64,000 nt of DNA from assembly GCA_004295015.1 (NCBI GenBank), contig SHNE01000035.1:1-64000 (forward strand). Reading direction: 5' to 3'. The notes beneath the pieces are model-generated. The model did no database searches and was not told the origin of the DNA. It was given only the letters and a program-made list of their open reading frames with translations. Both the position numbers and the translations under genes were made by a program. Of this stretch, positions 1 through 64,000 are shown piece after piece (position 1 is the first letter of the stretch; each line of letters starts with the position of its first letter). Source of the stretch: Bacteroidota bacterium. GTDB lineage: Bacteria; Bacteroidota; Bacteroidia; AKYH767-A; 2013-40CM-41-45.

Positions 1-346
1 GGAATCTTCCCTGCTTTCCCCACTTTTTGAGATTGAATGAAGGAGCACAAGTCATCCTTTAGGATCTTGTGATTTCAATGACAAAAAACCATTGAAATGA
101 GACACCTTAAAAAACTCTTGCTTGAAAAAACTGTGCTTAAGCTTCTCCCCGATGGCGACAGTGTAAAAATCACATTGAACAACAAGAAAGTTTGCAATTC
201 GCCATACATTCTCCGTGTATTTAGTGATTAAAAAATAGCAGAGTTTAAAATCTTAGCACAAAGAAATCACAAAGTAGGAATCACAATGCACACCAGGGAA
301 GCTTGCAATACGCCTTGCATACACATTGTAATAGTGATTAAAATCT
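1..346. other. Gap with an imperfect direct repeat and one doubtful short ORF
   Basis: I see no convincing gene here. There is an 8-bp inverted repeat (73-80 with 90-97). A 44-codon plus-strand ORF (97-231) has no recognisable relative. An imperfect direct repeat of about 60 bp lies at 171-232 and 282-343; both copies share the core TTGCAATnCGCC and end in TAGTGATTAAAA. The second copy abuts the 3' end of the minus-strand gene that follows. This may be decayed coding or repeat sequence. Confidence 0.4.
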
Positions 347-1138
347 TTACTGAACCGCTACCGCCTTTGGTGCGCTCACTTTTTTTACCGAAGCAATAAT
401 TTGATCGGAGATTCCCGGGAAATTCATAGCAATGATTTCATTCACATCATTTGAATTCGAAGGAAACTTTACCACGGCCACATCACCATAAACCTGCTTA
501 CCCGAGCGATCGAAAATAGAGTAGTGAACTTTTAGTTCCCGCTGATAAATTTTCAGCGCAAGATCAAGGCAATCGGCGAAATTGGTTTTTATGTCCAGCT
601 CATTGAGAAAAACAAAGTAATCGGCACTGTATTTTCTTGCTAAATCAGGCAAGAGCAACTGATCATAAAAGGAAACATTGATGTATGACTTGTCTTTGTT
701 CTTTGCCTCGTTCTCCTTTGAGTTAAAAAGATTTTTCTTCCACTTCAAACTATCACGTTTTGCATTTGCTTTGAGAGGGAAAACGGTATCTTCAGAAAAG
801 GACAATGAATTATAAATGAGATCCATATCACGATCATCATTATGCACAAAATCCTGATCAGGAATTTTTGCCTCGTATTCGATAACCAATTTTGAATTAA
901 TATTTTTTAATAGTCCAATTCTTAATTGCTCACGCACCTCATGTGGATTCAACTCAGAATAGCGAGAGATATCATTGTCGGCATCCGAAAGATGCATCAT
1001 CGGCTTATAAGGTACCACCAGGAATGAAAGATTCGAAGGAGGAGGGTTCGTGCTGTTTGAATCGAGATCTGAACTTAAGCTTGATTTGGAGACAAGGAGT
1101 AAAAGAATAAAGAGAATAGCACTTAGACTGGAACGCAT
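347..1138 (-). CDS. Secreted hypothetical protein (263 aa)
   Basis: The protein starts with a clear Sec signal peptide (residues 1-22: a basic start, then an Ile/Leu-rich core and a Ser-rich end). The mature part is mixed alpha/beta, rich in Lys and Asp, and has no Cys-lipobox and no T9SS sorting domain, so it is probably periplasmic. I do not recognise the family. The pattern of short hydrophobic strands near 155-240 suggests a small alpha/beta fold, but that is inference. It stands alone on the minus strand, upstream of a repeat-bearing gap, with no visible operon partner. Confidence 0.7.
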   Translation of the reverse strand: MRSSLSAILFILLLLVSKSSLSSDLDSNSTNPPPSNLSFLVVPYKPMMHLSDADNDISRYSELNPHEVREQLRIGLLKNINSKLVIEYEAKIPDQDFVHNDDRDMDLIYNSLSFSEDTVFPLKANAKRDSLKWKKNLFNSKENEAKNKDKSYINVSFYDQLLLPDLARKYSADYFVFLNELDIKTNFADCLDLALKIYQRELKVHYSIFDRSGKQVYGDVAVVKFPSNSNDVNEIIAMNFPGISDQIIASVKKVSAPKAVAVQ

Positions 1139-1240
1139 GGTTTTTGGTTTTGGTCTAAGACATACGAGAATGCTTTAAAAATGTTTTATTCATCCATAAA
1201 AGATTTTCGAAAGAGCAAAATCCCATCCGAAAGGCCATAA

Positions 1241-1270
1241 AAAAAAACGATCTGCATAAACAGATCGTTT
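1241..1270 (-). terminator. Intrinsic terminator, minus strand
   Basis: Ten-bp perfect stem (1245-1254 with 1261-1270) around a six-base loop. An A-run at 1239-1247 becomes the U-tract when read on the minus strand. It lies about 355 bp beyond the rseP stop codon, so it would end a long 3' untranslated region, or a transcript starting in the repeat. Confidence 0.6.
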
Positions 1271-1372
1271 AAAAATTTTTAGGATTAGTCATTTTTTCGT
1301 AAATCAGTTAACATCCAAGGATTGTTTATCTAATTTATCTTCTGTACAATAATATTTAATTTAAATTTTCTA

Positions 1373-1530
1373 TTGGCAAACCTTATTTCGATGGGCGCGT
1401 TAGCCCGACCAATTGCCGGGAAGCGTCAGCATGTGCGGCTGGCAGGGTTTTTATCCGCCTTCGGAGGGCAATTGGTCTTGATTTTTTTGCTTACTTTTTT
1501 CATCAAGGAAAAAAGTGAGAAGGGGATTGT
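1373..1530. repeat. REP-like intergenic repeat with nested inverted repeats
   Basis: Locally more GC-rich than its surroundings. An 11-bp perfect inverted repeat (1407-1417 with 1467-1477, core GACCAATTGCC) encloses a GC-rich segment. A second hairpin follows (9-bp arms 1493-1501 and 1508-1516, ACTTTTTTC/GAAAAAAGT). From memory, AT-rich palindromes beginning GTCTTGATTTTTT are common dispersed intergenic repeats in Bacteroidota and give rise to spurious short ORFs. Only one copy lies in this window, so dispersal is not shown here. Confidence 0.5.
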
Positions 1531-1625
1531 GAACAGTATAGTCGTATGTGATATGGTAATCTGGAACTAGATGACTAAACCTAAAAATTTTATTTAATGT
1601 GACAGGATGAAGCCTATCGAATTCA

Positions 1626-2948
1626 TCAATTGATAATATGTTTCCAGATATCATTCCCGATAGTAAAGACCATTAGAGAAAGTAAAATCACCATTCCTGC
1701 AACTTGTGCACGTTCGAGGAATTTATCGCTCAGTTTCCTGCGTGTAACAGCTTCAATAGTCAGAAATAAAACGTGACCACCATCCAGTGCAGGTATTGGC
1801 AATATATTCATGAAAGCAAGAACCATGGAAAGCAATCCGGTGATTGTCCAGAAACGGCGCCAGTCCCACACTCCACCATAAATCGTCGCAATTCCTATAG
1901 GCCCTTGTAATGATTCACTTGCTTTTTCTTTACCTATAAAAATCTGCTTGAGTCCTTTCATATTCGAAGTGATGGCTTCCATAGCATCTGAAGCGCCAAA
2001 GCTGATAGAACTGCCAATCGTGTAAGCAGTTCGTGGATAGTCGCCCAGGTCGCTGTGGTGACCAACTCCTAAAATGCCTGAGTCGCCAATGACCGGTTGA
2101 ATTTGCATGCTCACATCACCGCGCTTAATATCCAGTGTAACAGGTTTTGATTTATTCTCTAATAGGATATCCCGGAACGCATCCATGGAAAATGTGCGTA
2201 CACCATTCACTGCGTAGATATGATCTCCTTTTTTCAAGCCGGCTGATTCAGCCGCCTTACCCGGCATAATGCTGTCGATAACTAAATTCGAGCGGTAGGT
2301 TCCGATAAAATTTCCTCTCCCTGCTTCAATTGCTTTACGGTAAAAGTCCTCCGGAATAATTACATCAAGCGTACGCCCATTTCTTTCCACTGTAAGTGTA
2401 GAACCAAAGATTACACGTGATGAAAGAAGATCGTCAAATCGTTCAAAAGCTTTTCCGTCGATGGCAATGACCTTGTCGCCGGTTTCTAAACCAACTTGCT
2501 TACCTAAATCAAATGCATAAATTCCATCTTCAACAGACTTGTTCGATAAATATTGCTTGTCGTAATTGTACAGAACCAATGCATAGATGACTATACCTAA
2601 AACAACATTCATCACCACGCCGGCAATCATCACAATCAATCGTTGCCATGCAGGTTTCGATCGGAACTCCCAGTCCTGAGCAGGTTGCTTCATGGCTTCC
2701 TTGTCCATACTCTCATCGATCATACCGGAAATTTTCACATAGCCACCCAGTGGTAACCATCCCATTCCATATTCGGTATCGCCACGACGAAAGGAGAAGA
2801 ACTTAAAACCCCAGGCGTCAAAGAAGAGATAAAATTTCTCTACGCGTATACCAAAAGCACGAGCCGCCAGGTAGTGACCGAGTTCGTGAAGTGTTACCAA
2901 TATTGCTAAGCCCAGTATCAACTGAGCCGCCATGATGAGTCCTGACAT
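1626..2948 (-). CDS. rseP: RseP-type site-2 intramembrane zinc protease
   Basis: Membrane-embedded metalloprotease of family M50B that cuts transmembrane anchors, classically of anti-sigma factors, within the inner membrane. The zinc motif HELGH is at residues 21-25 in the first membrane segment. The third ligand lies in the C-terminal NxxPxPxLDGG motif near residues 385-397. PDZ-like segments lie between, the clearest near 230-260. The 440-residue length is normal. A TACCTTTG box at 3007-3014 lies about 60 bp upstream on the minus strand and supports this start. In many Bacteroidota dxr sits next to this gene; here dxr lies about 11 kb away on the same strand. Confidence 0.93.
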   Translation of the reverse strand: MSGLIMAAQLILGLAILVTLHELGHYLAARAFGIRVEKFYLFFDAWGFKFFSFRRGDTEYGMGWLPLGGYVKISGMIDESMDKEAMKQPAQDWEFRSKPAWQRLIVMIAGVVMNVVLGIVIYALVLYNYDKQYLSNKSVEDGIYAFDLGKQVGLETGDKVIAIDGKAFERFDDLLSSRVIFGSTLTVERNGRTLDVIIPEDFYRKAIEAGRGNFIGTYRSNLVIDSIMPGKAAESAGLKKGDHIYAVNGVRTFSMDAFRDILLENKSKPVTLDIKRGDVSMQIQPVIGDSGILGVGHHSDLGDYPRTAYTIGSSISFGASDAMEAITSNMKGLKQIFIGKEKASESLQGPIGIATIYGGVWDWRRFWTITGLLSMVLAFMNILPIPALDGGHVLFLTIEAVTRRKLSDKFLERAQVAGMVILLSLMVFTIGNDIWKHIIN

Positions 2949-3006
2949 GTGGAGGATTTAATTGTAGACTGCCTTTAACGCAGAAATTCGTTATTTGTTC
3001 AGATTG

Positions 3007-3014
3007 CAAAGGTA
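3007..3014 (-). promoter_or_regulatory. Probable -7 promoter element for rseP
   Basis: On the minus strand this reads TACCTTTG, matching the Bacteroidota TAnnTTTG box. It predicts transcription from about 3002, a leader of some 50 nt. No TTTG element lies at the usual 19-20 nt spacing; the nearest is about 25 nt away. Confidence 0.45.
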
Positions 3015-3130
3015 CAAAAAAGACCTGTTCCTAATTACACAAATTCCCTGAACGCAGGTTAATATGGATGTTTTTAGGAAAAATCCAACATAATTTTGAG
3101 ACTAGGATGAATACCGAAAAAATAAAATAA

Positions 3131-3640
3131 TCAGGGCTTGCGTATAGTAAGCGAGCCGGAGCTCACTACATTACTGCTATGCCCGGCCCGGTCAACGATA
3201 TAAATTGAAAAAGATACATTTTGTTGTGAGGCTCCGTTTGTAATTCCTTGTCCTCCTATATTAATTTCCAATTCTCCTTTTATCGGAATGGAAGCTCCAT
3301 CCGGAGCTAATTGTTTAATACGGTAGGAAGATGTCACTCCTATTCTGTCGTCAGTCACAAAACAGTTTTTTACAGTCGCACTGTTTTCGCCCAGGTCTCC
3401 ATCACCATCAGTATAACTTAATCGTATGATGATTTCGTCGCTGTATTCATTGGCTACAGCCGGACTAATGCTCAATACTTCAATAGCAGGAATGATGTCC
3501 AGGGCTTCAACATCTTTTTTACAGGAAGAAATGCTTGTGATGAGAAGTCCGATAATAAAAACTGCGCTATACTTTTTTACAGAAGAAAATACAGCCCTTC
3601 CAGCCGATGATAGATTGTGAGAAAAGTTAGATACTGTCAT
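3131..3640 (-). CDS. Small lipoprotein, last gene of the envelope operon
   Basis: The chosen ATG (3638-3640) gives 169 residues and starts 13 bp after the previous gene's stop. A longer frame would begin inside that gene. After about 22 residues comes a hydrophobic stretch ending in a lipobox-like SISSC followed by Lys-Lys-Asp. The mature part carries a DGDGDLGEN-type acidic motif and a beta-rich region, resembling Ig-like or calcium-binding modules of Bacteroidota surface lipoproteins. The function is not recognised. Its position as last gene of a tight five-gene cluster suggests it works with the cytochrome-like and phosphatase-like proteins upstream. Confidence 0.7.
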   Translation of the reverse strand: MTVSNFSHNLSSAGRAVFSSVKKYSAVFIIGLLITSISSCKKDVEALDIIPAIEVLSISPAVANEYSDEIIIRLSYTDGDGDLGENSATVKNCFVTDDRIGVTSSYRIKQLAPDGASIPIKGELEINIGGQGITNGASQQNVSFSIYIVDRAGHSSNVVSSGSLTIRKP

Positions 3641-3653
3641 AGTGCATTGGCGT

Positions 3654-4583
3654 TTACTGAACATAAAACGCGTAAAGGGTTTTATAATAATCCAGCGTTT
3701 CAAACCGTGGAAATTCTGAATCCGTTGTATGCTGACCGTCGTTTACATAAATTCTGAAATAAACCGTAGTCCCTACAGGCCATGAGCTAATAGGAACAGA
3801 TACCAGCCATGCCTTGTATTGTGCGAGGTAGCTGGACGCTGAATAGGTGATGGCTCCAGAGAAATCATTTTTATCGGTGCTGAATTTAATTTTTTTAACA
3901 GTGAAATTGGCCGGATCGGTAGCACTTAATCCATCAGCGGTATCAGTTGCCAGTATTGCCATGGTTATATTCATTCCATTATTCAGAACAAATGGATTGA
4001 CAGGGATATCATTGAGCCTGTTCGTGTCCAGTTGCACAAAAACAGAGTCAACGGCTACATATCCGATAATTGTTGGCTGAAGATTTGGTTTTACGGCCAC
4101 ATTACCATTTAAATCCTTACATCCTCCGTTTATCCAGTTTTTAACATGATCGATTTCGGCAGCCGTAAGTCGTGTGGCATTGGAAGGCATATACTCCGTT
4201 GTTGAAGTAACAAGTCGCTCTATGAGCCAGGAATCAGTAACATTGTTTGGTATAACTCTATGGCTATATATTTTTACAGAGTCAAGTGTGAGCTTATTTA
4301 CCGGTTGATATACAAGCGTGGCATAAGAGGATTCAATGGTGCGGTAGTCGGGCTCAAATGTGCCATCATGACAACCGGGGTTGGCGCACTTAGGAAAAAA
4401 AATATTTTTATGCAGACCGGCAATGGAATTTGGATCAGGTTCATTGAGATTATTTCCCGGTGTTGAATAGTCAACATCATCATAAGGATTTTCGGGTGTG
4501 TCTTCCTTGCTGCAGGAGGCAAGCAAGAGCACCATGCAAATTGTGCTAAACAGTAGACTATGCAAGAGCGTGTTAGTTCTCAT
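3654..4583 (-). CDS. Lipoprotein with a variant cytochrome c domain (CX4CH)
   Basis: Residues 1-24 form a lipoprotein signal ending LASC. A cytochrome-c-like domain follows: Cys66 and Cys71-His72 form CX4CH rather than CX2CH. The downstream Met132-Pro, followed by a TAAEIDHVKNWI helix, fits the distal-ligand and last helix of small cytochromes of the planctomycete type. The C-terminal half (about 165-309) is beta-rich. The start overlaps the stop of the phosphatase-like gene by 4 bp (ATGA), so the two are co-translated. CX4CH haem sites are known in some multihaem cytochromes; haem binding here is inferred. The alternative is a haem-less domain keeping a disulphide. Confidence 0.75.
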   Translation of the reverse strand: MRTNTLLHSLLFSTICMVLLLASCSKEDTPENPYDDVDYSTPGNNLNEPDPNSIAGLHKNIFFPKCANPGCHDGTFEPDYRTIESSYATLVYQPVNKLTLDSVKIYSHRVIPNNVTDSWLIERLVTSTTEYMPSNATRLTAAEIDHVKNWINGGCKDLNGNVAVKPNLQPTIIGYVAVDSVFVQLDTNRLNDIPVNPFVLNNGMNITMAILATDTADGLSATDPANFTVKKIKFSTDKNDFSGAITYSASSYLAQYKAWLVSVPISSWPVGTTVYFRIYVNDGQHTTDSEFPRFETLDYYKTLYAFYVQ

Positions 4584-5932
4584 ACGAATGCTGCTTGAAG
4601 ATCACATGAGGTCCATGGTTTGAGCCCAAACCTTCCGGATATTGCCGTTTCAAATCCTAATAACTCCGCAATGGCAGGAACAATCTCTGTACTTTCTCCG
4701 GATACATTGCTTATTACCTGGTTTTGTCGAACAACTGCGGGTGGACCTACTACCATACAGAAAATATCTCTTGCCATTTTCAGGTTAGGGTCGCCGGAGA
4801 AATTCGGATCATTTGGTGCAGTATGATCCAAGGCATTTCTTCCAAAGGCATCAACAGAAGTATTGGTCTGAAAATTTCTTCCGTGTTCAGGTGCAATGAT
4901 CAGCACGGTATCATCTGCCATTCCGGGTGTTGATTGTATAGTCTTCCAAAGCTGAGCTACAGCAAAATCAGCTTTGCGTAAATTGTTTGCGTAGCTGGTG
5001 AAATTAAAATGGCAAACATCAACGTCTTGCATGTTTACCACCAATAATTCAGGTTTGAAGGTGCGTATCACTTCTTCTGCAAAGAGAATATTGTACATGT
5101 CGTTATTCATGACTTGCAAACCGGCTCCCCAGGCATTCAGCCAGGAAGCGTTTTGTGCATTCGCATAAAGACTTGTAATAAATTGCTGCAAGAGTACACT
5201 GTCTGCTTCCGTGTTTACAACACCTGCAGAACCATCAGCATAAGAATGATTAAACATTCCGTTTACAAACTGACGCATATTATTTGCAGCCGCTTGTTCT
5301 GCGCTGCTAAAATTTCTTGGATTACCCAATACATCATATCCCTGCGGACTGATCAGCGATGTTGGGGCAATGAAATTGGCTCCATAATTTGCTCCATAAC
5401 CCGAAGCTTTGGAATAATTCAAGGCAGGATAAGGTCCGAGTGTATTGGCAATCCACCAGGAATTCATAGCACTTTGCTGCGGACTGTTATGCTTTCTGTA
5501 ATATTCAAAAATGGTTGGCTTGCTTGGATGTTCGCGAATGTTCAGGTCTACATCTACATAATTTCCGGTGAGTGCAACGGTATGTCCGTTGTAATGTCCG
5601 GTTGGGCCGGAGGCATAGCGGAATTCTTTGAATAATGTTCCGTAGTTCTGCAATGGCATAGCAAGTGGCGACGCAGGTAATGATTCCATTCCTCCGGCAA
5701 TATCAGCAGAAATACTTCCTCCACCATTGAACATATTGCGCATCAAATTCCCATCGTTCATATGAACCGACTCAAGGTTTCGAACACCTCCTGCATAGAG
5801 GCAAAACACCACGTGGTTTACACGACGCATACCGGTTGCGGCAAACAACCTTCCTGAAGGCAAGATGTACGGAGCCGCAAAGGCACCGACAGTTGCAATG
5901 GTTGATTTTTTTAAAAAGTCACGTCGTTTCAT
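4580..5932 (-). CDS. Tat-exported alkaline-phosphatase-fold protein (DUF1501-like)
   Basis: Twin arginines at residues 3-4 in MKRRDFLKK, followed by a hydrophobic stretch, give a Tat signal, so export of a folded protein is expected. The body resembles DUF1501/sulfatase-like members of the alkaline phosphatase superfamily. Features include the post-signal strand VVFCLYAGG, a GHYNGH segment, a DVDVCHFN segment and an APEHGRN motif near residue 345 that could hold metal ligands. In DUF1501 proteins the catalytic nucleophile is often unclear, and I cannot assign one here. It sits 21 bp after the 161-aa lipoprotein gene and overlaps the cytochrome gene by 4 bp. Substrate unknown. Confidence 0.75.
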   Translation of the reverse strand: MKRRDFLKKSTIATVGAFAAPYILPSGRLFAATGMRRVNHVVFCLYAGGVRNLESVHMNDGNLMRNMFNGGGSISADIAGGMESLPASPLAMPLQNYGTLFKEFRYASGPTGHYNGHTVALTGNYVDVDLNIREHPSKPTIFEYYRKHNSPQQSAMNSWWIANTLGPYPALNYSKASGYGANYGANFIAPTSLISPQGYDVLGNPRNFSSAEQAAANNMRQFVNGMFNHSYADGSAGVVNTEADSVLLQQFITSLYANAQNASWLNAWGAGLQVMNNDMYNILFAEEVIRTFKPELLVVNMQDVDVCHFNFTSYANNLRKADFAVAQLWKTIQSTPGMADDTVLIIAPEHGRNFQTNTSVDAFGRNALDHTAPNDPNFSGDPNLKMARDIFCMVVGPPAVVRQNQVISNVSGESTEIVPAIAELLGFETAISGRFGLKPWTSCDLQAAFV

Positions 5933-5953
5933 TTTGTCTTTCGCTAATTTGAA

Positions 5954-6439
5954 TTAATAGAAACGGTATTCATCGGAAGTCATTAAACTATAGTAAACGA
6001 TAAGAGGACTCGTTGATGGATTATTGCGTATAAGTTGAAGCCATTGGTATTTTTCAAAGGCAGTAGCTTCCCGGTTAAAGAATTTTTTATAGGAATTTGT
6101 AATGAATGCAACCGTATCGCCACTTACTGAAATGCTTGTTGGGATAATAGCACTGGTGTCGTTCAAAAAATTCCTGATAATCCTGTCTTCTATTACGCGG
6201 AGGTCGCCGAAGGAGGAATAGGCAATGCTTAAGTTTACCAATCTTGTTTGCGAAATTTCTGTATTGAATAAATCGGCATAGGCAATAGATATAAATTCTG
6301 TGGTTGATTTCTGATTATTTTTATCTCCACCTCCCGATGAAACAGAAACCGGATCAACTTCATATTCTACTTCTTTCTCCGTTGTACAGGAAAAGAACAG
6401 ACTAATGATAAATATGTAAACGAGAGCTTTTCTCATCAT
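5954..6439 (-). CDS. Small lipoprotein with one R-x-[PA]-x3-E repeat motif
   Basis: Lipoprotein of 161 residues with signal ending LFFSC. The C-terminal third contains a helical motif with NREATAFEKYQW, like the LGREPNTTEF units in the gene just upstream and like the 'sR.Pt..E' signature of DUF1553/DUF4214-type helical repeats. Its start overlaps the upstream stop by 4 bp. It may have arisen by splitting or duplication of a longer repeat protein. Biochemical role unknown; a structural partner of the phosphatase-fold protein is inferred from operon position. Confidence 0.65.
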   Translation of the reverse strand: MMRKALVYIFIISLFFSCTTEKEVEYEVDPVSVSSGGGDKNNQKSTTEFISIAYADLFNTEISQTRLVNLSIAYSSFGDLRVIEDRIIRNFLNDTSAIIPTSISVSGDTVAFITNSYKKFFNREATAFEKYQWLQLIRNNPSTSPLIVYYSLMTSDEYRFY

Positions 6440-7305
6440 ATCCCAATGAATTCGTTAGAAGCCAGAAGATCTTTTTGCACAAGTGTATAGTCGTTGCTAC
6501 CCGAATACTTGAGGGTAGCCGCATTCATCTCTTGTGTGTTTGGAGCACGATTCAGGTACTTCTGATAGAGTAAAACAACCTGTGCCTCATAGTAATTATT
6601 ACTGTGTGTCAGTATATGGAGGTATTCATTTTTGGATGATCCGGCTTCCAAAAGAAGAATAGCATTTCCACCGTCAACCATAGAGATCCCGGCACTTTGT
6701 TCTGCATTCGTCGGATTCCTGTTCAGTAAATGCTGAAAGGTACTGATCACAAAATTCGCCGATCCCATATTGATCTGATCGTAAATGTAATTGTTGCACA
6801 TTCTCCTGTGTAATTCATCGAGACCGATTGCTCCGGTAATGAATTGAGAAAATGCAGCTTGCAATGATGTCATCCTGATTATTTCATAATTGAGATAGGG
6901 AAACAAAAAACTGTTTGAGGTATCAGACAACAGAAAATTCCAAATTGCAATCCAGTTAGTAAACTCGGAAGTGTCGCTGTTATTCAGAAGGTCTATTTTA
7001 TTTTTGGCATAAACCTGCGGTAAATAAGCAGGATTACTAAAAACGCTGTTCAGAAACTGTGCGCGTGATGTGCTGTCTAATCCTCCGCTGATGAGCAGAC
7101 TTGTCGCTGCATTAAATTCTGTTGTATTGGGTTCTCGGCCGAGTGTAAGAATGTAAGTTCGGGTTACATAGTTTTCTATAGTAACTGTTTCTATGGTCGG
7201 ATCAGGAGGTGCGACATTGTCGGGCACTGTCTCCAGCTCCGTTTTGGTACAGGAAAGGAATGCCAGCCCCATACAACATAAGAAGAGATAAATCCTCATT
7301 TTCAT
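6436..7305 (-). CDS. Lipoprotein with three helical LGR-x-P-x3-E repeats, first gene of the operon
   Basis: Lipoprotein signal with lipobox FLSC near residue 19. Three related helical units follow, each with a hydrophobic run and then R-x-P-x(3)-E: LGREPNTTE (about 56), LNRNPTNAE (about 195) and LNRAPNTQE (about 250). Such motifs occur in DUF4214 and in the C-terminal part of DUF1553 proteins, which accompany DUF1501 proteins in planctomycetes. It is the first gene of a five-gene minus-strand cluster running to 3131. I see no clear TAnnTTTG element upstream. Family assignment is by motif only. Confidence 0.65.
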   Translation of the reverse strand: MKMRIYLFLCCMGLAFLSCTKTELETVPDNVAPPDPTIETVTIENYVTRTYILTLGREPNTTEFNAATSLLISGGLDSTSRAQFLNSVFSNPAYLPQVYAKNKIDLLNNSDTSEFTNWIAIWNFLLSDTSNSFLFPYLNYEIIRMTSLQAAFSQFITGAIGLDELHRRMCNNYIYDQINMGSANFVISTFQHLLNRNPTNAEQSAGISMVDGGNAILLLEAGSSKNEYLHILTHSNNYYEAQVVLLYQKYLNRAPNTQEMNAATLKYSGSNDYTLVQKDLLASNEFIGI

Positions 7306-7493
7306 CTAACGGTAAATCTAATCATTGATTTTTTAATTTGATAAAGATGATTCGTTTTTTTTCAGATAGCAATAACTGATAAAACCTGTGATTCTTCCTG
7401 TTTTCTCATTTACAGCACTGATTTTCGAATGAATGGCCTATGTGACCGATCCGGTGTACAAATGATTCAAGCCCCATTCCTGAAATCTTAAAC

Positions 7494-7518
7494 AAAAAAA
7501 GCCGGCTCGAAGGCCGGC
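7494..7518 (-). terminator. Intrinsic terminator of the 7559-9382 gene
   Basis: GCCGGC arms at 7501-7506 and 7513-7518 around a six-base loop, with seven A's at 7494-7500 that give the U-tract on the minus strand. It lies 40 bp beyond the T9SS cargo gene's stop and separates it from the lipoprotein operon. Confidence 0.85.
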
Positions 7519-7558
7519 TTTTTAGTAGGATTCATCCTCAAAAGGATGTTGTTTTGAT

Positions 7559-9382
7559 TTATTGAATGATGAATTTGCGGTTGTATCGGCTGTCTCCTGC
7601 GATGATGTTGCAAATGTAGACACCCGGACTCAGAGCAGAAACATCCAACACAACTCGTTGTGTTCCGTTAACATTTTTGGAACTGCTTTGAACCATTTTT
7701 CCCTGTATGTTAAACACGTTGAACTGAACAGCTTTGTTTGCATTTTCAAGAGAAAGATCTAATGCAATACGTGAACTGGCAGGTGATGGATAAAATTCTC
7801 CAACAAAATTCTCTGTCACAGTGCTTGTAATTCCTGCCGTAGCGGTTGTGGCAACTTGTGCACGGATCATTGGATCTTCTGTTTCACGCGAACGATACAC
7901 AGACCAGCCTCCCAAAATTTCGTATGAACGATTTCCGATTGGAGGTGTATTGTCTGTTCCCAAAGCAATATTTGCTCCTTCCATTCTCCACTCGATGAAA
8001 ACAGATCCACTGTCAACGCGAATAGGTGTAGGAAGCGTCACCGTATTCCAGATTCCCGGAATGACTTGTGACTGCCCATCCAAATAAGTAGAATCGAGCA
8101 ATGTACCCGGACCATTATCAGGACCGGTATTATCATACATTAATGAATAAAATCCGGTGTTATCCGTGTTGGCCACGATGAAGTATTCCAGCTTACGGAT
8201 AAAGCAAGGGTAGAAAGGAGGAACGATTTCAACTCCAACACCCGAATTACCACCGCTCCAGGAAATACTGGCATTTGCAGGTACAGGTGCATTTCCGGTA
8301 TAGCTTAATGCAATGTCAACAACCGTTGTATCAACAACAATCACTTCAGACAATCTTTCGTTATTGGTGATTGTTACATCACCGCTTAACGAAGTCGTCG
8401 TGCGGAAAGTATATGTTCCGGCAGTGTTTGGATTGAATGGAAGTGTAGCAACCATATCCTGTCCATCACCCGGAAGCAAAGTATCAGTAAGGATGTTCTC
8501 CTGAACAACCGTAATTCCAAGATCACTTAGTATTCTCAAGTTTACATTGAATGGAGCAGCTGTATCATTACCTGTGTTTTTTACTCTTGAATTCATGTAG
8601 AAAGGATCTCCATCTTTTGATAAAAAGATTCCGCCACTTGTTTCATTCACATTGTATTGTGCAGAGGCATCAGGAATGCTTAATAAACTTGTTGCAGGAT
8701 AGTAGAATTTAACGGCATAGTTCACAGGAGGGTAAACGCCTGTTGAATGCTGTAATCCGATTGCACCTGTGTTGTTTTCAATTCCGATAGTAACGAAATC
8801 TGCTGTTGCAGCTGAAGTTCCTTGCTGTAACATGTATTGAAAGGTAATTGAACTGTCAACAGAAGTAAGGATCATCTGAAAAGTGTTCAATCCAACATAA
8901 GGAGTGGTTGTATTATTGAACCAGAATGGAACATTAATATAGGAGATAATTACAGAATCTGTTTGGTTTGACCATGTCCAGCATTCTGCATTGTTTCCGG
9001 TTCCTAAAAAGTTCAGGTCACTTGCCATCGCTGCTATGTAATCATTCGGACCGCCTGCTGCAGGAATTGTCGGGAAGGGAGAATTGCAAATACCATTATT
9101 AAAAATGATGTAGCCGTTTGCCCCTACCTTGTAGTCAGTGATTGTATACCAGTAATACGGAAACTGAAAACCCATTGAAAACAATGAGGAAGTATTATCG
9201 TCCGTAAGTCCGGTAACTTGTACCGCAGCCGGTAAAGTTGTGATATCGATCCAGTTATAAGCAGGACCTTGCGGGTGATTGCTGTCACGCCACTCATATC
9301 CAAATCCATCAGGACCGCCGGATTGAGCCTGGCTGGCTGATGCATAAAGGAAAATTGTCAATAGTAGTAGTAGTTTTTTCAT
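7559..9382 (-). CDS. T9SS-exported surface protein (607 aa)
   Basis: Sec signal peptide at residues 1-19 ending ASQAQ. A large N-terminal beta domain (about 25-230) is rich in aromatic residues and Asn/Gly, as in adhesin-like proteins that present a viewable-surface lectin or nidogen-like fold. A CARDB-like Ig domain follows (about 245-350), then a second beta domain. The C-terminal 75 residues are a T9SS type A sorting domain (FYPSPAS, FNIQGKMV, SPGVYICNI, ending KFIIQ). It would be exported by the T9SS and anchored or released at the surface. No catalytic motif is visible. It is flanked by a terminator and appears monocistronic. Confidence 0.85.
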   Translation of the reverse strand: MKKLLLLLTIFLYASASQAQSGGPDGFGYEWRDSNHPQGPAYNWIDITTLPAAVQVTGLTDDNTSSLFSMGFQFPYYWYTITDYKVGANGYIIFNNGICNSPFPTIPAAGGPNDYIAAMASDLNFLGTGNNAECWTWSNQTDSVIISYINVPFWFNNTTTPYVGLNTFQMILTSVDSSITFQYMLQQGTSAATADFVTIGIENNTGAIGLQHSTGVYPPVNYAVKFYYPATSLLSIPDASAQYNVNETSGGIFLSKDGDPFYMNSRVKNTGNDTAAPFNVNLRILSDLGITVVQENILTDTLLPGDGQDMVATLPFNPNTAGTYTFRTTTSLSGDVTITNNERLSEVIVVDTTVVDIALSYTGNAPVPANASISWSGGNSGVGVEIVPPFYPCFIRKLEYFIVANTDNTGFYSLMYDNTGPDNGPGTLLDSTYLDGQSQVIPGIWNTVTLPTPIRVDSGSVFIEWRMEGANIALGTDNTPPIGNRSYEILGGWSVYRSRETEDPMIRAQVATTATAGITSTVTENFVGEFYPSPASSRIALDLSLENANKAVQFNVFNIQGKMVQSSSKNVNGTQRVVLDVSALSPGVYICNIIAGDSRYNRKFIIQ

Positions 9383-9470
9383 GATTTTCTTAGCTTTCTT
9401 GGTTGGTTAAAGACCCGACAATATCCGTAAAAAACGCAAGTGAAGCAAGTTCAATTGTCATTTTATCTTC

Positions 9471-9497
9471 AAAAAAGGGGCTGGTTTTTAGGCCCTT
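9471..9497 (-). terminator. Probable terminator, minus strand
   Basis: Eight-bp stem with one mismatch (9475-9482 with 9490-9497), loop of seven, and an A-run at 9471-9476 that supplies a U-tract on the minus strand. It sits just past the stop of the 9505-9975 gene. Confidence 0.5.
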
Positions 9498-9504
9498 CCT
9501 TGGA

Positions 9505-9975
9505 TTAAAGGGCTTCAATATTCTTTTGGAAGTCAAATTGGAGGTCTTCGTGCAAAGTAGCAACCGCAGCAGCGATTTTTTTCTGCTGTTGTTTGTACAG
9601 ATTCATCAATACCACACTGTCCTTTATGGCTATACCGGATTTTTTAATAAGCTGACAGTAGCAAATTAAAAGTTCTGCCTCGGCAGCCTTACTGCCAATA
9701 AAACGAATGTGTTTGTTTGTGCTGCGCAATATTTTTCGGAAGGTCTTCTTTGCAAAATACAAATTGGAGGTATTTACTTCCTGAAACTGAATTTCCATAT
9801 CCGCCTTTACCTGTTGAATAAATTCTTCTTCATTGTCGCTTTCAAAAAGCAGGTAACTGAGAAGTTCTTTGTTTTCTTTTTTATGTTTGGCAAGTCGCAA
9901 ACATACTTCTCTTAACTTTTTTGAATCAAGTTCGTTGATGGCGGATTTTATTTCTTGTATGCTTGCAGCTTTCAA
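9505..9975 (-). CDS. Conserved cytoplasmic helical protein, possibly DUF6155
   Basis: 156 residues, strongly charged, no signal peptide, mostly alpha-helical. The N-terminal pattern (an 'INELDSKKLREVCLRLAKHKKENK' type helix pair followed by ELLSYLLFE) resembles, from memory, the DUF6155 family of small Bacteroidota proteins; I could not confirm this. A TATCTTTG promoter box lies at 10008-10015 on the minus strand and a probable terminator at 9471-9497, so it is likely a single-gene transcript. Function unknown. Confidence 0.7.
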   Translation of the reverse strand: MKAASIQEIKSAINELDSKKLREVCLRLAKHKKENKELLSYLLFESDNEEEFIQQVKADMEIQFQEVNTSNLYFAKKTFRKILRSTNKHIRFIGSKAAEAELLICYCQLIKKSGIAIKDSVVLMNLYKQQQKKIAAAVATLHEDLQFDFQKNIEAL

Positions 9976-10007
9976 ATCAATGGGGTTTTTCTGAAAAAAT
10001 TCTTAGA

Positions 10008-10015
10008 CAAAGATA
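10008..10015 (-). promoter_or_regulatory. Probable -7 promoter element of the 9505-9975 gene
   Basis: Reads TATCTTTG on the minus strand, 32 bp upstream of the ATG. No good TTTG element is seen at 19-20 nt spacing. Confidence 0.45.
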
Positions 10016-10037
10016 TTCATTCAGAAACAGCATTGAT

Positions 10038-11081
10038 TTAATTGCTCTCTAACTTTTTAATGATGGGCTCTATTCTGGCTTTTTGACTTTCAGGAGATTT
10101 AGAAAGGGCCAGACGATAATATTTCAAGGCTTCTTTTTTATTTCCGTCTATATCATAAGCTTCGCCCAGGCTATCATACACATTCCATGAATCAGGATAC
10201 CGTTTCACATTCAGAATGAATACAGATATGGCTTCTGAAATATTTTTTTCGGCAAGAAGGGCGTATCCATGCGCATTTAATTCAGCTTCATTGGCCAGCT
10301 TTTTCGCCTTCTCCTTCATTTCTCCTGCCTCTTTGATTTTTCCTTCCTTTTCCAGGTACTTTGCCATCGTAAAGCAGTTGGCACTGTTTTCCTGAGTTCT
10401 GATCGATTGCTCCAGCCATTTTTTCCCTTGATCTAAATGAATCTGATTTGTGAAGCAATAGCGTGCAGCCTGTAAGGGCGCTTCCCACGTGAAACCATCA
10501 TTCCCTCGCAGCTCTTCTTTCATGCTATTGTATACAATTTCTTGTACGTCTGCTTCAATTTTGAAAGAGACACTTATTTTTTCCCATCGTAAATTTATCT
10601 TGCATGAGTTGCTCTGTAGTTCCGTGAAAGCATAAGATAACCAATCCTGATATTCTACAATAACGGGTGTTGCCTCAATGCGAAGAGCGTCTTCTGATTT
10701 ATCATAGAAGAAGCTTCCCCACGATGTAGAGTTCTTTGAAAAAATTATCGTCCATTTATCTTTTCCCGGGATCATGTGTAATCCATAGGTACCCGATGCA
10801 ATTGCTTGCCCTCCAATCTTCAGGTTTGTGCTGAAACTAATACGGGTATTTTCATTGGCACCTGCTCGCCATACCTCACCATAAGGAACAATAACATCCC
10901 ATATCTCCCGCTTTTTAGCGAGGGGACTGTGATAGGCTATAGTGATATCGGTAAGTCCAATGCGTTGCATAACCATGGCAGCCTGACTGCTTTCAGGGCT
11001 CTCAAGTTTTTGAGCTTTTAAAGGATTGGTTCTGCAGAAAATAAGCAGGAAGATTAAGCAGAGTAGTTTCAGGTTTTTCAT
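10038..11081 (-). CDS. Secreted DUF2911 protein with C-terminal TPR repeats
   Basis: Signal peptide at residues 1-23. The DUF2911 domain (about 35-170) is recognised by the YHSPLAKKREIWD segment, the GEVWRAGANENT segment, and SGTYGLHMIPGKDKWTIIFS. The C-terminal 110 residues form TPR-like helices ending in DSWNVYDSLGEAYD and KKEALKYYRLAL. DUF2911 is widespread in Bacteroidota secreted proteins but has no known biochemical activity. The TPR part suggests a protein-binding role in the periplasm. No operon partner is visible. Confidence 0.85.
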   Translation of the reverse strand: MKNLKLLCLIFLLIFCRTNPLKAQKLESPESSQAAMVMQRIGLTDITIAYHSPLAKKREIWDVIVPYGEVWRAGANENTRISFSTNLKIGGQAIASGTYGLHMIPGKDKWTIIFSKNSTSWGSFFYDKSEDALRIEATPVIVEYQDWLSYAFTELQSNSCKINLRWEKISVSFKIEADVQEIVYNSMKEELRGNDGFTWEAPLQAARYCFTNQIHLDQGKKWLEQSIRTQENSANCFTMAKYLEKEGKIKEAGEMKEKAKKLANEAELNAHGYALLAEKNISEAISVFILNVKRYPDSWNVYDSLGEAYDIDGNKKEALKYYRLALSKSPESQKARIEPIIKKLESN

Positions 11082-11187
11082 AGTGTGAAACTACTCTTTT
11101 CAAAGATTAGTATACGTAGAAAACAATGTGGATTTGATGTAGGGTCAATTCTTTTTAACCGCTGATTTAGAAAAGCAAGAATTGTTT

Positions 11188-11224
11188 ATTCTTTTAGGAT
11201 GAGATTTACTCGTCCTAAAAGAAT
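11188..11224 (-). terminator. Long hairpin at the 3' end of the EEP nuclease gene
   Basis: Sixteen-base arms (11188-11203 with 11209-11224) pair with a single G-T position and a five-base loop; the outer arm reaches the first base of the stop codon. The U-tract on the minus strand is short, so it may be a terminator or an mRNA 3'-end stabiliser. Confidence 0.6.
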
Positions 11225-14133
11225 CATGGACGCATAACAGAAATTCCCTGATTGATATTGGTACCTATCAAACTGAAATCAGCTGATTCAACCAAACCAT
11301 CACCGGTGAGATCATAAACCGAATAGCCGGTGGTAAAAAGACTCAGTGAATTTTCAAGACTGTCATTGTCATCCTTGTTAATGATTCCGTCTTGTGTGCC
11401 CGGTGTTATTCCATCTGAAACGTCTCCACTATAAAAACAAAATTCACCGTCCATATTGGCAAGATTGTTTCCATATGCCTTGCCTGCAGTCGTGGAGAAA
11501 TCATATAATACCGATGTAGAGTTGAAAGCAACAGGAACAGAGCTCCATGTTTCAAGCGCGTTACGATGTTTTGCAACAATGTAAAATGACTGGTTCAGTA
11601 CAGATGGGGGGAAGGAAAAATTTCCGGTACCGTCTGTCGCCAAAACTGACTTGACAGTATACAGTATATTGTAAGGTGGATTTTCATTCGCAAGCTCGAC
11701 AGTTATACTGTCACAAAGAGTAGGATACAAAACAGGATTTACTACCGCAGTCATCATTTGGTTTCCTATGTAATAGCCTTGAATGAATGCTCTTAAATTC
11801 AAAGTCACATTCTGGCAATTTGAAACGAGAACGCTTACTGTGTCAGTGTTAAAACAATCTACTCTTGCGAAATACGATCCGCTGCTACTTGCCGTTATAC
11901 TCTGAGTAGTGGCTCCGTTATTCCAATAATATGAATTTCCCGAATTCGCTGTCAATACAACCGAATCCCCTAAACAAAAACTTGTTGGTCCACTTGCACT
12001 AATCATTGCCCCGCCGCTGGTTCCGGAAAGTGTGATGTCATCAATTCTGTATTGAACCGATCCGGAGGAATGCCTGAATTGAATCGATAAGTTTGGTACC
12101 GAAGGAATTGTTCCGCTCATTGTTCTGTACTGCCAGACAGCTGTACCTGAACCGGTATTAAGTGGACTTGCTGACAAGGCAGTGAAATCAACTCCATTGG
12201 TACTGTATTCTACAAGCAGTTCTGTGCCATCAGCTGCAGTAGAACTTTTATGAATCCCATGAGACAGTGACAAATTACTGTATCCCGAAGTATTGATTCC
12301 ATCAATTCTGAATATCCTTCCTGAAGTAGTGAAGAATGCATTGGTTGAACCAGAGGCCCCTCCATAAACACCGGATGGCGTAGTCACCCTCAGGTCTGCG
12401 GTTCCTGACATCGTATATGCATCATTGTCGAAACCATTCGCTGTTTCATGTGAGGCAATTGAGGTGGTCCCTCCAACCGTGCCCAAACTTTCATAGAACA
12501 CAATTCCATTCAGAGGAGCAGGTGTGAATCCTACATGTACACTATTGGAGGAGGAGCTGCAACCGCCTGCAATCGTAACCTGCACAGAATAGCTTCCTGT
12601 ATCTGTCACGTATATATTTTGTGTGGTCGATCCATTTGACCACAGGTATGATATACCTGAGCTTGAACTTAAGTAAGCAGAGTCACCGACACACATATTA
12701 ATCGGACCGGCAGGGCTTATACTCGCTGTGGCCGTAGAGCTCACCGTGATCGTTACTGCCTGGAGCGTATCATTCGCGTGATTCGCATCGTTTGCCTGTG
12801 ACGTGTAACCAATAAATGAATAATTACCGGCGAGACTCATATCAATGAGCGAACCAAAGTTAACCGTAAGAAATGCTCCTGCATTAATGGTTCCGCTATT
12901 AATTGTCTCCGTGAAAACCTGCACGCCGGCGGATGGGGTGGTGACTTTTAAATTTACACTCAGACTATTGGTTGATAAGTCAACAGGCAATGCTCCGAAA
13001 TTTTTAATGCGTAAAGACATGCCTTGATTAGCATTCGCACACATCGGACTTACAGGATCTAACAAGGCAGTGGGGCCAAAGTCTGTTGGGACAGATCCTG
13101 TGTTGTATTCCATCGTGAACTTGGCTTTTACCGGAATATGATCAGATGCGTAGTGTAGTGCATTGGCAATAGCCGGCGAGACGGCGCTGTTTGATGGTTT
13201 ATTGATCGAATCATTATAAAGGTTTCCGTCGTTCCCGTATGGGATTTGGGAATTAGAAACATATTTCATTCCGCCACTCAGGCTTATAGCTTTGGAATAC
13301 AGAATAAGATCAAAGCGATCATCCATACCGCCGGTAGATCCTCCGCCAAAAGCACGGACACGGGGCGATTGCGTATGATATGCACGATAGGCAAATTGAT
13401 TCCAGTTTCCGGTCAGACTTATCGGATCGATTAATTGACCCTCATTACCTCCTGTAACAGCCAGTAATTTTTGATAGGCTGTTTCAGTTGAACCATAAAT
13501 ATTAAAATCGCCACAGACAATAAAATTAGTACCTGCTGCAAGGGCGTTAGTTACCTTTCTCAAACTGTCAACTTCTCTTCCTCGTTGAGCCTCATTACTC
13601 GATCCGCTGCTGGCTTTTAGATGTAGAGAGAAAATTCTGATGGTATCACCGGAAAGTGTATGAACCAGCTTGAACATATTTATATCCCTTAATTCAGTTG
13701 CAATTGCAGTATTGCTAACTGCATGAAATTTATCAGTTTTATAGAATATGCCATTGTCAGTATCATAACCATCTATAAAAGGTCCTTTAGAATAGGTATT
13801 ACCTGATGAATTAAGTACGTCAGAAAGAAACTTGTTCATTCCTGTTTGCGAATTCATTTCCTGAACAACAAGGATGTCAGGATTCACCGCATTCATAATG
13901 GTTCGATAGTGAGGATGACGGGCCGTGGTATCAGCCGCATAACTCCCTCCGGCACTCGGGTAATTGAGAAGATTGTAACTTAAAAAAACGATGGTGTCTT
14001 GGGATTGGCCTCTCGACTCAGGTTTTAAAAAAGCAAGGAACAGAAATAAAAGAAGAAAGATTCTTCGATTGCACCAAATTAATTTTCGTTCCCCGATAAA
14101 TTCATCGTTGCGGAAACAGCTTAATTCCCTCAT
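11224..14133 (-). CDS. Large secreted endonuclease/exonuclease/phosphatase-fold protein
   Basis: A hydrophobic signal segment at about residues 25-42 is preceded by an unusually long polar start; no later Met lies before the signal, so the true start could be a non-ATG codon. The EEP domain (about 45-340) has the expected metal and catalytic motifs: VVQEMNS, CGDFNIYG and ASDHIPV. A CARDB-like Ig domain (about 355-465) and two PKD/CHU_C-like Ig modules flank a lectin-like beta region. The C-terminus is not a T9SS type A domain. It holds dockerin- or EF-hand-like acidic loops (DNDSLENS, DLTGDGLVESADF) and ends in Arg-Pro. Probably an extracellular nuclease or phosphodiesterase. Confidence 0.85.
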   Translation of the reverse strand: MRELSCFRNDEFIGERKLIWCNRRIFLLLFLFLAFLKPESRGQSQDTIVFLSYNLLNYPSAGGSYAADTTARHPHYRTIMNAVNPDILVVQEMNSQTGMNKFLSDVLNSSGNTYSKGPFIDGYDTDNGIFYKTDKFHAVSNTAIATELRDINMFKLVHTLSGDTIRIFSLHLKASSGSSNEAQRGREVDSLRKVTNALAAGTNFIVCGDFNIYGSTETAYQKLLAVTGGNEGQLIDPISLTGNWNQFAYRAYHTQSPRVRAFGGGSTGGMDDRFDLILYSKAISLSGGMKYVSNSQIPYGNDGNLYNDSINKPSNSAVSPAIANALHYASDHIPVKAKFTMEYNTGSVPTDFGPTALLDPVSPMCANANQGMSLRIKNFGALPVDLSTNSLSVNLKVTTPSAGVQVFTETINSGTINAGAFLTVNFGSLIDMSLAGNYSFIGYTSQANDANHANDTLQAVTITVSSTATASISPAGPINMCVGDSAYLSSSSGISYLWSNGSTTQNIYVTDTGSYSVQVTIAGGCSSSSNSVHVGFTPAPLNGIVFYESLGTVGGTTSIASHETANGFDNDAYTMSGTADLRVTTPSGVYGGASGSTNAFFTTSGRIFRIDGINTSGYSNLSLSHGIHKSSTAADGTELLVEYSTNGVDFTALSASPLNTGSGTAVWQYRTMSGTIPSVPNLSIQFRHSSGSVQYRIDDITLSGTSGGAMISASGPTSFCLGDSVVLTANSGNSYYWNNGATTQSITASSSGSYFARVDCFNTDTVSVLVSNCQNVTLNLRAFIQGYYIGNQMMTAVVNPVLYPTLCDSITVELANENPPYNILYTVKSVLATDGTGNFSFPPSVLNQSFYIVAKHRNALETWSSVPVAFNSTSVLYDFSTTAGKAYGNNLANMDGEFCFYSGDVSDGITPGTQDGIINKDDNDSLENSLSLFTTGYSVYDLTGDGLVESADFSLIGTNINQGISVMRP

Positions 14134-14327
14134 ATTTTATTCCTGAAATGGACCAAGTGCAGTACCTCGGAAAATCTTGCCAATTGCTAATACGAAGATA
14201 TTAAAATATTAAGATATGCTGGAGAATATTGGCGAACAGACCATATTAATCGGTAAAAAATCGGGGATTTTCCCCTATCCGTAAAATCCTGAAGTGTAAT
14301 CCCCAAAAGTCATGCAGTAAAGAAAAC

Positions 14328-15488
14328 CTAGACAGGGAGAAGCTCTTTTGCCAGCATTCTCGTCTCAGTGTCGGTTTTTACATAATCTTCATAGCTTGGT
14401 GAGGCAATGAATGATATTTTTTCGAGACAGGCTTCGATCATTTCACTCATTTCCAAAAAACCAATCTGATCCTTGAGAAAAGCTTCCACAGCAATTTCAT
14501 TGGCAGCATTTAAAATGCATGCTTTGTTGCCTCCCTGTCTCATGGCATGAATGGCTAATTCCAAATTACGAAAAGTATCTGTATCTGCCTTCTCAAAACT
14601 TAAAGAAGGATATTCTGCAAAATTAAATCGTGGAAAATCCGATTTTAATCTTTTAGGATAGGCAAGGGCATATTGAATCGGAAGCTTCATATCGGGTAAT
14701 CCCATTTGTGCCTTCATGGATCCGTCTTCAAATTGCACTATGCTATGAATGATGCTTTGCGGGTGTACGATCACATCAATCTGATCAGGTTGTAAATTAA
14801 ATAACCAGCGCGCTTCTATCATTTCAAGCCCTTTATTCATCAGGCTTGCCGAATCAATGGTAATCTTGGCTCCCATATCCCAGTTGGGATGTTTCAAGGC
14901 TTGTTCTTTGCGGACCGATTTTAAAAAAGCTTTGTCACGACCACGGAAAGGCCCACCTGATGCTGTTAAATAAATTTTTTCGATGGGGTTTTCCCATTCG
15001 CCTGCCATACACTGAAAAATAGCGCTATGCTCGGAATCTATGGGATAAATATTTACCGCTTTCTCCCTTGCCAGTCTTGTTACCAGTTCTCCCGCTACAA
15101 CCAAAGTCTCCTTATTCGCAAGCGCTATTTGTTTGCCTGCGCGAATTGCATTCAATGTTGGTTTCAATCCGGAGTAACCTACCATTGCAGTTAGAACAAT
15201 GTCGATATCATCCATCTCAACCACCTGAGCGAGCGCCTCTTCGCCTGCATAGACTTTTACAGGAAGATCAGATAAGGCTTCTCGCACATAATTGTATTTT
15301 TTTTCATCTCCGATGACTACTGCATTAGGAGTGAATTCCTGCGCTTGTCGAATAAGCACATCGGCATTATTAAAGGTGCTGAGTACTTCAACTTCAAAAT
15401 GTGAACGCTGCCCCCTTACTACATCCAGTGTTTGTGTGCCAATGGAACCGGCACTTCCCAGGATTGCTATATGTTTTTTTTCCGACAT
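14328..15488 (-). CDS. dxr: 1-deoxy-D-xylulose 5-phosphate reductoisomerase
   Basis: Converts DXP to 2-C-methyl-D-erythritol 4-phosphate with NADPH, the committed step of the MEP isoprenoid pathway, in the cytoplasm. The N-terminal Rossmann motif GSAGSIGTQTLDVV is at about 11-24. The metal-binding core contains PIDSEHSAIFQ, the substrate loop shows TASGGPFR and PNWDMGAKITIDSASLMNKGLE, and the C-terminal helical domain has LNAANEIAVEAFL. The length of 386 is typical. The gene is 54 bp downstream of the GH3-family gene on the same strand and may be co-transcribed with it. Confidence 0.96.
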   Translation of the reverse strand: MSEKKHIAILGSAGSIGTQTLDVVRGQRSHFEVEVLSTFNNADVLIRQAQEFTPNAVVIGDEKKYNYVREALSDLPVKVYAGEEALAQVVEMDDIDIVLTAMVGYSGLKPTLNAIRAGKQIALANKETLVVAGELVTRLAREKAVNIYPIDSEHSAIFQCMAGEWENPIEKIYLTASGGPFRGRDKAFLKSVRKEQALKHPNWDMGAKITIDSASLMNKGLEMIEARWLFNLQPDQIDVIVHPQSIIHSIVQFEDGSMKAQMGLPDMKLPIQYALAYPKRLKSDFPRFNFAEYPSLSFEKADTDTFRNLELAIHAMRQGGNKACILNAANEIAVEAFLKDQIGFLEMSEMIEACLEKISFIASPSYEDYVKTDTETRMLAKELLPV

Positions 15489-15542
15489 CTCTTATTGCTT
15501 AAGCGAACAGGTCCGGATGACCCGGCATAGGATATGATATAA

Positions 15543-17036
15543 TTATTGAACGCGGAGATTTAGTTTGTCTGCAATTTCCCGGTCATTCGAAAGTCGTGGT
15601 ACCTTGTTTTGTCCGCCGAGTTTTCCTTCAGAACGCATATAATTGATGAATGTATCTTTTTCAAGAATTCGTAATTTCAGTGGCTGTAAAATATGGCCCG
15701 TGATAAGATCATGGTAGTATGTATTTTGCCTTTGCATGCTGGCATCGAGAATTTTCTGAAACTTGTCAATATCACCCGGCTTTTTGTGAAATTCAATAAA
15801 CCATTCATGGTATGGTAGCCCTTCCTTAGGTGTAACTTCCGGTGCCACGGTAAACTCAACAATCTCTGCATGTTGTTCCATGGAAGCTTCAGCAAGCGCC
15901 CGCTCCACTTCCTCAGCAATGACGTGCTCGCCGAAAGCAGAAATAAAATGTTTTATCCGTCCGGTAATGAGAAACTTGTAAGGATTTTTTGACACAAACT
16001 TAATGGTGTCTCCTAAATTATAAGCCCATAAACCTGCATTGGTATTGAGGATCAAGACGTAGTTGATGCCCGGTTCCACATCCTTGATGGAAATCCTCTT
16101 TGGATTGGGATTGAAGAATTCCGCAGCCGGAATAAACTCATAAAAAATTCCTGTGTCGAGAAGTAATAAGAGGGACTTATCTTTTTGTGAATCCTGATAG
16201 GCGATGAATCCTTCACTTGTCGGATAGAGTTCAATAGAGTCGACTTTTTTACCGATGCTCTGCTCAAGTTTATTTCTGTAGGGTTCGTAATTTACTCCTC
16301 CATAGACGAACAAATTAAAATTCGGAAAAATATCTTTGATCTTTTTGCCGGTTCTTTCGCTTAACTTATCAAAATACATCTGAACCCAGGGAGGTATTCC
16401 GCTAATGAAACTCATGTCCTGAGGCAGGGTTTCATTTACAATAGCATCAATTTTATTTTCCCAATCTTCAATACAGTTTGTTTCAAAACTTGGAAGCTGA
16501 TTGCGTTTGAGATAAGCAGGAACATGGTGATTAACAATCCCCGATAAACGACCAATTGGAATTTGTTTACTCGTATCAAGAGCAGGACTTCCCGATATAA
16601 AAATCAGTTTTCCATTAAGGAAATCCGCATTACCGGTTTCATGTATATAACTCAGCAATGCATTTCGCGTCGAACCAATATGATTTGGTATCGACTCTTT
16701 AGTAATAGGAATATACTTAACTCCCGATGTAGTGCCGGAAGTTTTTGACAAATACAATGGCTTTCCTTTCCAGAGCACATCATTTTCTCCGGCGATCATT
16801 CGATCTATGTAAGGTTTTAATCCTTCATAGTCTCTGACAGGTACATGAATTTTGAACTCCTCATAATTGCTGATGGACCGAAAGCGATGATCTTGTCCGA
16901 AGGCTGTATCTCTCGCTGTTTTGATTAAATATTTAAAAACCCGGTCCTGCGTTTCAACAGGATTCATACTCCAGGACTTGGTTTTTTGTGCTATCCTGGC
17001 GGCAAAAGCTTTACTTACAAAGGATAAAAGACCCAT
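15543..17036 (-). CDS. GH3-family acyl-adenylating protein
   Basis: Cytoplasmic protein of 497 residues in the GH3 family (ANL-like acyl-adenylate fold), whose plant members conjugate amino acids to auxin and jasmonate. The phosphate-binding loop SKTSGTTSGVKYIPIT is near residue 95; a YPTSEGFIAYQ segment near 268 corresponds to the conserved ATP/substrate motif; ITGRIKHFISAFGEHV near 355 is the hinge. Bacteroidota homologues have no proven substrate. It commonly neighbours the M23 peptidase and sprE-like genes in this phylum, from memory. It lies 183 bp downstream of the M23 gene. Confidence 0.88.
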   Translation of the reverse strand: MGLLSFVSKAFAARIAQKTKSWSMNPVETQDRVFKYLIKTARDTAFGQDHRFRSISNYEEFKIHVPVRDYEGLKPYIDRMIAGENDVLWKGKPLYLSKTSGTTSGVKYIPITKESIPNHIGSTRNALLSYIHETGNADFLNGKLIFISGSPALDTSKQIPIGRLSGIVNHHVPAYLKRNQLPSFETNCIEDWENKIDAIVNETLPQDMSFISGIPPWVQMYFDKLSERTGKKIKDIFPNFNLFVYGGVNYEPYRNKLEQSIGKKVDSIELYPTSEGFIAYQDSQKDKSLLLLLDTGIFYEFIPAAEFFNPNPKRISIKDVEPGINYVLILNTNAGLWAYNLGDTIKFVSKNPYKFLITGRIKHFISAFGEHVIAEEVERALAEASMEQHAEIVEFTVAPEVTPKEGLPYHEWFIEFHKKPGDIDKFQKILDASMQRQNTYYHDLITGHILQPLKLRILEKDTFINYMRSEGKLGGQNKVPRLSNDREIADKLNLRVQ

Positions 17037-17219
17037 GCCTTATTTTAAGCTAATATTGAGAAATTTGAGAGGGCTAATTTACTAGTAATATCGTATTTCG
17101 CTATGAATAAATGCCGGCTGCTAGCGGACAATGAGTTTATTTTGATAAACAATTGGTATTAAACAGCCTTTGTATAATGTAAGCCGCATGATGAAGTCCG
17201 GGATTTGACTGACTTCAAT

Positions 17220-18089
17220 TCAAAAGGAAACATACTTCTGCGGATCAACAGCAGAGCCGTTAAACCAAAGTTCAAAATGCAAATGAGGCCCGCTGCTCAA
17301 TTCTCCTGAATTTCCTATCACAGCAATAACCTCACCCGCTTTCACAAAGTCCCCAACTTTTTTCAGAAGGGCTGAATTATGTTTATACCATGAGAATAAG
17401 TTATTGGAATGTTGAATTCCAATAACCCAACCGGTTTCAGAGGTGAAATTTGCCAGTAATACAGTACCGTCCAGCGTTGCCTTGATGACTTCATCCGGTT
17501 TAGAAACTATATCGGTACCATAATGTCTTGTCACAGGATCAAATCGATTGCTCACCGTTCCTTTGAGTGGCGGGAAGAAAAGAAAGCTCCGAATCGAGTT
17601 AACCAGTGAGCCATTGTCTCCTATAGAAAGAGAGTATTGATCTCTTGATTCAATCTCAGCTCTGAGCAAACTGTCTTCCTGCGATTTTCTGAGCTTGTGA
17701 ATGGTGTCGTATTTTGCAGGATCACCTATTATTTCATTAATATTATCAAGCCCGGCTGTTCCATTAATCACATTGCGGATGTTGGCAATGTATAAGTCCC
17801 GCGCTGCCAGGGCTTTTTCCATGGAATCCGTTCGAAGTACGAGATTGAATACCCTTCTCTGTGTTTTCAAATCGGCATAACCGGGGATATATTCCCTTAA
17901 AGCCGTAAAAGCAATTAAAAATGTTGTCAGAATAACCAGAAGAATAATACTCAGGCCGAGCGTTACGAAGACATTCAGCGGTCGCAAATTAAAGGAGGCC
18001 TTCTCTTCATAGGTCTCATCGTTCATCACAACGAGGCGATAGCGGCTTTTGAGCCTGCGAAACCATTTTTTATTTTTCTTTTCTGCCAT
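17220..18089 (-). CDS. Membrane-anchored M23 (LytM-like) metallopeptidase
   Basis: Peptidoglycan-directed metallopeptidase fold. A short basic cytoplasmic start, one membrane segment at about 35-65, a coiled or helical linker (about 70-180), and the M23 domain (about 185-285). The zinc motifs are intact: HYGTD (H-x3-D) near residue 195 and GPHLHFELW (H-x-H) near 265, so an active endopeptidase is plausible. The promoter 18105-18136 lies just upstream and predicts a leader of only about 11 nt. It is divergent from sprE, and the shared 150-bp region carries the promoter signals. Confidence 0.9.
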   Translation of the reverse strand: MAEKKNKKWFRRLKSRYRLVVMNDETYEEKASFNLRPLNVFVTLGLSIILLVILTTFLIAFTALREYIPGYADLKTQRRVFNLVLRTDSMEKALAARDLYIANIRNVINGTAGLDNINEIIGDPAKYDTIHKLRKSQEDSLLRAEIESRDQYSLSIGDNGSLVNSIRSFLFFPPLKGTVSNRFDPVTRHYGTDIVSKPDEVIKATLDGTVLLANFTSETGWVIGIQHSNNLFSWYKHNSALLKKVGDFVKAGEVIAVIGNSGELSSGPHLHFELWFNGSAVDPQKYVSF

Positions 18090-18104
18090 TTTTCAAAAGG
18101 TTTT

Positions 18105-18136
18105 CAAACCTACGTCAATTCGCTTTCAATCACAAA
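18105..18136 (-). promoter_or_regulatory. Promoter of the M23 peptidase gene
   Basis: Read on the minus strand, TTTG (18133-18136) is followed after 20 nt by TAGGTTTG (18105-18112). This matches the Bacteroidota primary sigma pattern TTTG-N19-TAnnTTTG within one base of spacing and sits 16 bp upstream of the start codon. Confidence 0.6.
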
Positions 18137-18245
18137 GGTCTGCAGATTTTCCCTGATTATACCATATTATGCTCAGGGAATAGTCTTATCTTGCATCCGC
18201 TTTCAACTAAAATAAATCAGCAGAATCAGAGTTATTGTACAATTG

Positions 18246-20924
18246 ATGATTTCCTTCCGTTTTCTGCGCCGGGCTCTGGCCTTAGGCTCCCTTTTCGTTT
18301 TGATTTCCCTTGTATGGACTTCCTGCTCCAATACGAAGGATACCTGGGTGAACCGCCGTTTTCATAACCTGTCGGCTCACTACAATGGCTATTATAATGC
18401 CGGCTTAAAAGTCGATGAAGGGGTAGAACGATTGGCAGAATCGCACGAAAATAAATATGATCGTACACTTTCAGTCTTTCAATATGCAAATGCTGAAAAA
18501 TCCAAAGCCATTTATCCTCAGATGGATGATGCCATGAAAAGACTGGGTACCGTTATCCAAAGGCATACCATTCTTGATAAAAGAGGAAATGAAAAACCCG
18601 ATTCTGAAAAATGGATCGATGATAACTGGCTTTTATACGGACAGGCACTTTTCTATAAACACCAGTATTTCGAGGCGATTGAAGCATTTCAGTACGTAGA
18701 AATTACCTATAAAAAATCTCCCACACGTCACCTGGGCTCCATGTGGCTTGCCAAGTGCTACCTGCAACTGACGATGTTGCGTGAGGCAGAAGACAAATTG
18801 GATTATCTCAGAAATCAAAAAGATTTTCCTGCCAAGAAAAGATGGGAGCTTGCTGCAGTGAACGCCGATTTCCACCAGCAGACCCGGAATAATGAAAAGA
18901 CTATTGAGCATCTGGAAATTGCCTATAAGCTTGCTCCAAAACGAAAGGACCGTATTCGTTTTATGTTTATTCTCGCACAGCTTTATCAGCAACAGACAGA
19001 GTATAAAAAAGCCTTTGACCTCTATACTAAGGTGATAAAAATGAATCCACCTTATGAAATGGATTTTAATGCGCGCATCAACAGAGCCCGCTGCTCTGAT
19101 GGCGGAGGTAAAGGGGGAGAAACGGTGAGGAAGGAGTTGTTGAAAATGGAGAAGGATCCTAAAAACATCGAATACCTCGATCAGATTTATTACGCCCTTG
19201 CCGGACTCGCGCAAAAAGAAGGAAAAGAAGAGGAGGAGATGATGCTCCTCAACAAATCCATTCAGCTTAGCAAAGGCAATCAAAATCAGAAGGCAATATC
19301 CTATCTGGCTTTAGCTAAAATTTATTTCGCCCGACCGGATTATAAAAATGCGCAACTGTATTACGACAGCACAATCACCAATTTAAGCAATGATCATCCT
19401 GATTATACTGATATTCTGACGCTCAGGAATAGCCTCACCAGATTAGTTAAATACCTTAATACGATTGCCGTTGAAGACAGCTTGCAGACGCTAAGCAAAA
19501 TGTCACCTGAACAACTGAATACTTTGATCAATAAAAAGCTGGAAGCTGATTCACTGGAGCTTGTTGCTCAAAAGCAACTGGAAGCAGAACAACAAGTCAA
19601 TAAAATTTTTGAACCGGGAAAAATTGCTGAAGCAAATACTTTTAACCGCGCCGGAGGATCGAGCTGGTATTTCTATAATCCACAGGCGATAAGTTTCGGA
19701 TTTAATGAGTTTGTAAAAAAATGGGGCGACAGAAAGCTGGAAGATAACTGGAGAAGGAGTACAAAGGCCAGTAGCTTTGCATCTGATCTTGAGGAATCAG
19801 AGAAAGACACCCTGGCACTAACCGAAGAGGAAATTAAAGACCCTGTTCTTGCAGCTCAGAAGAAAAGAGAGCATATGTTAAAAGGTGTTCCTTCAAGTCC
19901 TGAAGAACTTGAAAAATCTACCACCAAAATTGTTGATGCCTATTATAATGCTGCCATGATCTACAGGGAACAACTGAATGATCTGCAGGCTTCAGCCGAA
20001 ATGTTTGAAACACTTCTCAGAAAATATCCTTCAAACAGATACGAAGTGCAATCCTACTATCAATTGTACAGGATATATAACCAACAGGGAAATTCTGCTA
20101 AGGCTGAAGTGTATAAAAATCTTATTCTTACCAATTATTCTGCAACTGAATACGCTGAGATTATCCGTAATCCAAACTACGCACAGGACCTCGCAGGAAA
20201 AAAATCGAATCTTGAATTGTTCTACGAGGAGACATATCATAAATACCTCAATGCTGAATATGCAACTGTGATGCAGCGCAAAGCTCAGGCAGATATACAA
20301 TTTCCACAGAACCCTTTGACACCGAAGTTTGATATGCTCAGAACCTTATCTGTTGGTCGAACTCAGCCATTGGCTATGTTTGAAGCTTCTCTGCAGGATA
20401 TCATCCGGAATTATTCAAGTGATCCTGTGAAAGACGAAGCACAGAATATCCTTGATTATATCAGGGCTATGAATCCGGAGGCGAAGAATACTGACAGCAG
20501 CACCGGTTCAGTTCCGGTGCCCCAACCGATAGACTCCTTGGCCAATGTAAAGCTGTACAATTACATACCGGATACTACTCACTACGTGATAGTGATTTTT
20601 CAGGCTGTTGGAGGTGAGGTCGATGGACTTAAATTGAAGACTAAACTGTCAGACTTTAATTCAAAGAATTACGGAATGAAAAATTATGGCATTTCCGATC
20701 TTATGTTTGATCATCGTAATAAGTTGGTGATGATCAAATCTTTCAAAGATAAAAAGGAGGCACTGGAATACAGTAAACATATATATAGTCATGATGAGGT
20801 TTATGGCAATACAAACCCTAATGCCTATCGCCAATATGTGATTTCTGTTAATAATTTTCCGGCCTTGATAAGGGAGAAAAAAACGGAAGATTACGACGAT
20901 TTCTACCGCTCTTTTTACCGCTGA
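18246..20924 (+). CDS. sprE: SprE/PorW-type T9SS lipoprotein with TPR repeats
   Basis: Outer-membrane lipoprotein needed for type IX secretion and gliding in studied Bacteroidota (SprE of Flavobacterium, PorW of Porphyromonas). I use the ATG at 18246; the codon just before it is TTG. The lipobox WTSC lies near residue 27. The family signature follows at once: the RRFHNLSAHYNGYYNAG segment. TPR helices cover about 110-400 and again 560-640. The length (892) matches the family. A conserved C-terminal region lies near 750-880. It would help export the seven sorting-domain proteins in this window. It is followed by a 338-bp gap, so it is not co-transcribed with bactofilin. Confidence 0.87.
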   Translation: MISFRFLRRALALGSLFVLISLVWTSCSNTKDTWVNRRFHNLSAHYNGYYNAGLKVDEGVERLAESHENKYDRTLSVFQYANAEKSKAIYPQMDDAMKRLGTVIQRHTILDKRGNEKPDSEKWIDDNWLLYGQALFYKHQYFEAIEAFQYVEITYKKSPTRHLGSMWLAKCYLQLTMLREAEDKLDYLRNQKDFPAKKRWELAAVNADFHQQTRNNEKTIEHLEIAYKLAPKRKDRIRFMFILAQLYQQQTEYKKAFDLYTKVIKMNPPYEMDFNARINRARCSDGGGKGGETVRKELLKMEKDPKNIEYLDQIYYALAGLAQKEGKEEEEMMLLNKSIQLSKGNQNQKAISYLALAKIYFARPDYKNAQLYYDSTITNLSNDHPDYTDILTLRNSLTRLVKYLNTIAVEDSLQTLSKMSPEQLNTLINKKLEADSLELVAQKQLEAEQQVNKIFEPGKIAEANTFNRAGGSSWYFYNPQAISFGFNEFVKKWGDRKLEDNWRRSTKASSFASDLEESEKDTLALTEEEIKDPVLAAQKKREHMLKGVPSSPEELEKSTTKIVDAYYNAAMIYREQLNDLQASAEMFETLLRKYPSNRYEVQSYYQLYRIYNQQGNSAKAEVYKNLILTNYSATEYAEIIRNPNYAQDLAGKKSNLELFYEETYHKYLNAEYATVMQRKAQADIQFPQNPLTPKFDMLRTLSVGRTQPLAMFEASLQDIIRNYSSDPVKDEAQNILDYIRAMNPEAKNTDSSTGSVPVPQPIDSLANVKLYNYIPDTTHYVIVIFQAVGGEVDGLKLKTKLSDFNSKNYGMKNYGISDLMFDHRNKLVMIKSFKDKKEALEYSKHIYSHDEVYGNTNPNAYRQYVISVNNFPALIREKKTEDYDDFYRSFYR

Positions 20925-21262
20925 TTTTAACGAGTTCAATGGTATTGTAAATCAGCACAATATAAAATCAGACCAGGTTTATTAACAATTTTTGTAAGGT
21001 ATCACCTGCCTTTTTAACATAGTCATACCCCAAACACCTTATTTTTAAGGTAAATTCTAAGATTTTATTTTTGCTGTTCATGGCAATTAACAAAATCCGG
21101 AAATTAGCGTATATGGCTTTGGTTAACAGATAAATAGACCAATCATTGGAAGTTGAAAACTCAACTTTGGTTCAGATAAATATTCTGTTAACTTTGTGTT
21201 CCTTTTTAAATTAGCAAGGGAATTCAGAGGGGATTTTCATTAATTTTCAACAGTAGAAAGAA
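20925..21262. other. Gap carrying the bactofilin promoter
   Basis: No ORF of note. It contains the promoter at 21166-21196. A 9-bp perfect inverted repeat (GTTAACAGA 21122-21130 with TCTGTTAAC 21184-21192) flanks the -33 box and overlaps the -7 box. Confidence 0.55.
21166..21196 (+). promoter_or_regulatory. Promoter of the bactofilin-atpZ transcript
   Basis: TTTG at 21166-21169, exactly 19 nt, then TAACTTTG at 21189-21196: a full match to the Bacteroidota primary promoter. Transcription should start near 21201, leaving a leader of about 60 nt before bactofilin. Confidence 0.7.
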
Positions 21263-21700
21263 ATGTTCAACAACAAAGAAAAAAAGGGTTCTGTTAGTAT
21301 GACTAAAGGTCAGGACAACTCAAATTCATCGATCAATTTGATCGGTGCAGGAACGGTGATCGAGGGAGACATTCGTTCAAATGGCGACATCCGCATTGAT
21401 GGTACCGTTCATGGTAAAGTAATTTCCAAGGCAAAAGTAGTAGTAGGTTCCACTGGAACTGTCGACGGAGATGTTACTTGTCAGAGTTCGGATCTTTCCG
21501 GAACAGTAAAAGGTAAGATGAGTGTTTCAGAATTGTTATTCCTTAAATCTTCTGCGAAAATCATTGGTGATATTGTTACCGGGAAACTCGTAGTTGAAGT
21601 AGGGGCAACATTCACAGGTTCTTGCAACATGGGTCCTGTTATTAAGGATATCAAAGATGCAGACAAACCTTCCGAAAACGCCAAAGAAAAAACAGCCTGA
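21263..21700 (+). CDS. Bactofilin (polymer-forming cytoskeletal protein)
   Basis: Small beta-helix protein that polymerises without nucleotide and is used for cell shape, stalk or envelope-synthesis scaffolding. Residues about 28-120 show the repeated short-strand pattern with Gly every few residues (GAGTVIEGDIRSNGDIRIDG, VVVGSTGTVDGDV, SGTVKGKMS). The termini are disordered and charged. No signal peptide, so cytoplasmic, possibly membrane-associated. The last 44 bp overlap the start of the AtpZ-like gene in another frame, implying translational coupling. Confidence 0.93.
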   Translation: MFNNKEKKGSVSMTKGQDNSNSSINLIGAGTVIEGDIRSNGDIRIDGTVHGKVISKAKVVVGSTGTVDGDVTCQSSDLSGTVKGKMSVSELLFLKSSAKIIGDIVTGKLVVEVGATFTGSCNMGPVIKDIKDADKPSENAKEKTA

Positions 21701-21887
21701 TTATTCTTACATGCGCTATGCATCGATGGGTACTCAAATGCTCGTCATCATAGGCTTGGGAGTTTTTGGCGGTTATTATTTGGATAAATACCTTGAACTT
21801 AAAATTCCTGTTTTTACACTTGTACTCAGCTTGTCTTCTGTTGCAATTGCCATCTACCTTAGTATAAAAGATTTTTTAAAGAAATAA
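21657..21887 (+). CDS. atpZ: AtpZ/AtpI-family ATP synthase accessory protein
   Basis: 76 residues: a basic, proline-containing N-terminus, then two membrane segments (about 26-45 and 50-70) joined by a short loop with GGYYLDKYL. This is the common form of AtpZ/AtpI, which helps assemble the c-ring or supply Mg2+ in ATP synthase clusters. The start at 21657 overlaps bactofilin by 44 bp; an ATG at 21711 would avoid the overlap but drop the basic segment usually seen. A strong terminator follows 9 bp after the stop. Confidence 0.8.
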   Translation: MQTNLPKTPKKKQPDYSYMRYASMGTQMLVIIGLGVFGGYYLDKYLELKIPVFTLVLSLSSVAIAIYLSIKDFLKK

Positions 21888-21895
21888 TATTGAAG

Positions 21896-21924
21896 AACCC
21901 CTCGTATATTGCGAGGGGTTTTTT
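21896..21924 (+). terminator. Intrinsic terminator after atpZ, just before the next start codon
   Basis: Nine-bp perfect stem (AACCCCTCG 21896-21904 with 21912-21920), seven-base loop, and T's to 21924. It ends only 14 bp before the ATG of the four-helix membrane protein, so it could also act as an attenuator for the downstream genes. Confidence 0.85.
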
Positions 21925-21938
21925 GTTCCTGAAGTTGT

Positions 21939-22310
21939 ATGAAAAAATATATCATTTTCCTGGCCTTGCTTTCAGCCCTAATGGCTCTTGGAATTTTTAT
22001 CACCGGAAAATTTATTTCTGCCGAACTGGTTGACTCAGTAACATGGATGCTGTTACTGTATTTTATTTTCGTGACATTGGCATTCCATTATGGACTTGTT
22101 CGTTCAGCCAAAGGAAGAACCCAGGTTTTTATTCGATATTATATGGCAACGACAACTTTTAAATTGTTGTTGCATATGGGTGTTATTATCATCTATGCTT
22201 TGTTTAATAAAGAGGATGCAATCCGAGTCATCAGCAGCTTCCTTGTCTTCTACATTATCTTCACAGCTTTCGAGGTCGCGCTTGCATGGAAACAGTTTCG
22301 TACAAGCTGA
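21939..22310 (+). CDS. Four-helix membrane protein of the ATP synthase locus
   Basis: 123 residues with four predicted membrane segments (about 4-25, 32-53, 65-88, 95-117), resembling UncI/AtpI-type proteins that sit between AtpZ and subunit a in Bacteroidota ATP synthase clusters. The assignment rests on position and topology, not on a diagnostic motif. It is preceded by a terminator hairpin with no room for a separate promoter, so its expression would come from read-through or a promoter inside atpZ. The epimerase gene follows 35 bp later. Confidence 0.7.
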   Translation: MKKYIIFLALLSALMALGIFITGKFISAELVDSVTWMLLLYFIFVTLAFHYGLVRSAKGRTQVFIRYYMATTTFKLLLHMGVIIIYALFNKEDAIRVISSFLVFYIIFTAFEVALAWKQFRTS

Positions 22311-22345
22311 TTTCCTGAATACAGAATCGCTGAAAATCATTTAGG

Positions 22346-23464
22346 ATGTCTTCTCCCTATATTAAGCAAATTGGATTGTATAAATCCTCAATACCTCTGA
22401 AAGAGAGTTTTATCATTTCATTGGGGAGGCTCGACTTTGCCGAGAATATTATTGTCGTCATTCATGACAGCACAGGACGTAAAGGTTTTGGCGAAGCAAG
22501 TCCTTTCCGAACCATTCACGGAGAAACCATTGAAACATGTTTTTCAGTTGGTGGTGATTTATCGGAAATCTTAAAAGGAAAGAATCCTCTTGAGATAAAT
22601 GAATGCTCCATCTTGATGGACAAGTTTATCTTTGGAAACACAAGTATAAAGAGTGCAATCAATATCGCGCTTCATGACCTTGCCGCTCAGCATGCCGGTC
22701 TTCCTCTTTATAAATTTCTTGGTGCAAAGCAGAACAGAGTTCTTCAGACTGATTATACGGTCAGTCTTGGGCCGATTGAGAAGATGGCCGAAGATGCACA
22801 ACGAATCGTTGAGGCAGGATTTCAGGTGATTAAAGTTAAGCTGGGAGAAGGGAAGGAGCAGGACCTTGCCCGCATGAAAGCCATTCGAGAGAAAGTCGGA
22901 ATGGATATTCCGATTCGCATTGATGCCAATCAGGGATGGCAAAGTTTCGAAGCACTGGAGATTTTAGAGGCAATGCAAAAATTTTCTATTCAACATTGCG
23001 AAGAGCCTATTGCCCGAAGAGCCTACAGAGATTTACCCGATCTCCGATTGAAAAGCCCTATTCCAATTATGGCTGATGAAACCTGTTTCGATGAACACGA
23101 TGCTGAGAAACTAATCGAACTTAAGGCTTGTGATTCATTTAATATTAAACTCGGGAAATCATCGGGAATTTCTAAGGCATTAAAAATTGTTCAGAAAGCA
23201 GAGGCTGTGAATATGCCATTGCAAATCGGCGGCTTTCTTGAGTCGAGACTTGGTTTTACTGCAGCTGCACATGTAGCACTTTGTTGTAAGGAAATTCCTT
23301 TTATTGATTTCGATACTCCTTTGATGTTTATAAAGGACAATGTTCTTGGAGGAATCGCGTATGGAAAAAATGGCCTGATCAGTGTGCCTGACAAACCCGG
23401 CCTGGGTGCGGAATTCTCTGAAGAATATTTGAATTCACTGGATGGAATGCAATTTTATGGCTGA
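22346..23464 (+). CDS. Enolase-superfamily dipeptide epimerase (L-Ala-D/L-Glu type)
   Basis: Epimerises a dipeptide, typically L-Ala-D-Glu released from peptidoglycan, in the cytoplasm. The KxK motif (VIKVKLGEG, about 160-168) supplies one catalytic Lys. Metal ligands are in IRIDANQGW (about 192), CEEPI (about 218) and MADET (about 245). The second Lys is in NIKLGKSSGI (about 268), and the C-terminal IGGFLESRLG loop caps the site. 372 residues is normal. Exact dipeptide preference cannot be read from sequence; a muconate-lactonising relative is less likely. It lies inside the ATP synthase locus. Confidence 0.85.
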   Translation: MSSPYIKQIGLYKSSIPLKESFIISLGRLDFAENIIVVIHDSTGRKGFGEASPFRTIHGETIETCFSVGGDLSEILKGKNPLEINECSILMDKFIFGNTSIKSAINIALHDLAAQHAGLPLYKFLGAKQNRVLQTDYTVSLGPIEKMAEDAQRIVEAGFQVIKVKLGEGKEQDLARMKAIREKVGMDIPIRIDANQGWQSFEALEILEAMQKFSIQHCEEPIARRAYRDLPDLRLKSPIPIMADETCFDEHDAEKLIELKACDSFNIKLGKSSGISKALKIVQKAEAVNMPLQIGGFLESRLGFTAAAHVALCCKEIPFIDFDTPLMFIKDNVLGGIAYGKNGLISVPDKPGLGAEFSEEYLNSLDGMQFYG

Positions 23465-23550
23465 AAAGATTGGCATCTTAAGCATGTTGATTTCTACCCT
23501 CAATTTCTATTTACTAAGAAATACTTAGCAGAATCTGAAGCGAAAAGAGC

Positions 23551-24279
23551 TCATTGACTCTGATCAATTAGTGTGTTTGGTGAGATGAGGATGGTGTGTA
23601 GCTCTTCTTTTAATAAATCATAATGATTCATTTTAATAGTAGAAGCGTCATGAACTGTTTGAGTGATACTGAATGTTTTTAACAGGTTGTTTCTGTTCAT
23701 GATGAATCCATTCTCACTGTCGCTCTGGTCACTGTGATGAAAATCAATTATACTTTTTTCGTTCAATTCAGATTGATTTGAAATGAAAGCATTAAAATGA
23801 TTTTCCCTTTTCACTATAGTGTCCAAATCATACAAACTTACACTGGACCATATATAGTTTTCGTCAGGATTTAATTCCTTCCTGTATTTATTCATCCCGT
23901 CCCATCTTAGTTCTAATAATTGTGAATGCTCAAGGAGGATTATGGTAAAAGGCTCGATAGAATGTAATTGTATTCTTTCAAAGTGGAAAGCGGGTGCGGC
24001 GTTACTTATGATGTTCAATAAAACCAACCCGCGACTCAACCGATAGTTTGCTTCTGGAACATGACTTTGGAAAGCCCCGTTCAGCAAAACACCGGTAACG
24101 CCGTTCTCATTCACCGCAAACCAGGTCCCTCCGGCCTTGGGATCTTTTGGAAAAAGTACCCTGCAGTTATTTACAATTTCTTCATTTGGCTTGAGCGAAG
24201 ACGGACGAGAAATGTGTTCATCTCTGTTCGAAGTGAGGAAGCGCTTACCTTTTATAGAAATATAACTTACTGTACACAT
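23551..24279 (-). CDS. NRDE-family (TANGO2-like) protein
   Basis: Starts MCTVSYI and has the SNRDEH motif near residue 18 that names the family, followed by a GGTWFAVNENG segment near 50. The N-terminal Cys2 exposed after Met removal is typical of Ntn-hydrolase-like proteins, and the whole domain (242 residues) fits. Bacterial members are of unclear function; eukaryotic TANGO2 has been linked to haem and lipid handling. It points against the ATP synthase genes and separates atpB from the upstream half of that locus. Confidence 0.85.
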   Translation of the reverse strand: MCTVSYISIKGKRFLTSNRDEHISRPSSLKPNEEIVNNCRVLFPKDPKAGGTWFAVNENGVTGVLLNGAFQSHVPEANYRLSRGLVLLNIISNAAPAFHFERIQLHSIEPFTIILLEHSQLLELRWDGMNKYRKELNPDENYIWSSVSLYDLDTIVKRENHFNAFISNQSELNEKSIIDFHHSDQSDSENGFIMNRNNLLKTFSITQTVHDASTIKMNHYDLLKEELHTILISPNTLIDQSQ

Positions 24280-24716
24280 TGTTTTCGGAGCCGAGTTTTA
24301 ACGAAGCGAGCCCATTGCTTAGGGCCAAACAGTTTCATGTCCTTTAAGAACAAGCAAAGGGATACATATGTTAGGCTTGATTTTCAGGATTTTACTAAGC
24401 TGAGATTTGAAAAACCGGGTGAAATCCTCAGGTTTTAGCAAGACTGCCATGATGATTATTTTCCGCTACTCCGATTTAAAACCGATCTCCCTTTAACTTC
24501 AGGCGTTCTTTTTTTTCAGGCCGAAATAACTGCTCATAAATAAATTTCCCTCTGTAGTACTACCATGCTGAAAATCAGGATATAACATTTGCCCTGTCAA
24601 GTTCAATTTTGTGAGCATTCTTTGTTCATATGAGCCAAAGTAGTACTTTTGCGCTCTCTTTAAAAAAGACCATCGGCGATATGTTGCAACTGATTCATAA
24701 TGTGGGAGTTTCTAAG
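24280..24716. other. Gap with the atpB promoter and two doubtful short ORFs
   Basis: On the minus strand two short overlapping frames precede the NRDE gene: 43 codons (24319-24450) and 23 codons (24267-24338, entering the NRDE start). Neither resembles a family I know. The plus-strand promoter at 24621-24651 lies here too. Confidence 0.45.
24621..24651 (+). promoter_or_regulatory. Promoter of the ATP synthase operon
   Basis: TTTG (24621-24624), exactly 19 nt, then TACTTTTG (24644-24651), a full Bacteroidota primary promoter. The start point near 24656 lies downstream of the ATG at 24630, which rules out that codon as the atpB start. Confidence 0.7.
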
Positions 24717-25823
24717 ATGAAGTGGATTCTTGTGATTTTATTTCTGTTCGTTTTCTCGGGAACAGGAATAGCAAGTGAAGAAATGCATGCTGAACAAGCT
24801 GAGGTACATGCTGAAGCAGGGGAGGCGCCTCATGCTGAAAAAAAATTCGATCCGGGTGCTTCAATTATGGAACATATCGGGGATTCTCATGACTGGCATT
24901 TGTTTGGCCATGTTTCAATGCCTTTGCCAATAATCATTTATTCCCCTTCACGTGGTCTGGAAATATTTTCATCGTCGCGTTTTGAACACGGGCATGCATC
25001 ATGGGAAGGATATTCGCTGAATGAAAAAAATAAATTAGTAGCAGAAGATGGTCATGAGTTTTATGATTTCTCCATCACAAAGAATGTTGCGGCATTATTA
25101 TTCAGCATCGCATTAATGCTTTGGATGTTTTTATCAGTTGCAAAATCGTACTCAAAAAGAAAGGGACAAGCACCAAAAGGAATGCAATCCTTTATGGAGC
25201 CTTTGATTTTATTTGTACGCGATGAGATTGCCCGCCCAAGCATAGGCGAAAAGAAATACATGAAGTTCATGCCTTTTCTGCTCACGGTGTTTTTCTTTAT
25301 ATGGATAAATAACCTTCTTGGTCTTGTGCCGATTTTACCCGGAGGAGCAAATCTTACAGGAAATATAGCAGTTACTTTAACACTCGCCGTTTTTACTTTC
25401 CTCATAACCTTATTCGTCGCAAATAAAAATTACTGGCATCACATCTTTGCGATGCCGGGTGTTCCTGTTTGGGTTCTCTTCCTGCTTACTCCTATCGAAA
25501 TTTTAGGAATATTTCTTCGTCCTTTCGTACTGATGATTCGACTCTTTGCAAACATCACTGCCGGTCATATCATCGCCCTCTCATTCTTCAGTTTGATTTT
25601 CATCTTTGGTGAAATGAGTACCGGTTTAGGATGGGGAGTATCAATCTTATCTGTTGCATTCGTTGTATTCATGACAATGCTTGAGTTGCTTGTCGCCTTT
25701 CTTCAGGCATACGTATTTACTCTCCTTTCTGCCATCTACTTCGGTGCAGCAGTAGAAGAGCATCATCACGATCATGAAGAAGAAGGAACTCATGCCCATG
25801 TTGCTGAAGCAGCCATTATCTAA
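24717..25823 (+). CDS. atpB: F0 ATP synthase subunit a
   Basis: Forms the proton half-channels beside the c-ring in the inner membrane. I choose 24717: it follows GGGAG by 8 nt and begins a good signal peptide (about residues 1-20). An ATG at 24681 is possible; 24630 lies inside the promoter. Five to six membrane segments; the essential Arg sits in MIRLFANITAGH near residue 280. The N-terminal extension is rich in His/Glu/Ala and the C-terminal tail has EEHHHDHEEE, a His-rich feature I believe is frequent in this phylum. First gene of atpB-E-F-H-A-G. Confidence 0.95.
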   Translation: MKWILVILFLFVFSGTGIASEEMHAEQAEVHAEAGEAPHAEKKFDPGASIMEHIGDSHDWHLFGHVSMPLPIIIYSPSRGLEIFSSSRFEHGHASWEGYSLNEKNKLVAEDGHEFYDFSITKNVAALLFSIALMLWMFLSVAKSYSKRKGQAPKGMQSFMEPLILFVRDEIARPSIGEKKYMKFMPFLLTVFFFIWINNLLGLVPILPGGANLTGNIAVTLTLAVFTFLITLFVANKNYWHHIFAMPGVPVWVLFLLTPIEILGIFLRPFVLMIRLFANITAGHIIALSFFSLIFIFGEMSTGLGWGVSILSVAFVVFMTMLELLVAFLQAYVFTLLSAIYFGAAVEEHHHDHEEEGTHAHVAEAAII

Positions 25824-25856
25824 TTGAATTTTTATTAACCCTTAAATATATACACT

Positions 25857-26111
25857 ATGTTATCTTCAATTCTTCTGGAAGCAGGCAATTTAGGTCTCGG
25901 TTACGGGGTCGCTGCTTTAGGCGCTGGTCTCGCTGCACTTGGTGCTGGCGTTGGTATCGGCCGTATCGGTGGCTCCGCATTGGAAGCTATCGCACGTCAG
26001 CCTGAAGTATCAGGCGATATTCGCGCGAACATGATTCTTACTGCCGCTCTCGTTGAAGGTGCTGCCTTCTTCGCGATGGTAGTCGGCCTATTGGTTACCT
26101 TCAAGAGCTAA
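25857..26111 (+). CDS. atpE: F0 ATP synthase subunit c
   Basis: Two-helix hairpin of 84 residues that forms the rotor ring. The polar loop is ARQPE (about 46-50). The ion-carrying Glu lies in the second helix in ALVEGAAFF. The first helix has GIG where sodium-dependent rings carry a Gln, and the Glu is followed by Gly rather than Ser-Thr, so a proton ring is expected. It sits 33 bp after atpB and 90 bp before atpF. Confidence 0.97.
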   Translation: MLSSILLEAGNLGLGYGVAALGAGLAALGAGVGIGRIGGSALEAIARQPEVSGDIRANMILTAALVEGAAFFAMVVGLLVTFKS

Positions 26112-26201
26112 TGCTTTAAACAGGATAAGGTATAGCGGTTGGCTGTACCTCATCCTTGTTTCAGAAAAAAATTAAAATCAAAAGATTAAAATATATATAC
26201 C

Positions 26202-26696
26202 ATGGAACTAATTAAACCGGAAATAGGCCTGATATTTTGGATGTCAATTTCATTTTTGTGCGTCCTCTTTATTCTGGGAAAATTTGCATGGCCAATGATT
26301 CTCAAATCATTGAAAGAGCGTGAGCAATCCATTGCTGAAGCATTAAATGCTGCCAAAAAAGCAAAAGAAGAAATGGCTGCATTGAAAGATGACAGTGAAA
26401 TTCTTTTACGTCAGGCACGTGCAGAAAGAGATTTGATGCTGAAAGAGGCCCGTGATGCAAAAGATGCAATTATCGCTGAAGCTAAACTGAAAGCACAGAC
26501 TGAAGGAAGCAAGCTGATCGCACAAGCTCAAGAAGCTATCAATAATCAAAAGATGGCGGCAATCACCGAATTGAAAAATTCAGTTGCAAGCATGTCTATT
26601 GAAATTGCTGAAAAAATCCTTCGCCAGGAACTTAGTCGTGATGAGAAACAAAGATCTCTCATGAAGACCTTGATGGATGACATTAACCTGAATTAA
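26202..26696 (+). CDS. atpF: F0 ATP synthase subunit b
   Basis: Peripheral stalk: one membrane segment at about residues 7-28, then a long charged coiled coil (about 40-160) rich in Ala, Lys and Glu. 164 residues, as usual for a homodimeric b subunit; there is no second b-prime gene here. The C-terminal helix would contact the delta subunit encoded next. Confidence 0.96.
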   Translation: MELIKPEIGLIFWMSISFLCVLFILGKFAWPMILKSLKEREQSIAEALNAAKKAKEEMAALKDDSEILLRQARAERDLMLKEARDAKDAIIAEAKLKAQTEGSKLIAQAQEAINNQKMAAITELKNSVASMSIEIAEKILRQELSRDEKQRSLMKTLMDDINLN

Positions 26697-26734
26697 TTTA
26701 AGCATTCAGAAAATTTTTATTCAAAAAAATATTC

Positions 26735-27292
26735 ATGTTAGATACAGTTGTCGCTAAACGTTATGCAAAATCCCTCCTGGGCCTCGCCAAAGAAATGGGC
26801 GTTTTAAAAGAGGTCAATGAGGATATGAAGTTGTTTGCTTCCGTTTGTAATGAGAATCGTGAATTGCCTGTTCTGTTTAGAAATCCTATTGTTCCTTCTG
26901 ATAAAAAACTGGCTATTCTAAAGGCATTGTTTAGCCAGAAGATGAACAAGCTTTCCCTGAGCTTCTTCGAAATTGTCACCCATAAAGGTCGTGAGAAGTT
27001 TCTGTTTGACATCGCAAAAGCTTACACAGAACAATTCAAAGTTCTTAATGGAATTCTTACTGCTGAAATCAGTTCTGCTTCAGGACTTGATGATTCATTA
27101 CGTGCCAAAGTTTTCGAAATGCTTAAAGACTCTAACAATTCAGAAATCGAATTGCATGAGAAAATTGACAAGGATCTGATTGGTGGATTTATACTTCGCG
27201 TAGGTGATAAGCAATACGATGCAAGCATATTATCAGATTTACGAAAATTAGCCCGTCAGTTTTCAACAAACCCATACATCGCAAGAAATTAA
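26735..27292 (+). CDS. atpH: F1 ATP synthase subunit delta
   Basis: Connects the peripheral stalk to the top of F1. The N-terminal six-helix domain starts with VAKRYAKSLLGLA. The C-terminal part carries the signature IDKDLIGGFILRVGDKQYDAS near 150-170. 185 residues. It lies 38 bp after atpF and 58 bp before atpA, in the standard order. Confidence 0.96.
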   Translation: MLDTVVAKRYAKSLLGLAKEMGVLKEVNEDMKLFASVCNENRELPVLFRNPIVPSDKKLAILKALFSQKMNKLSLSFFEIVTHKGREKFLFDIAKAYTEQFKVLNGILTAEISSASGLDDSLRAKVFEMLKDSNNSEIELHEKIDKDLIGGFILRVGDKQYDASILSDLRKLARQFSTNPYIARN

Positions 27293-27350
27293 TTTAGGAT
27301 CCTTGTGATTCTATAAACTTAAGAATAAACAATATTAAATAAAATATAAA

Positions 27351-28934
27351 ATGGCTGAAGTAAGACCCGATGAAGTTTCCGCAATATTGCGCCAGCAACT
27401 TGCCGGCTTTAAGACAGAAAAGGAACTCGAAGAAGTAGGAACAGTTCTCCAGGTTGGAGACGGTATTGCCCGTATTTATGGACTCAACAAAGTACAGTCG
27501 GGTGAGCTGATTGAATTTTCAAATGGCTTGCAGGGAATCGTTCTGAACCTTGAGGAAGATAACGTAGGAGCTGTATTGCTTGGAGCTTCAAACGATATTA
27601 AAGAAGGTGACGTTGTAAAGCGTACCGGAAAAATTGGTTCCATAAAAGTTGGTGAAGGAATGCTTGGCCGTGTGGTGAACACCTTAGGAGAGCAGATCGA
27701 CGGAAAAGGCCCTATCAAAGGTGAACTTTTCGAAATGCCAATTGAAAGAAAAGCTCCGGGTGTAATCTATCGTCAGCCGGTAACTGAACCTTTGCAAACC
27801 GGTATCAAAGCCATCGATGCGATGATCCCAATCGGAAGAGGTCAGCGTGAATTAATTATTGGTGACCGTCAGACCGGTAAAACAGCCGTTGCAATTGATA
27901 CGATCATCAACCAAAAAGAATTTTACGATAAAGGCGAACCTGTATTTTGTATTTATGTTGCCGTTGGTCAAAAAGGATCTACGGTTGCACAGATTCAAAA
28001 GACCTTGACAGAGGCCGGAGCGATGGCCTATACAGTTATTGTGGCAGCAACAGCTTCAACTCCGGCACCAATGCAATTCTTTGCTCCTATGGCAGGTGCT
28101 GCGATTGGTGAATTTTTCCGAGATACAGGTCGTCCTGCATTGATCGTTTATGATGATCTTTCTAAGCAGGCAGTTGCCTACCGTGAAGTTTCACTTTTAT
28201 TACGCCGTCCTCCCGGTCGTGAAGCATATCCCGGAGACGTATTTTATCTGCACTCACGTTTACTTGAGCGCGCTGCAAAAATCATCAACTCTGATGAAAT
28301 TGCCGCGCAAATGAATGATCTTCCTGATGCCCTTAAGGGTAAAGTTAAAGGCGGAGGTTCTCTTACGGCACTTCCGATTATTGAAACTCAGGCAGGTGAC
28401 GTATCGGCTTACATTCCTACTAACGTAATTTCTATCACAGACGGACAGATCTTCCTCGAAGCAAACCTCTTTAATGCAGGTGTACGTCCTGCAATTAACG
28501 TTGGTATTTCGGTATCACGTGTAGGTGGTAATGCTCAGATTAAGTCAATGAAGAAAGTTGCAGGTACTTTGAAGTTGGACCAGGCTCAATATCGTGAACT
28601 TGAAGCCTTCTCTAAGTTTGGTTCGGACCTGGATGCAACAACAAAAGCTACGCTTGATAAAGGAGTTCGTAACGTAGAAATTTTGAAACAAGGACAGTAT
28701 TCTCCAATGTCTGTTGAAAAGCAAACGGCAATTATTTATTGTGGAACGAAAGGACTTCTGCGTGATGTTCCTGTTCCAAGAGTGAAAGAATTTGAAGTGG
28801 AGTTTCTCGGAATTCTTGACGCTCAACATCGTGGAACCTTAGACGCTTTACGCAGCGGAAAGTTTGATGATAGCATCACCTCCGTTCTGGAAAAAGTTGC
28901 CGGAGAATTGAGCCCAAAGTATAAAACAAAATAA
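27351..28934 (+). CDS. atpA: F1 ATP synthase subunit alpha
   Basis: Non-catalytic nucleotide-binding subunit of the F1 hexamer. P-loop GDRQTGKTA at about 172-180. The Arg-finger region includes the ISVSRVGG signature near 370, and the DELSEED-equivalent C-terminal helical bundle follows. 527 residues, full length. The catalytic beta subunit and epsilon are not in this window; in Bacteroidota they are normally encoded elsewhere. Confidence 0.98.
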
Positions 28935-28999
28935 ATTGAAAATCTTCTTACAGGATTAGTTAAATCTGATCCTGTAAGTAGTTTTAGATAATAAGTGCC

Positions 29000-29878
29000 A
29001 TGGCAAATTTAAAGGAAGTACGTAATAGAATCAGCTCTGTTAATTCTACTCAGCAAATCACCAAAGCAATGAAAATGGTGAGCGCTGCTAAATTACGTCG
29101 TGCTCAGGACGCAATCACCATGATGCGTCCTTATGCCGGTAAGCTTCGTGATATCATGGAGAATATTTCAGGATCACTTGAAGGGGGTGTTGGTGGTGAA
29201 CTTACTAAAGCTCGTCCTGTGAATAAAGTATTGATCATTGCTGTTAACTCAAATCGTGGTTTATGCGGGGCTTTTAATGCCGGAATTATTCGCGCAACAA
29301 ACAAATTACTTCGCGAAAATTATGCCGCTCAGGTTAAAGAAGGCAATGTGAAAGTTTTATGTATCGGAAAAAAGGCCAGTGATTTTTTTAGCAAAACACC
29401 CTCTGTTTATGGAGGTAATCACAATGGTCTTTATAATAACCTTGACTTCGAATCAGTGGCTGCGGTCGCTGATGAAGTAATGGATAAGTTTAAAAAAGGA
29501 GATTACGACAGAGTTGATCTAATATACAATCAGTTTAAAAATGCAGCGGTGCAATATGTTACCATCGAACAGGTTTTACCTGTCGCACCCGCTGTAAAAA
29601 CAGAAGTTAAGGTACAAAACGATTATATTTTTGAACCCGGGAAAGAACAATTGGTTTTAGAATTAATGCCAAAATCAATTCGTGTTCAAATTTACAAAGC
29701 TGTTCTTGATTCCAATGCTTCTGAACATGGAGCAAGGATGACGGCTATGAGTAAGGCTACTGATAATGCAGGTGAATTATTACGTGATCTTCGATTGTCT
29801 TATAACAAAGCAAGACAGGCTGCGATTACCAATGAAATTCTTGAGATCGTTGCCGGAGCGGAAGCTCTTAATGGCTAA
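29000..29878 (+). CDS. atpG: F1 ATP synthase subunit gamma
   Basis: Central rotor shaft. N-terminal helix with RNRISSVNSTQQITKAMKMV, a Rossmann-like middle domain with NSNRGLCGAFN, and the C-terminal helix with NKARQAAITNEILEIVAGAEAL. 292 residues. Last gene of the operon. A weak palindrome (CTGATCATTGATCAG) about 30 bp downstream might be part of the 3' end, but the U-tract is poor. Confidence 0.97.
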   Translation: MANLKEVRNRISSVNSTQQITKAMKMVSAAKLRRAQDAITMMRPYAGKLRDIMENISGSLEGGVGGELTKARPVNKVLIIAVNSNRGLCGAFNAGIIRATNKLLRENYAAQVKEGNVKVLCIGKKASDFFSKTPSVYGGNHNGLYNNLDFESVAAVADEVMDKFKKGDYDRVDLIYNQFKNAAVQYVTIEQVLPVAPAVKTEVKVQNDYIFEPGKEQLVLELMPKSIRVQIYKAVLDSNASEHGARMTAMSKATDNAGELLRDLRLSYNKARQAAITNEILEIVAGAEALNG

Positions 29879-30002
29879 CAGAATTACAGGGGCCCGCAGC
29901 CCATTGTTCTGATCATTGATCAGTTATTGTTGTTTTTTATTTTGAACCTGGGCAATAGCCCCGTAAATTTCCGTAAATCTAATTTTCTATATTCTCAAAT
30001 TT

Positions 30003-30569
30003 ATGGAATTAAATATCCGATATATTTTAACAGTAACCATGATCCTTTTTGCGGTTATTGATGTAGTTGGTTCAATCCCGGTTTTGCTTGAGGTAAAAAA
30101 ACGCGTCGGTCATATCAAGTCCGGCCAGGCAACTTTGGTATCCATGGTGATTATGATTAGTTTCCTGTTTCTCGGAGAAACACTGCTTAGCTTTTTAGGA
30201 GTTGACATACAATCTTTCGCCATTGCCGGGTCATTGGTAATTTTCTTTCTTGCATTGGAAATGATTTTGGGAATCAGGCTTTACAAAGATGAAATTCCAT
30301 CGACTGCTTCTATTGTACCTGTTGCATTCCCTTTACTTGCCGGTACCGGTACGATGACAACTCTTTTGTCCTTACGTGCAGAATATGATATTCCGACAAT
30401 TATTATTGGTATTATTCTCAACCTTTTCATCGTGTATATTGTGTTAAGGAATCTGCACAGGCTCGAAAAGGTGCTGGGGACCGCTGGTATCAGCATTCTT
30501 CGTAAAGTCTTCGGAATCGTTTTATTGGCCATTGCTATTAAGCTTTTCAGGACAAATGTTGGCTTTTAG
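30003..30569 (+). CDS. MarC-family integral membrane protein
   Basis: 188 residues with six predicted membrane segments and the family motifs DVVGSIPV near 20 and VAFPLLAGTGTMTTL near 105, matching the PF01914 (MarC) pattern with a conserved P-x-x-x-G-T. Once thought an antibiotic-resistance protein; the true substrate is unknown. It is 124 bp from atpG with no clear TAnnTTTG box, so read-through from the ATP synthase operon is possible. Confidence 0.88.
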   Translation: MELNIRYILTVTMILFAVIDVVGSIPVLLEVKKRVGHIKSGQATLVSMVIMISFLFLGETLLSFLGVDIQSFAIAGSLVIFFLALEMILGIRLYKDEIPSTASIVPVAFPLLAGTGTMTTLLSLRAEYDIPTIIIGIILNLFIVYIVLRNLHRLEKVLGTAGISILRKVFGIVLLAIAIKLFRTNVGF

Positions 30570-30672
30570 TCCGCCAAATAGCCGAAAAAATTGGTAAAAA
30601 TCGTCTGTCTGACGAGGGTAATTTTGTTCTTTTTCTGAAAGTAAGTCGGGTGGATATTTGAAAAAAATATCC

Positions 30673-30680
30673 TACATTTG
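30673..30680 (+). promoter_or_regulatory. Probable -7 promoter element of the 1061-aa T9SS gene
   Basis: TACATTTG, 28 bp upstream of the ATG at 30709. The longer open frame, which begins with TTG at 30658, starts upstream of this box and would not be on the transcript. Confidence 0.5.
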
Positions 30681-30708
30681 GAAATACAAAAAAATTACCC
30701 TGACCGCT

Positions 30709-33700
30709 ATGAAAAAACTATTACTTAACGTGTTTGCTGTCCTTTCTGTTATGCTGACGGTTCAGCTTTCCGCAAGTGCACAAGGTACATACAACATGTG
30801 CTCCGTTTCAACTACGCAAGATTCAATAGGAACTCTTTATGATTCCGGGGGTCCGAATGATGTGTACGTTGTGAATGAAAATTGCACTTTGTTGATTAGC
30901 CCTCCTTGTGCAACAAGTATTACCTTGAATTTTCAAAAATTCGCAACTGAATCCGGCTATGACTTCTTTACAGTTTATGACGGAACAACAACAGCCGGTT
31001 TACAGCTGATGAACTATGCCGGAACAACAATTCCTGCTCCCGTTACTGCTGTTTCCGGAAGCATGTTAATTATCTGGAGGTCGGACGTGTCAATAGTTGA
31101 TAGTGGTTTTGCCTGTACATGGTCATCGGTGATTGCTCCAAGCATTACACCTACCGCTGCGATTGGAATTGGAAATACTAACCCTCCTCTGCTCGTCGAT
31201 GTTCAGTTTACTGATTTAAGTTCCGGCGGCCCTGTAAACTGGCTTTGGGATTTCGGTGATGGTGATACTGCCCGCAGTCAGAATCCTGTGCACGCTTATA
31301 GCATGCCTGGAACATATACAGTAACTCTTGTTGCATTTTCCTGCGTCGATTCCGATACGATTACTTCAACAATTACAGTACAAGCCGCACCGCAAATAAG
31401 TGTCTCCCCTGATTCATTAGTGGCAAACGTTATGTGCGGTGATGTTGTCTCGTTCACTCTCGGAGTAACAAACAATGGAGGCGGACAACTGGTATACAGT
31501 ACAGATGGATCCACGAATTCTTCGATCCGTGTGTTGGCTATGTCCTATGGAACAGATTTGTTTTCGGAATTTCCGAATACGATTGCAGCAATCAATCAGT
31601 ATTTCACAAGCTATACACTAACAACTACTGCAACAACAAGTCCCGGTACATTACAAGGTTTGTTGACAGGTAAGAATGTTCTTTTAATTCCTGAGCAGGA
31701 ATTAGGAGACCCGGCGGTTTGGACCAACTTAGGACCTGTTATTCGTACCTTTTTAAATAATGGTGGAAGTGTTGTATGGTGCGGAGCATTTTCTTCCGGA
31801 GCAGATTGTATGTTTAACACAGGAGTTTTCTCCGGAACATATTTTGATAACTCAGCAGCCAATACGGTTACTGTACTGGATCCTACGCATCCATTGGCTC
31901 AGGGACTTGCGGCAACCTTCACTGCTCCAAGCGCTACATTTGCCTACAATATCACCAATGTTGACAAAACATTAATTGTTGGTGATGCAGGTAGTGACAT
32001 CATTACTTATCGCCCTTTTGGTTCAGGTAAAGCCATATTCCTTGGTTTTGACTACTACACAACAGGTACAAACAGCTCACAAGCAATTGCAAACTCAATT
32101 GCATGGGGTGGACAGAACGGACTCGCATCATGGATTTCACTGAGTCAGACTTCTGATACAGTTACAGCTGTCGGTACTTCAAATGTGACAGTAACATTCC
32201 AAACTACCGGACTGGCTGCGGGAACGTATATTTCTAACATCGCAGTTTCCAGTAACGACCCATTGAATCCAACAGTGCTTGTACCTTGTACTCTTACAGT
32301 TGCCGGTGACCCTGCAATTGCTTTGACAGATACTTGTTTGGATTTTGGAACGATCATGCAACACACATCCGGCACATCTACATTCGACATTCAGAATACC
32401 GGTTGTGATACATTGCATATCTCCAGTTTCTCCTCTACGGCTCCACAATTCACGGCAACATCACCTGACAGCTATGTGCTTCCCGGTGGTTTCATGACTG
32501 TGACGGTGAGATTTAATTCTGCGACCGTAGGATCATTCAACGGATTCATTGAGATCATGAATAATGATATAGATACTGTTGTATGTGTGTCCGGTACGAC
32601 TACTCCGGCTCCTGCAATAGTTACTAATCCTAACTCACTCACAAAAAGTCTTCAGGCTTGTGGTAATACCACTACTGCAACATTTGTTATCGATAATGCC
32701 GGCGGTGTTGACTTAACTTACACTTTGGGCGCAACGCCGGGTTGGGTATCTGCTTCTCCTACATCCGGAACAATTGTACCGGCGGGCACAAATACAATTA
32801 CCTTGACTTTCAATAGTGGCACACTCACCGGAGGAACTTATGCTGCAAATCTTAATATTTCTTCGAACGATCCACTAACGCCAAACAAGGTGGTTGCCTG
32901 CTCTCTTGTAGTGGCAAATAATCCATGTATTGATTTTTCCGATACATCCAACACTTGTACAGGTCAGTTTGTATTTACCTCAACATCGATCAATACTCCT
33001 ACTTCCTATTTCTGGGATTTTGGTGATAATAATGGAACTTCAACTCTTGCTAACCCTACGTATCAATATGCTGCCAATGGTTCATTTGACGTGAAGCTTG
33101 TAGCGTGTAACAATGATGGTTGTGACTCAATTACTAAAACTGTTCTGGCAGTAATTACCGGCCCGACTCCTACTACTTGTTATCCTGTTACTCAGGCTTT
33201 CTGTTGCGGTATTGGTGTTACCAATATTAATATAGGTACACACCCTGGACGTATAAACAATACAACTTTTGATGCCATTGAAGGTTATCAGGATTATACT
33301 TGTACAGATTTCATGACCTTATACATGGATGATACTTACCCTATTTCAATTACAACAGGTTTGACATATTATGAATTTGTCAGGGTTTGGGTTGATTGGA
33401 ATGATGATGGAACCCTTGATCCAACAGGTGAACTAATCTTTGCAGATTCTGCATTGACTAATCATCTTGGTAATTTCACTGTTCCTTCCTCTGCCGTAAT
33501 AGGTCAGCCTCTTCGCTTACGCGTTGCATCAGACTTCAGCGGTAATCCTGTTCCAACACCATGTCTGGATTTGAACTATGGTCAAGTTGAAGACTATGCT
33601 GTGTTCGTTGCACTTGGTACATCAGTTAACAATCTGACAAACAAATCAAACTTTAGTGTTTACCCTAACCCATTCTCAAACTCAACCAATATCGAATACA

Positions 33701-33894
33701 ATCTGAAAAACTCTTCATCAGTTTCTTTGGAAGTAATCAATATCATTGGTGAGACAGTTAAAACATTCATCCTGGATGAGAATCAGACTGCAGGGAAGCA
33801 CAATTATTCATTTGATAATGCCGGCAATGGAGTTTACTTCGTAAAGCTTAGCATAGACGGAGCGACTACCGTTCAGAAAATTATTAAAATGTAA
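30709..33894 (+). CDS. T9SS surface protein with CUB, PKD, ASH-like and GEVED domains
   Basis: From the ATG at 30709 the protein has a signal peptide (1-25, ending SASAQ). Domains in order: CUB-like (about 30-140, TLNFQKFATESGYDFFTVYDG), PKD (about 150-230, WLWDFGDGDTARS), a large alpha/beta region with GKNVLLIPEQE and a FLGFDYY segment, two or three HYDIN/ASH-like Ig units (SSNDPLNPT repeated), a second PKD (FWDFGDNNG), a GEVED domain (VWVDWNDDGTLDPTGE to YGQVEDYAV) and a T9SS type A sorting domain ending KIIKM. Adhesin or glycan-binding role inferred. A strong terminator follows. Confidence 0.87.
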   Translation: MKKLLLNVFAVLSVMLTVQLSASAQGTYNMCSVSTTQDSIGTLYDSGGPNDVYVVNENCTLLISPPCATSITLNFQKFATESGYDFFTVYDGTTTAGLQLMNYAGTTIPAPVTAVSGSMLIIWRSDVSIVDSGFACTWSSVIAPSITPTAAIGIGNTNPPLLVDVQFTDLSSGGPVNWLWDFGDGDTARSQNPVHAYSMPGTYTVTLVAFSCVDSDTITSTITVQAAPQISVSPDSLVANVMCGDVVSFTLGVTNNGGGQLVYSTDGSTNSSIRVLAMSYGTDLFSEFPNTIAAINQYFTSYTLTTTATTSPGTLQGLLTGKNVLLIPEQELGDPAVWTNLGPVIRTFLNNGGSVVWCGAFSSGADCMFNTGVFSGTYFDNSAANTVTVLDPTHPLAQGLAATFTAPSATFAYNITNVDKTLIVGDAGSDIITYRPFGSGKAIFLGFDYYTTGTNSSQAIANSIAWGGQNGLASWISLSQTSDTVTAVGTSNVTVTFQTTGLAAGTYISNIAVSSNDPLNPTVLVPCTLTVAGDPAIALTDTCLDFGTIMQHTSGTSTFDIQNTGCDTLHISSFSSTAPQFTATSPDSYVLPGGFMTVTVRFNSATVGSFNGFIEIMNNDIDTVVCVSGTTTPAPAIVTNPNSLTKSLQACGNTTTATFVIDNAGGVDLTYTLGATPGWVSASPTSGTIVPAGTNTITLTFNSGTLTGGTYAANLNISSNDPLTPNKVVACSLVVANNPCIDFSDTSNTCTGQFVFTSTSINTPTSYFWDFGDNNGTSTLANPTYQYAANGSFDVKLVACNNDGCDSITKTVLAVITGPTPTTCYPVTQAFCCGIGVTNINIGTHPGRINNTTFDAIEGYQDYTCTDFMTLYMDDTYPISITTGLTYYEFVRVWVDWNDDGTLDPTGELIFADSALTNHLGNFTVPSSAVIGQPLRLRVASDFSGNPVPTPCLDLNYGQVEDYAVFVALGTSVNNLTNKSNFSVYPNPFSNSTNIEYNLKNSSSVSLEVINIIGETVKTFILDENQTAGKHNYSFDNAGNGVYFVKLSIDGATTVQKIIKM

Positions 33895-33914
33895 ATTGAC
33901 TTAACAATATCTTT

Positions 33915-33947
33915 AAAGGGATCACGATTTCGTGGTCCCTTTTTTTG
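33915..33947 (+). terminator. Intrinsic terminator of the T9SS gene
   Basis: Twelve-bp stem with one G-T pair (33915-33926 with 33931-33942), loop of four, and a T-run to 33947. Confidence 0.85.
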
Positions 33948-33984
33948 TTTAAAATTCCGGACGAATTTCTTTTATTATTCATTG

Positions 33985-33992
33985 TATCTTTG
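33985..33992 (+). promoter_or_regulatory. Probable -7 element of the ferredoxin gene, next to its start codon
   Basis: TATCTTTG ending 4 nt before the ATG at 33997. With the usual offset, transcription would begin at or next to that A, giving a leaderless mRNA. It also excludes an upstream in-frame start at 33982. Confidence 0.5.
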
Positions 33993-33996
33993 TTTT

Positions 33997-34323
33997 ATGA
34001 AATTTCAAAAACATGTGTTCATCTGCACTAACCAAAGACCTGCAGATGCAAAAAAATCCTGTGGTGAAGCTTGCGGATTGGCCTTAGTAAGTGCATTTAA
34101 AAAGTCTCTGAAGGAGAAAGGCCTAAGTGATAAAATCCGTGCGCAGAAATCGGGTTGCCTTGATGTTTGTGAACATGGCCCATCCATGGTAGTATATCCT
34201 GAAGGCGTTTTTTATGGATCAGTTCAGGAAAGTGATGTTGAAGAAATCATACTGGAACACCTGATAGAAAACAAGCCGGTAAAAAGATTGAGAATCGATT
34301 TTTCCGAGGATATTATTAAATAA
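33997..34323 (+). CDS. Thioredoxin-fold [2Fe-2S] ferredoxin
   Basis: 108 residues with the cysteine pattern of thioredoxin-like [2Fe-2S] ferredoxins: Cys10, Cys22, then Cys54 and Cys58 in SGCLDVCEHGP, with an extra Cys26. The fold strands VFICTN and SMVVYPEGVFYG are recognisable. Small cytoplasmic electron carrier whose partner is not encoded nearby. The start is set by the promoter box at 33985-33992. The 114-aa gene follows after 3 bp, so the two are co-transcribed. Confidence 0.9.
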   Translation: MKFQKHVFICTNQRPADAKKSCGEACGLALVSAFKKSLKEKGLSDKIRAQKSGCLDVCEHGPSMVVYPEGVFYGSVQESDVEEIILEHLIENKPVKRLRIDFSEDIIK

Positions 34324-34326
34324 CAC

Positions 34327-34671
34327 ATGCAGGAATACCTTGAAAAATATCGGCATGATTTTGCGATAATCAGGGAAACAGCTGCCCAACTAATCAAGGA
34401 TTTCAATGTTGCAGGATTCGAGGTCACTTTTAGTGGCAACGAGTTGACAGCCTATGAAGAATTAAAGAATCAAATCGAGCCTGTTTTGTATGACTTGTTT
34501 CGAAATAACTTGTCTCAGTTTCAAAGTTTATTGTACAGGATTGACCTTGACGAAAGACTATTGAGCGATACATTAAAAAATTCCGAAGGAAGTAGTTTCT
34601 CGTCAACTCTCGCCGAACTTGTGCTTAACAGAGAATTTCAGAAGGTGCTTACAAGGAGATTTTATTCCTAG
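34327..34671 (+). CDS. Conserved hypothetical helical protein (114 aa)
   Basis: Short soluble alpha-helical protein without cysteines or signal peptide. Motif content is limited: an N-terminal helix EYLEKYRHDFAII, a central LKNQIEPVLYDLF, and a C-terminal AELVLNREFQKVLTRRF. It begins 3 bp after the ferredoxin stop, and that pairing is the only clue to its role. I do not recognise the family. Confidence 0.75.
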   Translation: MQEYLEKYRHDFAIIRETAAQLIKDFNVAGFEVTFSGNELTAYEELKNQIEPVLYDLFRNNLSQFQSLLYRIDLDERLLSDTLKNSEGSSFSSTLAELVLNREFQKVLTRRFYS

Positions 34672-35094
34672 TGTAAACTTTGTGTTAATTGTTAGCCTTA
34701 TTTTAATACAAGGAAATCCCCGAATATTTTCAATCATTTATTGCTTGCGTCGGATCTGCCGGAATAATCATCTGTTGCAATGTTAAATTATTTTAACACT
34801 CTATGATTCTCACTGCAGAGCAAGTTCAATTATCGCCTTAAAAGGGCATTCTTTCTTTTTCTTACATGACAACATCTGTATACTATTTCTTTGGTGTGAT
34901 TATTGCACAATCTTTAGGCAATCATACCGTTAATTAATTTAAATACCTCTTAAGCTGTTAAAACACCCGCAATTTAACATGTATTATTAGAGTTATTAAG
35001 CGGAATGTTTGTTGTGGAAATGATTCTTCTGTGACAATAAAAGAGGGAAAGAAAAATAATTTTAATAAGGAATTTTAAACGAAAGGAGCAAACC
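34672..35094. other. AT-rich gap before the sigma factor gene
   Basis: 423 bp with no gene. A strong Shine-Dalgarno-like AAAGGAG (35082-35088) lies 6 nt before the sigma factor ATG; such purine-rich sites are unusual in this phylum. I found no clean TTTG/TAnnTTTG pair, so the promoter may be recognised by another sigma factor, possibly by the ECF protein itself. Confidence 0.5.
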
Positions 35095-35625
35095 ATGAAA
35101 AAGCAAAATCTTCTTAAAGAGAATAAAGAGTTTAAATATAAAGTCTCGGATGAATCGCGTCCTCTGAGAGCATATGCATTGAAGCTTACTCATGATATGG
35201 ATGATGCGAATGATTTGGTTCAGGAAACTATGTTGAAGGCATTTGTGAATGAGGAAAAGTTTCAGGAAGGGACCAATCTTAAAGGTTGGTTGTACACCAT
35301 TATGAAGAACATCTTTATCAATAAATACAGACGAGCGGTAAAGTCAAATATTTTTAATGACCCAACTGACAACCAGTATTTTATTAATTCGTCTTCTGTC
35401 ACCCATCGAAATGACGGTGAAGGAAACCTGATCATGAAAGAGATTACGATCGCATTGGCCGGCTTAAATGAGAATTTAAAAACACCATTCATGATGAGTT
35501 ATCGTGGATATAAGTATGAAGAGATAGCCAGTTTTCTTCAGATTCCTTTGGGAACCGTAAAAGTGAGAATCCACAATGCCAGAAAAGAACTCATGAAAAA
35601 ACTGGATAGTTATAAAAAGGGTTAA
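35095..35625 (+). CDS. ECF-type RNA polymerase sigma factor
   Basis: 176 residues with region 2 (LRAYALKLTHDMDDANDLVQ, about 25-45, then a GWLYTIMKNIFIN helix) and region 4 (YEEIASFLQIPLGTVKVRIHNAR near 140-160, a helix-turn-helix for the -35 site). Both regions are complete. No anti-sigma gene neighbours it and a terminator follows 26 bp later, so it is monocistronic and must be controlled by transcription or by a distant partner. Preceded by the strong AAAGGAG site. Confidence 0.92.
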   Translation: MKKQNLLKENKEFKYKVSDESRPLRAYALKLTHDMDDANDLVQETMLKAFVNEEKFQEGTNLKGWLYTIMKNIFINKYRRAVKSNIFNDPTDNQYFINSSSVTHRNDGEGNLIMKEITIALAGLNENLKTPFMMSYRGYKYEEIASFLQIPLGTVKVRIHNARKELMKKLDSYKKG

Positions 35626-35650
35626 TTGTTATTGTTTTAGGAGTTTAGGA

Positions 35651-35680
35651 AGGTCCACAGATTATTTGTGGACCTTTTTT
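35651..35680 (+). terminator. Intrinsic terminator of the sigma factor gene
   Basis: Nine-bp perfect stem (AGGTCCACA 35651-35659 with 35667-35675), seven-base loop, T-run to 35680. Confidence 0.88.
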
Positions 35681-35785
35681 ATTATGATCAGCTGATAGGA
35701 ATTCAACAAGTAAAATTCCAAGCCGCTAGAATGTAAGAGGCATTAATATTTGGGAATCGCTTAAACCTATGAATTTGTTATTTAT

Positions 35786-35793
35786 TATCTTTG
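35786..35793 (+). promoter_or_regulatory. Probable -7 element of purQ, next to its start codon
   Basis: TATCTTTG ending 4 nt before the purQ ATG, which implies a leaderless or nearly leaderless transcript. No TTTG at the standard spacing. Confidence 0.5.
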
Positions 35794-35797
35794 TGCC

Positions 35798-36490
35798 ATG
35801 AAAATAGGGGTCGTTGTATTTCCGGGATCGAATTGTGATGAAGACATGGTCTATGTCTTAAAGGCAAAGATGCGCCAGCAAGTTGTAAAGCTCTGGCATA
35901 AAGACCACGATTTGCAGGGTTGTGATCTTATCATTCTTCCGGGAGGCTTTTCATATGGCGACTACCTTCGCTCGGGAGCCATTGCCCGTTTTTCTCCAAT
36001 AATGAAGGAGGTAGTTGAATTTGCAAATAAGGGTGGCTATGTTTTTGGTGTTTGTAATGGGTTTCAGATTTTATGCGAAGCCGGTTTACTCCCGGGGGCA
36101 CTGCTCCACAATCCTGATCATCAGTTTTTATGCAGCAATGTTTTCGTGCGTGCAGAACATCAGAATTCATTGTTAACCTCCATGATAGCATCTGATAAAG
36201 TATTGAAAATACCAATTGCTCATGGCCAGGGAAATTATTATGCCGATTCTGATACAATAAAATCAATGAATGAAAACGAACAGATACTTTTTCGTTATTG
36301 TGATGAATCAGGAAATGTCAATCCATCTTCCAACCCAAATGGGTCTTTGAATAATATTGCAGGTATTTGCAATGAAGCGAAAAATGTTTTTGGCATGATG
36401 CCACATCCTGAACGTGCGGCAGATAAAGAATTGGGAAATACGGATGGGAAAATAATTTTCGAATCCTTATTAGCCGGAGTGCAGGTGTAA
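35798..36490 (+). CDS. purQ: Phosphoribosylformylglycinamidine synthase, glutaminase subunit
   Basis: Releases ammonia from glutamine for step four of purine synthesis, working with separate PurL and PurS proteins in the cytoplasm. Starts [16 protein letters not shown]; the catalytic Cys is in GVCNGFQIL near residue 87, and the His-Glu pair in MPHPERA near 206. [15 protein letters not shown] is the family motif. 230 residues, the stand-alone form rather than the large fused enzyme. Convergent with the following T9SS gene; only 45 bp separate them. Confidence 0.96.
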
Positions 36491-36535
36491 AAAATAAGCT
36501 TCGTCTAATTCCTACTTTTTAACAACTGCCTTAAA

Positions 36536-39472
36536 TCATCTGCGGAGAATTCGTCGGCTGATACTCCAATCCTTAGTACTTACATTGAGAAAATAAATAC
36601 CACCGGATAATTCAGAGGTGTTAATCGGCACTGCCGTTTTCGAACTGATATTTTCTAAATCTTTTTCCAGAATTAATCGTCCGTCTACAGAAAATAGTTG
36701 ATACCTTGCTTTGGAAATTTCCTCTTCGAACAGAAGTGAAATCATTTCATTAAATGGATTCGGATATATGCTGAATCCTGATTTTATTTCAGGATTTTCG
36801 ATTCCAATACTAAATTGAATATTCACACAATCAGAGCTTGTACATCCATTAGCATTGCTGACAGTAACGCAATAGGTTCCGCTGTTGTTCACTGAAAGAG
36901 TTTGTGAACTATCTCCACCGGTCCAGCTGTAAGACGAAAATCCTGCACCCGGATCAAGTATGTAAGTTGAACCGGAAACCAAAGCAGTATCCGGACCCAG
37001 GCTCACTGAAAAGTTAGGATGAATCACTGCCTGTACAGGAACATAATTGCTCGGGCATGCACCATTTGTTGCAATGACATAATAAGTTGTTGTCGTTGTG
37101 ATAAATGGTGTTACAAATGTAGAGCCACTTCCCAATTGAGATCCACCGCTTGAATTTGCATACCAGATAAGAATATCATTGGAACTTGCACTCAGGCTCA
37201 CAGTTCCTGAACCACAACGTGAACCCGGACTTACGACCGGGTCAGGAACCTGAGAGGTAATTCCTGCTATGGCAGCTATGCGATTGCTCGGACAATTGCC
37301 TGCGGACGCCTCTGCATAGTAGGTTGTAGTAACAGTTAATGATGGTGTAGTATACGAATTGCCGGTGCCAACAAGGTTTCCCCCAACAGCTGCGTCAAAC
37401 CAGAAAATTGGATCAGCAGCAGTTGCGTTAAGGGTTATGGGGCCACTATCACACCTGGAAGAATGTGTGACTACAGGATTTGCAGAAACCGGATTGATAG
37501 TTGCCGTTGCGCTTGTTCTGATACTACCGCAACCGGCATTGAAAGCCTCGGCATAATATACTGTTGTTGCACTTATGCTTGGCGTTGTGAACGTATTTCC
37601 ATTTCCAAGTTGAGTACCTCCGGTAGAGGAATTAAACCACCTCACAGGATCAGATGCGGAAGCGCTCAAAGTAACTGTGCCTGTGCCACAACGTTGATCA
37701 GAGACGGTAACGGGAGCTGTTGGAGTGGATAAAATATTTGCAACTACAGGCACGCGAGAGCTGGGACAATTAAATCCTGCCTGAGCGTAATAAGTGGTTG
37801 TTGTACTTATCAGTGGAGTGTTCAAACTTGCTCCCATACCAACCAGGCTTCCTCCGGTGGAAGCATTGTACCAGAAAACACTGTCACCTGAACTCGCCGA
37901 CAAAGCGACTGATCCGGTCCCGCAACGGAAGCCGTCTGTAGTGGAAGTCGGAGGCATTGAGTAATCAATGATGCTTAGGGTATTGATTAAACTATTGTTC
38001 GCCGGAAAAACGTCATTGACATTCAAACTCGTGCAGCTAAACGTGTATAGGCCCGGAACACTTAAATTTACAGCTGTAGAAAATGTGAGCGTATCGAGTT
38101 CTCCGGGTGGAACACTTCCGGAATAAGTTTGATTGAGGGTTTGAGTAATAGGGCCGGTTATCTGAATACTCACAGGAACGTTTGGAACGGTGTCTCTTCC
38201 AAAATTTCTAACAACAACTTTCAGTTGCACATTATTATTTACACATGATCCATTCAAAGGTTGTGTCAATGCTGCTACTGTTATATAAGTCAGGTAATCG
38301 GAGATATTTCCGGAACCATTGGTTTTTACCAGGTATGCTTCTTCTGCATTAAATCCGAAGCTGGAGGAATACCCGCATAAAATATAACCGCCATCTGTTG
38401 TTTGCACTGCACTGTAACCATGGTCGTGATTATCTCCACCATAAGTTCTGCTCCAGGTTGAGTCACCGGAAGAGTTCGTTTTCATCATCCACATATTCGG
38501 CCCGGCCGCACCCGAACTTCTGCTGGTACCACTAAATATGAAACCACCATCCAGCGTTTTGTAAACCTGATGGAAGTCGTCCTGAGAATTTCCTCCATAA
38601 AATTTTGACCAAAGTACCGTACCACCTGAATCAGTCTTTACAGCGTAACCATCATTACCACCTAATCCTGGACCATCAGTACCTCCTGCAAGGATGAAGC
38701 TTCCGTCACTTTGCCTGATGATATGTTCTATATTATCTGTTCCTGAAGTTCCGAATTTTTTTGTCCATAGCGTATCACCATTTGACCTCACCCTAACCAG
38801 ATACATATCAAGACCGGATGAACCGTTTGTGCTTTGACCTCCAAGTAAAAATCCCTGATCAGGTAAAAGGACAATCGTATTTGCATCATCGAAGCCACCG
38901 GTGCCGTAACGTTTAGACCAAAGAGTATCGCCGGAGCTATTGAAGCGAACGATAAAGGCGTCATAATAAGCCGCCGGTGCCGAAGTGGTATATCCACCAA
39001 TAGCAAAGCCCCCATCAGCTGTTTGAACGATATCCTGAGCTCTTTCCTTACCTGATCCTCCCCAATATTTACTCCATTGCACCGTGCCTGCTGAATTCAT
39101 TTTTAAGATGAATGCATCGTCATTTCCAATACCATTATTTGTAGAATAGCCACAAAAGGCAAAGCCGCCATCACCGGTATTGATAGCTCTGTAGAATAAA
39201 TCTTTCCCATTATTGGGACCATTTATTTTTCTTGTCCATAGAGTATCTCCGGCAGTTGTCATTCGGACAACATAAGCGTCTGTATCATTGATTGTAGAAT
39301 CGGCGGTATAACCTACAACCAGGTAGCCTCCTGAAGGAACTTCCAAAACATTTCTGAATGAAACGGTGCTTTTCTTGCTGAATAATTTTTCCCATGTAAC
39401 CTGGGAGAAAGCCATGTTGGAAAACAAAAAAAATCCGCTGAGGAGAAGATTAAGTAGACTAGATTTATTCAT
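36536..39472 (-). CDS. T9SS surface protein with beta-propeller repeats and four Ig_7 modules (paralogue 1)
   Basis: I use the ATG at 39470-39472, which places a good signal peptide at residues 1-24 ending MAFSQ. Residues about 25-395 hold repeating units of the form 'DGGF-x-GGYT ... DTLW-K-YGG', a seven-ish-bladed propeller. A CARDB-like region follows (NFGRDTVPNVPVSIQ), then four CHU_C-associated Ig-like (Ig_7) modules, each with RCG-x-G-x-V-x-LSAS and a WY/WF strand. A 'SYSWTGGDSSQ' PKD-like segment and a T9SS type A domain ending RRILRR close the protein. About three quarters of its N-terminal half matches paralogue 2 by eye. Function probably adhesive. Confidence 0.86.
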   Translation of the reverse strand: MNKSSLLNLLLSGFFLFSNMAFSQVTWEKLFSKKSTVSFRNVLEVPSGGYLVVGYTADSTINDTDAYVVRMTTAGDTLWTRKINGPNNGKDLFYRAINTGDGGFAFCGYSTNNGIGNDDAFILKMNSAGTVQWSKYWGGSGKERAQDIVQTADGGFAIGGYTTSAPAAYYDAFIVRFNSSGDTLWSKRYGTGGFDDANTIVLLPDQGFLLGGQSTNGSSGLDMYLVRVRSNGDTLWTKKFGTSGTDNIEHIIRQSDGSFILAGGTDGPGLGGNDGYAVKTDSGGTVLWSKFYGGNSQDDFHQVYKTLDGGFIFSGTSRSSGAAGPNMWMMKTNSSGDSTWSRTYGGDNHDHGYSAVQTTDGGYILCGYSSSFGFNAEEAYLVKTNGSGNISDYLTYITVAALTQPLNGSCVNNNVQLKVVVRNFGRDTVPNVPVSIQITGPITQTLNQTYSGSVPPGELDTLTFSTAVNLSVPGLYTFSCTSLNVNDVFPANNSLINTLSIIDYSMPPTSTTDGFRCGTGSVALSASSGDSVFWYNASTGGSLVGMGASLNTPLISTTTTYYAQAGFNCPSSRVPVVANILSTPTAPVTVSDQRCGTGTVTLSASASDPVRWFNSSTGGTQLGNGNTFTTPSISATTVYYAEAFNAGCGSIRTSATATINPVSANPVVTHSSRCDSGPITLNATAADPIFWFDAAVGGNLVGTGNSYTTPSLTVTTTYYAEASAGNCPSNRIAAIAGITSQVPDPVVSPGSRCGSGTVSLSASSNDILIWYANSSGGSQLGSGSTFVTPFITTTTTYYVIATNGACPSNYVPVQAVIHPNFSVSLGPDTALVSGSTYILDPGAGFSSYSWTGGDSSQTLSVNNSGTYCVTVSNANGCTSSDCVNIQFSIGIENPEIKSGFSIYPNPFNEMISLLFEEEISKARYQLFSVDGRLILEKDLENISSKTAVPINTSELSGGIYFLNVSTKDWSISRRILRR

Positions 39473-39551
39473 GGAGAAAATGGTATAGCAATTCAATCAA
39501 TTATGACATAAGCATAATTGATTAAAAATTGCTGGTAAGACAATTATCCTT

Positions 39552-41540
39552 TTACTGAAAAAAGAGCCTTTTGGTTACAAATCCATCTTGAAATTGTAAC
39601 CTTAGGAAATAGCTTCCTTTTGTGGCTGAACTGAGGTCGAGTGAATGCCTGTGTGCAGATTCCTTTGTGGTAAAATCAGAAAAGACTTCTTTACCTAAGA
39701 GGTCAAAAACACGAAGGCTCAGAACAGTATTTGCTTTATCAAGGCTAATTTCAAACTTTCCTGTTGATGGATTTGGAAAGACTTCTACTTTGACTTCGCT
39801 GTTAATATCGTCTATCCCAACGAGAACATTTACAAAAACAGTATCACTTGCCTTACAACCATTGGCATCAGTAGCGGTTACAAACACAGATGATGTTGAA
39901 CTTATTGTAACCGTTTGAGAGCTTGCTCCGGTAGACCATAGGTAGGAGGAAAAACCGGGGCCTGCATCCAAGGTGGCAGTCTGGCCGGTTGGGATGCTAA
40001 TAGTGTCAGGACCCAGGCTTAATGTTGGAGAGGCATATACTGTGATAGTTTCGGTGTAAACATTTTTCTGAGGACATACATTATTAAAAACTGCACTGGT
40101 ACATGTAAATGTATACTGCCCCGGGGTGCTCATGTCAATAAGCGTTGAAAAGGCCAGCGTATCGAGATCACCCGGATAAACGTTTCCGTTATAAGTTTCA
40201 TTGATAGTTTGTGTAATAGGTCCGGTGATTTGAATGCTCACGGGAACTGCCGGTACTGTGTCACGTCCAAAATTTCTAACCACAACTCTTACCTGCACAT
40301 TATTTGATGCACAGACCGGTGGGAGCGGACGAGTAAGATCAGTGACAGTAATGTATGTGAGATAATTGCTGACTTCGCCCAGAGAATTTGTTTTGACAAC
40401 ATATGCATCTTCTGCATCAAAACCGAAACTACTGGAGTAGCCAACAAAAATATATCCTCCGTCGAGGGTTTGAACAGCACCGTAACCATGGTCATGATTA
40501 TCTCCGCCATATGTTTTAGTCCAGACTGAGTCTCCTGACGAATCAGTTTTCACCAACCACATATTTGGTTCGAGTGCACCGGAGCTTCTGCTTGTTCCAC
40601 TTAGAATAAATCCATTATCGGTAGTCTCGAAGGCCTGATGAAAATCATCCTGAGAATTGCCTCCGTAAATTTTTGACCAGATAGCTGCACCGCCACTGTC
40701 TGTTTTTACCAAGAGACCATCGTTGCCACCCAAACCCGGTCCATCAGTGCCACCTGCAAGAATAAATGATCCATCAGCCAGACGAAGTATATTTTCAATA
40801 TTATCTGTTGCTGTGGTACCAAATTTTCTGGTCCATAATGTATCGCCGATGGAGTTTGCTCTGACTAAATACAAATCCAGCCCATTCGAACCATTTGTTC
40901 CCTGTCCTCCTATAATAAACCCGTCATCAGGTAATAAAACGATGGAGTTTGCATCTTCAAAGCCGCCTCCTCCGTAGAATTTGCTCCACAAAGTATCGCC
41001 TGCACTATTGATACGTAGAATGAAAGCATCATAATAAGAAGCCGGGGGAGAGGTACTGTATCCGGTTATTGCATACCCACCATCCGCGGTTTGAATGATA
41101 TCCTGACCTCTGTCTTTCGCAGGTCCACCCCAATAGTTAGACCATTGAATGACACCACTGCCATCCATTTTCAAGAAATAAACATCATCATTTCCTGCCC
41201 CGTTATTTGTAGAATAACCACAAAAAGCAAAGCCACCATCCGCAGTGTTAATGACTTTGTAAAAAAGATCCTTTCTGCTTCCTGAGCCATTGATGCGTTT
41301 CTTCCACAATGTATCGCCCGCAGTTGTCATTCGCACAGCATATGCGTCACTGTCATTGGCTGTTGAATCAGCAGTATATCCGGCAATCATGTAACCGCCG
41401 GCAGGTACTTCAATAACACATCGAAATACGTCGGTACTTTTCTTGCTAAACAATTTTTCCCATGTTACCTGGGAGAAACCGGAATAAGAAAACAGTAAAA
41501 AGGCCAGGCAAAGAGATTTTACAAGGGTAGTTTTTTTCAT
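39552..41540 (-). CDS. T9SS surface protein, propeller plus CARDB but no Ig_7 modules (paralogue 2)
   Basis: Same architecture as paralogue 1 through the propeller (VTWEKLFSKKST start) and the CARDB-like region (NFGRDTVPAVPVSIQ), then directly a PKD-like segment (SYLWSTGASSQ) and a type A sorting domain ending RLFFQ. It lacks the Ig_7 array completely, which accounts for its 662-residue length. It lies 79 bp downstream of paralogue 3's palindrome and 79 bp upstream of paralogue 1, same strand. A gain or loss of repeat modules among tandem copies explains the difference. Confidence 0.86.
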   Translation of the reverse strand: MKKTTLVKSLCLAFLLFSYSGFSQVTWEKLFSKKSTDVFRCVIEVPAGGYMIAGYTADSTANDSDAYAVRMTTAGDTLWKKRINGSGSRKDLFYKVINTADGGFAFCGYSTNNGAGNDDVYFLKMDGSGVIQWSNYWGGPAKDRGQDIIQTADGGYAITGYSTSPPASYYDAFILRINSAGDTLWSKFYGGGGFEDANSIVLLPDDGFIIGGQGTNGSNGLDLYLVRANSIGDTLWTRKFGTTATDNIENILRLADGSFILAGGTDGPGLGGNDGLLVKTDSGGAAIWSKIYGGNSQDDFHQAFETTDNGFILSGTSRSSGALEPNMWLVKTDSSGDSVWTKTYGGDNHDHGYGAVQTLDGGYIFVGYSSSFGFDAEDAYVVKTNSLGEVSNYLTYITVTDLTRPLPPVCASNNVQVRVVVRNFGRDTVPAVPVSIQITGPITQTINETYNGNVYPGDLDTLAFSTLIDMSTPGQYTFTCTSAVFNNVCPQKNVYTETITVYASPTLSLGPDTISIPTGQTATLDAGPGFSSYLWSTGASSQTVTISSTSSVFVTATDANGCKASDTVFVNVLVGIDDINSEVKVEVFPNPSTGKFEISLDKANTVLSLRVFDLLGKEVFSDFTTKESAHRHSLDLSSATKGSYFLRLQFQDGFVTKRLFFQ

Positions 41541-41558
41541 TTTAAAAACAGATTAACA

Positions 41559-41594
41559 CAAACAAACCTGCATAGATCTATGCAGGTTTGTTTG
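41559..41594. repeat. 36-bp perfect palindrome between paralogues
   Basis: Eighteen-base arms without a loop, centred at 41576/41577 (core CTGCATAGATCTATGCAG). It lies 17 bp beyond the 3' end of paralogue 3 and 18 bp upstream of paralogue 2's start. As RNA it would form a strong hairpin but with only a weak U-tract, so it may be a terminator, an mRNA processing site or an operator. Confidence 0.7.
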
Positions 41595-41611
41595 AAATGA
41601 CTTTATATTTA

Positions 41612-44600
41612 TTATTGGAGTAAAATTCTTTTACTCACGGTTCCGTTACTCGTCCTTACCTGTAAAAAATACACTCCTTTTGCAGCGGAAGAAAGATCTA
41701 TGCTGTTTCGATAAATACCGGTCCCGCTAAACGAGTCAGTCCAGACGTCTTTACCAAGTATATTCATTACACGTAATTCAATTTTGCTCTTAACTTGTTT
41801 GATGCTAAGTTCAAAATTACCGTTAGAAGGGTTCGGGAATAATTCAATATCGGTTTCGTTTAATATCGGGTTAACGCTTGTGATGAGTGTAATTACTATG
41901 GTGTCCGACCCCTGACAGTTGTTTGCATCAACGACTGAAACATAAACCGTAGAAGGTGTTGAAACATTAATGGTCTGTGTAGTTGCATTCGTACTCCATA
42001 AATAAGAAGTGTAACCTGAACCTGCATTCAAGGTCAGTGTTTGTCCTGAAACGATCCCGATTGTATCAGGGCCAAGAACTACCGACGGTGCAGTGTGTAT
42101 GGTGGCAGTAACAGGAGTTCTCAAACTTGGGCAGGTTCCATCATGGGCCTCTACATAAAATGTAGTCGTAGTGGTAAATGTATTCTGGTAAGTGCTGCCG
42201 GTAGCAACAGCTGTACCTCCACTTGGAGCAGTGAACCAGCTAATACTATTTGAAGCATTTGCAGAAAGCGTGAGCTGAGCAGGTCCGCAACTGGATGCAC
42301 TTGTTACTGTTGGTGTATTAGGTCGTGGGTTCACGGATGCAAGCACCGGAACAAAATTGCTCAAGCAACCGGAAATACCGGCAACAGCATAATAAGTAGT
42401 TCCTGTTGAGATGGAAGGTGTCGTAAAACTGTAACCTGTTCCCAGTAAAGTTCCGTTAGGAGCATCATACCAGGAAACCGGATCAGGCGATGTGGCGCTC
42501 AGATCAACTGTGCCATTTCCACAGCGATTACCAGGAGTTACAGCAGGGTCTGCAGATGTAGTTGCTATGATGGCATCAACCGGGACACGTGCACTCAAAC
42601 AGCTTGTACCGGCTTGTGCATAATAGGTGGTGGTAGTGTTGATCGAGGGAGTAATGAAGCTTGTTCCTGTTCCAAGAGCTGTTCCTCCGCTTGCTGCTGC
42701 ATACCAGGAAATGGTGTCTGAAGAAGTTGCAGTGAGTGTGACAGTTCCCGGTCCACAGTTAGAACCCGTACTTACTGTTGGTGGGGCGGTCACATTAATT
42801 TGTGCAATGACTGCAACCCTTGAGCTGTTACAACCCGACTGAGAGGCTTGTGCATAATACGTGGTTGTTGAACTGATCACAGGCGTGGTGTAATTAATTC
42901 CGGATCCGACCTGTATACCTCCTGTTGAGGCAGTCCACCATGATATTGGACTTGTTGAAGTAGCAGAGATTACAACAGTACCGGTTCCGCATCGGGCTGC
43001 ATTACTTGGAGCAGGCGGATCAACGATCGTTATGGTTGCGGTTACAGGTACCCTTGAACTGGCACATGCATTTACTGCTTGTGCATAGTAGGTAGTTGTC
43101 ACAGCAAGGACAGGAGTCAAATAAGTTGGTCCTGTTCCGATGAGTGTTCCGCCAGTTGAGGCGTTGTACCACTCTATCGGACTTGGAGAAGAAGCAGATA
43201 ATGTAACGGAAGCGGGTCCACATGCACTTTGAGAAGTTACGGTAGGCGGAGAGGCACTGTTTATTATTGCATCAATTCCGACGGGAGTGCTTGGGCAAAA
43301 TGTTCCTGCGACTGCATAATATGTTGTTGTGGCATTCAGATATGGTGTGGTAAACGAATTGCCCGTTCCGAGCAGCAGGCCATTGCTTGTAGCGTCATAC
43401 CATGAAATCGGATCGCTCGCTGTTGCACTGAGTGCTACGGTTCCAGGACCACAGTGAATCACGTTTGATCCAACCGGTGCGGTTGAGGTATTGTTGACAA
43501 TTGCCTGCACTTCTATTCTGTTGGGACAAGAGCCTACTTCCAAATAATATGGAGTGGTTGAAGAAATTGATGGAGTTGTGAATGATGTTCCGCTGGCCAG
43601 TGATGATCCTCCAGTTGCGGCAGCATACCAGGATAAGGACTGAGATGAGTTAGCGGTGAGTGTAACCGTACCGGTACCACAACGATTTTTATCCAAGGCA
43701 GTTGCTGCCCCGGTGCCGATTAAGGCTTGAACAGGAATGCGGTTACTTTTGCAAAACTGATAAGGTACAAACACTTCCCAATCGTAAAAATAATAGTAGC
43801 TGCTTGTTCCACCACTGGAACCATAAATTTCAAGAACTTTAGAAACAGCGTAAGGATAAGTATTACCGGAACTGTTGCGGAATAATGCGCCGCTTCCTGA
43901 ACCTAATCCCAGGCGATAATCATTTCCCGGAGGGATACTAAAATTTAAATATACACGGGATTCACCAATAGGCACATTTACTGTTTTCGACTGAAGTACT
44001 GTTCCTGAAGAGTTTCTGAATTCAATGGTTCGGTTACCCGCTGTAGTTGCATACACCTTCACAGACACCAGTGTCCAGTTAATTCGACTGTCGAATTTCA
44101 AGTATCCGCTGGTGCTGGTAGAGCCCCCACCTGCTGTGTTATCGGTTCGGCCGGCCCTATTTCCTTTTCCACGAAGAGCTTCAACATGATAAGAAGTACT
44201 GGATGTCAAATTTGGGCTTGTGTAGTTAGTGCCCATGTAAACCAGATTTCCTCCACTCGGTGCATCATACCAAAACAATGAATCTTCCGGAGCGGCAGGG
44301 CTAGCTTGAAGTGAGACTTGTCCGCTTGTACAACTCACTCCTGAAGTTGTTGTTGGGTCCTGAACAGGATTGACAACTTCTATGGTCAGATAGCTCGTAT
44401 CGTTTGAATAGGAAATATCATTTACTCTGTGAGATATGGCTGCTACCAGATCATAGGTTCCTGTGCTCGGAAATTCTATAGTTTCGTTGAAAACGAGGTT
44501 CGCTGAAAAGGAAGGAAGCAAAGCGCTGTTCAGCGTATCCTGAATTGTCTTGATAATTGTAGATCCGTTTTTTACCACCAAAGACAAGGCAATGTTTACT

Positions 44601-45880
44601 TCATTTGTATTACCATAATTGGAAAGGTTAATTGAAACAGGGATGTTGAGACTACGGCAAATTGTTGCACCGGGGAGTGAGATGTCATCAATAGCAACAT
44701 CTTTTGTGACACCGCCGGTAGGTGCTAATTTTACCAAAGCGTAATTTGCCGTGTTGCTGGAGTTACGGAAATAGCCAAATGCTGCATAGCCGCCATCGGA
44801 AGTTTGGATACCGTTATATGCATGGTCATGATGTGAAGTTCCATGCGAAGAATTTTGCCATTCGATATTGCCGGAAAAATCTGTTTTTACCAGATAGTAG
44901 TTCGGGTTGATGAGGTTAAAACTTCTGGTGATACCAACAAGAAAGAATCCGCCATCGGCAGTATTCTCTACTGTTTTTCCACCATCTTTTTTTGATCCTC
45001 CTAATGTTCTTGTCCAAAGAGTATCACCAAATTCATCTGTTCGAATCAACCATACATCAGTATCTCCAAGTCCGTTTGGAAGATCATCGGCGTCACCAAC
45101 CATGATGAATCCGCCTCCGGGTACATTTTGAATGTAATGACATTCCTGTAGTCCCGGATTAGCGTAGTTTTTAAACCACTGTACGACGCCATTACCATCC
45201 GTTTTCACGGCATAGAAATCTCCATCAATACCAGCATAAGAATACGATTGACCGGCAAGAATGAAACCGCCGTCAGGGGTTTGTTGAATAGAGTTTCCTA
45301 TTTCCCCGGAGCCGCCTCCAATGCTTTTAGAGAATATACTATCCCCGTTTGCTGCAACCCTTACCAGATAAAAATCTGCAGGAGTAGCACCTCCGGGTTG
45401 ATTCGTTACACCTACTGCAGCATAACCTCCATCGCTGGTTTGAATGACAGCCTCAAATTCCTGTGTGTATTGGTTACCAAAAGTTTTTTGCCATTGGATG
45501 TTTCCCAGCCCGTCAGTTTTTACAAGCCACGCATCATTTCCACCTACACCATAGGTGTTAGTAAAGCCGCACATGATAAATCCTCCGTCTGAAGTCAGGC
45601 GTATCATATTCCCAAAATCGAACTGTGTTCCGCCGTATGATTTGGTCCACAACACATTTCCTGAGGCATCGGTTCTCACGACCCACATATCTGATTGGCC
45701 ATTACTGTATGTGTCAGAACGGCCTATCATTATAAAACCACTATCGGGTAGTTGTTCCACCCAACGTCCGTCTTCATTTCCGGATCCGCCATATTCTTTG
45801 GTGAAGACAATTTGTGCCTTAGAGTTGTAGCTGAGGGCAATTAGAACGACTAGTGATAAGAAAGAAATTAATTTCTTCAT
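41612..45880 (-). CDS. Giant T9SS surface protein with propeller and eight Ig_7 modules (paralogue 3)
   Basis: 1422 residues. Signal peptide 1-22. Propeller repeats about 23-380 (GGSGNEDGRW, TSDGGFIMCGFT). A CARDB-like region follows, then eight Ig_7 modules (RCG-x-GTV-x-L), the first interrupted by an inserted beta domain of about 140 residues (GKGNRAGRTDNT to VFVPYQF). A PKD-like segment (SYLWSTNATTQ) and a type A sorting domain ending KRILLQ follow. The propeller is more diverged than between paralogues 1 and 2. It is the longest gene here; no catalytic motif is visible, so an adhesive or matrix role is likely. Confidence 0.86.
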   Translation of the reverse strand: MKKLISFLSLVVLIALSYNSKAQIVFTKEYGGSGNEDGRWVEQLPDSGFIMIGRSDTYSNGQSDMWVVRTDASGNVLWTKSYGGTQFDFGNMIRLTSDGGFIMCGFTNTYGVGGNDAWLVKTDGLGNIQWQKTFGNQYTQEFEAVIQTSDGGYAAVGVTNQPGGATPADFYLVRVAANGDSIFSKSIGGGSGEIGNSIQQTPDGGFILAGQSYSYAGIDGDFYAVKTDGNGVVQWFKNYANPGLQECHYIQNVPGGGFIMVGDADDLPNGLGDTDVWLIRTDEFGDTLWTRTLGGSKKDGGKTVENTADGGFFLVGITRSFNLINPNYYLVKTDFSGNIEWQNSSHGTSHHDHAYNGIQTSDGGYAAFGYFRNSSNTANYALVKLAPTGGVTKDVAIDDISLPGATICRSLNIPVSINLSNYGNTNEVNIALSLVVKNGSTIIKTIQDTLNSALLPSFSANLVFNETIEFPSTGTYDLVAAISHRVNDISYSNDTSYLTIEVVNPVQDPTTTSGVSCTSGQVSLQASPAAPEDSLFWYDAPSGGNLVYMGTNYTSPNLTSSTSYHVEALRGKGNRAGRTDNTAGGGSTSTSGYLKFDSRINWTLVSVKVYATTAGNRTIEFRNSSGTVLQSKTVNVPIGESRVYLNFSIPPGNDYRLGLGSGSGALFRNSSGNTYPYAVSKVLEIYGSSGGTSSYYYFYDWEVFVPYQFCKSNRIPVQALIGTGAATALDKNRCGTGTVTLTANSSQSLSWYAAATGGSSLASGTSFTTPSISSTTPYYLEVGSCPNRIEVQAIVNNTSTAPVGSNVIHCGPGTVALSATASDPISWYDATSNGLLLGTGNSFTTPYLNATTTYYAVAGTFCPSTPVGIDAIINSASPPTVTSQSACGPASVTLSASSPSPIEWYNASTGGTLIGTGPTYLTPVLAVTTTYYAQAVNACASSRVPVTATITIVDPPAPSNAARCGTGTVVISATSTSPISWWTASTGGIQVGSGINYTTPVISSTTTYYAQASQSGCNSSRVAVIAQINVTAPPTVSTGSNCGPGTVTLTATSSDTISWYAAASGGTALGTGTSFITPSINTTTTYYAQAGTSCLSARVPVDAIIATTSADPAVTPGNRCGNGTVDLSATSPDPVSWYDAPNGTLLGTGYSFTTPSISTGTTYYAVAGISGCLSNFVPVLASVNPRPNTPTVTSASSCGPAQLTLSANASNSISWFTAPSGGTAVATGSTYQNTFTTTTTFYVEAHDGTCPSLRTPVTATIHTAPSVVLGPDTIGIVSGQTLTLNAGSGYTSYLWSTNATTQTINVSTPSTVYVSVVDANNCQGSDTIVITLITSVNPILNETDIELFPNPSNGNFELSIKQVKSKIELRVMNILGKDVWTDSFSGTGIYRNSIDLSSAAKGVYFLQVRTSNGTVSKRILLQ

Positions 45881-46383
45881 GTGATTTGGTTATGTGATTG
45901 GAGAACGTTGTAAAAATAACTGATTTTAAGGCAAGTATTATGTAATTATGGTGAAATTTACCATAATGTTGGCGAAGGCATTGGTCTGAAGATCCGAAAA
46001 TTAAGCCGGTGAATTTTTATCCGGTAAACCTTGGTAAAGCTTCGGTGGCAGGAGCTTAATCAGGGATAAAATAATACGATTTTTCTTACAGAAAGTTTAA
46101 TTTTTCTGATAAAAAAGGTCCATTTTTTGCAAAATGGCTTATTTTATCCTGGCTGTGGCTTGTTCCAAAAATACAAATGATTATTTAAAACGTTTAAAGG
46201 TAATTAAAATATCACTAAAACAACTGATATTCAGATGATTAATTTAAACAATCAAAATTTTGCCAATCTTACGCTTAAATTTGAATCAGGGCTGGCATAT
46301 TCCTTCGCTATAGTACAAACTAATCCTCCTCCCCGTGAAATCATCGAGGACTGAATTGGACAGGATAAAGAAGCTCACTGAGC
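45881..46383. other. AT-rich gap between EF-G-like and paralogue 3 genes
   Basis: 503 bp, no gene. Contains a possible minus-strand -7 element (CAAAAATA 46166-46173, that is TATTTTTG) almost 290 bp upstream of paralogue 3, which would give a long 5' leader. Nothing else stands out. Confidence 0.4.
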
Positions 46384-48510
46384 TTAATGTTCTTCCTCTT
46401 TTTTATATGATTCTGCAAGCTTCTTTTGAATTTCACCCGGAACCGGACTATAGTCAACAAATTTCCCGGTATAGCTGCCTCTTCCCTGTGTGATTGATCG
46501 AAGCGAAGTGGAATATTTATCCAACTCAGCCAGGGGTGTACGTGCTTTTATTACCTGGTAATTACCCTTGGCATCCATGCCCATGATAATTGATCTGCGG
46601 GTTTGTAAATCTGTTACGACATCTCCCATAAGTTCTTCAGGGACCATTACCTCTACATCATAAATTGGTTCGAGAATTTTTGGATCTGCCTGATGGAAGG
46701 CTTCCTTAAATGCCATCATGCCGGCAATTTTAAAGGATATATCATTTGAATCAACCGGATGCATTTTGCCATCGTAAACAATTACGCGTACATCACGCAC
46801 ATAAGAACCGGTGAGCGGACCTTCCTGCATTTTTTCCATTACTCCTTTTTGAATGGAAGGAATGAAGCGCTGGTCAATGACGCCACCTACGATACAATTG
46901 TAAAATACCAATTTGCCACCCCATGGTAATTCGATCTCTTCTTTATGTCGGATGCTGTGTCCGTTTGGCTCAGGCATTCCGGCATAGTATGGTTCAATTT
47001 TCATATACACTTCGCCAAACTGTCCGGCACCACCACTTTGTTTTTTGTGTTTATAGGATGCACTGGATAATTTTTGGATTGTTTCCCGGTACGGAATCCG
47101 AGGTTTAGAAAATTCAACATCGAGATGATAAATTTTTTCAAGTTTCCATTTCATCACATTCAGGTGAAGTTCACCCTGTGCATTAAGAATAATTTGTTTT
47201 AACTCTCTAGAAAATTCAATGCTGAGTGTAGGATCTTCCTGATGAATTTCACTCAATACACTTCCAAGCTTTTCATCATCGGTTTTATTTTTTGCTTCGA
47301 TGGCGACTCGGATACGAGGTTCCGGGAAATGAATCGGTTCAACAATATATTCTTTTCCGTTTCCGCAAAGGGTCTGATTGGTTTGAGTGTCTTTTAATTT
47401 TAGTGTGGCACCAATATCTCCTGCTGAAAACTTATTTATCGGATTTCTGTTTTTGCCATCCATGATAAATAACTGGTTGAGTCTTTCAGTCTGGCCTGTG
47501 ATAGAATTTTCCAAATCCATACCAGCCTGCACTTCTCCTGACATCACTTTGAAGAAGGAAAGTTTTCCCAGGTGCGGTTCTATGATAGTTTTGAAAACAA
47601 AAATTACCGGTGGGCCTTTTGGATCACAGGGAAGTTCGGAGCCGTCTGTTAGTTTTTCAGGCAGCAGCTCGGTAGCGGAAGGCGCAACATTGTCAATAAA
47701 TCCCATGAGCCTTCCTGATCCCATATCCTTTTTGGCTGACAGGCAGAAAACAGGATACACATCATGGTGAAGCATCCCGAGTTTTAACCCCCTGCGTAAT
47801 TCATCCTCATCAAGTGTTCCTTTTTCAAAATAAAGCTCCATGAGTTTTTCATCATTCTCTGCAGCTCTTTCCACCAATTCATTATGCAGTTTATTTGCTG
47901 TTTCCATTTCCGATGCAGGGATTGGCAGCTTTTCAGGTTTGCCACCTTGCGGAGGAAATTTATACATAACCATTTTCAGCAGATCGATAATCGAATCAAA
48001 AGCTTCTCCTTGCTCAACAGGATATTGCATTACTGTAATGGCTTTTCCAAATCGTTGCTTTGCCATTTCAATGGTATTTTCAAAGTCGGCCTTTGAATGA
48101 TCGAGATGATTGACAGCGAAAATAATTGGCTTCTGAAATTTTTCGACATAATTCCAAATGAGTTCTGTGCCAACTTCTACACCATTCTCTGCATTGAGCA
48201 TCATCACAGCTGTGTCTGCTACGCGTAAAGAAGAAATGACTTCGCCGATAAAGTCATCGAGACCGGGGGTGTCAATAATGTTTATTTTATAATCTTTCCA
48301 TTCTGTGTGTAGTGTCGTTGCATAAACGGAACTCCCTCGTTCATGTTCGATATCGTGGTAATCGGAAACGGTATTTTTTTCCTCCACAGTTCCTCGGCGG
48401 TTGATGAGTCCGGCTTCAAAGAGCATCGCTTCCGCCAGCGTGGTCTTGCCGGATTTCGAGGCGCCAACAAGCACCACGTTTTTGATGTGTTTATCGTCGT
48501 AGACTTTCAT
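46384..48510 (-). CDS. EF-G-like GTPase with altered G motifs
   Basis: 708 residues with the EF-G domain order. The P-loop is GASKSGKTT (residues 16-24) instead of GHxDxGKTT, the switch I motif is HERGSSV instead of KERGITI, G3 is DTPGLDDF and G4 is NHLD. The C-terminal half has the domain IV/V pattern (IGGVIDQRFIPSIQKG, DVEVMVPEELMGDV). This is the EF-G2-like class, whose role is not translation elongation as such. GTP binding is expected; effect on ribosomes unknown. The window has no second EF-G gene to compare with. Confidence 0.85.
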   Translation of the reverse strand: MKVYDDKHIKNVVLVGASKSGKTTLAEAMLFEAGLINRRGTVEEKNTVSDYHDIEHERGSSVYATTLHTEWKDYKINIIDTPGLDDFIGEVISSLRVADTAVMMLNAENGVEVGTELIWNYVEKFQKPIIFAVNHLDHSKADFENTIEMAKQRFGKAITVMQYPVEQGEAFDSIIDLLKMVMYKFPPQGGKPEKLPIPASEMETANKLHNELVERAAENDEKLMELYFEKGTLDEDELRRGLKLGMLHHDVYPVFCLSAKKDMGSGRLMGFIDNVAPSATELLPEKLTDGSELPCDPKGPPVIFVFKTIIEPHLGKLSFFKVMSGEVQAGMDLENSITGQTERLNQLFIMDGKNRNPINKFSAGDIGATLKLKDTQTNQTLCGNGKEYIVEPIHFPEPRIRVAIEAKNKTDDEKLGSVLSEIHQEDPTLSIEFSRELKQIILNAQGELHLNVMKWKLEKIYHLDVEFSKPRIPYRETIQKLSSASYKHKKQSGGAGQFGEVYMKIEPYYAGMPEPNGHSIRHKEEIELPWGGKLVFYNCIVGGVIDQRFIPSIQKGVMEKMQEGPLTGSYVRDVRVIVYDGKMHPVDSNDISFKIAGMMAFKEAFHQADPKILEPIYDVEVMVPEELMGDVVTDLQTRRSIIMGMDAKGNYQVIKARTPLAELDKYSTSLRSITQGRGSYTGKFVDYSPVPGEIQKKLAESYKKEEEH

Positions 48511-48750
48511 AAAGTTTGGATTTAGGCGTTAGAAAAAAGAGATATTCCATTCTTACAAAATTCAACCTAAAAATAAGGGATTTTCCGGATAAATAGCAAG
48601 GACAAAGGGCATATTCTCTAAGATTTTTAGCTGAAGCAGCATTCAAGGGCTTTTCAGTACCTTTAAGACACGATTATTCGGGATGTACACCGAGTAATTT
48701 TTACAGGAGACCGGCACAAATGGAATATTGCTGCTGTTAATTTATTTAAA

Positions 48751-48921
48751 ATGGCCCGTAGTAAAAAACAAAAAGCAATTGATGTAGCAAAAAAACTACA
48801 AAGGAAAATAGCTCTCCAACAAGGCTATTATGATGGGAGATTCAAAGAGAAAATCATTCCCGATAAAAAAAAGGAAGCTAAAAGAAAGTGGGCGCGTAAA
48901 AAAGACCGCCCAGAAGATTAA
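48751..48921 (+). CDS. Small basic protein (56 aa)
   Basis: ATG 48751, stop TAA 48919-48921. Very rich in Lys/Arg (about a third of residues), with a short aromatic GYYDGRF segment and a C-terminal KRKWARKKDRPED. No signal peptide. Too basic to be a typical enzyme; an RNA- or ribosome-binding role is the obvious guess, but no motif proves it. It overlaps the convergent outer-membrane-like gene by 4 bp. Confidence 0.55.
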   Translation: MARSKKQKAIDVAKKLQRKIALQQGYYDGRFKEKIIPDKKKEAKRKWARKKDRPED

Positions 48922-49658
48922 AAGTGATAACCAATTCCCGCCTGAAGTATCCGTGGCGCAAAAGTCAGCTTAGCCGGATTATAAAGTGATGCCTCTCCGG
49001 TTTCAAACCTTAACAAAGGATTCTCATCGGCAAACCAAAGGATTGATCCGTTCAACCCGATAACCCAGCCTGAGTCCAGAATTCGCCAGTTCCATCCGAA
49101 TGTAATTCCCAGAGATTTTACTGCCTGGTCTCCTTTGATATTGCTAATACCCAGTGTGTCTTTTGCAAAATTACTCAGCTCAAAATTTGTTGAATACATA
49201 AATGAACCGGTGATACCAAGGATTGCCTCATGGTTTGTATGCCATGGCATTCCGAACATCTTATAGTTATCGTTGTTAAACGAAAAGGTAATAGAAGCAC
49301 GTGCGATTCCTAATTGGGAGTCGGCTACTTTATGATCACCGGTGGGACTTTTAGCACGAAGTTCGGGTTCTGCACCGAGAGCAGAAATGTGAAGGACGAT
49401 GTCGGTTGTGCGTAAACGAATCACGTCTATACCCAATACAGCTTCGGCGGCAGTTGCATAATAGGTGTTCACGGCCCAGGTATTATCATAATCAGTTTTC
49501 AATCTGATTTGAGAAGCGAGATCTCCATTGTTGGAAATTAATCCGCCTCGTACCGTAAATGCAATGGGACTTCTTTCGGGTACGGTTACCTGAGCATTCA
49601 AGCCATTAAATTGTAAAAGAAAAAAGGAAAATATAAAGAAGTAGTATAAGTGTTTCAT
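48918..49658 (-). CDS. Outer-membrane beta-barrel-like protein
   Basis: Signal peptide residues 1-22 (ending NGLNAQ). The mature part of about 224 residues alternates polar and hydrophobic residues in strands separated by Gly/Asn-rich turns, and ends in GIGYHF with a terminal Phe, the signature of outer-membrane barrels. I do not recognise the family or a substrate. Convergent with the small basic gene and divergent from the esterase. Confidence 0.65.
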   Translation of the reverse strand: MKHLYYFFIFSFFLLQFNGLNAQVTVPERSPIAFTVRGGLISNNGDLASQIRLKTDYDNTWAVNTYYATAAEAVLGIDVIRLRTTDIVLHISALGAEPELRAKSPTGDHKVADSQLGIARASITFSFNNDNYKMFGMPWHTNHEAILGITGSFMYSTNFELSNFAKDTLGISNIKGDQAVKSLGITFGWNWRILDSGWVIGLNGSILWFADENPLLRFETGEASLYNPAKLTFAPRILQAGIGYHF

Positions 49659-49848
49659 GGTATGGAGTTCGCAATTGATGCCCCTTTCCGAAGGACATTT
49701 CCGACGAAGGTAGATATTTCTTTTTGAGATAGGGGAGATTTTCGAATGAGTTTGCTACATTTATTCATTAGAATTCAGGCATTCAAAAAAGGCCCCAAAA
49801 TTTCTTAATGAAGCATAATTCTGTATGCAAAATGAACATCTATCTCAC

Positions 49849-51261
49849 ATGAAATTGACATTAACAACCATTCTGTTTTCTATCTTTTCCATACTTTCTT
49901 CGGCTCAGTTTCCTTACACGCAAAATAGTTATTCTTCGGCCCTGACGAATTCCGATATCGTTTATGGGATTGATACAAATTTTGCCGCTCAACCAGATAC
50001 TTTATTGCTTGATATTTACAAGCCAATCGGCGATAGCAATTGTCAAAAACCCATTTTGATTCTGGTTCATGGCGGCTCCTGGATTGCCGGCAGTAAGAAT
50101 GATCCTAACATAGAATTTCTTGCTGAGGACTTTGCAAAAAAAGGATATGTGGTTGCAGCTATCAATTACCGTTTAGGTATGCATGTAATTTCGAATTATT
50201 CAATGTATTGGGCATGCAACACGAGCATTTCTGCTCCATGTGCATACATTACCGATAGCAGCGAAATAATCAGAGCCATTTACAGAGGAATGCAGGATAC
50301 TAAAGCTGCAGTCAGGTTCATGAAAGGAAGGGCTCAGGTAGATTCAACAGACATTAACAATGTGTATTTAGCCGGAGAAAGTGCCGGTGGATTTATTGTA
50401 TTGGCTGCTGCTTATTTGCGTGACGAAGTTCAGAAGCCGGCAGATTGCTTTTCCTTAAACCCTTCAGCTACTCCCGATCCTGATCTCTTAACTTGTTTGC
50501 CGGACAGTTTTAGTTTAGACAGGCCTGATCTTGGAAGTATAGACGGAGATTTGAATGTTCAGTCCGGAAATTCAAAGATAAAGGGTGTTGCAAATTTTTA
50601 CGGAGGCATGCTTGACTTAAGTCTGTTGAATAATTCCACTGACAAACCTGCGATCTACCAGTTCCATCAGGGCTCAGATGTTGTTGTTGATTATCAATAC
50701 AACCGGATTTTGGGGAGGATCAACTGGGAGTGTTTTGCTCCAACGAATGTTTGCCAGCCTTATCCGAACATGCCATTTGCTTATGGTTCGAAGAGTATCT
50801 ATAATCATCTGGTCGCTATGGGTAGCCAGTCTCCCCTCTATTTAACGGAGATAGTATCGAACTACAATTACATGAATGACTGCTTTGCTAACGGCCATTC
50901 GATTGACAATGTCACAATGCGATCTTCGAATTTGGCGGCCTTCTTTTCGGGAGTAATACTTTCCAGCGGAAATAATCCGCCAATGAATTGCAGTTTGATT
51001 TCAGTCCCGGAAATCTCACAAAAGGACTTTTCTATTTACCCTGTACCTGCAAGAGACAGAATCAGTATTAACTATTCTTCCTCGATTCATCTGGAGAAAA
51101 TTATTTGGAAGGATGTTGTAGGTAAAGAGATTGGATTGGAAATAATCAATGGAAGGATTGCGGAAATATTAAGTCCGGCAAATGCCGTGTCCGGACTTTA
51201 TTTTCTGGAACTACATTGTCGGGAAGGTAAAGTGACGAAAAAGATTTTTATCGGGAGATAA
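49849..51261 (+). CDS. T9SS-exported alpha/beta-hydrolase esterase
   Basis: From the ATG at 49849 there is a signal peptide (1-21). The alpha/beta hydrolase fold shows HGGSWIAGSKN (oxyanion loop) near 75, AINYRLG near 105, the nucleophile elbow GESAGG near 175, and an Asp/His pair further on (NGHSIDN near 360). It is closest to carboxylesterase/BD-FAE-type enzymes. The C-terminus is a T9SS type A sorting domain (FSIYPVPARDRI, ending KIFIGR). It would act outside the cell on short-chain esters, perhaps acetylated polysaccharide; the substrate is inferred. Confidence 0.85.
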   Translation: MKLTLTTILFSIFSILSSAQFPYTQNSYSSALTNSDIVYGIDTNFAAQPDTLLLDIYKPIGDSNCQKPILILVHGGSWIAGSKNDPNIEFLAEDFAKKGYVVAAINYRLGMHVISNYSMYWACNTSISAPCAYITDSSEIIRAIYRGMQDTKAAVRFMKGRAQVDSTDINNVYLAGESAGGFIVLAAAYLRDEVQKPADCFSLNPSATPDPDLLTCLPDSFSLDRPDLGSIDGDLNVQSGNSKIKGVANFYGGMLDLSLLNNSTDKPAIYQFHQGSDVVVDYQYNRILGRINWECFAPTNVCQPYPNMPFAYGSKSIYNHLVAMGSQSPLYLTEIVSNYNYMNDCFANGHSIDNVTMRSSNLAAFFSGVILSSGNNPPMNCSLISVPEISQKDFSIYPVPARDRISINYSSSIHLEKIIWKDVVGKEIGLEIINGRIAEILSPANAVSGLYFLELHCREGKVTKKIFIGR

Positions 51262-51266
51262 ATAAA

Positions 51267-52145
51267 TCAGGAAGGTTTTTTATGCTTCCAGCGTTTATGC
51301 GTCCATAGCCAATACTGTGGGTCAGCAAGAATTGATGCTTCATTAATTCGCGTACAGGTTTCTGTTATTTCAAATGGTCTCGCAGTAGCAGGGTTGTCAC
51401 TTACTAAACGATAGTCCAAAAGATAGTGGCCTCTTTTTATTTTCTTTATTACCCCATAGATTACAGGGTAATTATACTTCACTGCATATTTTTCTACACC
51501 TAAAAACGTGGAAGTGTCCTGGTTGAGAAATTTCATCCAGTGTCCTTTTTTTGGATCAGACGGACTTTGGTCATTGATAAAACCGTAAGTGCAGAGGGTA
51601 TTTGTATGCTCTTCAAAAAACGTTGCCACTTCTTTTGTTGACATGAGTTTCATTCCAAAGCGGGCTCTGGTACTCCGAAGTTTTTTGTCGAAGAATGGAT
51701 TTGAAAGTTTTTGGTAGATACCTGTGCCTGTATGCGAACTGTGGTAGGGTAATGTCATTGCCGGCCATTCCCAATTTCCATAATGTCCTGTCACCAGGAT
51801 GAGACTCTTTCCTTTTTTATAATATTCTTCCAGCAAAGCTACGTTTTTCAACTCTACGCGTTTTAATAAGGCTTCTGATGATGCAGTGAACGTTTTCAGG
51901 CTTTCAAAAATAATATCGCAGAAATGCTTGTAAAAATTCCTGCAAATAATTTTTAGTTCCGCTTCAGTTTTATCAGGAAGGGAATTGCGTAAATTTTTCA
52001 TCACTACTTTCTTGCGGTATGGAAAAACGTAATAGATAATTAAAAAGGTGAAATCAGAAAGGGCGTACATAACAGGAAAAGGCAGAAGAGAAACCGGAAT
52101 CAGGAACAGATAGAAGAAAAGTGCGCTGAATAGTTGTGTCATCAT
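51267..52145 (-). CDS. LpxL/HtrB-type lysophospholipid or lipid A acyltransferase
   Basis: The start at 52143-52145 gives an N-terminal membrane segment (about 1-25) and the acyltransferase domain of the LpxL/HtrB type. H-x4-E/D motif: GHYGNWEWP near residue 117. The second conserved block is around GFINDQSPSDPKKGHW. The longest open frame starts at 52226, upstream of the promoter box at 52204-52211, so that start is rejected. The substrate could be lipid A precursor or an aminolipid. Confidence 0.87.
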   Translation of the reverse strand: MMTQLFSALFFYLFLIPVSLLPFPVMYALSDFTFLIIYYVFPYRKKVVMKNLRNSLPDKTEAELKIICRNFYKHFCDIIFESLKTFTASSEALLKRVELKNVALLEEYYKKGKSLILVTGHYGNWEWPAMTLPYHSSHTGTGIYQKLSNPFFDKKLRSTRARFGMKLMSTKEVATFFEEHTNTLCTYGFINDQSPSDPKKGHWMKFLNQDTSTFLGVEKYAVKYNYPVIYGVIKKIKRGHYLLDYRLVSDNPATARPFEITETCTRINEASILADPQYWLWTHKRWKHKKPS

Positions 52146-52203
52146 ACTGTATCGAAGGACATCCCTGAGAACAATGCTCCATTGGATGAAATGTATTGTG
52201 ACG

Positions 52204-52211
52204 CAAATGTA
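52204..52211 (-). promoter_or_regulatory. Probable -7 element of the acyltransferase gene
   Basis: Reads TACATTTG on the minus strand, about 60 bp upstream of the chosen start. It sits just beyond the terminator at 52224-52247, so the acyltransferase has its own transcript. Confidence 0.5.
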
Positions 52212-52223
52212 ACGGAAATAAAA

Positions 52224-52247
52224 CAAAAAAGGCAGCCGAGGGCTGCC
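52224..52247 (-). terminator. Terminator of the small membrane peptide gene
   Basis: Seven-bp perfect stem (GGCAGCC 52231-52237 with GGCTGCC 52241-52247), three-base loop, and an A-run at 52225-52230 read as U's on the minus strand. Confidence 0.8.
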
Positions 52248-52270
52248 ATAATTTCTTTAGGGAATCGGAG

Positions 52271-52348
52271 TTAGACGCAGGTTAATCCGATGATCCAGGT
52301 AATTGCCAATAATGCGAAGGCAACTCGGGTAAGTATTTCTCTATTCAT
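52271..52348 (-). CDS. Probable 25-residue single-pass membrane peptide
   Basis: ATG at 52346-52348, stop TAA at 52271-52273. The peptide has a short polar start with one Glu and two Arg and then a run of hydrophobic residues (from about 9) with one Trp, ending Thr-Cys-Val. It is followed 24 bp later by a strong terminator, and the next gene has its own promoter, so this would be a monocistronic short gene. It is too small for family recognition. A toxin, a regulator of a membrane complex or a chance frame are all possible. Confidence 0.45.
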   Translation of the reverse strand: MNREILTRVAFALLAITWIIGLTCV

Positions 52349-52474
52349 GATGGTTTGGTTTTGAGGATTGTTACGGGATGTTAAAAGGATAGTTTCACTT
52401 TTAAACAAATAGTGTGGGCTGAGATTAATTTCAGATATTTACCCGCACACAAAAACCAAAGCAAGCCTGTGAAT

Positions 52475-54409
52475 ATGAAAAAAGTTCTTCTCCTTCTCTT
52501 ATTGTTTCCCGCACTTTCTATAGCACAGAGGGTGGAGGTGGGAAACCTCGTTACCGAAAATGTTCCGGCCCTGCCGGATTCATTGCAGGCTGAGCTCGAT
52601 CGTTACAATAATATTCGCACAGCTTCTTTGAGTGGTTGGCTGAAGAAAGAAAAGGGGATGCTCATCGTTACCCGTTTTGCTGAAACCAATCAAATTCATC
52701 TGGTCCGTGAGCCATTAGGATACCGAAAGCAAATAACATTTGAAAAAGAGCCCCTGAATTGGGGATCTGTATGTCCTGATAGTACGAGGAACGGTTTTAT
52801 TTACAGCAAGGATGTTGGAGGGAATGAGAAGTTCCAGTATTATTATTTTGACCTGGATAAGTCGGAGCATAAATTATTGACAGATGGCACATCACGCCAT
52901 GCTTCCCTGGGTTGGAGTCATTCCGGAAAAAGAATTATTTATTCGAATAACAGAAGAAGTGCCGCTGACATGGATTTTTATTTGTGTGATCCGGACAAGC
53001 CCGAAAAAGCAGAAATGATTTTACAGCGAACCGGTGGCGGTTGGGGTTTGTCAAACTGGAGTCGGGATGAAAAACAACTCATCATCAGTGAGTATATTTC
53101 AGTCACCAAATCGAATATTTATTTATTTGATCTTGCCAGCCGTCAGTTGACTTTGTTAAATGACAGCAGCAAAGATGTAGCCTTTACAGAAGCTTTTTTT
53201 GATGCCGATGGAAAGGGTTTGTTCATTGTGAATGATGAGGATAGAGAGTTCTCGTACTTACGTTATTTTGATTTGGCCAAGAAAGAATATACCTGGTCTA
53301 TGGTTGATATGGGGTGGAACATTCAAGGTGTTACCTATAATCGTGACCGATCGAAAATGATTTTCAGATTGAATAAAAATGGCTACTCTGAAATGTTTAG
53401 TATGGACCCCAAAACGTATTTGTTTAAAAAGTTGGCTGGTTTCCCTGAAGGAATTGTCGGCAATTTTTCATTCAGCCCGGACTCAAAGCAATTGGTGTAT
53501 AATTTACAGGCTTCCAATATGAGCGGAGATGTTTATGTGTATGACATTGCTTCGGGAAAATCAACCCGGTGGACCGACAGTGAAAATGGCGATCTCAACA
53601 GAAACGATTTTGTTGCTTGTCGCCCTTTTTATTATAACAGTTTTGATTCTTTGGATGGCAAGCCAAGACAAATTCCTGCTTTGATTTATAAACCTAAGAA
53701 GACAGAAGGGAAAAAGATTCCCGTACTGATTTCAATTCACGGCGGACCGGAGTCTCAGTCTACACCAACATTCAGTTCTCAAACACAGTTTTATTTAAAG
53801 AATTTGGGAATAGCGGTAATTGTACCAAACGTTCGTGGGTCAACCGGTTATGGAAAAACATTTACTCAGCTTGATAATGGTTTCCTTCGAATGAATTCGG
53901 TGAAGGATATAGAATATCTGCTTAACTGGATAGCAACTCAACCGGATTTGGATACGAGTCGTATCGCCGTGATGGGCGGTTCTTACGGTGGAGGTATGGT
54001 TTTAATGTGTATGACTGAATTAGGTAATCGTATCCGTTGTGGTGTAGATCTTTTCGGAAGCAGTAATTTTTATACATTTTTGAAAAATACAAGTTCTTAC
54101 CGACAGGACTTACGCAGAGTAGAATATGGAGACGAGCGCGATCCTGAAATGGAAAAGTTTTTGCAGAAAATTGCACCGCTGAATAATCTCGATCGTTTTA
54201 CCAAACCATTGTTTGTATACCAGGGAAAAAATGATCCCCGGGTTCCCTTGAGTGAATCGGAACAAATTGTAGAAGCATTGAAAGCCAAAGGGAATCCTGT
54301 TTGGTACGTCATGGCTAAAGACGAAGGTCATGGTTTGGGAAAGAAGGTAAACAGGGAGTTTACTTATGGGGCGATAGTATTATTTTTGCAAGAGTTTTTG
54401 ATCAAGTAA
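52475..54409 (+). CDS. S9-family (prolyl oligopeptidase-like) peptidase
   Basis: The ATG at 52475 begins a signal peptide (1-17, ending SIAQ); the longest frame begins with GTG 63 bp earlier. Residues about 35-360 contain WD-like beta-propeller repeats. The catalytic alpha/beta hydrolase domain follows: HGGPESQS near 425, nucleophile elbow GGSYGGGMVL near 495, Asp in NDPRVP near 590 and His in GHGLG near 622. It probably acts in the periplasm as a di/tripeptidyl or acylaminoacyl peptidase. No sorting domain. Confidence 0.9.
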   Translation: MKKVLLLLLLFPALSIAQRVEVGNLVTENVPALPDSLQAELDRYNNIRTASLSGWLKKEKGMLIVTRFAETNQIHLVREPLGYRKQITFEKEPLNWGSVCPDSTRNGFIYSKDVGGNEKFQYYYFDLDKSEHKLLTDGTSRHASLGWSHSGKRIIYSNNRRSAADMDFYLCDPDKPEKAEMILQRTGGGWGLSNWSRDEKQLIISEYISVTKSNIYLFDLASRQLTLLNDSSKDVAFTEAFFDADGKGLFIVNDEDREFSYLRYFDLAKKEYTWSMVDMGWNIQGVTYNRDRSKMIFRLNKNGYSEMFSMDPKTYLFKKLAGFPEGIVGNFSFSPDSKQLVYNLQASNMSGDVYVYDIASGKSTRWTDSENGDLNRNDFVACRPFYYNSFDSLDGKPRQIPALIYKPKKTEGKKIPVLISIHGGPESQSTPTFSSQTQFYLKNLGIAVIVPNVRGSTGYGKTFTQLDNGFLRMNSVKDIEYLLNWIATQPDLDTSRIAVMGGSYGGGMVLMCMTELGNRIRCGVDLFGSSNFYTFLKNTSSYRQDLRRVEYGDERDPEMEKFLQKIAPLNNLDRFTKPLFVYQGKNDPRVPLSESEQIVEALKAKGNPVWYVMAKDEGHGLGKKVNREFTYGAIVLFLQEFLIK

Positions 54410-54561
54410 AAAGCTGCACAAAAGGAATATTTATTTTTCGTTTCCTACAAACATTTATCAATCTATAGGATTTACTGTGGAACAGGTGTCTGTTTGTTTT
54501 CCAAAATAATTTTCTGTCAAATTTTCAATATATGTATAGTGAGAATGAAGATTCCTCACTG

Positions 54562-54599
54562 AATTTTATATTCGGACAATTATATCCGAATATAAAATT
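54562..54599. promoter_or_regulatory. Perfect inverted repeat, likely operator of the Rrf2 operon
   Basis: Fifteen-base arms (54562-54576 with 54585-54599), 8-nt spacer, core TATTCGGA/TCCGAATA. It lies 5-42 bp upstream of the -7 box at 54604 and covers where the -33 element should be, the standard place for autorepression by an Rrf2 protein. I saw no other copy in the window. Confidence 0.75.
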
Positions 54600-54603
54600 T
54601 ATC

Positions 54604-54611
54604 TATCTTTG
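54604..54611 (+). promoter_or_regulatory. Probable -7 element of the Rrf2-globin-TDO operon
   Basis: TATCTTTG, 16 bp upstream of the ATG at 54627. The 5' end of the longest open frame (TTG at 54609) overlaps this box, so the start at 54627 is preferred. Confidence 0.55.
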
Positions 54612-54626
54612 CGGCAAAGAAGAGGT

Positions 54627-55106
54627 ATGTTTTCAAAGGCGTGTGAATATGCAATCCGGGCATCGGTTTATATCGCTGTTCAGTCTCTTGAAGGGAAGCG
54701 GGTAAATTTGCAGGATATCTCGGCTGAAATAAATTCACCCGAGGCTTTTACAGCCAAAATATTACAAACACTTGTTAAGAATGGTATTATTCAATCACTA
54801 AAAGGACCTAAGGGAGGTTTTAGTATTGAAGCTGATAAGACTTACAAAGTATTCCTGAGTGATATTGTAAGTGCTGTTGACGGAGATAGTATTTATAAAG
54901 GATGTGGCTTAGGTTTGAAAGAATGTTCGGAGAAATTCCCCTGCCCGGTGCACGATAAATTTAAAAAGATCAGAGATGATTTGCGGAGAATGCTGGAAAA
55001 GACCAGCCTGTTTCAATTATCAAAAGAGTTAAAGAAAGGACATACCTTTTTATCCGGTCACAGTCGTACTCCAAGCAGGGGTCGGTTTCCTGTATCAGTG
55101 CAATGA
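54627..55106 (+). CDS. Rrf2/NsrR-type iron-sulfur transcription regulator
   Basis: 159 residues. Winged helix at about 1-65 (MFSKACEYAIRASVYIA; QTLVKNGIIQSLKGPKGGFS). Three cysteines in the C-terminal part, Cys93, Cys100 and Cys106 (C-x6-C-x5-C), match the cluster-binding triad of NsrR/IscR-type Rrf2 proteins, though the first spacing is one residue longer. It lies behind an inverted repeat that covers the promoter, and 13 bp before a truncated haemoglobin gene. Role inferred as nitric-oxide- or redox-responsive repressor of its own operon. A cysteine-desulfurase-type IscR is less likely as no isc genes are here. Confidence 0.85.
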   Translation: MFSKACEYAIRASVYIAVQSLEGKRVNLQDISAEINSPEAFTAKILQTLVKNGIIQSLKGPKGGFSIEADKTYKVFLSDIVSAVDGDSIYKGCGLGLKECSEKFPCPVHDKFKKIRDDLRRMLEKTSLFQLSKELKKGHTFLSGHSRTPSRGRFPVSVQ

Positions 55107-55119
55107 TTTAACCTTACCC

Positions 55120-55512
55120 ATGACAAAAAAAGAAATTCTAAATCTCGAAGACATTAAGTTACTGGTCGACACTTTTTATAGTAAGATCAGGGAAGATCAA
55201 TTGTTAGGTCACATCTTTAATGGAGTAATTCAGGATCGTTGGCCAGTGCATCTTGAAAAAATGTATCGATTCTGGCAAACGGTTTTACTGGAAGATCATA
55301 CGTATTTCGGGAGTCCGTTTTTACCGCATGCAAAGTTGCCTATAGGGGTAGAACATTTTGAGCAATGGTTACATTTGTTTTATCAGACTATTGATGAATT
55401 ATTTACAGGCGATAAAGCGAATGAGGCAAAATTGCGTTCAGGAAAAATGGCAAAAATGTTTCTGAGTAAAATTGAATATTATAGAAACAACCCCTCAGTT
55501 ACTCCAATGTAA
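55120..55512 (+). CDS. Group III truncated haemoglobin
   Basis: 130 residues, matching the short 2/2 globin fold of group III (trHb3). The RWPVHLEKMYRFWQ helix and the LPIGVEHFEQWLHLF segment, which carries the proximal His, are recognisable; distal-pocket residues are less certain. Such globins bind O2 and NO and are proposed to detoxify NO or manage oxygen at low concentrations. It follows the Rrf2 regulator by 13 bp and precedes TDO by 43 bp, which supports a common haem/NO or oxygen-sensing theme. Confidence 0.88.
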   Translation: MTKKEILNLEDIKLLVDTFYSKIREDQLLGHIFNGVIQDRWPVHLEKMYRFWQTVLLEDHTYFGSPFLPHAKLPIGVEHFEQWLHLFYQTIDELFTGDKANEAKLRSGKMAKMFLSKIEYYRNNPSVTPM

Positions 55513-55555
55513 AATGAATTACCGGTCCACTAATTTATATTTAATATAAATCAAC

Positions 55556-56467
55556 ATGTCACAAGAAGAGATTATCAGATCAATCAATGAAAAATATAAA
55601 AGTAATGGAGAGAATCCCGATACCTATTTAAAAGGATTGCTGCAGGCAAAACCATTGAACTATTGGGATTATGTCGAGGTGGATACTTTGCTTTCTTTGC
55701 AAAAGCCCCGTACAGATTTTAAAGATGAAGAGATCTTTATCATGTATCATCAGGTCATTGAATTGGTTTTAAAATTGATGTTGCACGAGATTAAGCAAAT
55801 TGTAGAGGCTGTTTCACCTCCGGAGGACTTTATCATTACTAAAATAAAACGATTAAACCGGTATACTAATATGCTTATGACCTCCTTTTCTGTTATGCGG
55901 GATGGCATGAGTTATGAAGACTATAACACTTTTCGTTCTACTCTTGCTCCGGCCAGCGGATTTCAAAGCGCTCAATTCAGGTACATAGAAATCTATTGTA
56001 CACGACTGGAGAATCTTATGAATGAAGAGGGCAAAAAGCGGTTGACTAAAACTCCTTCAACTGAGGAGTATTTCGAGAATATATATTGGAAAGATGCGGG
56101 ACTAAACAGAAAAACCGGAGAGAAAACCTTAACCCTTCGTCAGTTTGAAGAGAAGTATCTGGAAGGATTTATTTCATTGGCGAATAAAATGCAGGGAAAA
56201 ACAATTGAAGATATTATTTTGAAGTATAAAAATCCTTCTGAAGAGCTTAATGCGTCGTGCAAGGAGTTTGACCGCTTGTATAATATTGAATGGCCATTGA
56301 TACATCTTGGAACAGCCCGTCATTATCTTGACAGCAAAGGAGAAAATCAGGCAGCAACGGGTGGCTCTGAGTGGAAAAAATATCTGCATCCAAAATTTCA
56401 GCAAAGGAAATTTTTTCCGGCTTTGTGGTCAGATGAGGAAAAGAAAGAGTGGGGAGACCGGGTATAA
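55556..56467 (+). CDS. kynA: Tryptophan 2,3-dioxygenase
   Basis: Haem enzyme that opens the indole ring of L-Trp to N-formylkynurenine using O2, in the cytoplasm. The YHQVIELVLKLMLHE helix near 65-79 is the family signature (substrate and haem-contact region), and the C-terminal HLGTARHYLDS segment with the ATGGS loop near 270-285 would hold the proximal His region. The length, 303, is normal for bacteria. No other kynurenine-pathway genes adjoin, so the product may feed NAD synthesis encoded elsewhere. Last gene of the Rrf2 operon. Confidence 0.9.
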   Translation: MSQEEIIRSINEKYKSNGENPDTYLKGLLQAKPLNYWDYVEVDTLLSLQKPRTDFKDEEIFIMYHQVIELVLKLMLHEIKQIVEAVSPPEDFIITKIKRLNRYTNMLMTSFSVMRDGMSYEDYNTFRSTLAPASGFQSAQFRYIEIYCTRLENLMNEEGKKRLTKTPSTEEYFENIYWKDAGLNRKTGEKTLTLRQFEEKYLEGFISLANKMQGKTIEDIILKYKNPSEELNASCKEFDRLYNIEWPLIHLGTARHYLDSKGENQAATGGSEWKKYLHPKFQQRKFFPALWSDEEKKEWGDRV

Positions 56468-56478
56468 TCAGGGATAAA

Positions 56479-58959
56479 TTATCGGATTCTTTTTTTTGCC
56501 CCTCTGATTGCTACGGCTGTCCAGGGGTCTTCAGGCCAGGAATGCTTTTGGTACCTGACACGAAGTTCTTTCCGGACATCAGGATAAGTATTGGACCAGA
56601 AACTTCTTAAGTCTTGAGTGACTTGTACAGGTTTATATCCCGGAGACAGTAAATGCAGGAGGACTTGTGTTTTCCCTTCGTTAATGGTTGGGGTGTCAGT
56701 TAATCCGAATACCTCCTGCAGGCGAACAGCGAGAACAGGAGTGCTTCCGTCGTTTGAATAAGTTAATGAGATTTCAGAACCGCTGGGTACGGAAATTTTT
56801 TCAGGAGCGTATTTATTAATTGTTTGCAATTGATCCCAGGTAAAAACAGACTGAATCATTTGCAATAAATTCAGTTTTTTGAAGTCCTCTCTTCTGCGGA
56901 GCTTTTCAAGAAATGGGGCAGCCCACACCTCAAGGGTTTCGAGCAGATAATCGTCCGTGAAAAGTGGCAAGTTCAAGTCGGGTCTCCATTTATTCAGACT
57001 TAACACTCTTGCACGAAACTGTTCAGATGAATTCGTCCAGTCAAACAATTTCAAGCCTTCTTTTTTAATTACCTCACATAACAAAGCAGAAATATTTTCC
57101 TGTGAAGGTTGAGTTATTGGCTTGCGTTGAGCAACTAATTTTCCAATCCGCCATTCTATATTTGCTTTGATGGATCCTTCTCTATCATCCCATTCAAGTA
57201 CTTCTTCCACCTTTGCTTTGAGCAGAATATCCGTAGGGTCGAATGATGCTGCGAGAAATATTTTTCCTTCTTTGGTTCCTGCATCAAGTTGGGCTATTGC
57301 AATCCATTCTTCGTGAGATAATGGATCATGTTCAGGAAGAACGGCGACTCTTCCGTTGGCCAGTCGGTACCGGTTTGTGTTCCTTTCTTTTTTTGCAATT
57401 CTTCCCGGGTAAGCCAGAGAGATCAGATTTCCCGGAAGAAAATGATCGAAGGAATCATTGCTTTCCTTTATTTTTAAAATACTTCGCCACTGTTTTGCTA
57501 TACGTTCAATTCGATCAAGAACATTAATGTCTGCTATGACACGAAGTTTATTTCGTTTGTTGTGAAGGGCTTTAAGCCTTAATGAAATGTCGGTCCCTGC
57601 CTCTTTCGAAAGAGGATCTCTTTCTTCTAATATTGCCGCTACATCAGCAGCCAATGATCCAATATTATTTTCAAGTCCGTAAAAAAGCAGATGAGCAATT
57701 CTTGGATGTGTCGGAATCTCAAGGATATTTTTTCCGTGTGCTGTGATTCGACCATCTTTGATTGCATCTAAACTTTCTAGAAGCTCTTTCCCTTGATTCA
57801 CTGCAGCTTGTGGCGGAGGGGTCAACCAGGTTAATTTGCCGGGATCATCCTGACCCCAGTTTGAGAGTTCGAGAATAAGTGGACTAAGGTCAGCTTGAAG
57901 AATTTCCGGTTGGTTGTGTTCGATGAGATGGTGATTGGTTGATTCGGACCAGATGCGATAACAAACTCCGGGAGACAAACGGCCTGCACGTCCCGCTCTT
58001 TGCTTTGCAGTGTCGAATGTAGACCTGATCGTTTCAAGCTTTGTCATTCCTGTACGAGGATCAAATTTCGCCACGCGGGAATAGCCGCTATCGACAACCA
58101 CTTTCACTCCTTCTATTGTTAAACTTGTTTCGGCAATTGAAGTGGCGAGAATAATTTTTCGCTTTCCTTTGGGATGTGGAAGTAGGGCTTCTTGTTGTTG
58201 TTGGTGTGGCAAGTCGCCATATAAAGGATGAATACTTAGTTCTGCAGCATAATCATTTAAGGCGTCAGCAAGCCTGTGTATATCACCTGAGCCAGGAAGA
58301 AAAACAAGGATATCACCTTCTTGTTCCCGAATAGCTTTGAGTACAATGCTCGTCGTGTTCTGCGCAATTGAAATATTTGTATTGAATTCTGAATAGATAC
58401 AAGTCACCGGAAATTGTCTTCCTTCACTCAGGATAAGGGGTGCATTATCGAGCAAAGCGGACAGGTTTTCTCCGTCGAGAGTTGCCGACATGATAAGTAT
58501 CCGAAGGTCATTTCGAAGGATCTGTTGCGATTCCCTGCATAAGGCCAGGGCAAGATCTGCGTTGAGGCTTCTTTCGTGAAATTCATCGAAGATAAGCAGG
58601 CCGACATGTTCGAGTGAGTTATCATGTTGCAGCATTCGGGTAAGGATACCCTCGGTCACTACTTCAACTCTTGTGTTTTTCCCTATTCTTGATTCAAAGC
58701 GTACACGGTATCCAAAAGTTTCGCCGGCTTCTTCATTGATTTGTTCAGCCAACCTCCAGGCAATTGCTTTGGCAGCTAAACGCCGGGGTTCAAGCATAAT
58801 TATTTTTTTATTCTGCAACCAGGGTTCTTCGAGAAGTAATAAAGGAAGAACCGTACTTTTTCCTGCACCCGGATCTGCCTGCAGAATTACTGTATTGTGA
58901 GCTGCAAGTGCTGCCTTGAGTTGCGGAACGACTTTATAGATGGGTAAAAGGGAATGCAT
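56479..58959 (-). CDS. hrpB: HrpB-type DEAH-box ATP-dependent helicase
   Basis: The ATG at 58957-58959 is 9 bp from a TACCTTTG promoter box on the minus strand, so I prefer it to the frame that begins at 58992. Walker A DPGAGKST at about 29-36, DEFH (DEAH-box variant) at about 125-128, SAT motif near 158, motif VI QRAGRAGRLSPG near 325-336, then the HrpB C-terminal domain (about 440-825). The 826-residue length is typical. Cytoplasmic RNA helicase of unclear target. Convergent with the TDO operon. Confidence 0.92.
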   Translation of the reverse strand: MHSLLPIYKVVPQLKAALAAHNTVILQADPGAGKSTVLPLLLLEEPWLQNKKIIMLEPRRLAAKAIAWRLAEQINEEAGETFGYRVRFESRIGKNTRVEVVTEGILTRMLQHDNSLEHVGLLIFDEFHERSLNADLALALCRESQQILRNDLRILIMSATLDGENLSALLDNAPLILSEGRQFPVTCIYSEFNTNISIAQNTTSIVLKAIREQEGDILVFLPGSGDIHRLADALNDYAAELSIHPLYGDLPHQQQQEALLPHPKGKRKIILATSIAETSLTIEGVKVVVDSGYSRVAKFDPRTGMTKLETIRSTFDTAKQRAGRAGRLSPGVCYRIWSESTNHHLIEHNQPEILQADLSPLILELSNWGQDDPGKLTWLTPPPQAAVNQGKELLESLDAIKDGRITAHGKNILEIPTHPRIAHLLFYGLENNIGSLAADVAAILEERDPLSKEAGTDISLRLKALHNKRNKLRVIADINVLDRIERIAKQWRSILKIKESNDSFDHFLPGNLISLAYPGRIAKKERNTNRYRLANGRVAVLPEHDPLSHEEWIAIAQLDAGTKEGKIFLAASFDPTDILLKAKVEEVLEWDDREGSIKANIEWRIGKLVAQRKPITQPSQENISALLCEVIKKEGLKLFDWTNSSEQFRARVLSLNKWRPDLNLPLFTDDYLLETLEVWAAPFLEKLRRREDFKKLNLLQMIQSVFTWDQLQTINKYAPEKISVPSGSEISLTYSNDGSTPVLAVRLQEVFGLTDTPTINEGKTQVLLHLLSPGYKPVQVTQDLRSFWSNTYPDVRKELRVRYQKHSWPEDPWTAVAIRGAKKRIR

Positions 58960-58967
58960 AATTATCG

Positions 58968-58975
58968 CAAAGGTA
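58968..58975 (-). promoter_or_regulatory. Probable -7 element of hrpB
   Basis: Reads TACCTTTG on the minus strand and ends 8 bp before the chosen ATG, giving a leader of only a few nucleotides. Confidence 0.5.
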
Positions 58976-58997
58976 CTGAATGAAAAGTGCAAGCATA

Positions 58998-59027
58998 AAA
59001 AAAGCCGACGATGAGGCCGGCTTTTTT
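58998..59027 (-). terminator. Intrinsic terminator of the DUF1761 gene
   Basis: Ten-bp stem (AAAAAAGCCG 58998-59007 with CGGCTTTTTT 59018-59027) and loop of ten; on the minus strand it ends in a U-run. It lies 15 bp beyond the stop of the 59042-59545 gene. Confidence 0.8.
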
Positions 59028-59041
59028 CAGTAGAATTTTAA

Positions 59042-59545
59042 TTACCTATTATAGGCACAAAGAATGCCGCCCATTAGAGTTAGTGTGATAGTCCAATAGC
59101 CGGTATTGATCCAGATGTATTTCCAACCTTTGCGTTCAAACATGGCATTCGTTGCTAAAATCGGAAAGGCGAAAAATAGTCCTCCCAAGAAACCATGAAG
59201 AGCACCATGTTTAAAAGTGCGGAAATTATTTCCGTATTTCTCCATGAATGCAGCGATGTACTGACCTAATTCGCTATTCGGATCACCGAAGCCCGGCTCG
59301 TTAAGCAGTATTGAGTACATATGATTCTGATGAATCACAAGTCCATTCACAGCCATTGCAAGCATTACGCTGAAAAGAAAGGAAAGTCCGAAGATCAGAC
59401 CCATATTTGCGCCTTTCATTTTTTCTTCCGTCACTCCTGCAGCTTGCATCCAGGCAGCGCCGAGTGTTTTAGGATTGTACCAGATAAATCCCATGACCAT
59501 TGGTACAAGGGAAGTAAGCAGGATAACGACAAAATTCATTTCCAT
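59042..59545 (-). CDS. DUF1761 membrane protein
   Basis: 167 residues with four predicted membrane segments. The N-terminal motif FIWYNPKTLGAAWMQAAGVTEEKM near 21-44 marks DUF1761. The function of the family is unknown; in this phylum it is a common single gene. No operon partner: it is flanked by its own terminator and a 187-bp upstream gap to the divergent thioredoxin-like gene. Confidence 0.88.
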   Translation of the reverse strand: MEMNFVVILLTSLVPMVMGFIWYNPKTLGAAWMQAAGVTEEKMKGANMGLIFGLSFLFSVMLAMAVNGLVIHQNHMYSILLNEPGFGDPNSELGQYIAAFMEKYGNNFRTFKHGALHGFLGGLFFAFPILATNAMFERKGWKYIWINTGYWTITLTLMGGILCAYNR

Positions 59546-59707
59546 AATGGTTTGTTTTAGGGTTTAAAAGAGAGAGTTTTGAAATTGATTATTTTATCAG
59601 ACGACAATCAATTTGTACGTTAGTTTATAGCTTAGGTTCATCTCTCTTCAAATTTTAACAAAGCCTTTAATTCGTTGAAATTTTACTATTATTTTCATCT
59701 TTCGTCC

Positions 59708-59715
59708 TATATTTG
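59708..59715 (+). promoter_or_regulatory. Probable -7 element of the double-thioredoxin gene
   Basis: TATATTTG, 17 bp upstream of the ATG. No TTTG at the standard distance. Confidence 0.45.
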
Positions 59716-59732
59716 TGTCACAATTGTTATAA

Positions 59733-60755
59733 ATGAGAAAAGTATTTTTTTGCTTCTTATTGTTGTTGAGTCATGTGGGCTATGCTCAGGTACCGGATAA
59801 GGAAGGCAGCCTCGTCAAATGGTTGAGTTTGGAAGAAGGAATGTCTTTGCTTGAAAAATCACCTAAGCCTGTTATCCTTGATTTTTATACCGATTGGTGT
59901 GGATGGTGTAAGCATATGATGAAAACGACTTATGCCAATCCAGGTTTGGCTCAATACATCAATAGTAATTTTTATCCGATTAAATTTAATGCAGAGGGTA
60001 AAGACACCGTGATCTACCTTGGGAAAGAATACAAACCGAGTTCGCCTGAGCCAAAGGCTCCCCATGAATTGGCAGTTCAGTTGTTACAGGGAAAACTCAT
60101 GTATCCGACAACTATGTTTCTGAATAATTATAATAAGGAAAAAAAAGAATTCGGTTTGAGTATGGTAGCGAGTGGTTTTCTTGACGATAAAAAAATTGAA
60201 CCGATACTTGTTTTCACGGTAGAGAATGTAAATAGAAATGCCACCCTTGATGAATTCAGAATGCGTTACGAACAGGCCTTTTATGATTCGAGTAACATCG
60301 GGAGGAATGATTCGGTAAAGTGGGAAAAACCCGAACAGTTTTTTTCTTCGAAAGCATTACACAATAAAAAAACAATTGTATTTATTAATACAGAATGGTG
60401 TAATGCCTGTAAAGTGATGAAGAGGACAAGTTTTTCTGATACCTTGTTACATTCATATTTGGAGGAAAAGTTTAATCTGGTTGATTTCAATGTTGATATA
60501 ACAGATTCAATCACATTTAAGGGAAATGTTTTTGTAAACAATAAAACAGCACAAGGACCTTTTCATCAGCTCGCATTGGCACTTTGCAGAAATAATTTTG
60601 CTTTGCCATCGCTAATTATTTTGGATGAAAAAATGGATATAATCGACGGGATTCCTTTTTATTTAGCTCCATCTTCTTTATATGATATTTTGCGTTACTT
60701 CGGAGATGATGTGTATAAAGTTAAGAGTTGGCAGGATTATATGGGTAAGAAGTAA
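59733..60755 (+). CDS. Secreted protein with two thioredoxin-like domains
   Basis: Signal peptide 1-19 (ending GYAQ). Domain 1 (about 30-165) has WCGWC at Cys56/Cys59, followed by a long insertion, similar to the DUF255/thioredoxin_7 group. Domain 2 (about 195-335) has WCNAC at Cys223/Cys226 and the late Pro in ALPSLIIL. Both CXXC pairs are intact. Probably a periplasmic thiol-disulphide oxidoreductase or reductase; the two-domain form might allow relay between sites. Single gene, 64 bp convergent with the HD-domain gene. Confidence 0.85.
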   Translation: MRKVFFCFLLLLSHVGYAQVPDKEGSLVKWLSLEEGMSLLEKSPKPVILDFYTDWCGWCKHMMKTTYANPGLAQYINSNFYPIKFNAEGKDTVIYLGKEYKPSSPEPKAPHELAVQLLQGKLMYPTTMFLNNYNKEKKEFGLSMVASGFLDDKKIEPILVFTVENVNRNATLDEFRMRYEQAFYDSSNIGRNDSVKWEKPEQFFSSKALHNKKTIVFINTEWCNACKVMKRTSFSDTLLHSYLEEKFNLVDFNVDITDSITFKGNVFVNNKTAQGPFHQLALALCRNNFALPSLIILDEKMDIIDGIPFYLAPSSLYDILRYFGDDVYKVKSWQDYMGKK

Positions 60756-60818
60756 AGAAACGTAGCGTATTGATTTTTTTGTGATTTGTGTTATCAGTGA
60801 ACTTTCCTTTAGAAAAAC

Positions 60819-61439
60819 TTATCCGGTAAATTTTTCTGTGAAATTACCTTGTCTTGGGATAATAAACCCAATCAGATCCTCCAAAGAAAATTCAGCACGG
60901 GTGCAGGCATCTGCAACATCTTCTCTGGAAACTCCGGCGGCGAAGGTTTTATCTTTCAGCCTTTTCTTTACTCCTTTTAATTCCATGCCTTGATAAGCTT
61001 CAGGTCTCATGAGAGAATAGGCATGAATAAATCCGGAAAGCTCGTCGAAGGCATAAAGCATTTTATCCATTTTCGTTTCAGGAATAACGCCGAAGTATGA
61101 AGGGCCGTGAGAAGCAATAGCATGTATTACTGAAGGGTCTACATTTCGCTTTTCCAATTCTTCAATGATTTTTTTACAATGTTGTTCTGGCCATTGATCC
61201 CAATCTGCATCATGAAGTAAACCGGCAAGATTCCACATCGCCACCTCTTGTTCATTCAGGTATTCTTTTTCTTCTGCCCAGCATTTCATCAGATGAGCAA
61301 CCTGATGCATGTGCAAGCGCAGTCTTTCGTTTTTCACCCAGGAATTTAAAAGATCTATTGCCTCTGAATGTGGAATCAGCTTACCGGTATTTTCTTTTTT
61401 GCCGAATTCTGATCTTCCAAGTGGATGACTTAGTGACAT
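60819..61439 (-). CDS. HD-domain phosphohydrolase
   Basis: 206 residues. The HD motif LLHDADWD near 93-100, an upstream His in HMHQVAHLMK near 60, and a later H near 126 (IASHGPSY) are the metal-binding residues of small HD hydrolases. Substrate unknown; family members act on nucleotides. It lies behind a TATCTTTG box at 61465-61472. Divergent from the endonuclease I gene, sharing the 150-bp promoter region. Confidence 0.87.
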   Translation of the reverse strand: MSLSHPLGRSEFGKKENTGKLIPHSEAIDLLNSWVKNERLRLHMHQVAHLMKCWAEEKEYLNEQEVAMWNLAGLLHDADWDQWPEQHCKKIIEELEKRNVDPSVIHAIASHGPSYFGVIPETKMDKMLYAFDELSGFIHAYSLMRPEAYQGMELKGVKKRLKDKTFAAGVSREDVADACTRAEFSLEDLIGFIIPRQGNFTEKFTG

Positions 61440-61464
61440 AGGGAGGGAATTAAAGGGTTTGATT

Positions 61465-61472
61465 CAAAGATA
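61465..61472 (-). promoter_or_regulatory. Probable -7 element of the HD-domain gene
   Basis: TATCTTTG on the minus strand, 25 bp before the ATG; it faces the box at 61528 on the other strand. Confidence 0.5.
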
Positions 61473-61527
61473 AAAATTGATTGTGTTAAGGCCTCCAGAG
61501 ATTGTTTCAAAACCCGCCTATCTTAGC

Positions 61528-61535
61528 TATCTTTG
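61528..61535 (+). promoter_or_regulatory. Probable -7 element of the endonuclease I gene
   Basis: TATCTTTG. The longest frame (from 61502) begins upstream of this box, so the first start after it with a signal peptide, ATG 61589, is preferred. Confidence 0.5.
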
Positions 61536-61588
61536 ACAGCCCCAAACCAAAGCAGGTAAGGAATTCACGGGTTATTGAACTAAAATCG

Positions 61589-63274
61589 ATGATAAAAGGC
61601 AGGACCATTTCGAATTGTTGCAGCAGTATCTTACTGTTATTAAGTTTTTCCTTCTTTTCTACTAAAGTTTTTGGGCAGGGCTTGACTGCCAATGTGAGTC
61701 AGTTAAATTTCGGAACGACCAATGAGCTCAGCAGTAGCATGCGTTCGGTTATTTTGACCAATAATATGAGTCGAAGCGTCGAAGTGACCGATGTCCGGTT
61801 TTACAATACTTATGGCGCCGCTGCATTTTCTGTAAGCAGTTCTTCCTTCACGATTGCTCCCGGAGCTTCAGCTACGCTTGATGTGTGGTTTAGTCCACGG
61901 CACAATATCAGCCACAATTCTGAAATGGTTATTTTTAATGATGGCTTACGTGGAAGTGTGCGAGTTGATTTGATTGGTCAGGGAACATACTCCAAGGCTT
62001 ATTACTCCAATACACAGGATCTGGCAGAAGAAAATTTAAAAAGCAGTTTGCATACTATTATCACGAATGGATATGTGTCGCTTATTTATGGCCCGGCGCG
62101 TGATGAAATGTTTATGGTTATAGACAATCAGGCTGTCAACGGCCAGGGGGCTTCTCAAAACACACTGGAAAGTATTTACACCGGACAGCTTGCAGTTGGC
62201 TATACTTCCCGCACAGATGCACAGAATACTTTTCTGTTTAATACGGAGCATACATTTCCTCAGTCTTTATTTACCAGTCTTGAGCCAATGAAATCCGATT
62301 TGCATCATTTGTTTCCGACGGATGATGTCTCTAACAGCAATCGAGCAGATAATCCTTTCGGAGTTGTAACTAATCCAAGCTGGACCGGTGGGGGGTCTAA
62401 ATCTAACGGAACTATTTTTGAGCCACGTGACATACAAAAAGGGAGATCCGCACGGGCGATGTTTTACTTTGTTCTGCGGTATGAAAACTATTCTAATTTT
62501 TTGAATTCACAGGAAAGTATTTTACGCAATTGGCACAGCACCTATTCCCCGGATGCCATAGATATAAAACGAAACAATGATATTTTTTCATTTCAGAATA
62601 ATAGAAATCCATTTATAGACTACCCCCAATTCATAGATAGAATCACCTCTTTGTCAACTTTATCGATTGCTCCGCAGCTAAGCTCGCTTGATATCACCCA
62701 GGATACCTTGGTTTACGGAACGGTTCCATCAAACAGCAATACTGATTTTCGATTGGTGCTTGTGAATAAGGGAAATACAGCCATCACTTTTAGTCAGTTT
62801 AGTTTATCTCATCCCGGAAAGCTTTCTTTCCAAAGTTCAGGAAATGATACAACTCTGAATCCGGGCGAGGCGCTTACTTTAGACATTCGGTATTTCTCCA
62901 CTACAACAGACTCTTTGCGCGGGTGGCTGAGTTTTCAGACAAATGTGAATGGTATGAGTCAGGTGAACATACCGATTTTTGTGAACGACCTTATCTTTAC
63001 AGGAATTTCTACAGTTGGGACGAAGTTGTTTAGCCTATACCCCAATCCTTCAGGAGACATTGTTCATTTGAATTTTGGGAATGAAGTGCAAGGTAATGCT
63101 GACATAAAGCTTTTCTCTATGAGTGGCATCCTGCTGAAGCAATACCTGGTTCAAGACCACTCACGAGATTTTGAAATTGAATTAGGCGACATTGCTGCAG
63201 GTGTTTATTTTGTTCAATACATCAACCGACTGTCAGGGGCGCAAAACACACATCGATTCATCAAATTGAATTAA
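61589..63274 (+). CDS. T9SS-exported endonuclease I-family nuclease
   Basis: The ATG at 61589 gives a signal peptide (about 1-30, ending VFGQ). N-terminal HYDIN/ASH-like Ig domain (about 31-130). Endonuclease I domain (about 140-355) with FNTEHTFPQS and SDLHHLFPTDD (metal-binding and catalytic region) and NRNPFIDYPQ. A second Ig-like domain (about 370-470) and a type A sorting domain (YPNPSGD, GVYFVQY, ending FIKLN). An extracellular DNase that would free phosphate and nucleosides or loosen biofilm DNA. It is the second secreted nuclease in this window. Confidence 0.9.
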   Translation: MIKGRTISNCCSSILLLLSFSFFSTKVFGQGLTANVSQLNFGTTNELSSSMRSVILTNNMSRSVEVTDVRFYNTYGAAAFSVSSSSFTIAPGASATLDVWFSPRHNISHNSEMVIFNDGLRGSVRVDLIGQGTYSKAYYSNTQDLAEENLKSSLHTIITNGYVSLIYGPARDEMFMVIDNQAVNGQGASQNTLESIYTGQLAVGYTSRTDAQNTFLFNTEHTFPQSLFTSLEPMKSDLHHLFPTDDVSNSNRADNPFGVVTNPSWTGGGSKSNGTIFEPRDIQKGRSARAMFYFVLRYENYSNFLNSQESILRNWHSTYSPDAIDIKRNNDIFSFQNNRNPFIDYPQFIDRITSLSTLSIAPQLSSLDITQDTLVYGTVPSNSNTDFRLVLVNKGNTAITFSQFSLSHPGKLSFQSSGNDTTLNPGEALTLDIRYFSTTTDSLRGWLSFQTNVNGMSQVNIPIFVNDLIFTGISTVGTKLFSLYPNPSGDIVHLNFGNEVQGNADIKLFSMSGILLKQYLVQDHSRDFEIELGDIAAGVYFVQYINRLSGAQNTHRFIKLN

Positions 63275-63490
63275 TTTTTTTGGTCCCTGGTTTCAGGAAT
63301 TCCCGCTATAGTACAAGTTGAATTAAATGACAAACGGATACTGCTCTTAGCCAAAGCTTCTCCTGAAGCATAAAAATTAATAGTTATATACAGTTGATTA
63401 TCAATCTATTATTTGCGAGCCGAAATGTCCTTATTGTAGTATTTTATGCTTTTTCCTAATTTGTATGCCTAACCTAAAACACACAAACAC

Positions 63491-64000
63491 ATGAAAAAAA
63501 TTTTCACAAACCTGCTGATGATGATGTTCTTGTTATCAGTGACCAATGTAATTGCGCAAGAGAAAGCTGAAGAGGCTGTCGGTGCGCAAAATGCGGCAGC
63601 TAGTGCTGAAGGAGCTGCATGGGAAAAGTACATGGCTGTTGGCGATATGCATAGAATGCTGGCTGAGGCGGATGGTGACTGGAAAGCTGAGATGGAATTT
63701 TGGTCAGCGCCAGGAGCGCCTTCTGAGAAATCGACGGCCAGTTGTAAAAACGAAATGATTCTTGGAGGTCGTTACCAACAATCGACTTTTGAGGGTTCGG
63801 TGATGGGTATGCCATTTGAAGGCAAGGGTCTGATAGGCTATGATAATTTGAAGAAAGTATTTATTAATACATGGATAGATAATATGGGAACAGGCGTATC
63901 CTATTCAGAAGGAACTTATGATCCTAAAACAAAGTCCATTACTTTTAAAGGTGACACCATGGATCCTATGTCAGGTAAAATGGTCAAGACCCGTTCCGTT
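63491..64000 (+). CDS. DUF1579-family secreted protein, cut by the window end
   Basis: The frame is open for 170 codons to the last base of the window, so the C-terminus is missing. Signal peptide 1-23 (ending VIAQ). The mature part shows the DUF1579 pattern: a conserved G-D-W-K-A-E-M-E-F segment near 72-80, SCKNEMILGGRYQQ near 95-108 and GLIGYDNLKKVFI near 124-136. The function of DUF1579 is unknown; it has a lipocalin-like beta fold by inference. Confidence 0.85.
   Translation, partial: MKKIFTNLLMMMFLLSVTNVIAQEKAEEAVGAQNAAASAEGAAWEKYMAVGDMHRMLAEADGDWKAEMEFWSAPGAPSEKSTASCKNEMILGGRYQQSTFEGSVMGMPFEGKGLIGYDNLKKVFINTWIDNMGTGVSYSEGTYDPKTKSITFKGDTMDPMSGKMVKTRSV

Follow-up and report, generated by a model that had tools for sequence, protein, structure and literature searches.

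The window analyzed here is a stretch of 64,000 bp of a Bacteroidota genome (assembly GCA_004295015.1, contig SHNE01000035.1, positions 1 to 64,000). It contains three co-directional genes on the plus strand, located behind a perfect inverted repeat and encoding an Rrf2-family regulator, a group III truncated haemoglobin and a tryptophan 2,3-dioxygenase (TDO) paralogue that we named TDO2. The features are as follows:

54562-54576 and 54585-54599, no strand: arms of the perfect inverted repeat AATTTTATATTCGGA-N8-TCCGAATATAAAATT (15-nt arms, 8-nt spacer), the proposed Rrf2 operator
54568-54593, no strand: 26-bp operator motif ATATTCGGACAATTATATCCGAATAT, which matches the palindromic motif derived from orthologues
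54604-54611, plus strand: Bacteroidota-type -7 promoter element TATCTTTG (TAnnTTTG)
54627-55106, plus strand: Rrf2-family regulator gene, 159 aa (Pfam/NCBIfam)
55120-55512, plus strand: group III truncated haemoglobin gene, 130 aa (Pfam; solved relative 2ig3)
55556-56467, plus strand: TDO2 gene, tryptophan 2,3-dioxygenase paralogue, 303 aa (active site, fold)

The coordinates agree with the original prediction in that all three genes lie on the plus strand, with gaps of 13 bp between the Rrf2 and globin genes and 43 bp between the globin and TDO2 genes. The arms, spacer and position of the repeat were also as described: its centre precedes the -7 box by about 24 bp and so falls on the -33 region of the Rrf2 promoter. 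By length, the repeat at 54562-54599 ranks among the top two perfect repeats of the window when spacers of 3-20 nt are allowed, and its arms of 15 nt compare with longest arms of 9-12 nt in five Markov-1 shuffles of the window. A chance inverted repeat was rejected because the shuffled windows gave shorter arms and because the motif is conserved upstream of orthologues, also in a held-out test (see below). Elsewhere in the window, a perfect 36-bp palindrome (18+18, spacer-free) is present at 41559-41594 in the intergenic region that separates two minus-strand genes encoding large repeat proteins, with a degraded half-copy at 41694-41708; this palindrome is likely a terminator or other regulatory hairpin.

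The product of the second gene matches Pfam Bac_globin (30 bits), and its best solved relative is the group III globin 2ig3 (E 5e-16). Residues Y20, H44, H70 and W83 align with haem-pocket residues of 2ig3, and we take them to be, in positional names, the B10 Tyr, E7 His, proximal His and G8 Trp. This relative and the four aligned residues place the protein among the group III truncated haemoglobins.

Conservation and distribution of the operator

The regions of 150 bp upstream of 97 Rrf2 orthologues (at least 45% identity) yielded a 26-bp palindromic consensus, TATTTAGGAYAAATTTRTCCTAAATA, which has the core RGAY-N6-RTCY and AT-rich flanks. With a motif trained on this same set, the operator was found above the 99% shuffle level upstream of 86 of the 97 orthologues, and 82 of the 97 upstream regions scored higher than the maximum of 1940 shuffles. 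The predicted conservation of the repeat upstream of orthologous Rrf2 genes is therefore borne out, but the conserved unit is narrower than the perfect arms and N8 spacer seen at this locus: it is limited to the RGAY-N6-RTCY core, and the C preceding GGA is variable. The same motif scan found the operator in none of 14 more distant Rrf2 genes of the relatives. When the motif was trained on only 13 sites from close relatives, with a few loci of the training and test sets sharing a genome, 61 of 75 test upstream regions were above the 99% null. The held-out PWM score of the window site was 20.5, higher than that of any shuffled upstream region.

In 79 of 84 orthologues, the operator centre lies 22-27 bp before the TAnnTTTG -7 element. 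This position, over the -33 element, corresponds to the geometry of a repressor site. The operator also precedes other genes, namely RIC genes (loci L047, L170, L173 and L180), COX1-family genes that are oxidase- or NO-reductase-like (L041, L171, L187, L205, L209 and L214), a globin gene (L034) and Crp/Fnr genes.

A plain search of the operator pattern allowing three mismatches gave 1997 matches, too many to be informative. With a covariance model, the window site ranked first genome-wide (E about 0.003), and the next two matches fell inside coding genes. RIC is encoded outside the operon (at C19) in this genome, and its gene had no operator match in this genome-wide search. For these reasons a wider regulon in this genome was rejected and, with one convincing operator genome-wide, the local regulon probably consists of the Rrf2-globin-TDO2 operon alone.

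The Rrf2 regulator and its neighbours

The first gene product belongs to the Rrf2 family (PF02082, 82.4 bits against a cut-off of 30; TIGR00738, 83.2 against 73.3), and the ATG start at 54627 is backed by the conserved N-terminus MFSKACEY of the orthologues. The cysteine motif noticed originally, C93-x6-C100-x5-C106, is present and is invariant together with H109 in all 92 non-redundant orthologues, with the 6/5 spacing in 90 of them. The label NsrR-type did not survive as a statement of orthology: the protein scores 23.7 bits against the NsrR equivalog NF008240 (cut-off 182), and its higher score against the IscR equivalog TIGR02010 (57.4 bits, cut-off 207.6) is also below the threshold, as is its score of 38 bits against the RirA model.

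An NsrR-like role is nevertheless suggested by the neighbours. In a sample of 58 loci picked by the regulator alone, RIC/ScdA is a neighbour in 38, and the other recurrent neighbours are hemerythrin, group III globin, NO reductase subunits, nos genes and anaerobic ribonucleotide reductase. The names RIC, hemerythrin, HTHP and COX1-type were assigned with Pfam/NCBIfam, and NO reductase, nos and ribonucleotide reductase were read from the sequences. Since the orthologues adjoin genes for the Fe-S repair proteins RIC/YtfE, NO reductases, nos functions, hemerythrins and globins, it is very probable that the regulator serves these bacteria as their NO/denitrification repressor; because it fails the NsrR model, we consider it NsrR-like in role and do not call it NsrR. 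It looks as an NO-responsive Fe-S repressor should, and from this likeness we infer the Fe-S cluster, the sensing of NO and repression.

Alternatively, the regulator might sense oxidative stress or the general state of Fe-S clusters or iron, in the manner of IscR or RirA, with the NO link being secondary to Fe-S damage. The order of the model scores (IscR 57, RirA 38 and NsrR 24 bits, all under cut-off) fits this alternative, and so does the C-P-x-H that follows the third cysteine, which resembles IscR. We consider it unlikely, because the neighbouring genes encode NO reductases, nos functions, RIC and hemerythrin and do not form an isc or suf operon; no isc gene was recognised in the recurrent families around the regulator or around TDO2 in the two samples.

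Two further observations concern these loci. Genes resembling tryptophanase/tyrosine phenol-lyase (TPL) are located beside genes for NorC-type cytochrome and NorB-type or RIC proteins (L269 5989-8774, L042, L043, L045, L046, L048 and L065, and also in the genome of the window), and they represent a second type of aromatic amino-acid degrading enzyme linked with NO genes. A divergent COX1/FixO-type pair was found at L153 4550-6358 and L187 4409-7212, in the latter case directly downstream of the same operator; it scores 260 bits with the ccoN model (cut-off 583) and may represent an unusual NO reductase instead of a cbb3 oxidase.

The arrangement resembles NsrR regulons in its Rrf2 fold, three cysteines and palindromic operator on the core promoter, and, by linkage and motif, in the association of RIC/YtfE, globin, NO reductase and hemerythrin with the regulator. 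It differs from them in that the regulator is below the model cut-off, in the 6/5 cysteine spacing, in the RGAY-N6-RTCY operator, in the Bacteroidota -33/-7 promoter and in the inclusion of a tryptophan dioxygenase. The NssR regulon of Campylobacter, a single-domain globin plus a truncated globin, likewise places a truncated globin under a nitrosative-stress regulator, but NssR is a Crp/Fnr protein and its regulon has no TDO (cited in PMC1274295). A metagenome study reported an enrichment of Rrf2 genes on Clade II nos scaffolds and called their role difficult to predict (PMC6264515). Rrf2 regulators lie beside denitrification genes in these Bacteroidetes clusters as well, but TDO and globin go unmentioned in that report, the words 'tryptophan' and 'hemoglobin' being absent from its text.

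TDO2 and its linkage to NO genes

The genome of the window contains two TDO genes, TDO2 in the operon and TDO1 at C1:106155, which are 46% identical. TDO1 is located in a conserved housekeeping setting, on the leuS, scpB and ispG side (neighbours named by reading), and a quick ML tree placed TDO2 and TDO1 in separate, fully supported clades. Among 61 relatives, Rrf2, globin or RIC genes were present within 6 kb of TDO2 in 7 of 8 cases versus 0 of 43 for TDO1, a comparison that ignores relatedness and in which four of the seven belong to one genus.

Screening 84,980 species genomes for a stretch specific to TDO2 yielded at least 80 loci. Clustering of the neighbouring ORFs at the 80 TDO2 loci listed, with no family chosen beforehand, showed Rrf2 (42 loci), globin (39), RIC (34), hemerythrin (30) and a small membrane protein (25) to be the commonest neighbours. 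Among the matches listed, 51 of 77 full TDO2 genes have at least one of these five NO-linked families within 6 kb, and both Rrf2 and globin are part of the co-directional run of TDO2 at 29 of the 77. The genes are therefore repeatedly adjacent elsewhere. The three-gene unit is real here, but it is a condensed form of a larger cluster, to which other genomes add RIC, hemerythrin, HTHP, NO reductases and nos genes.

The remaining 26 of the 77 listed loci (e.g., in Aequorivita and Mesonia) lack all five neighbour families within 6 kb. Two lone Saprospiraceae TDO2 genes without Rrf2 nearby (L192 and L195) carry a strong operator themselves (score 21.9); apart from these, the TDO2 loci without NO-linked neighbours lack the operator among the matches listed. 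TDO2 is therefore not exclusively NO-linked, and its clade has ordinary members.

These lone copies, and the rarity of TDO2 in the phylum, would also fit a passenger role, in which a tryptophan catabolic gene came to lie downstream by chance or operon capture and has no role in the NO response. In an even sample of 395 genomes from across the phylum, 44 have a close Rrf2 and five have TDO2 (E up to 1e-100); TDO2 occurs in 2 of the 44 Rrf2 genomes versus 3 of the 351 others, the carriers being few. We regard a passenger role as highly improbable, because the linkage recurs with varied gene orders in Flavobacteriaceae, Crocinitomicaceae, Cryomorphaceae, Cyclobacteriaceae, Chitinophagaceae and other groups, because operators are located directly before TDO2 in L192, L195 and L197 (weaker ones in L198 and L212), and because TDO1 shows no such linkage in any of its 43 cases.

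Several observations were made alongside this survey. The small gene present between Rrf2 and globin in other genomes encodes HTHP (hexameric tyrosine-coordinated haem protein; PF11534, 119 bits), which, occurring in L037, L038, L213 and other TDO2 operons, is a further haem protein of the NO operon. A conserved membrane protein of about 145 aa occurs in TDO2/globin operons (L164 8851-9291 and, among the matches listed, 24 more loci); it has no Pfam or NCBIfam match, is absent from the operon of the window and is a candidate NO-response protein. The same-genus genome G001 is without the Rrf2 and TDO2 genes that the genome of the window (G000) has, and the operon has therefore been recently gained or lost. 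The Bacteroidota cluster also occurs in two MAGs that are labelled Oligoflexia (L173) and Verrucomicrobia (L214); the TDO2 of L173 is identical to that of L170, and both MAGs are probably mislabelled or contaminated.

The match of TDO2 to Pfam Trp_dioxygenase (85 bits) is partial and divergent, and TDO2 scores 100.6 bits against the NCBIfam TDO equivalog, well under the cut-off of 390.7. Housekeeping TDO1 also fails this model (98.2 bits), which indicates that the model misses the Bacteroidota branch. Residues F61, H65, Y123, R127, H250 and T268 of TDO2 correspond to F51, H55, Y113, R117, H240 and T254 of Xanthomonas TDO, and Y24, Y27, F51, H55, Y113, R117, L120, H240 and T254 (Xanthomonas numbering) are conserved in 84 of 84 TDO2 sequences. 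We take these residues to include the haem His, the distal His, the carboxylate-binding Arg and the substrate-contact Tyr and Thr. TDO1 deviates at Y113, with F in 22 of 23 sequences. An AlphaFold model of TDO2 (pLDDT 84.6) was used in a fold search, and all 50 PDB matches listed were TDO/IDO-type dioxygenases aligned over the full length (TM about 0.5-0.6). The degenerate protein suggested by the partial family match was therefore rejected, as active site and fold are intact. In addition, kynureninase and 3-HAO are both present in four genomes in which TDO2 is the sole TDO detected. Based on the conserved active site, the modelled fold and these co-occurring enzymes, we read TDO2 as a probably functional tryptophan 2,3-dioxygenase isozyme. 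Like the TDOs of Xanthomonas and Ralstonia, it has the full-length fold and the catalytic residues; unlike them, it is located in an NO-linked operon and has a housekeeping paralogue in the same genome, and it is about 20-23% identical to them in fold alignment.

A rival explanation is that TDO2 does not supply kynurenine but acts on NO directly, its ferrous-oxy haem yielding nitrate, or removes nitrated or nitrosated tryptophan. Its company of haem and di-iron NO-handling proteins (globin, HTHP, RIC and hemerythrin) would suit such a function, and tryptophanase/TPL-like genes also adjoin NorB/NorC genes in several Rrf2 loci. Against this, TDO2 keeps all TDO substrate-pocket residues, the TDO2-only genomes have kynureninase and 3-HAO, and lone TDO2 copies exist in non-NO contexts; we judge a direct action on NO or nitrated tryptophan to be quite unlikely.

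A proposed NO-response operon

The explanation that we favour, and regard as fairly probable, is an autoregulated NO-response operon in which NO would induce a TDO isozyme and so keep the tryptophan-kynurenine route running. The Rrf2 protein would carry an Fe-S cluster on C93, C100 and C106, with H109 perhaps as the fourth ligand, and, when bound to the palindrome over the -33 element, would repress the operon. Damage of the cluster by NO would release the repressor, and derepression would yield the regulator itself, the NO-binding or NO-oxidising group III globin and TDO2. The original idea of an NO-tuned repressor tying a TDO to a globin withstands both conditions that would have refuted it, the operator being conserved and the genes repeatedly adjacent, but its haem-sensing variant found no sign in its favour; judged from sequence, the evidence for a switch points to NO, not haem.

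The physiological purpose of TDO2 under NO is a step that we infer. TDO is a haem enzyme needing O2, and NadA of the alternative NAD route uses a [4Fe-4S] cluster. Most likely TDO2 would sustain the route from tryptophan to kynurenine, for tryptophan use and for NAD through quinolinate, a need that would arise when NO ties up the haem of the constitutive TDO1 and attacks NadA; induced TDO2 could then supply quinolinate by a path free of Fe-S enzymes. NadA is present in the genome of the window (G000) and was not found in some TDO2 genomes, in which tryptophan may therefore be the sole de novo NAD route. The genome of the window also has 3-HAO near genes resembling the ACMSD branch, so that simple tryptophan catabolism is equally possible. 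In mammalian cells, the effect of NO on TDO is bimodal, with low exposure raising its haem loading and activity and higher exposure lowering them (PMC10220489). Counting against this purpose, TDO2 is itself a haem enzyme that needs O2, and a greater NO resistance than that of TDO1 would be speculative. More tentative is the proposal of a dedicated NO-induced TDO isozyme that serves either as an Fe-S-free NAD bypass with NadA disabled or in direct NO/nitro-tryptophan chemistry.

A word-matching search of the open-access literature and few subscription journals found no prior description of a TDO inside an NO operon, and we found none of the association of TDO with NO defence clusters across the phylum. 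These results provide a concrete candidate operator, together with its regulon, for an NsrR-like regulator of the NO response in Bacteroidota, the phylum whose Clade II nos clusters carry Rrf2 genes (PMC6264515). They would also place tryptophan oxidation, and hence kynurenine and NAD supply, within a bacterial NO response. If TDO2 does perform direct NO/nitro-tryptophan chemistry, a TDO-fold haem enzyme would represent a new class of NO-detoxifying protein. If a spare TDO is indeed induced by NO, this would show how a bacterial lineage protects or exploits the pathway when under nitrosative stress.
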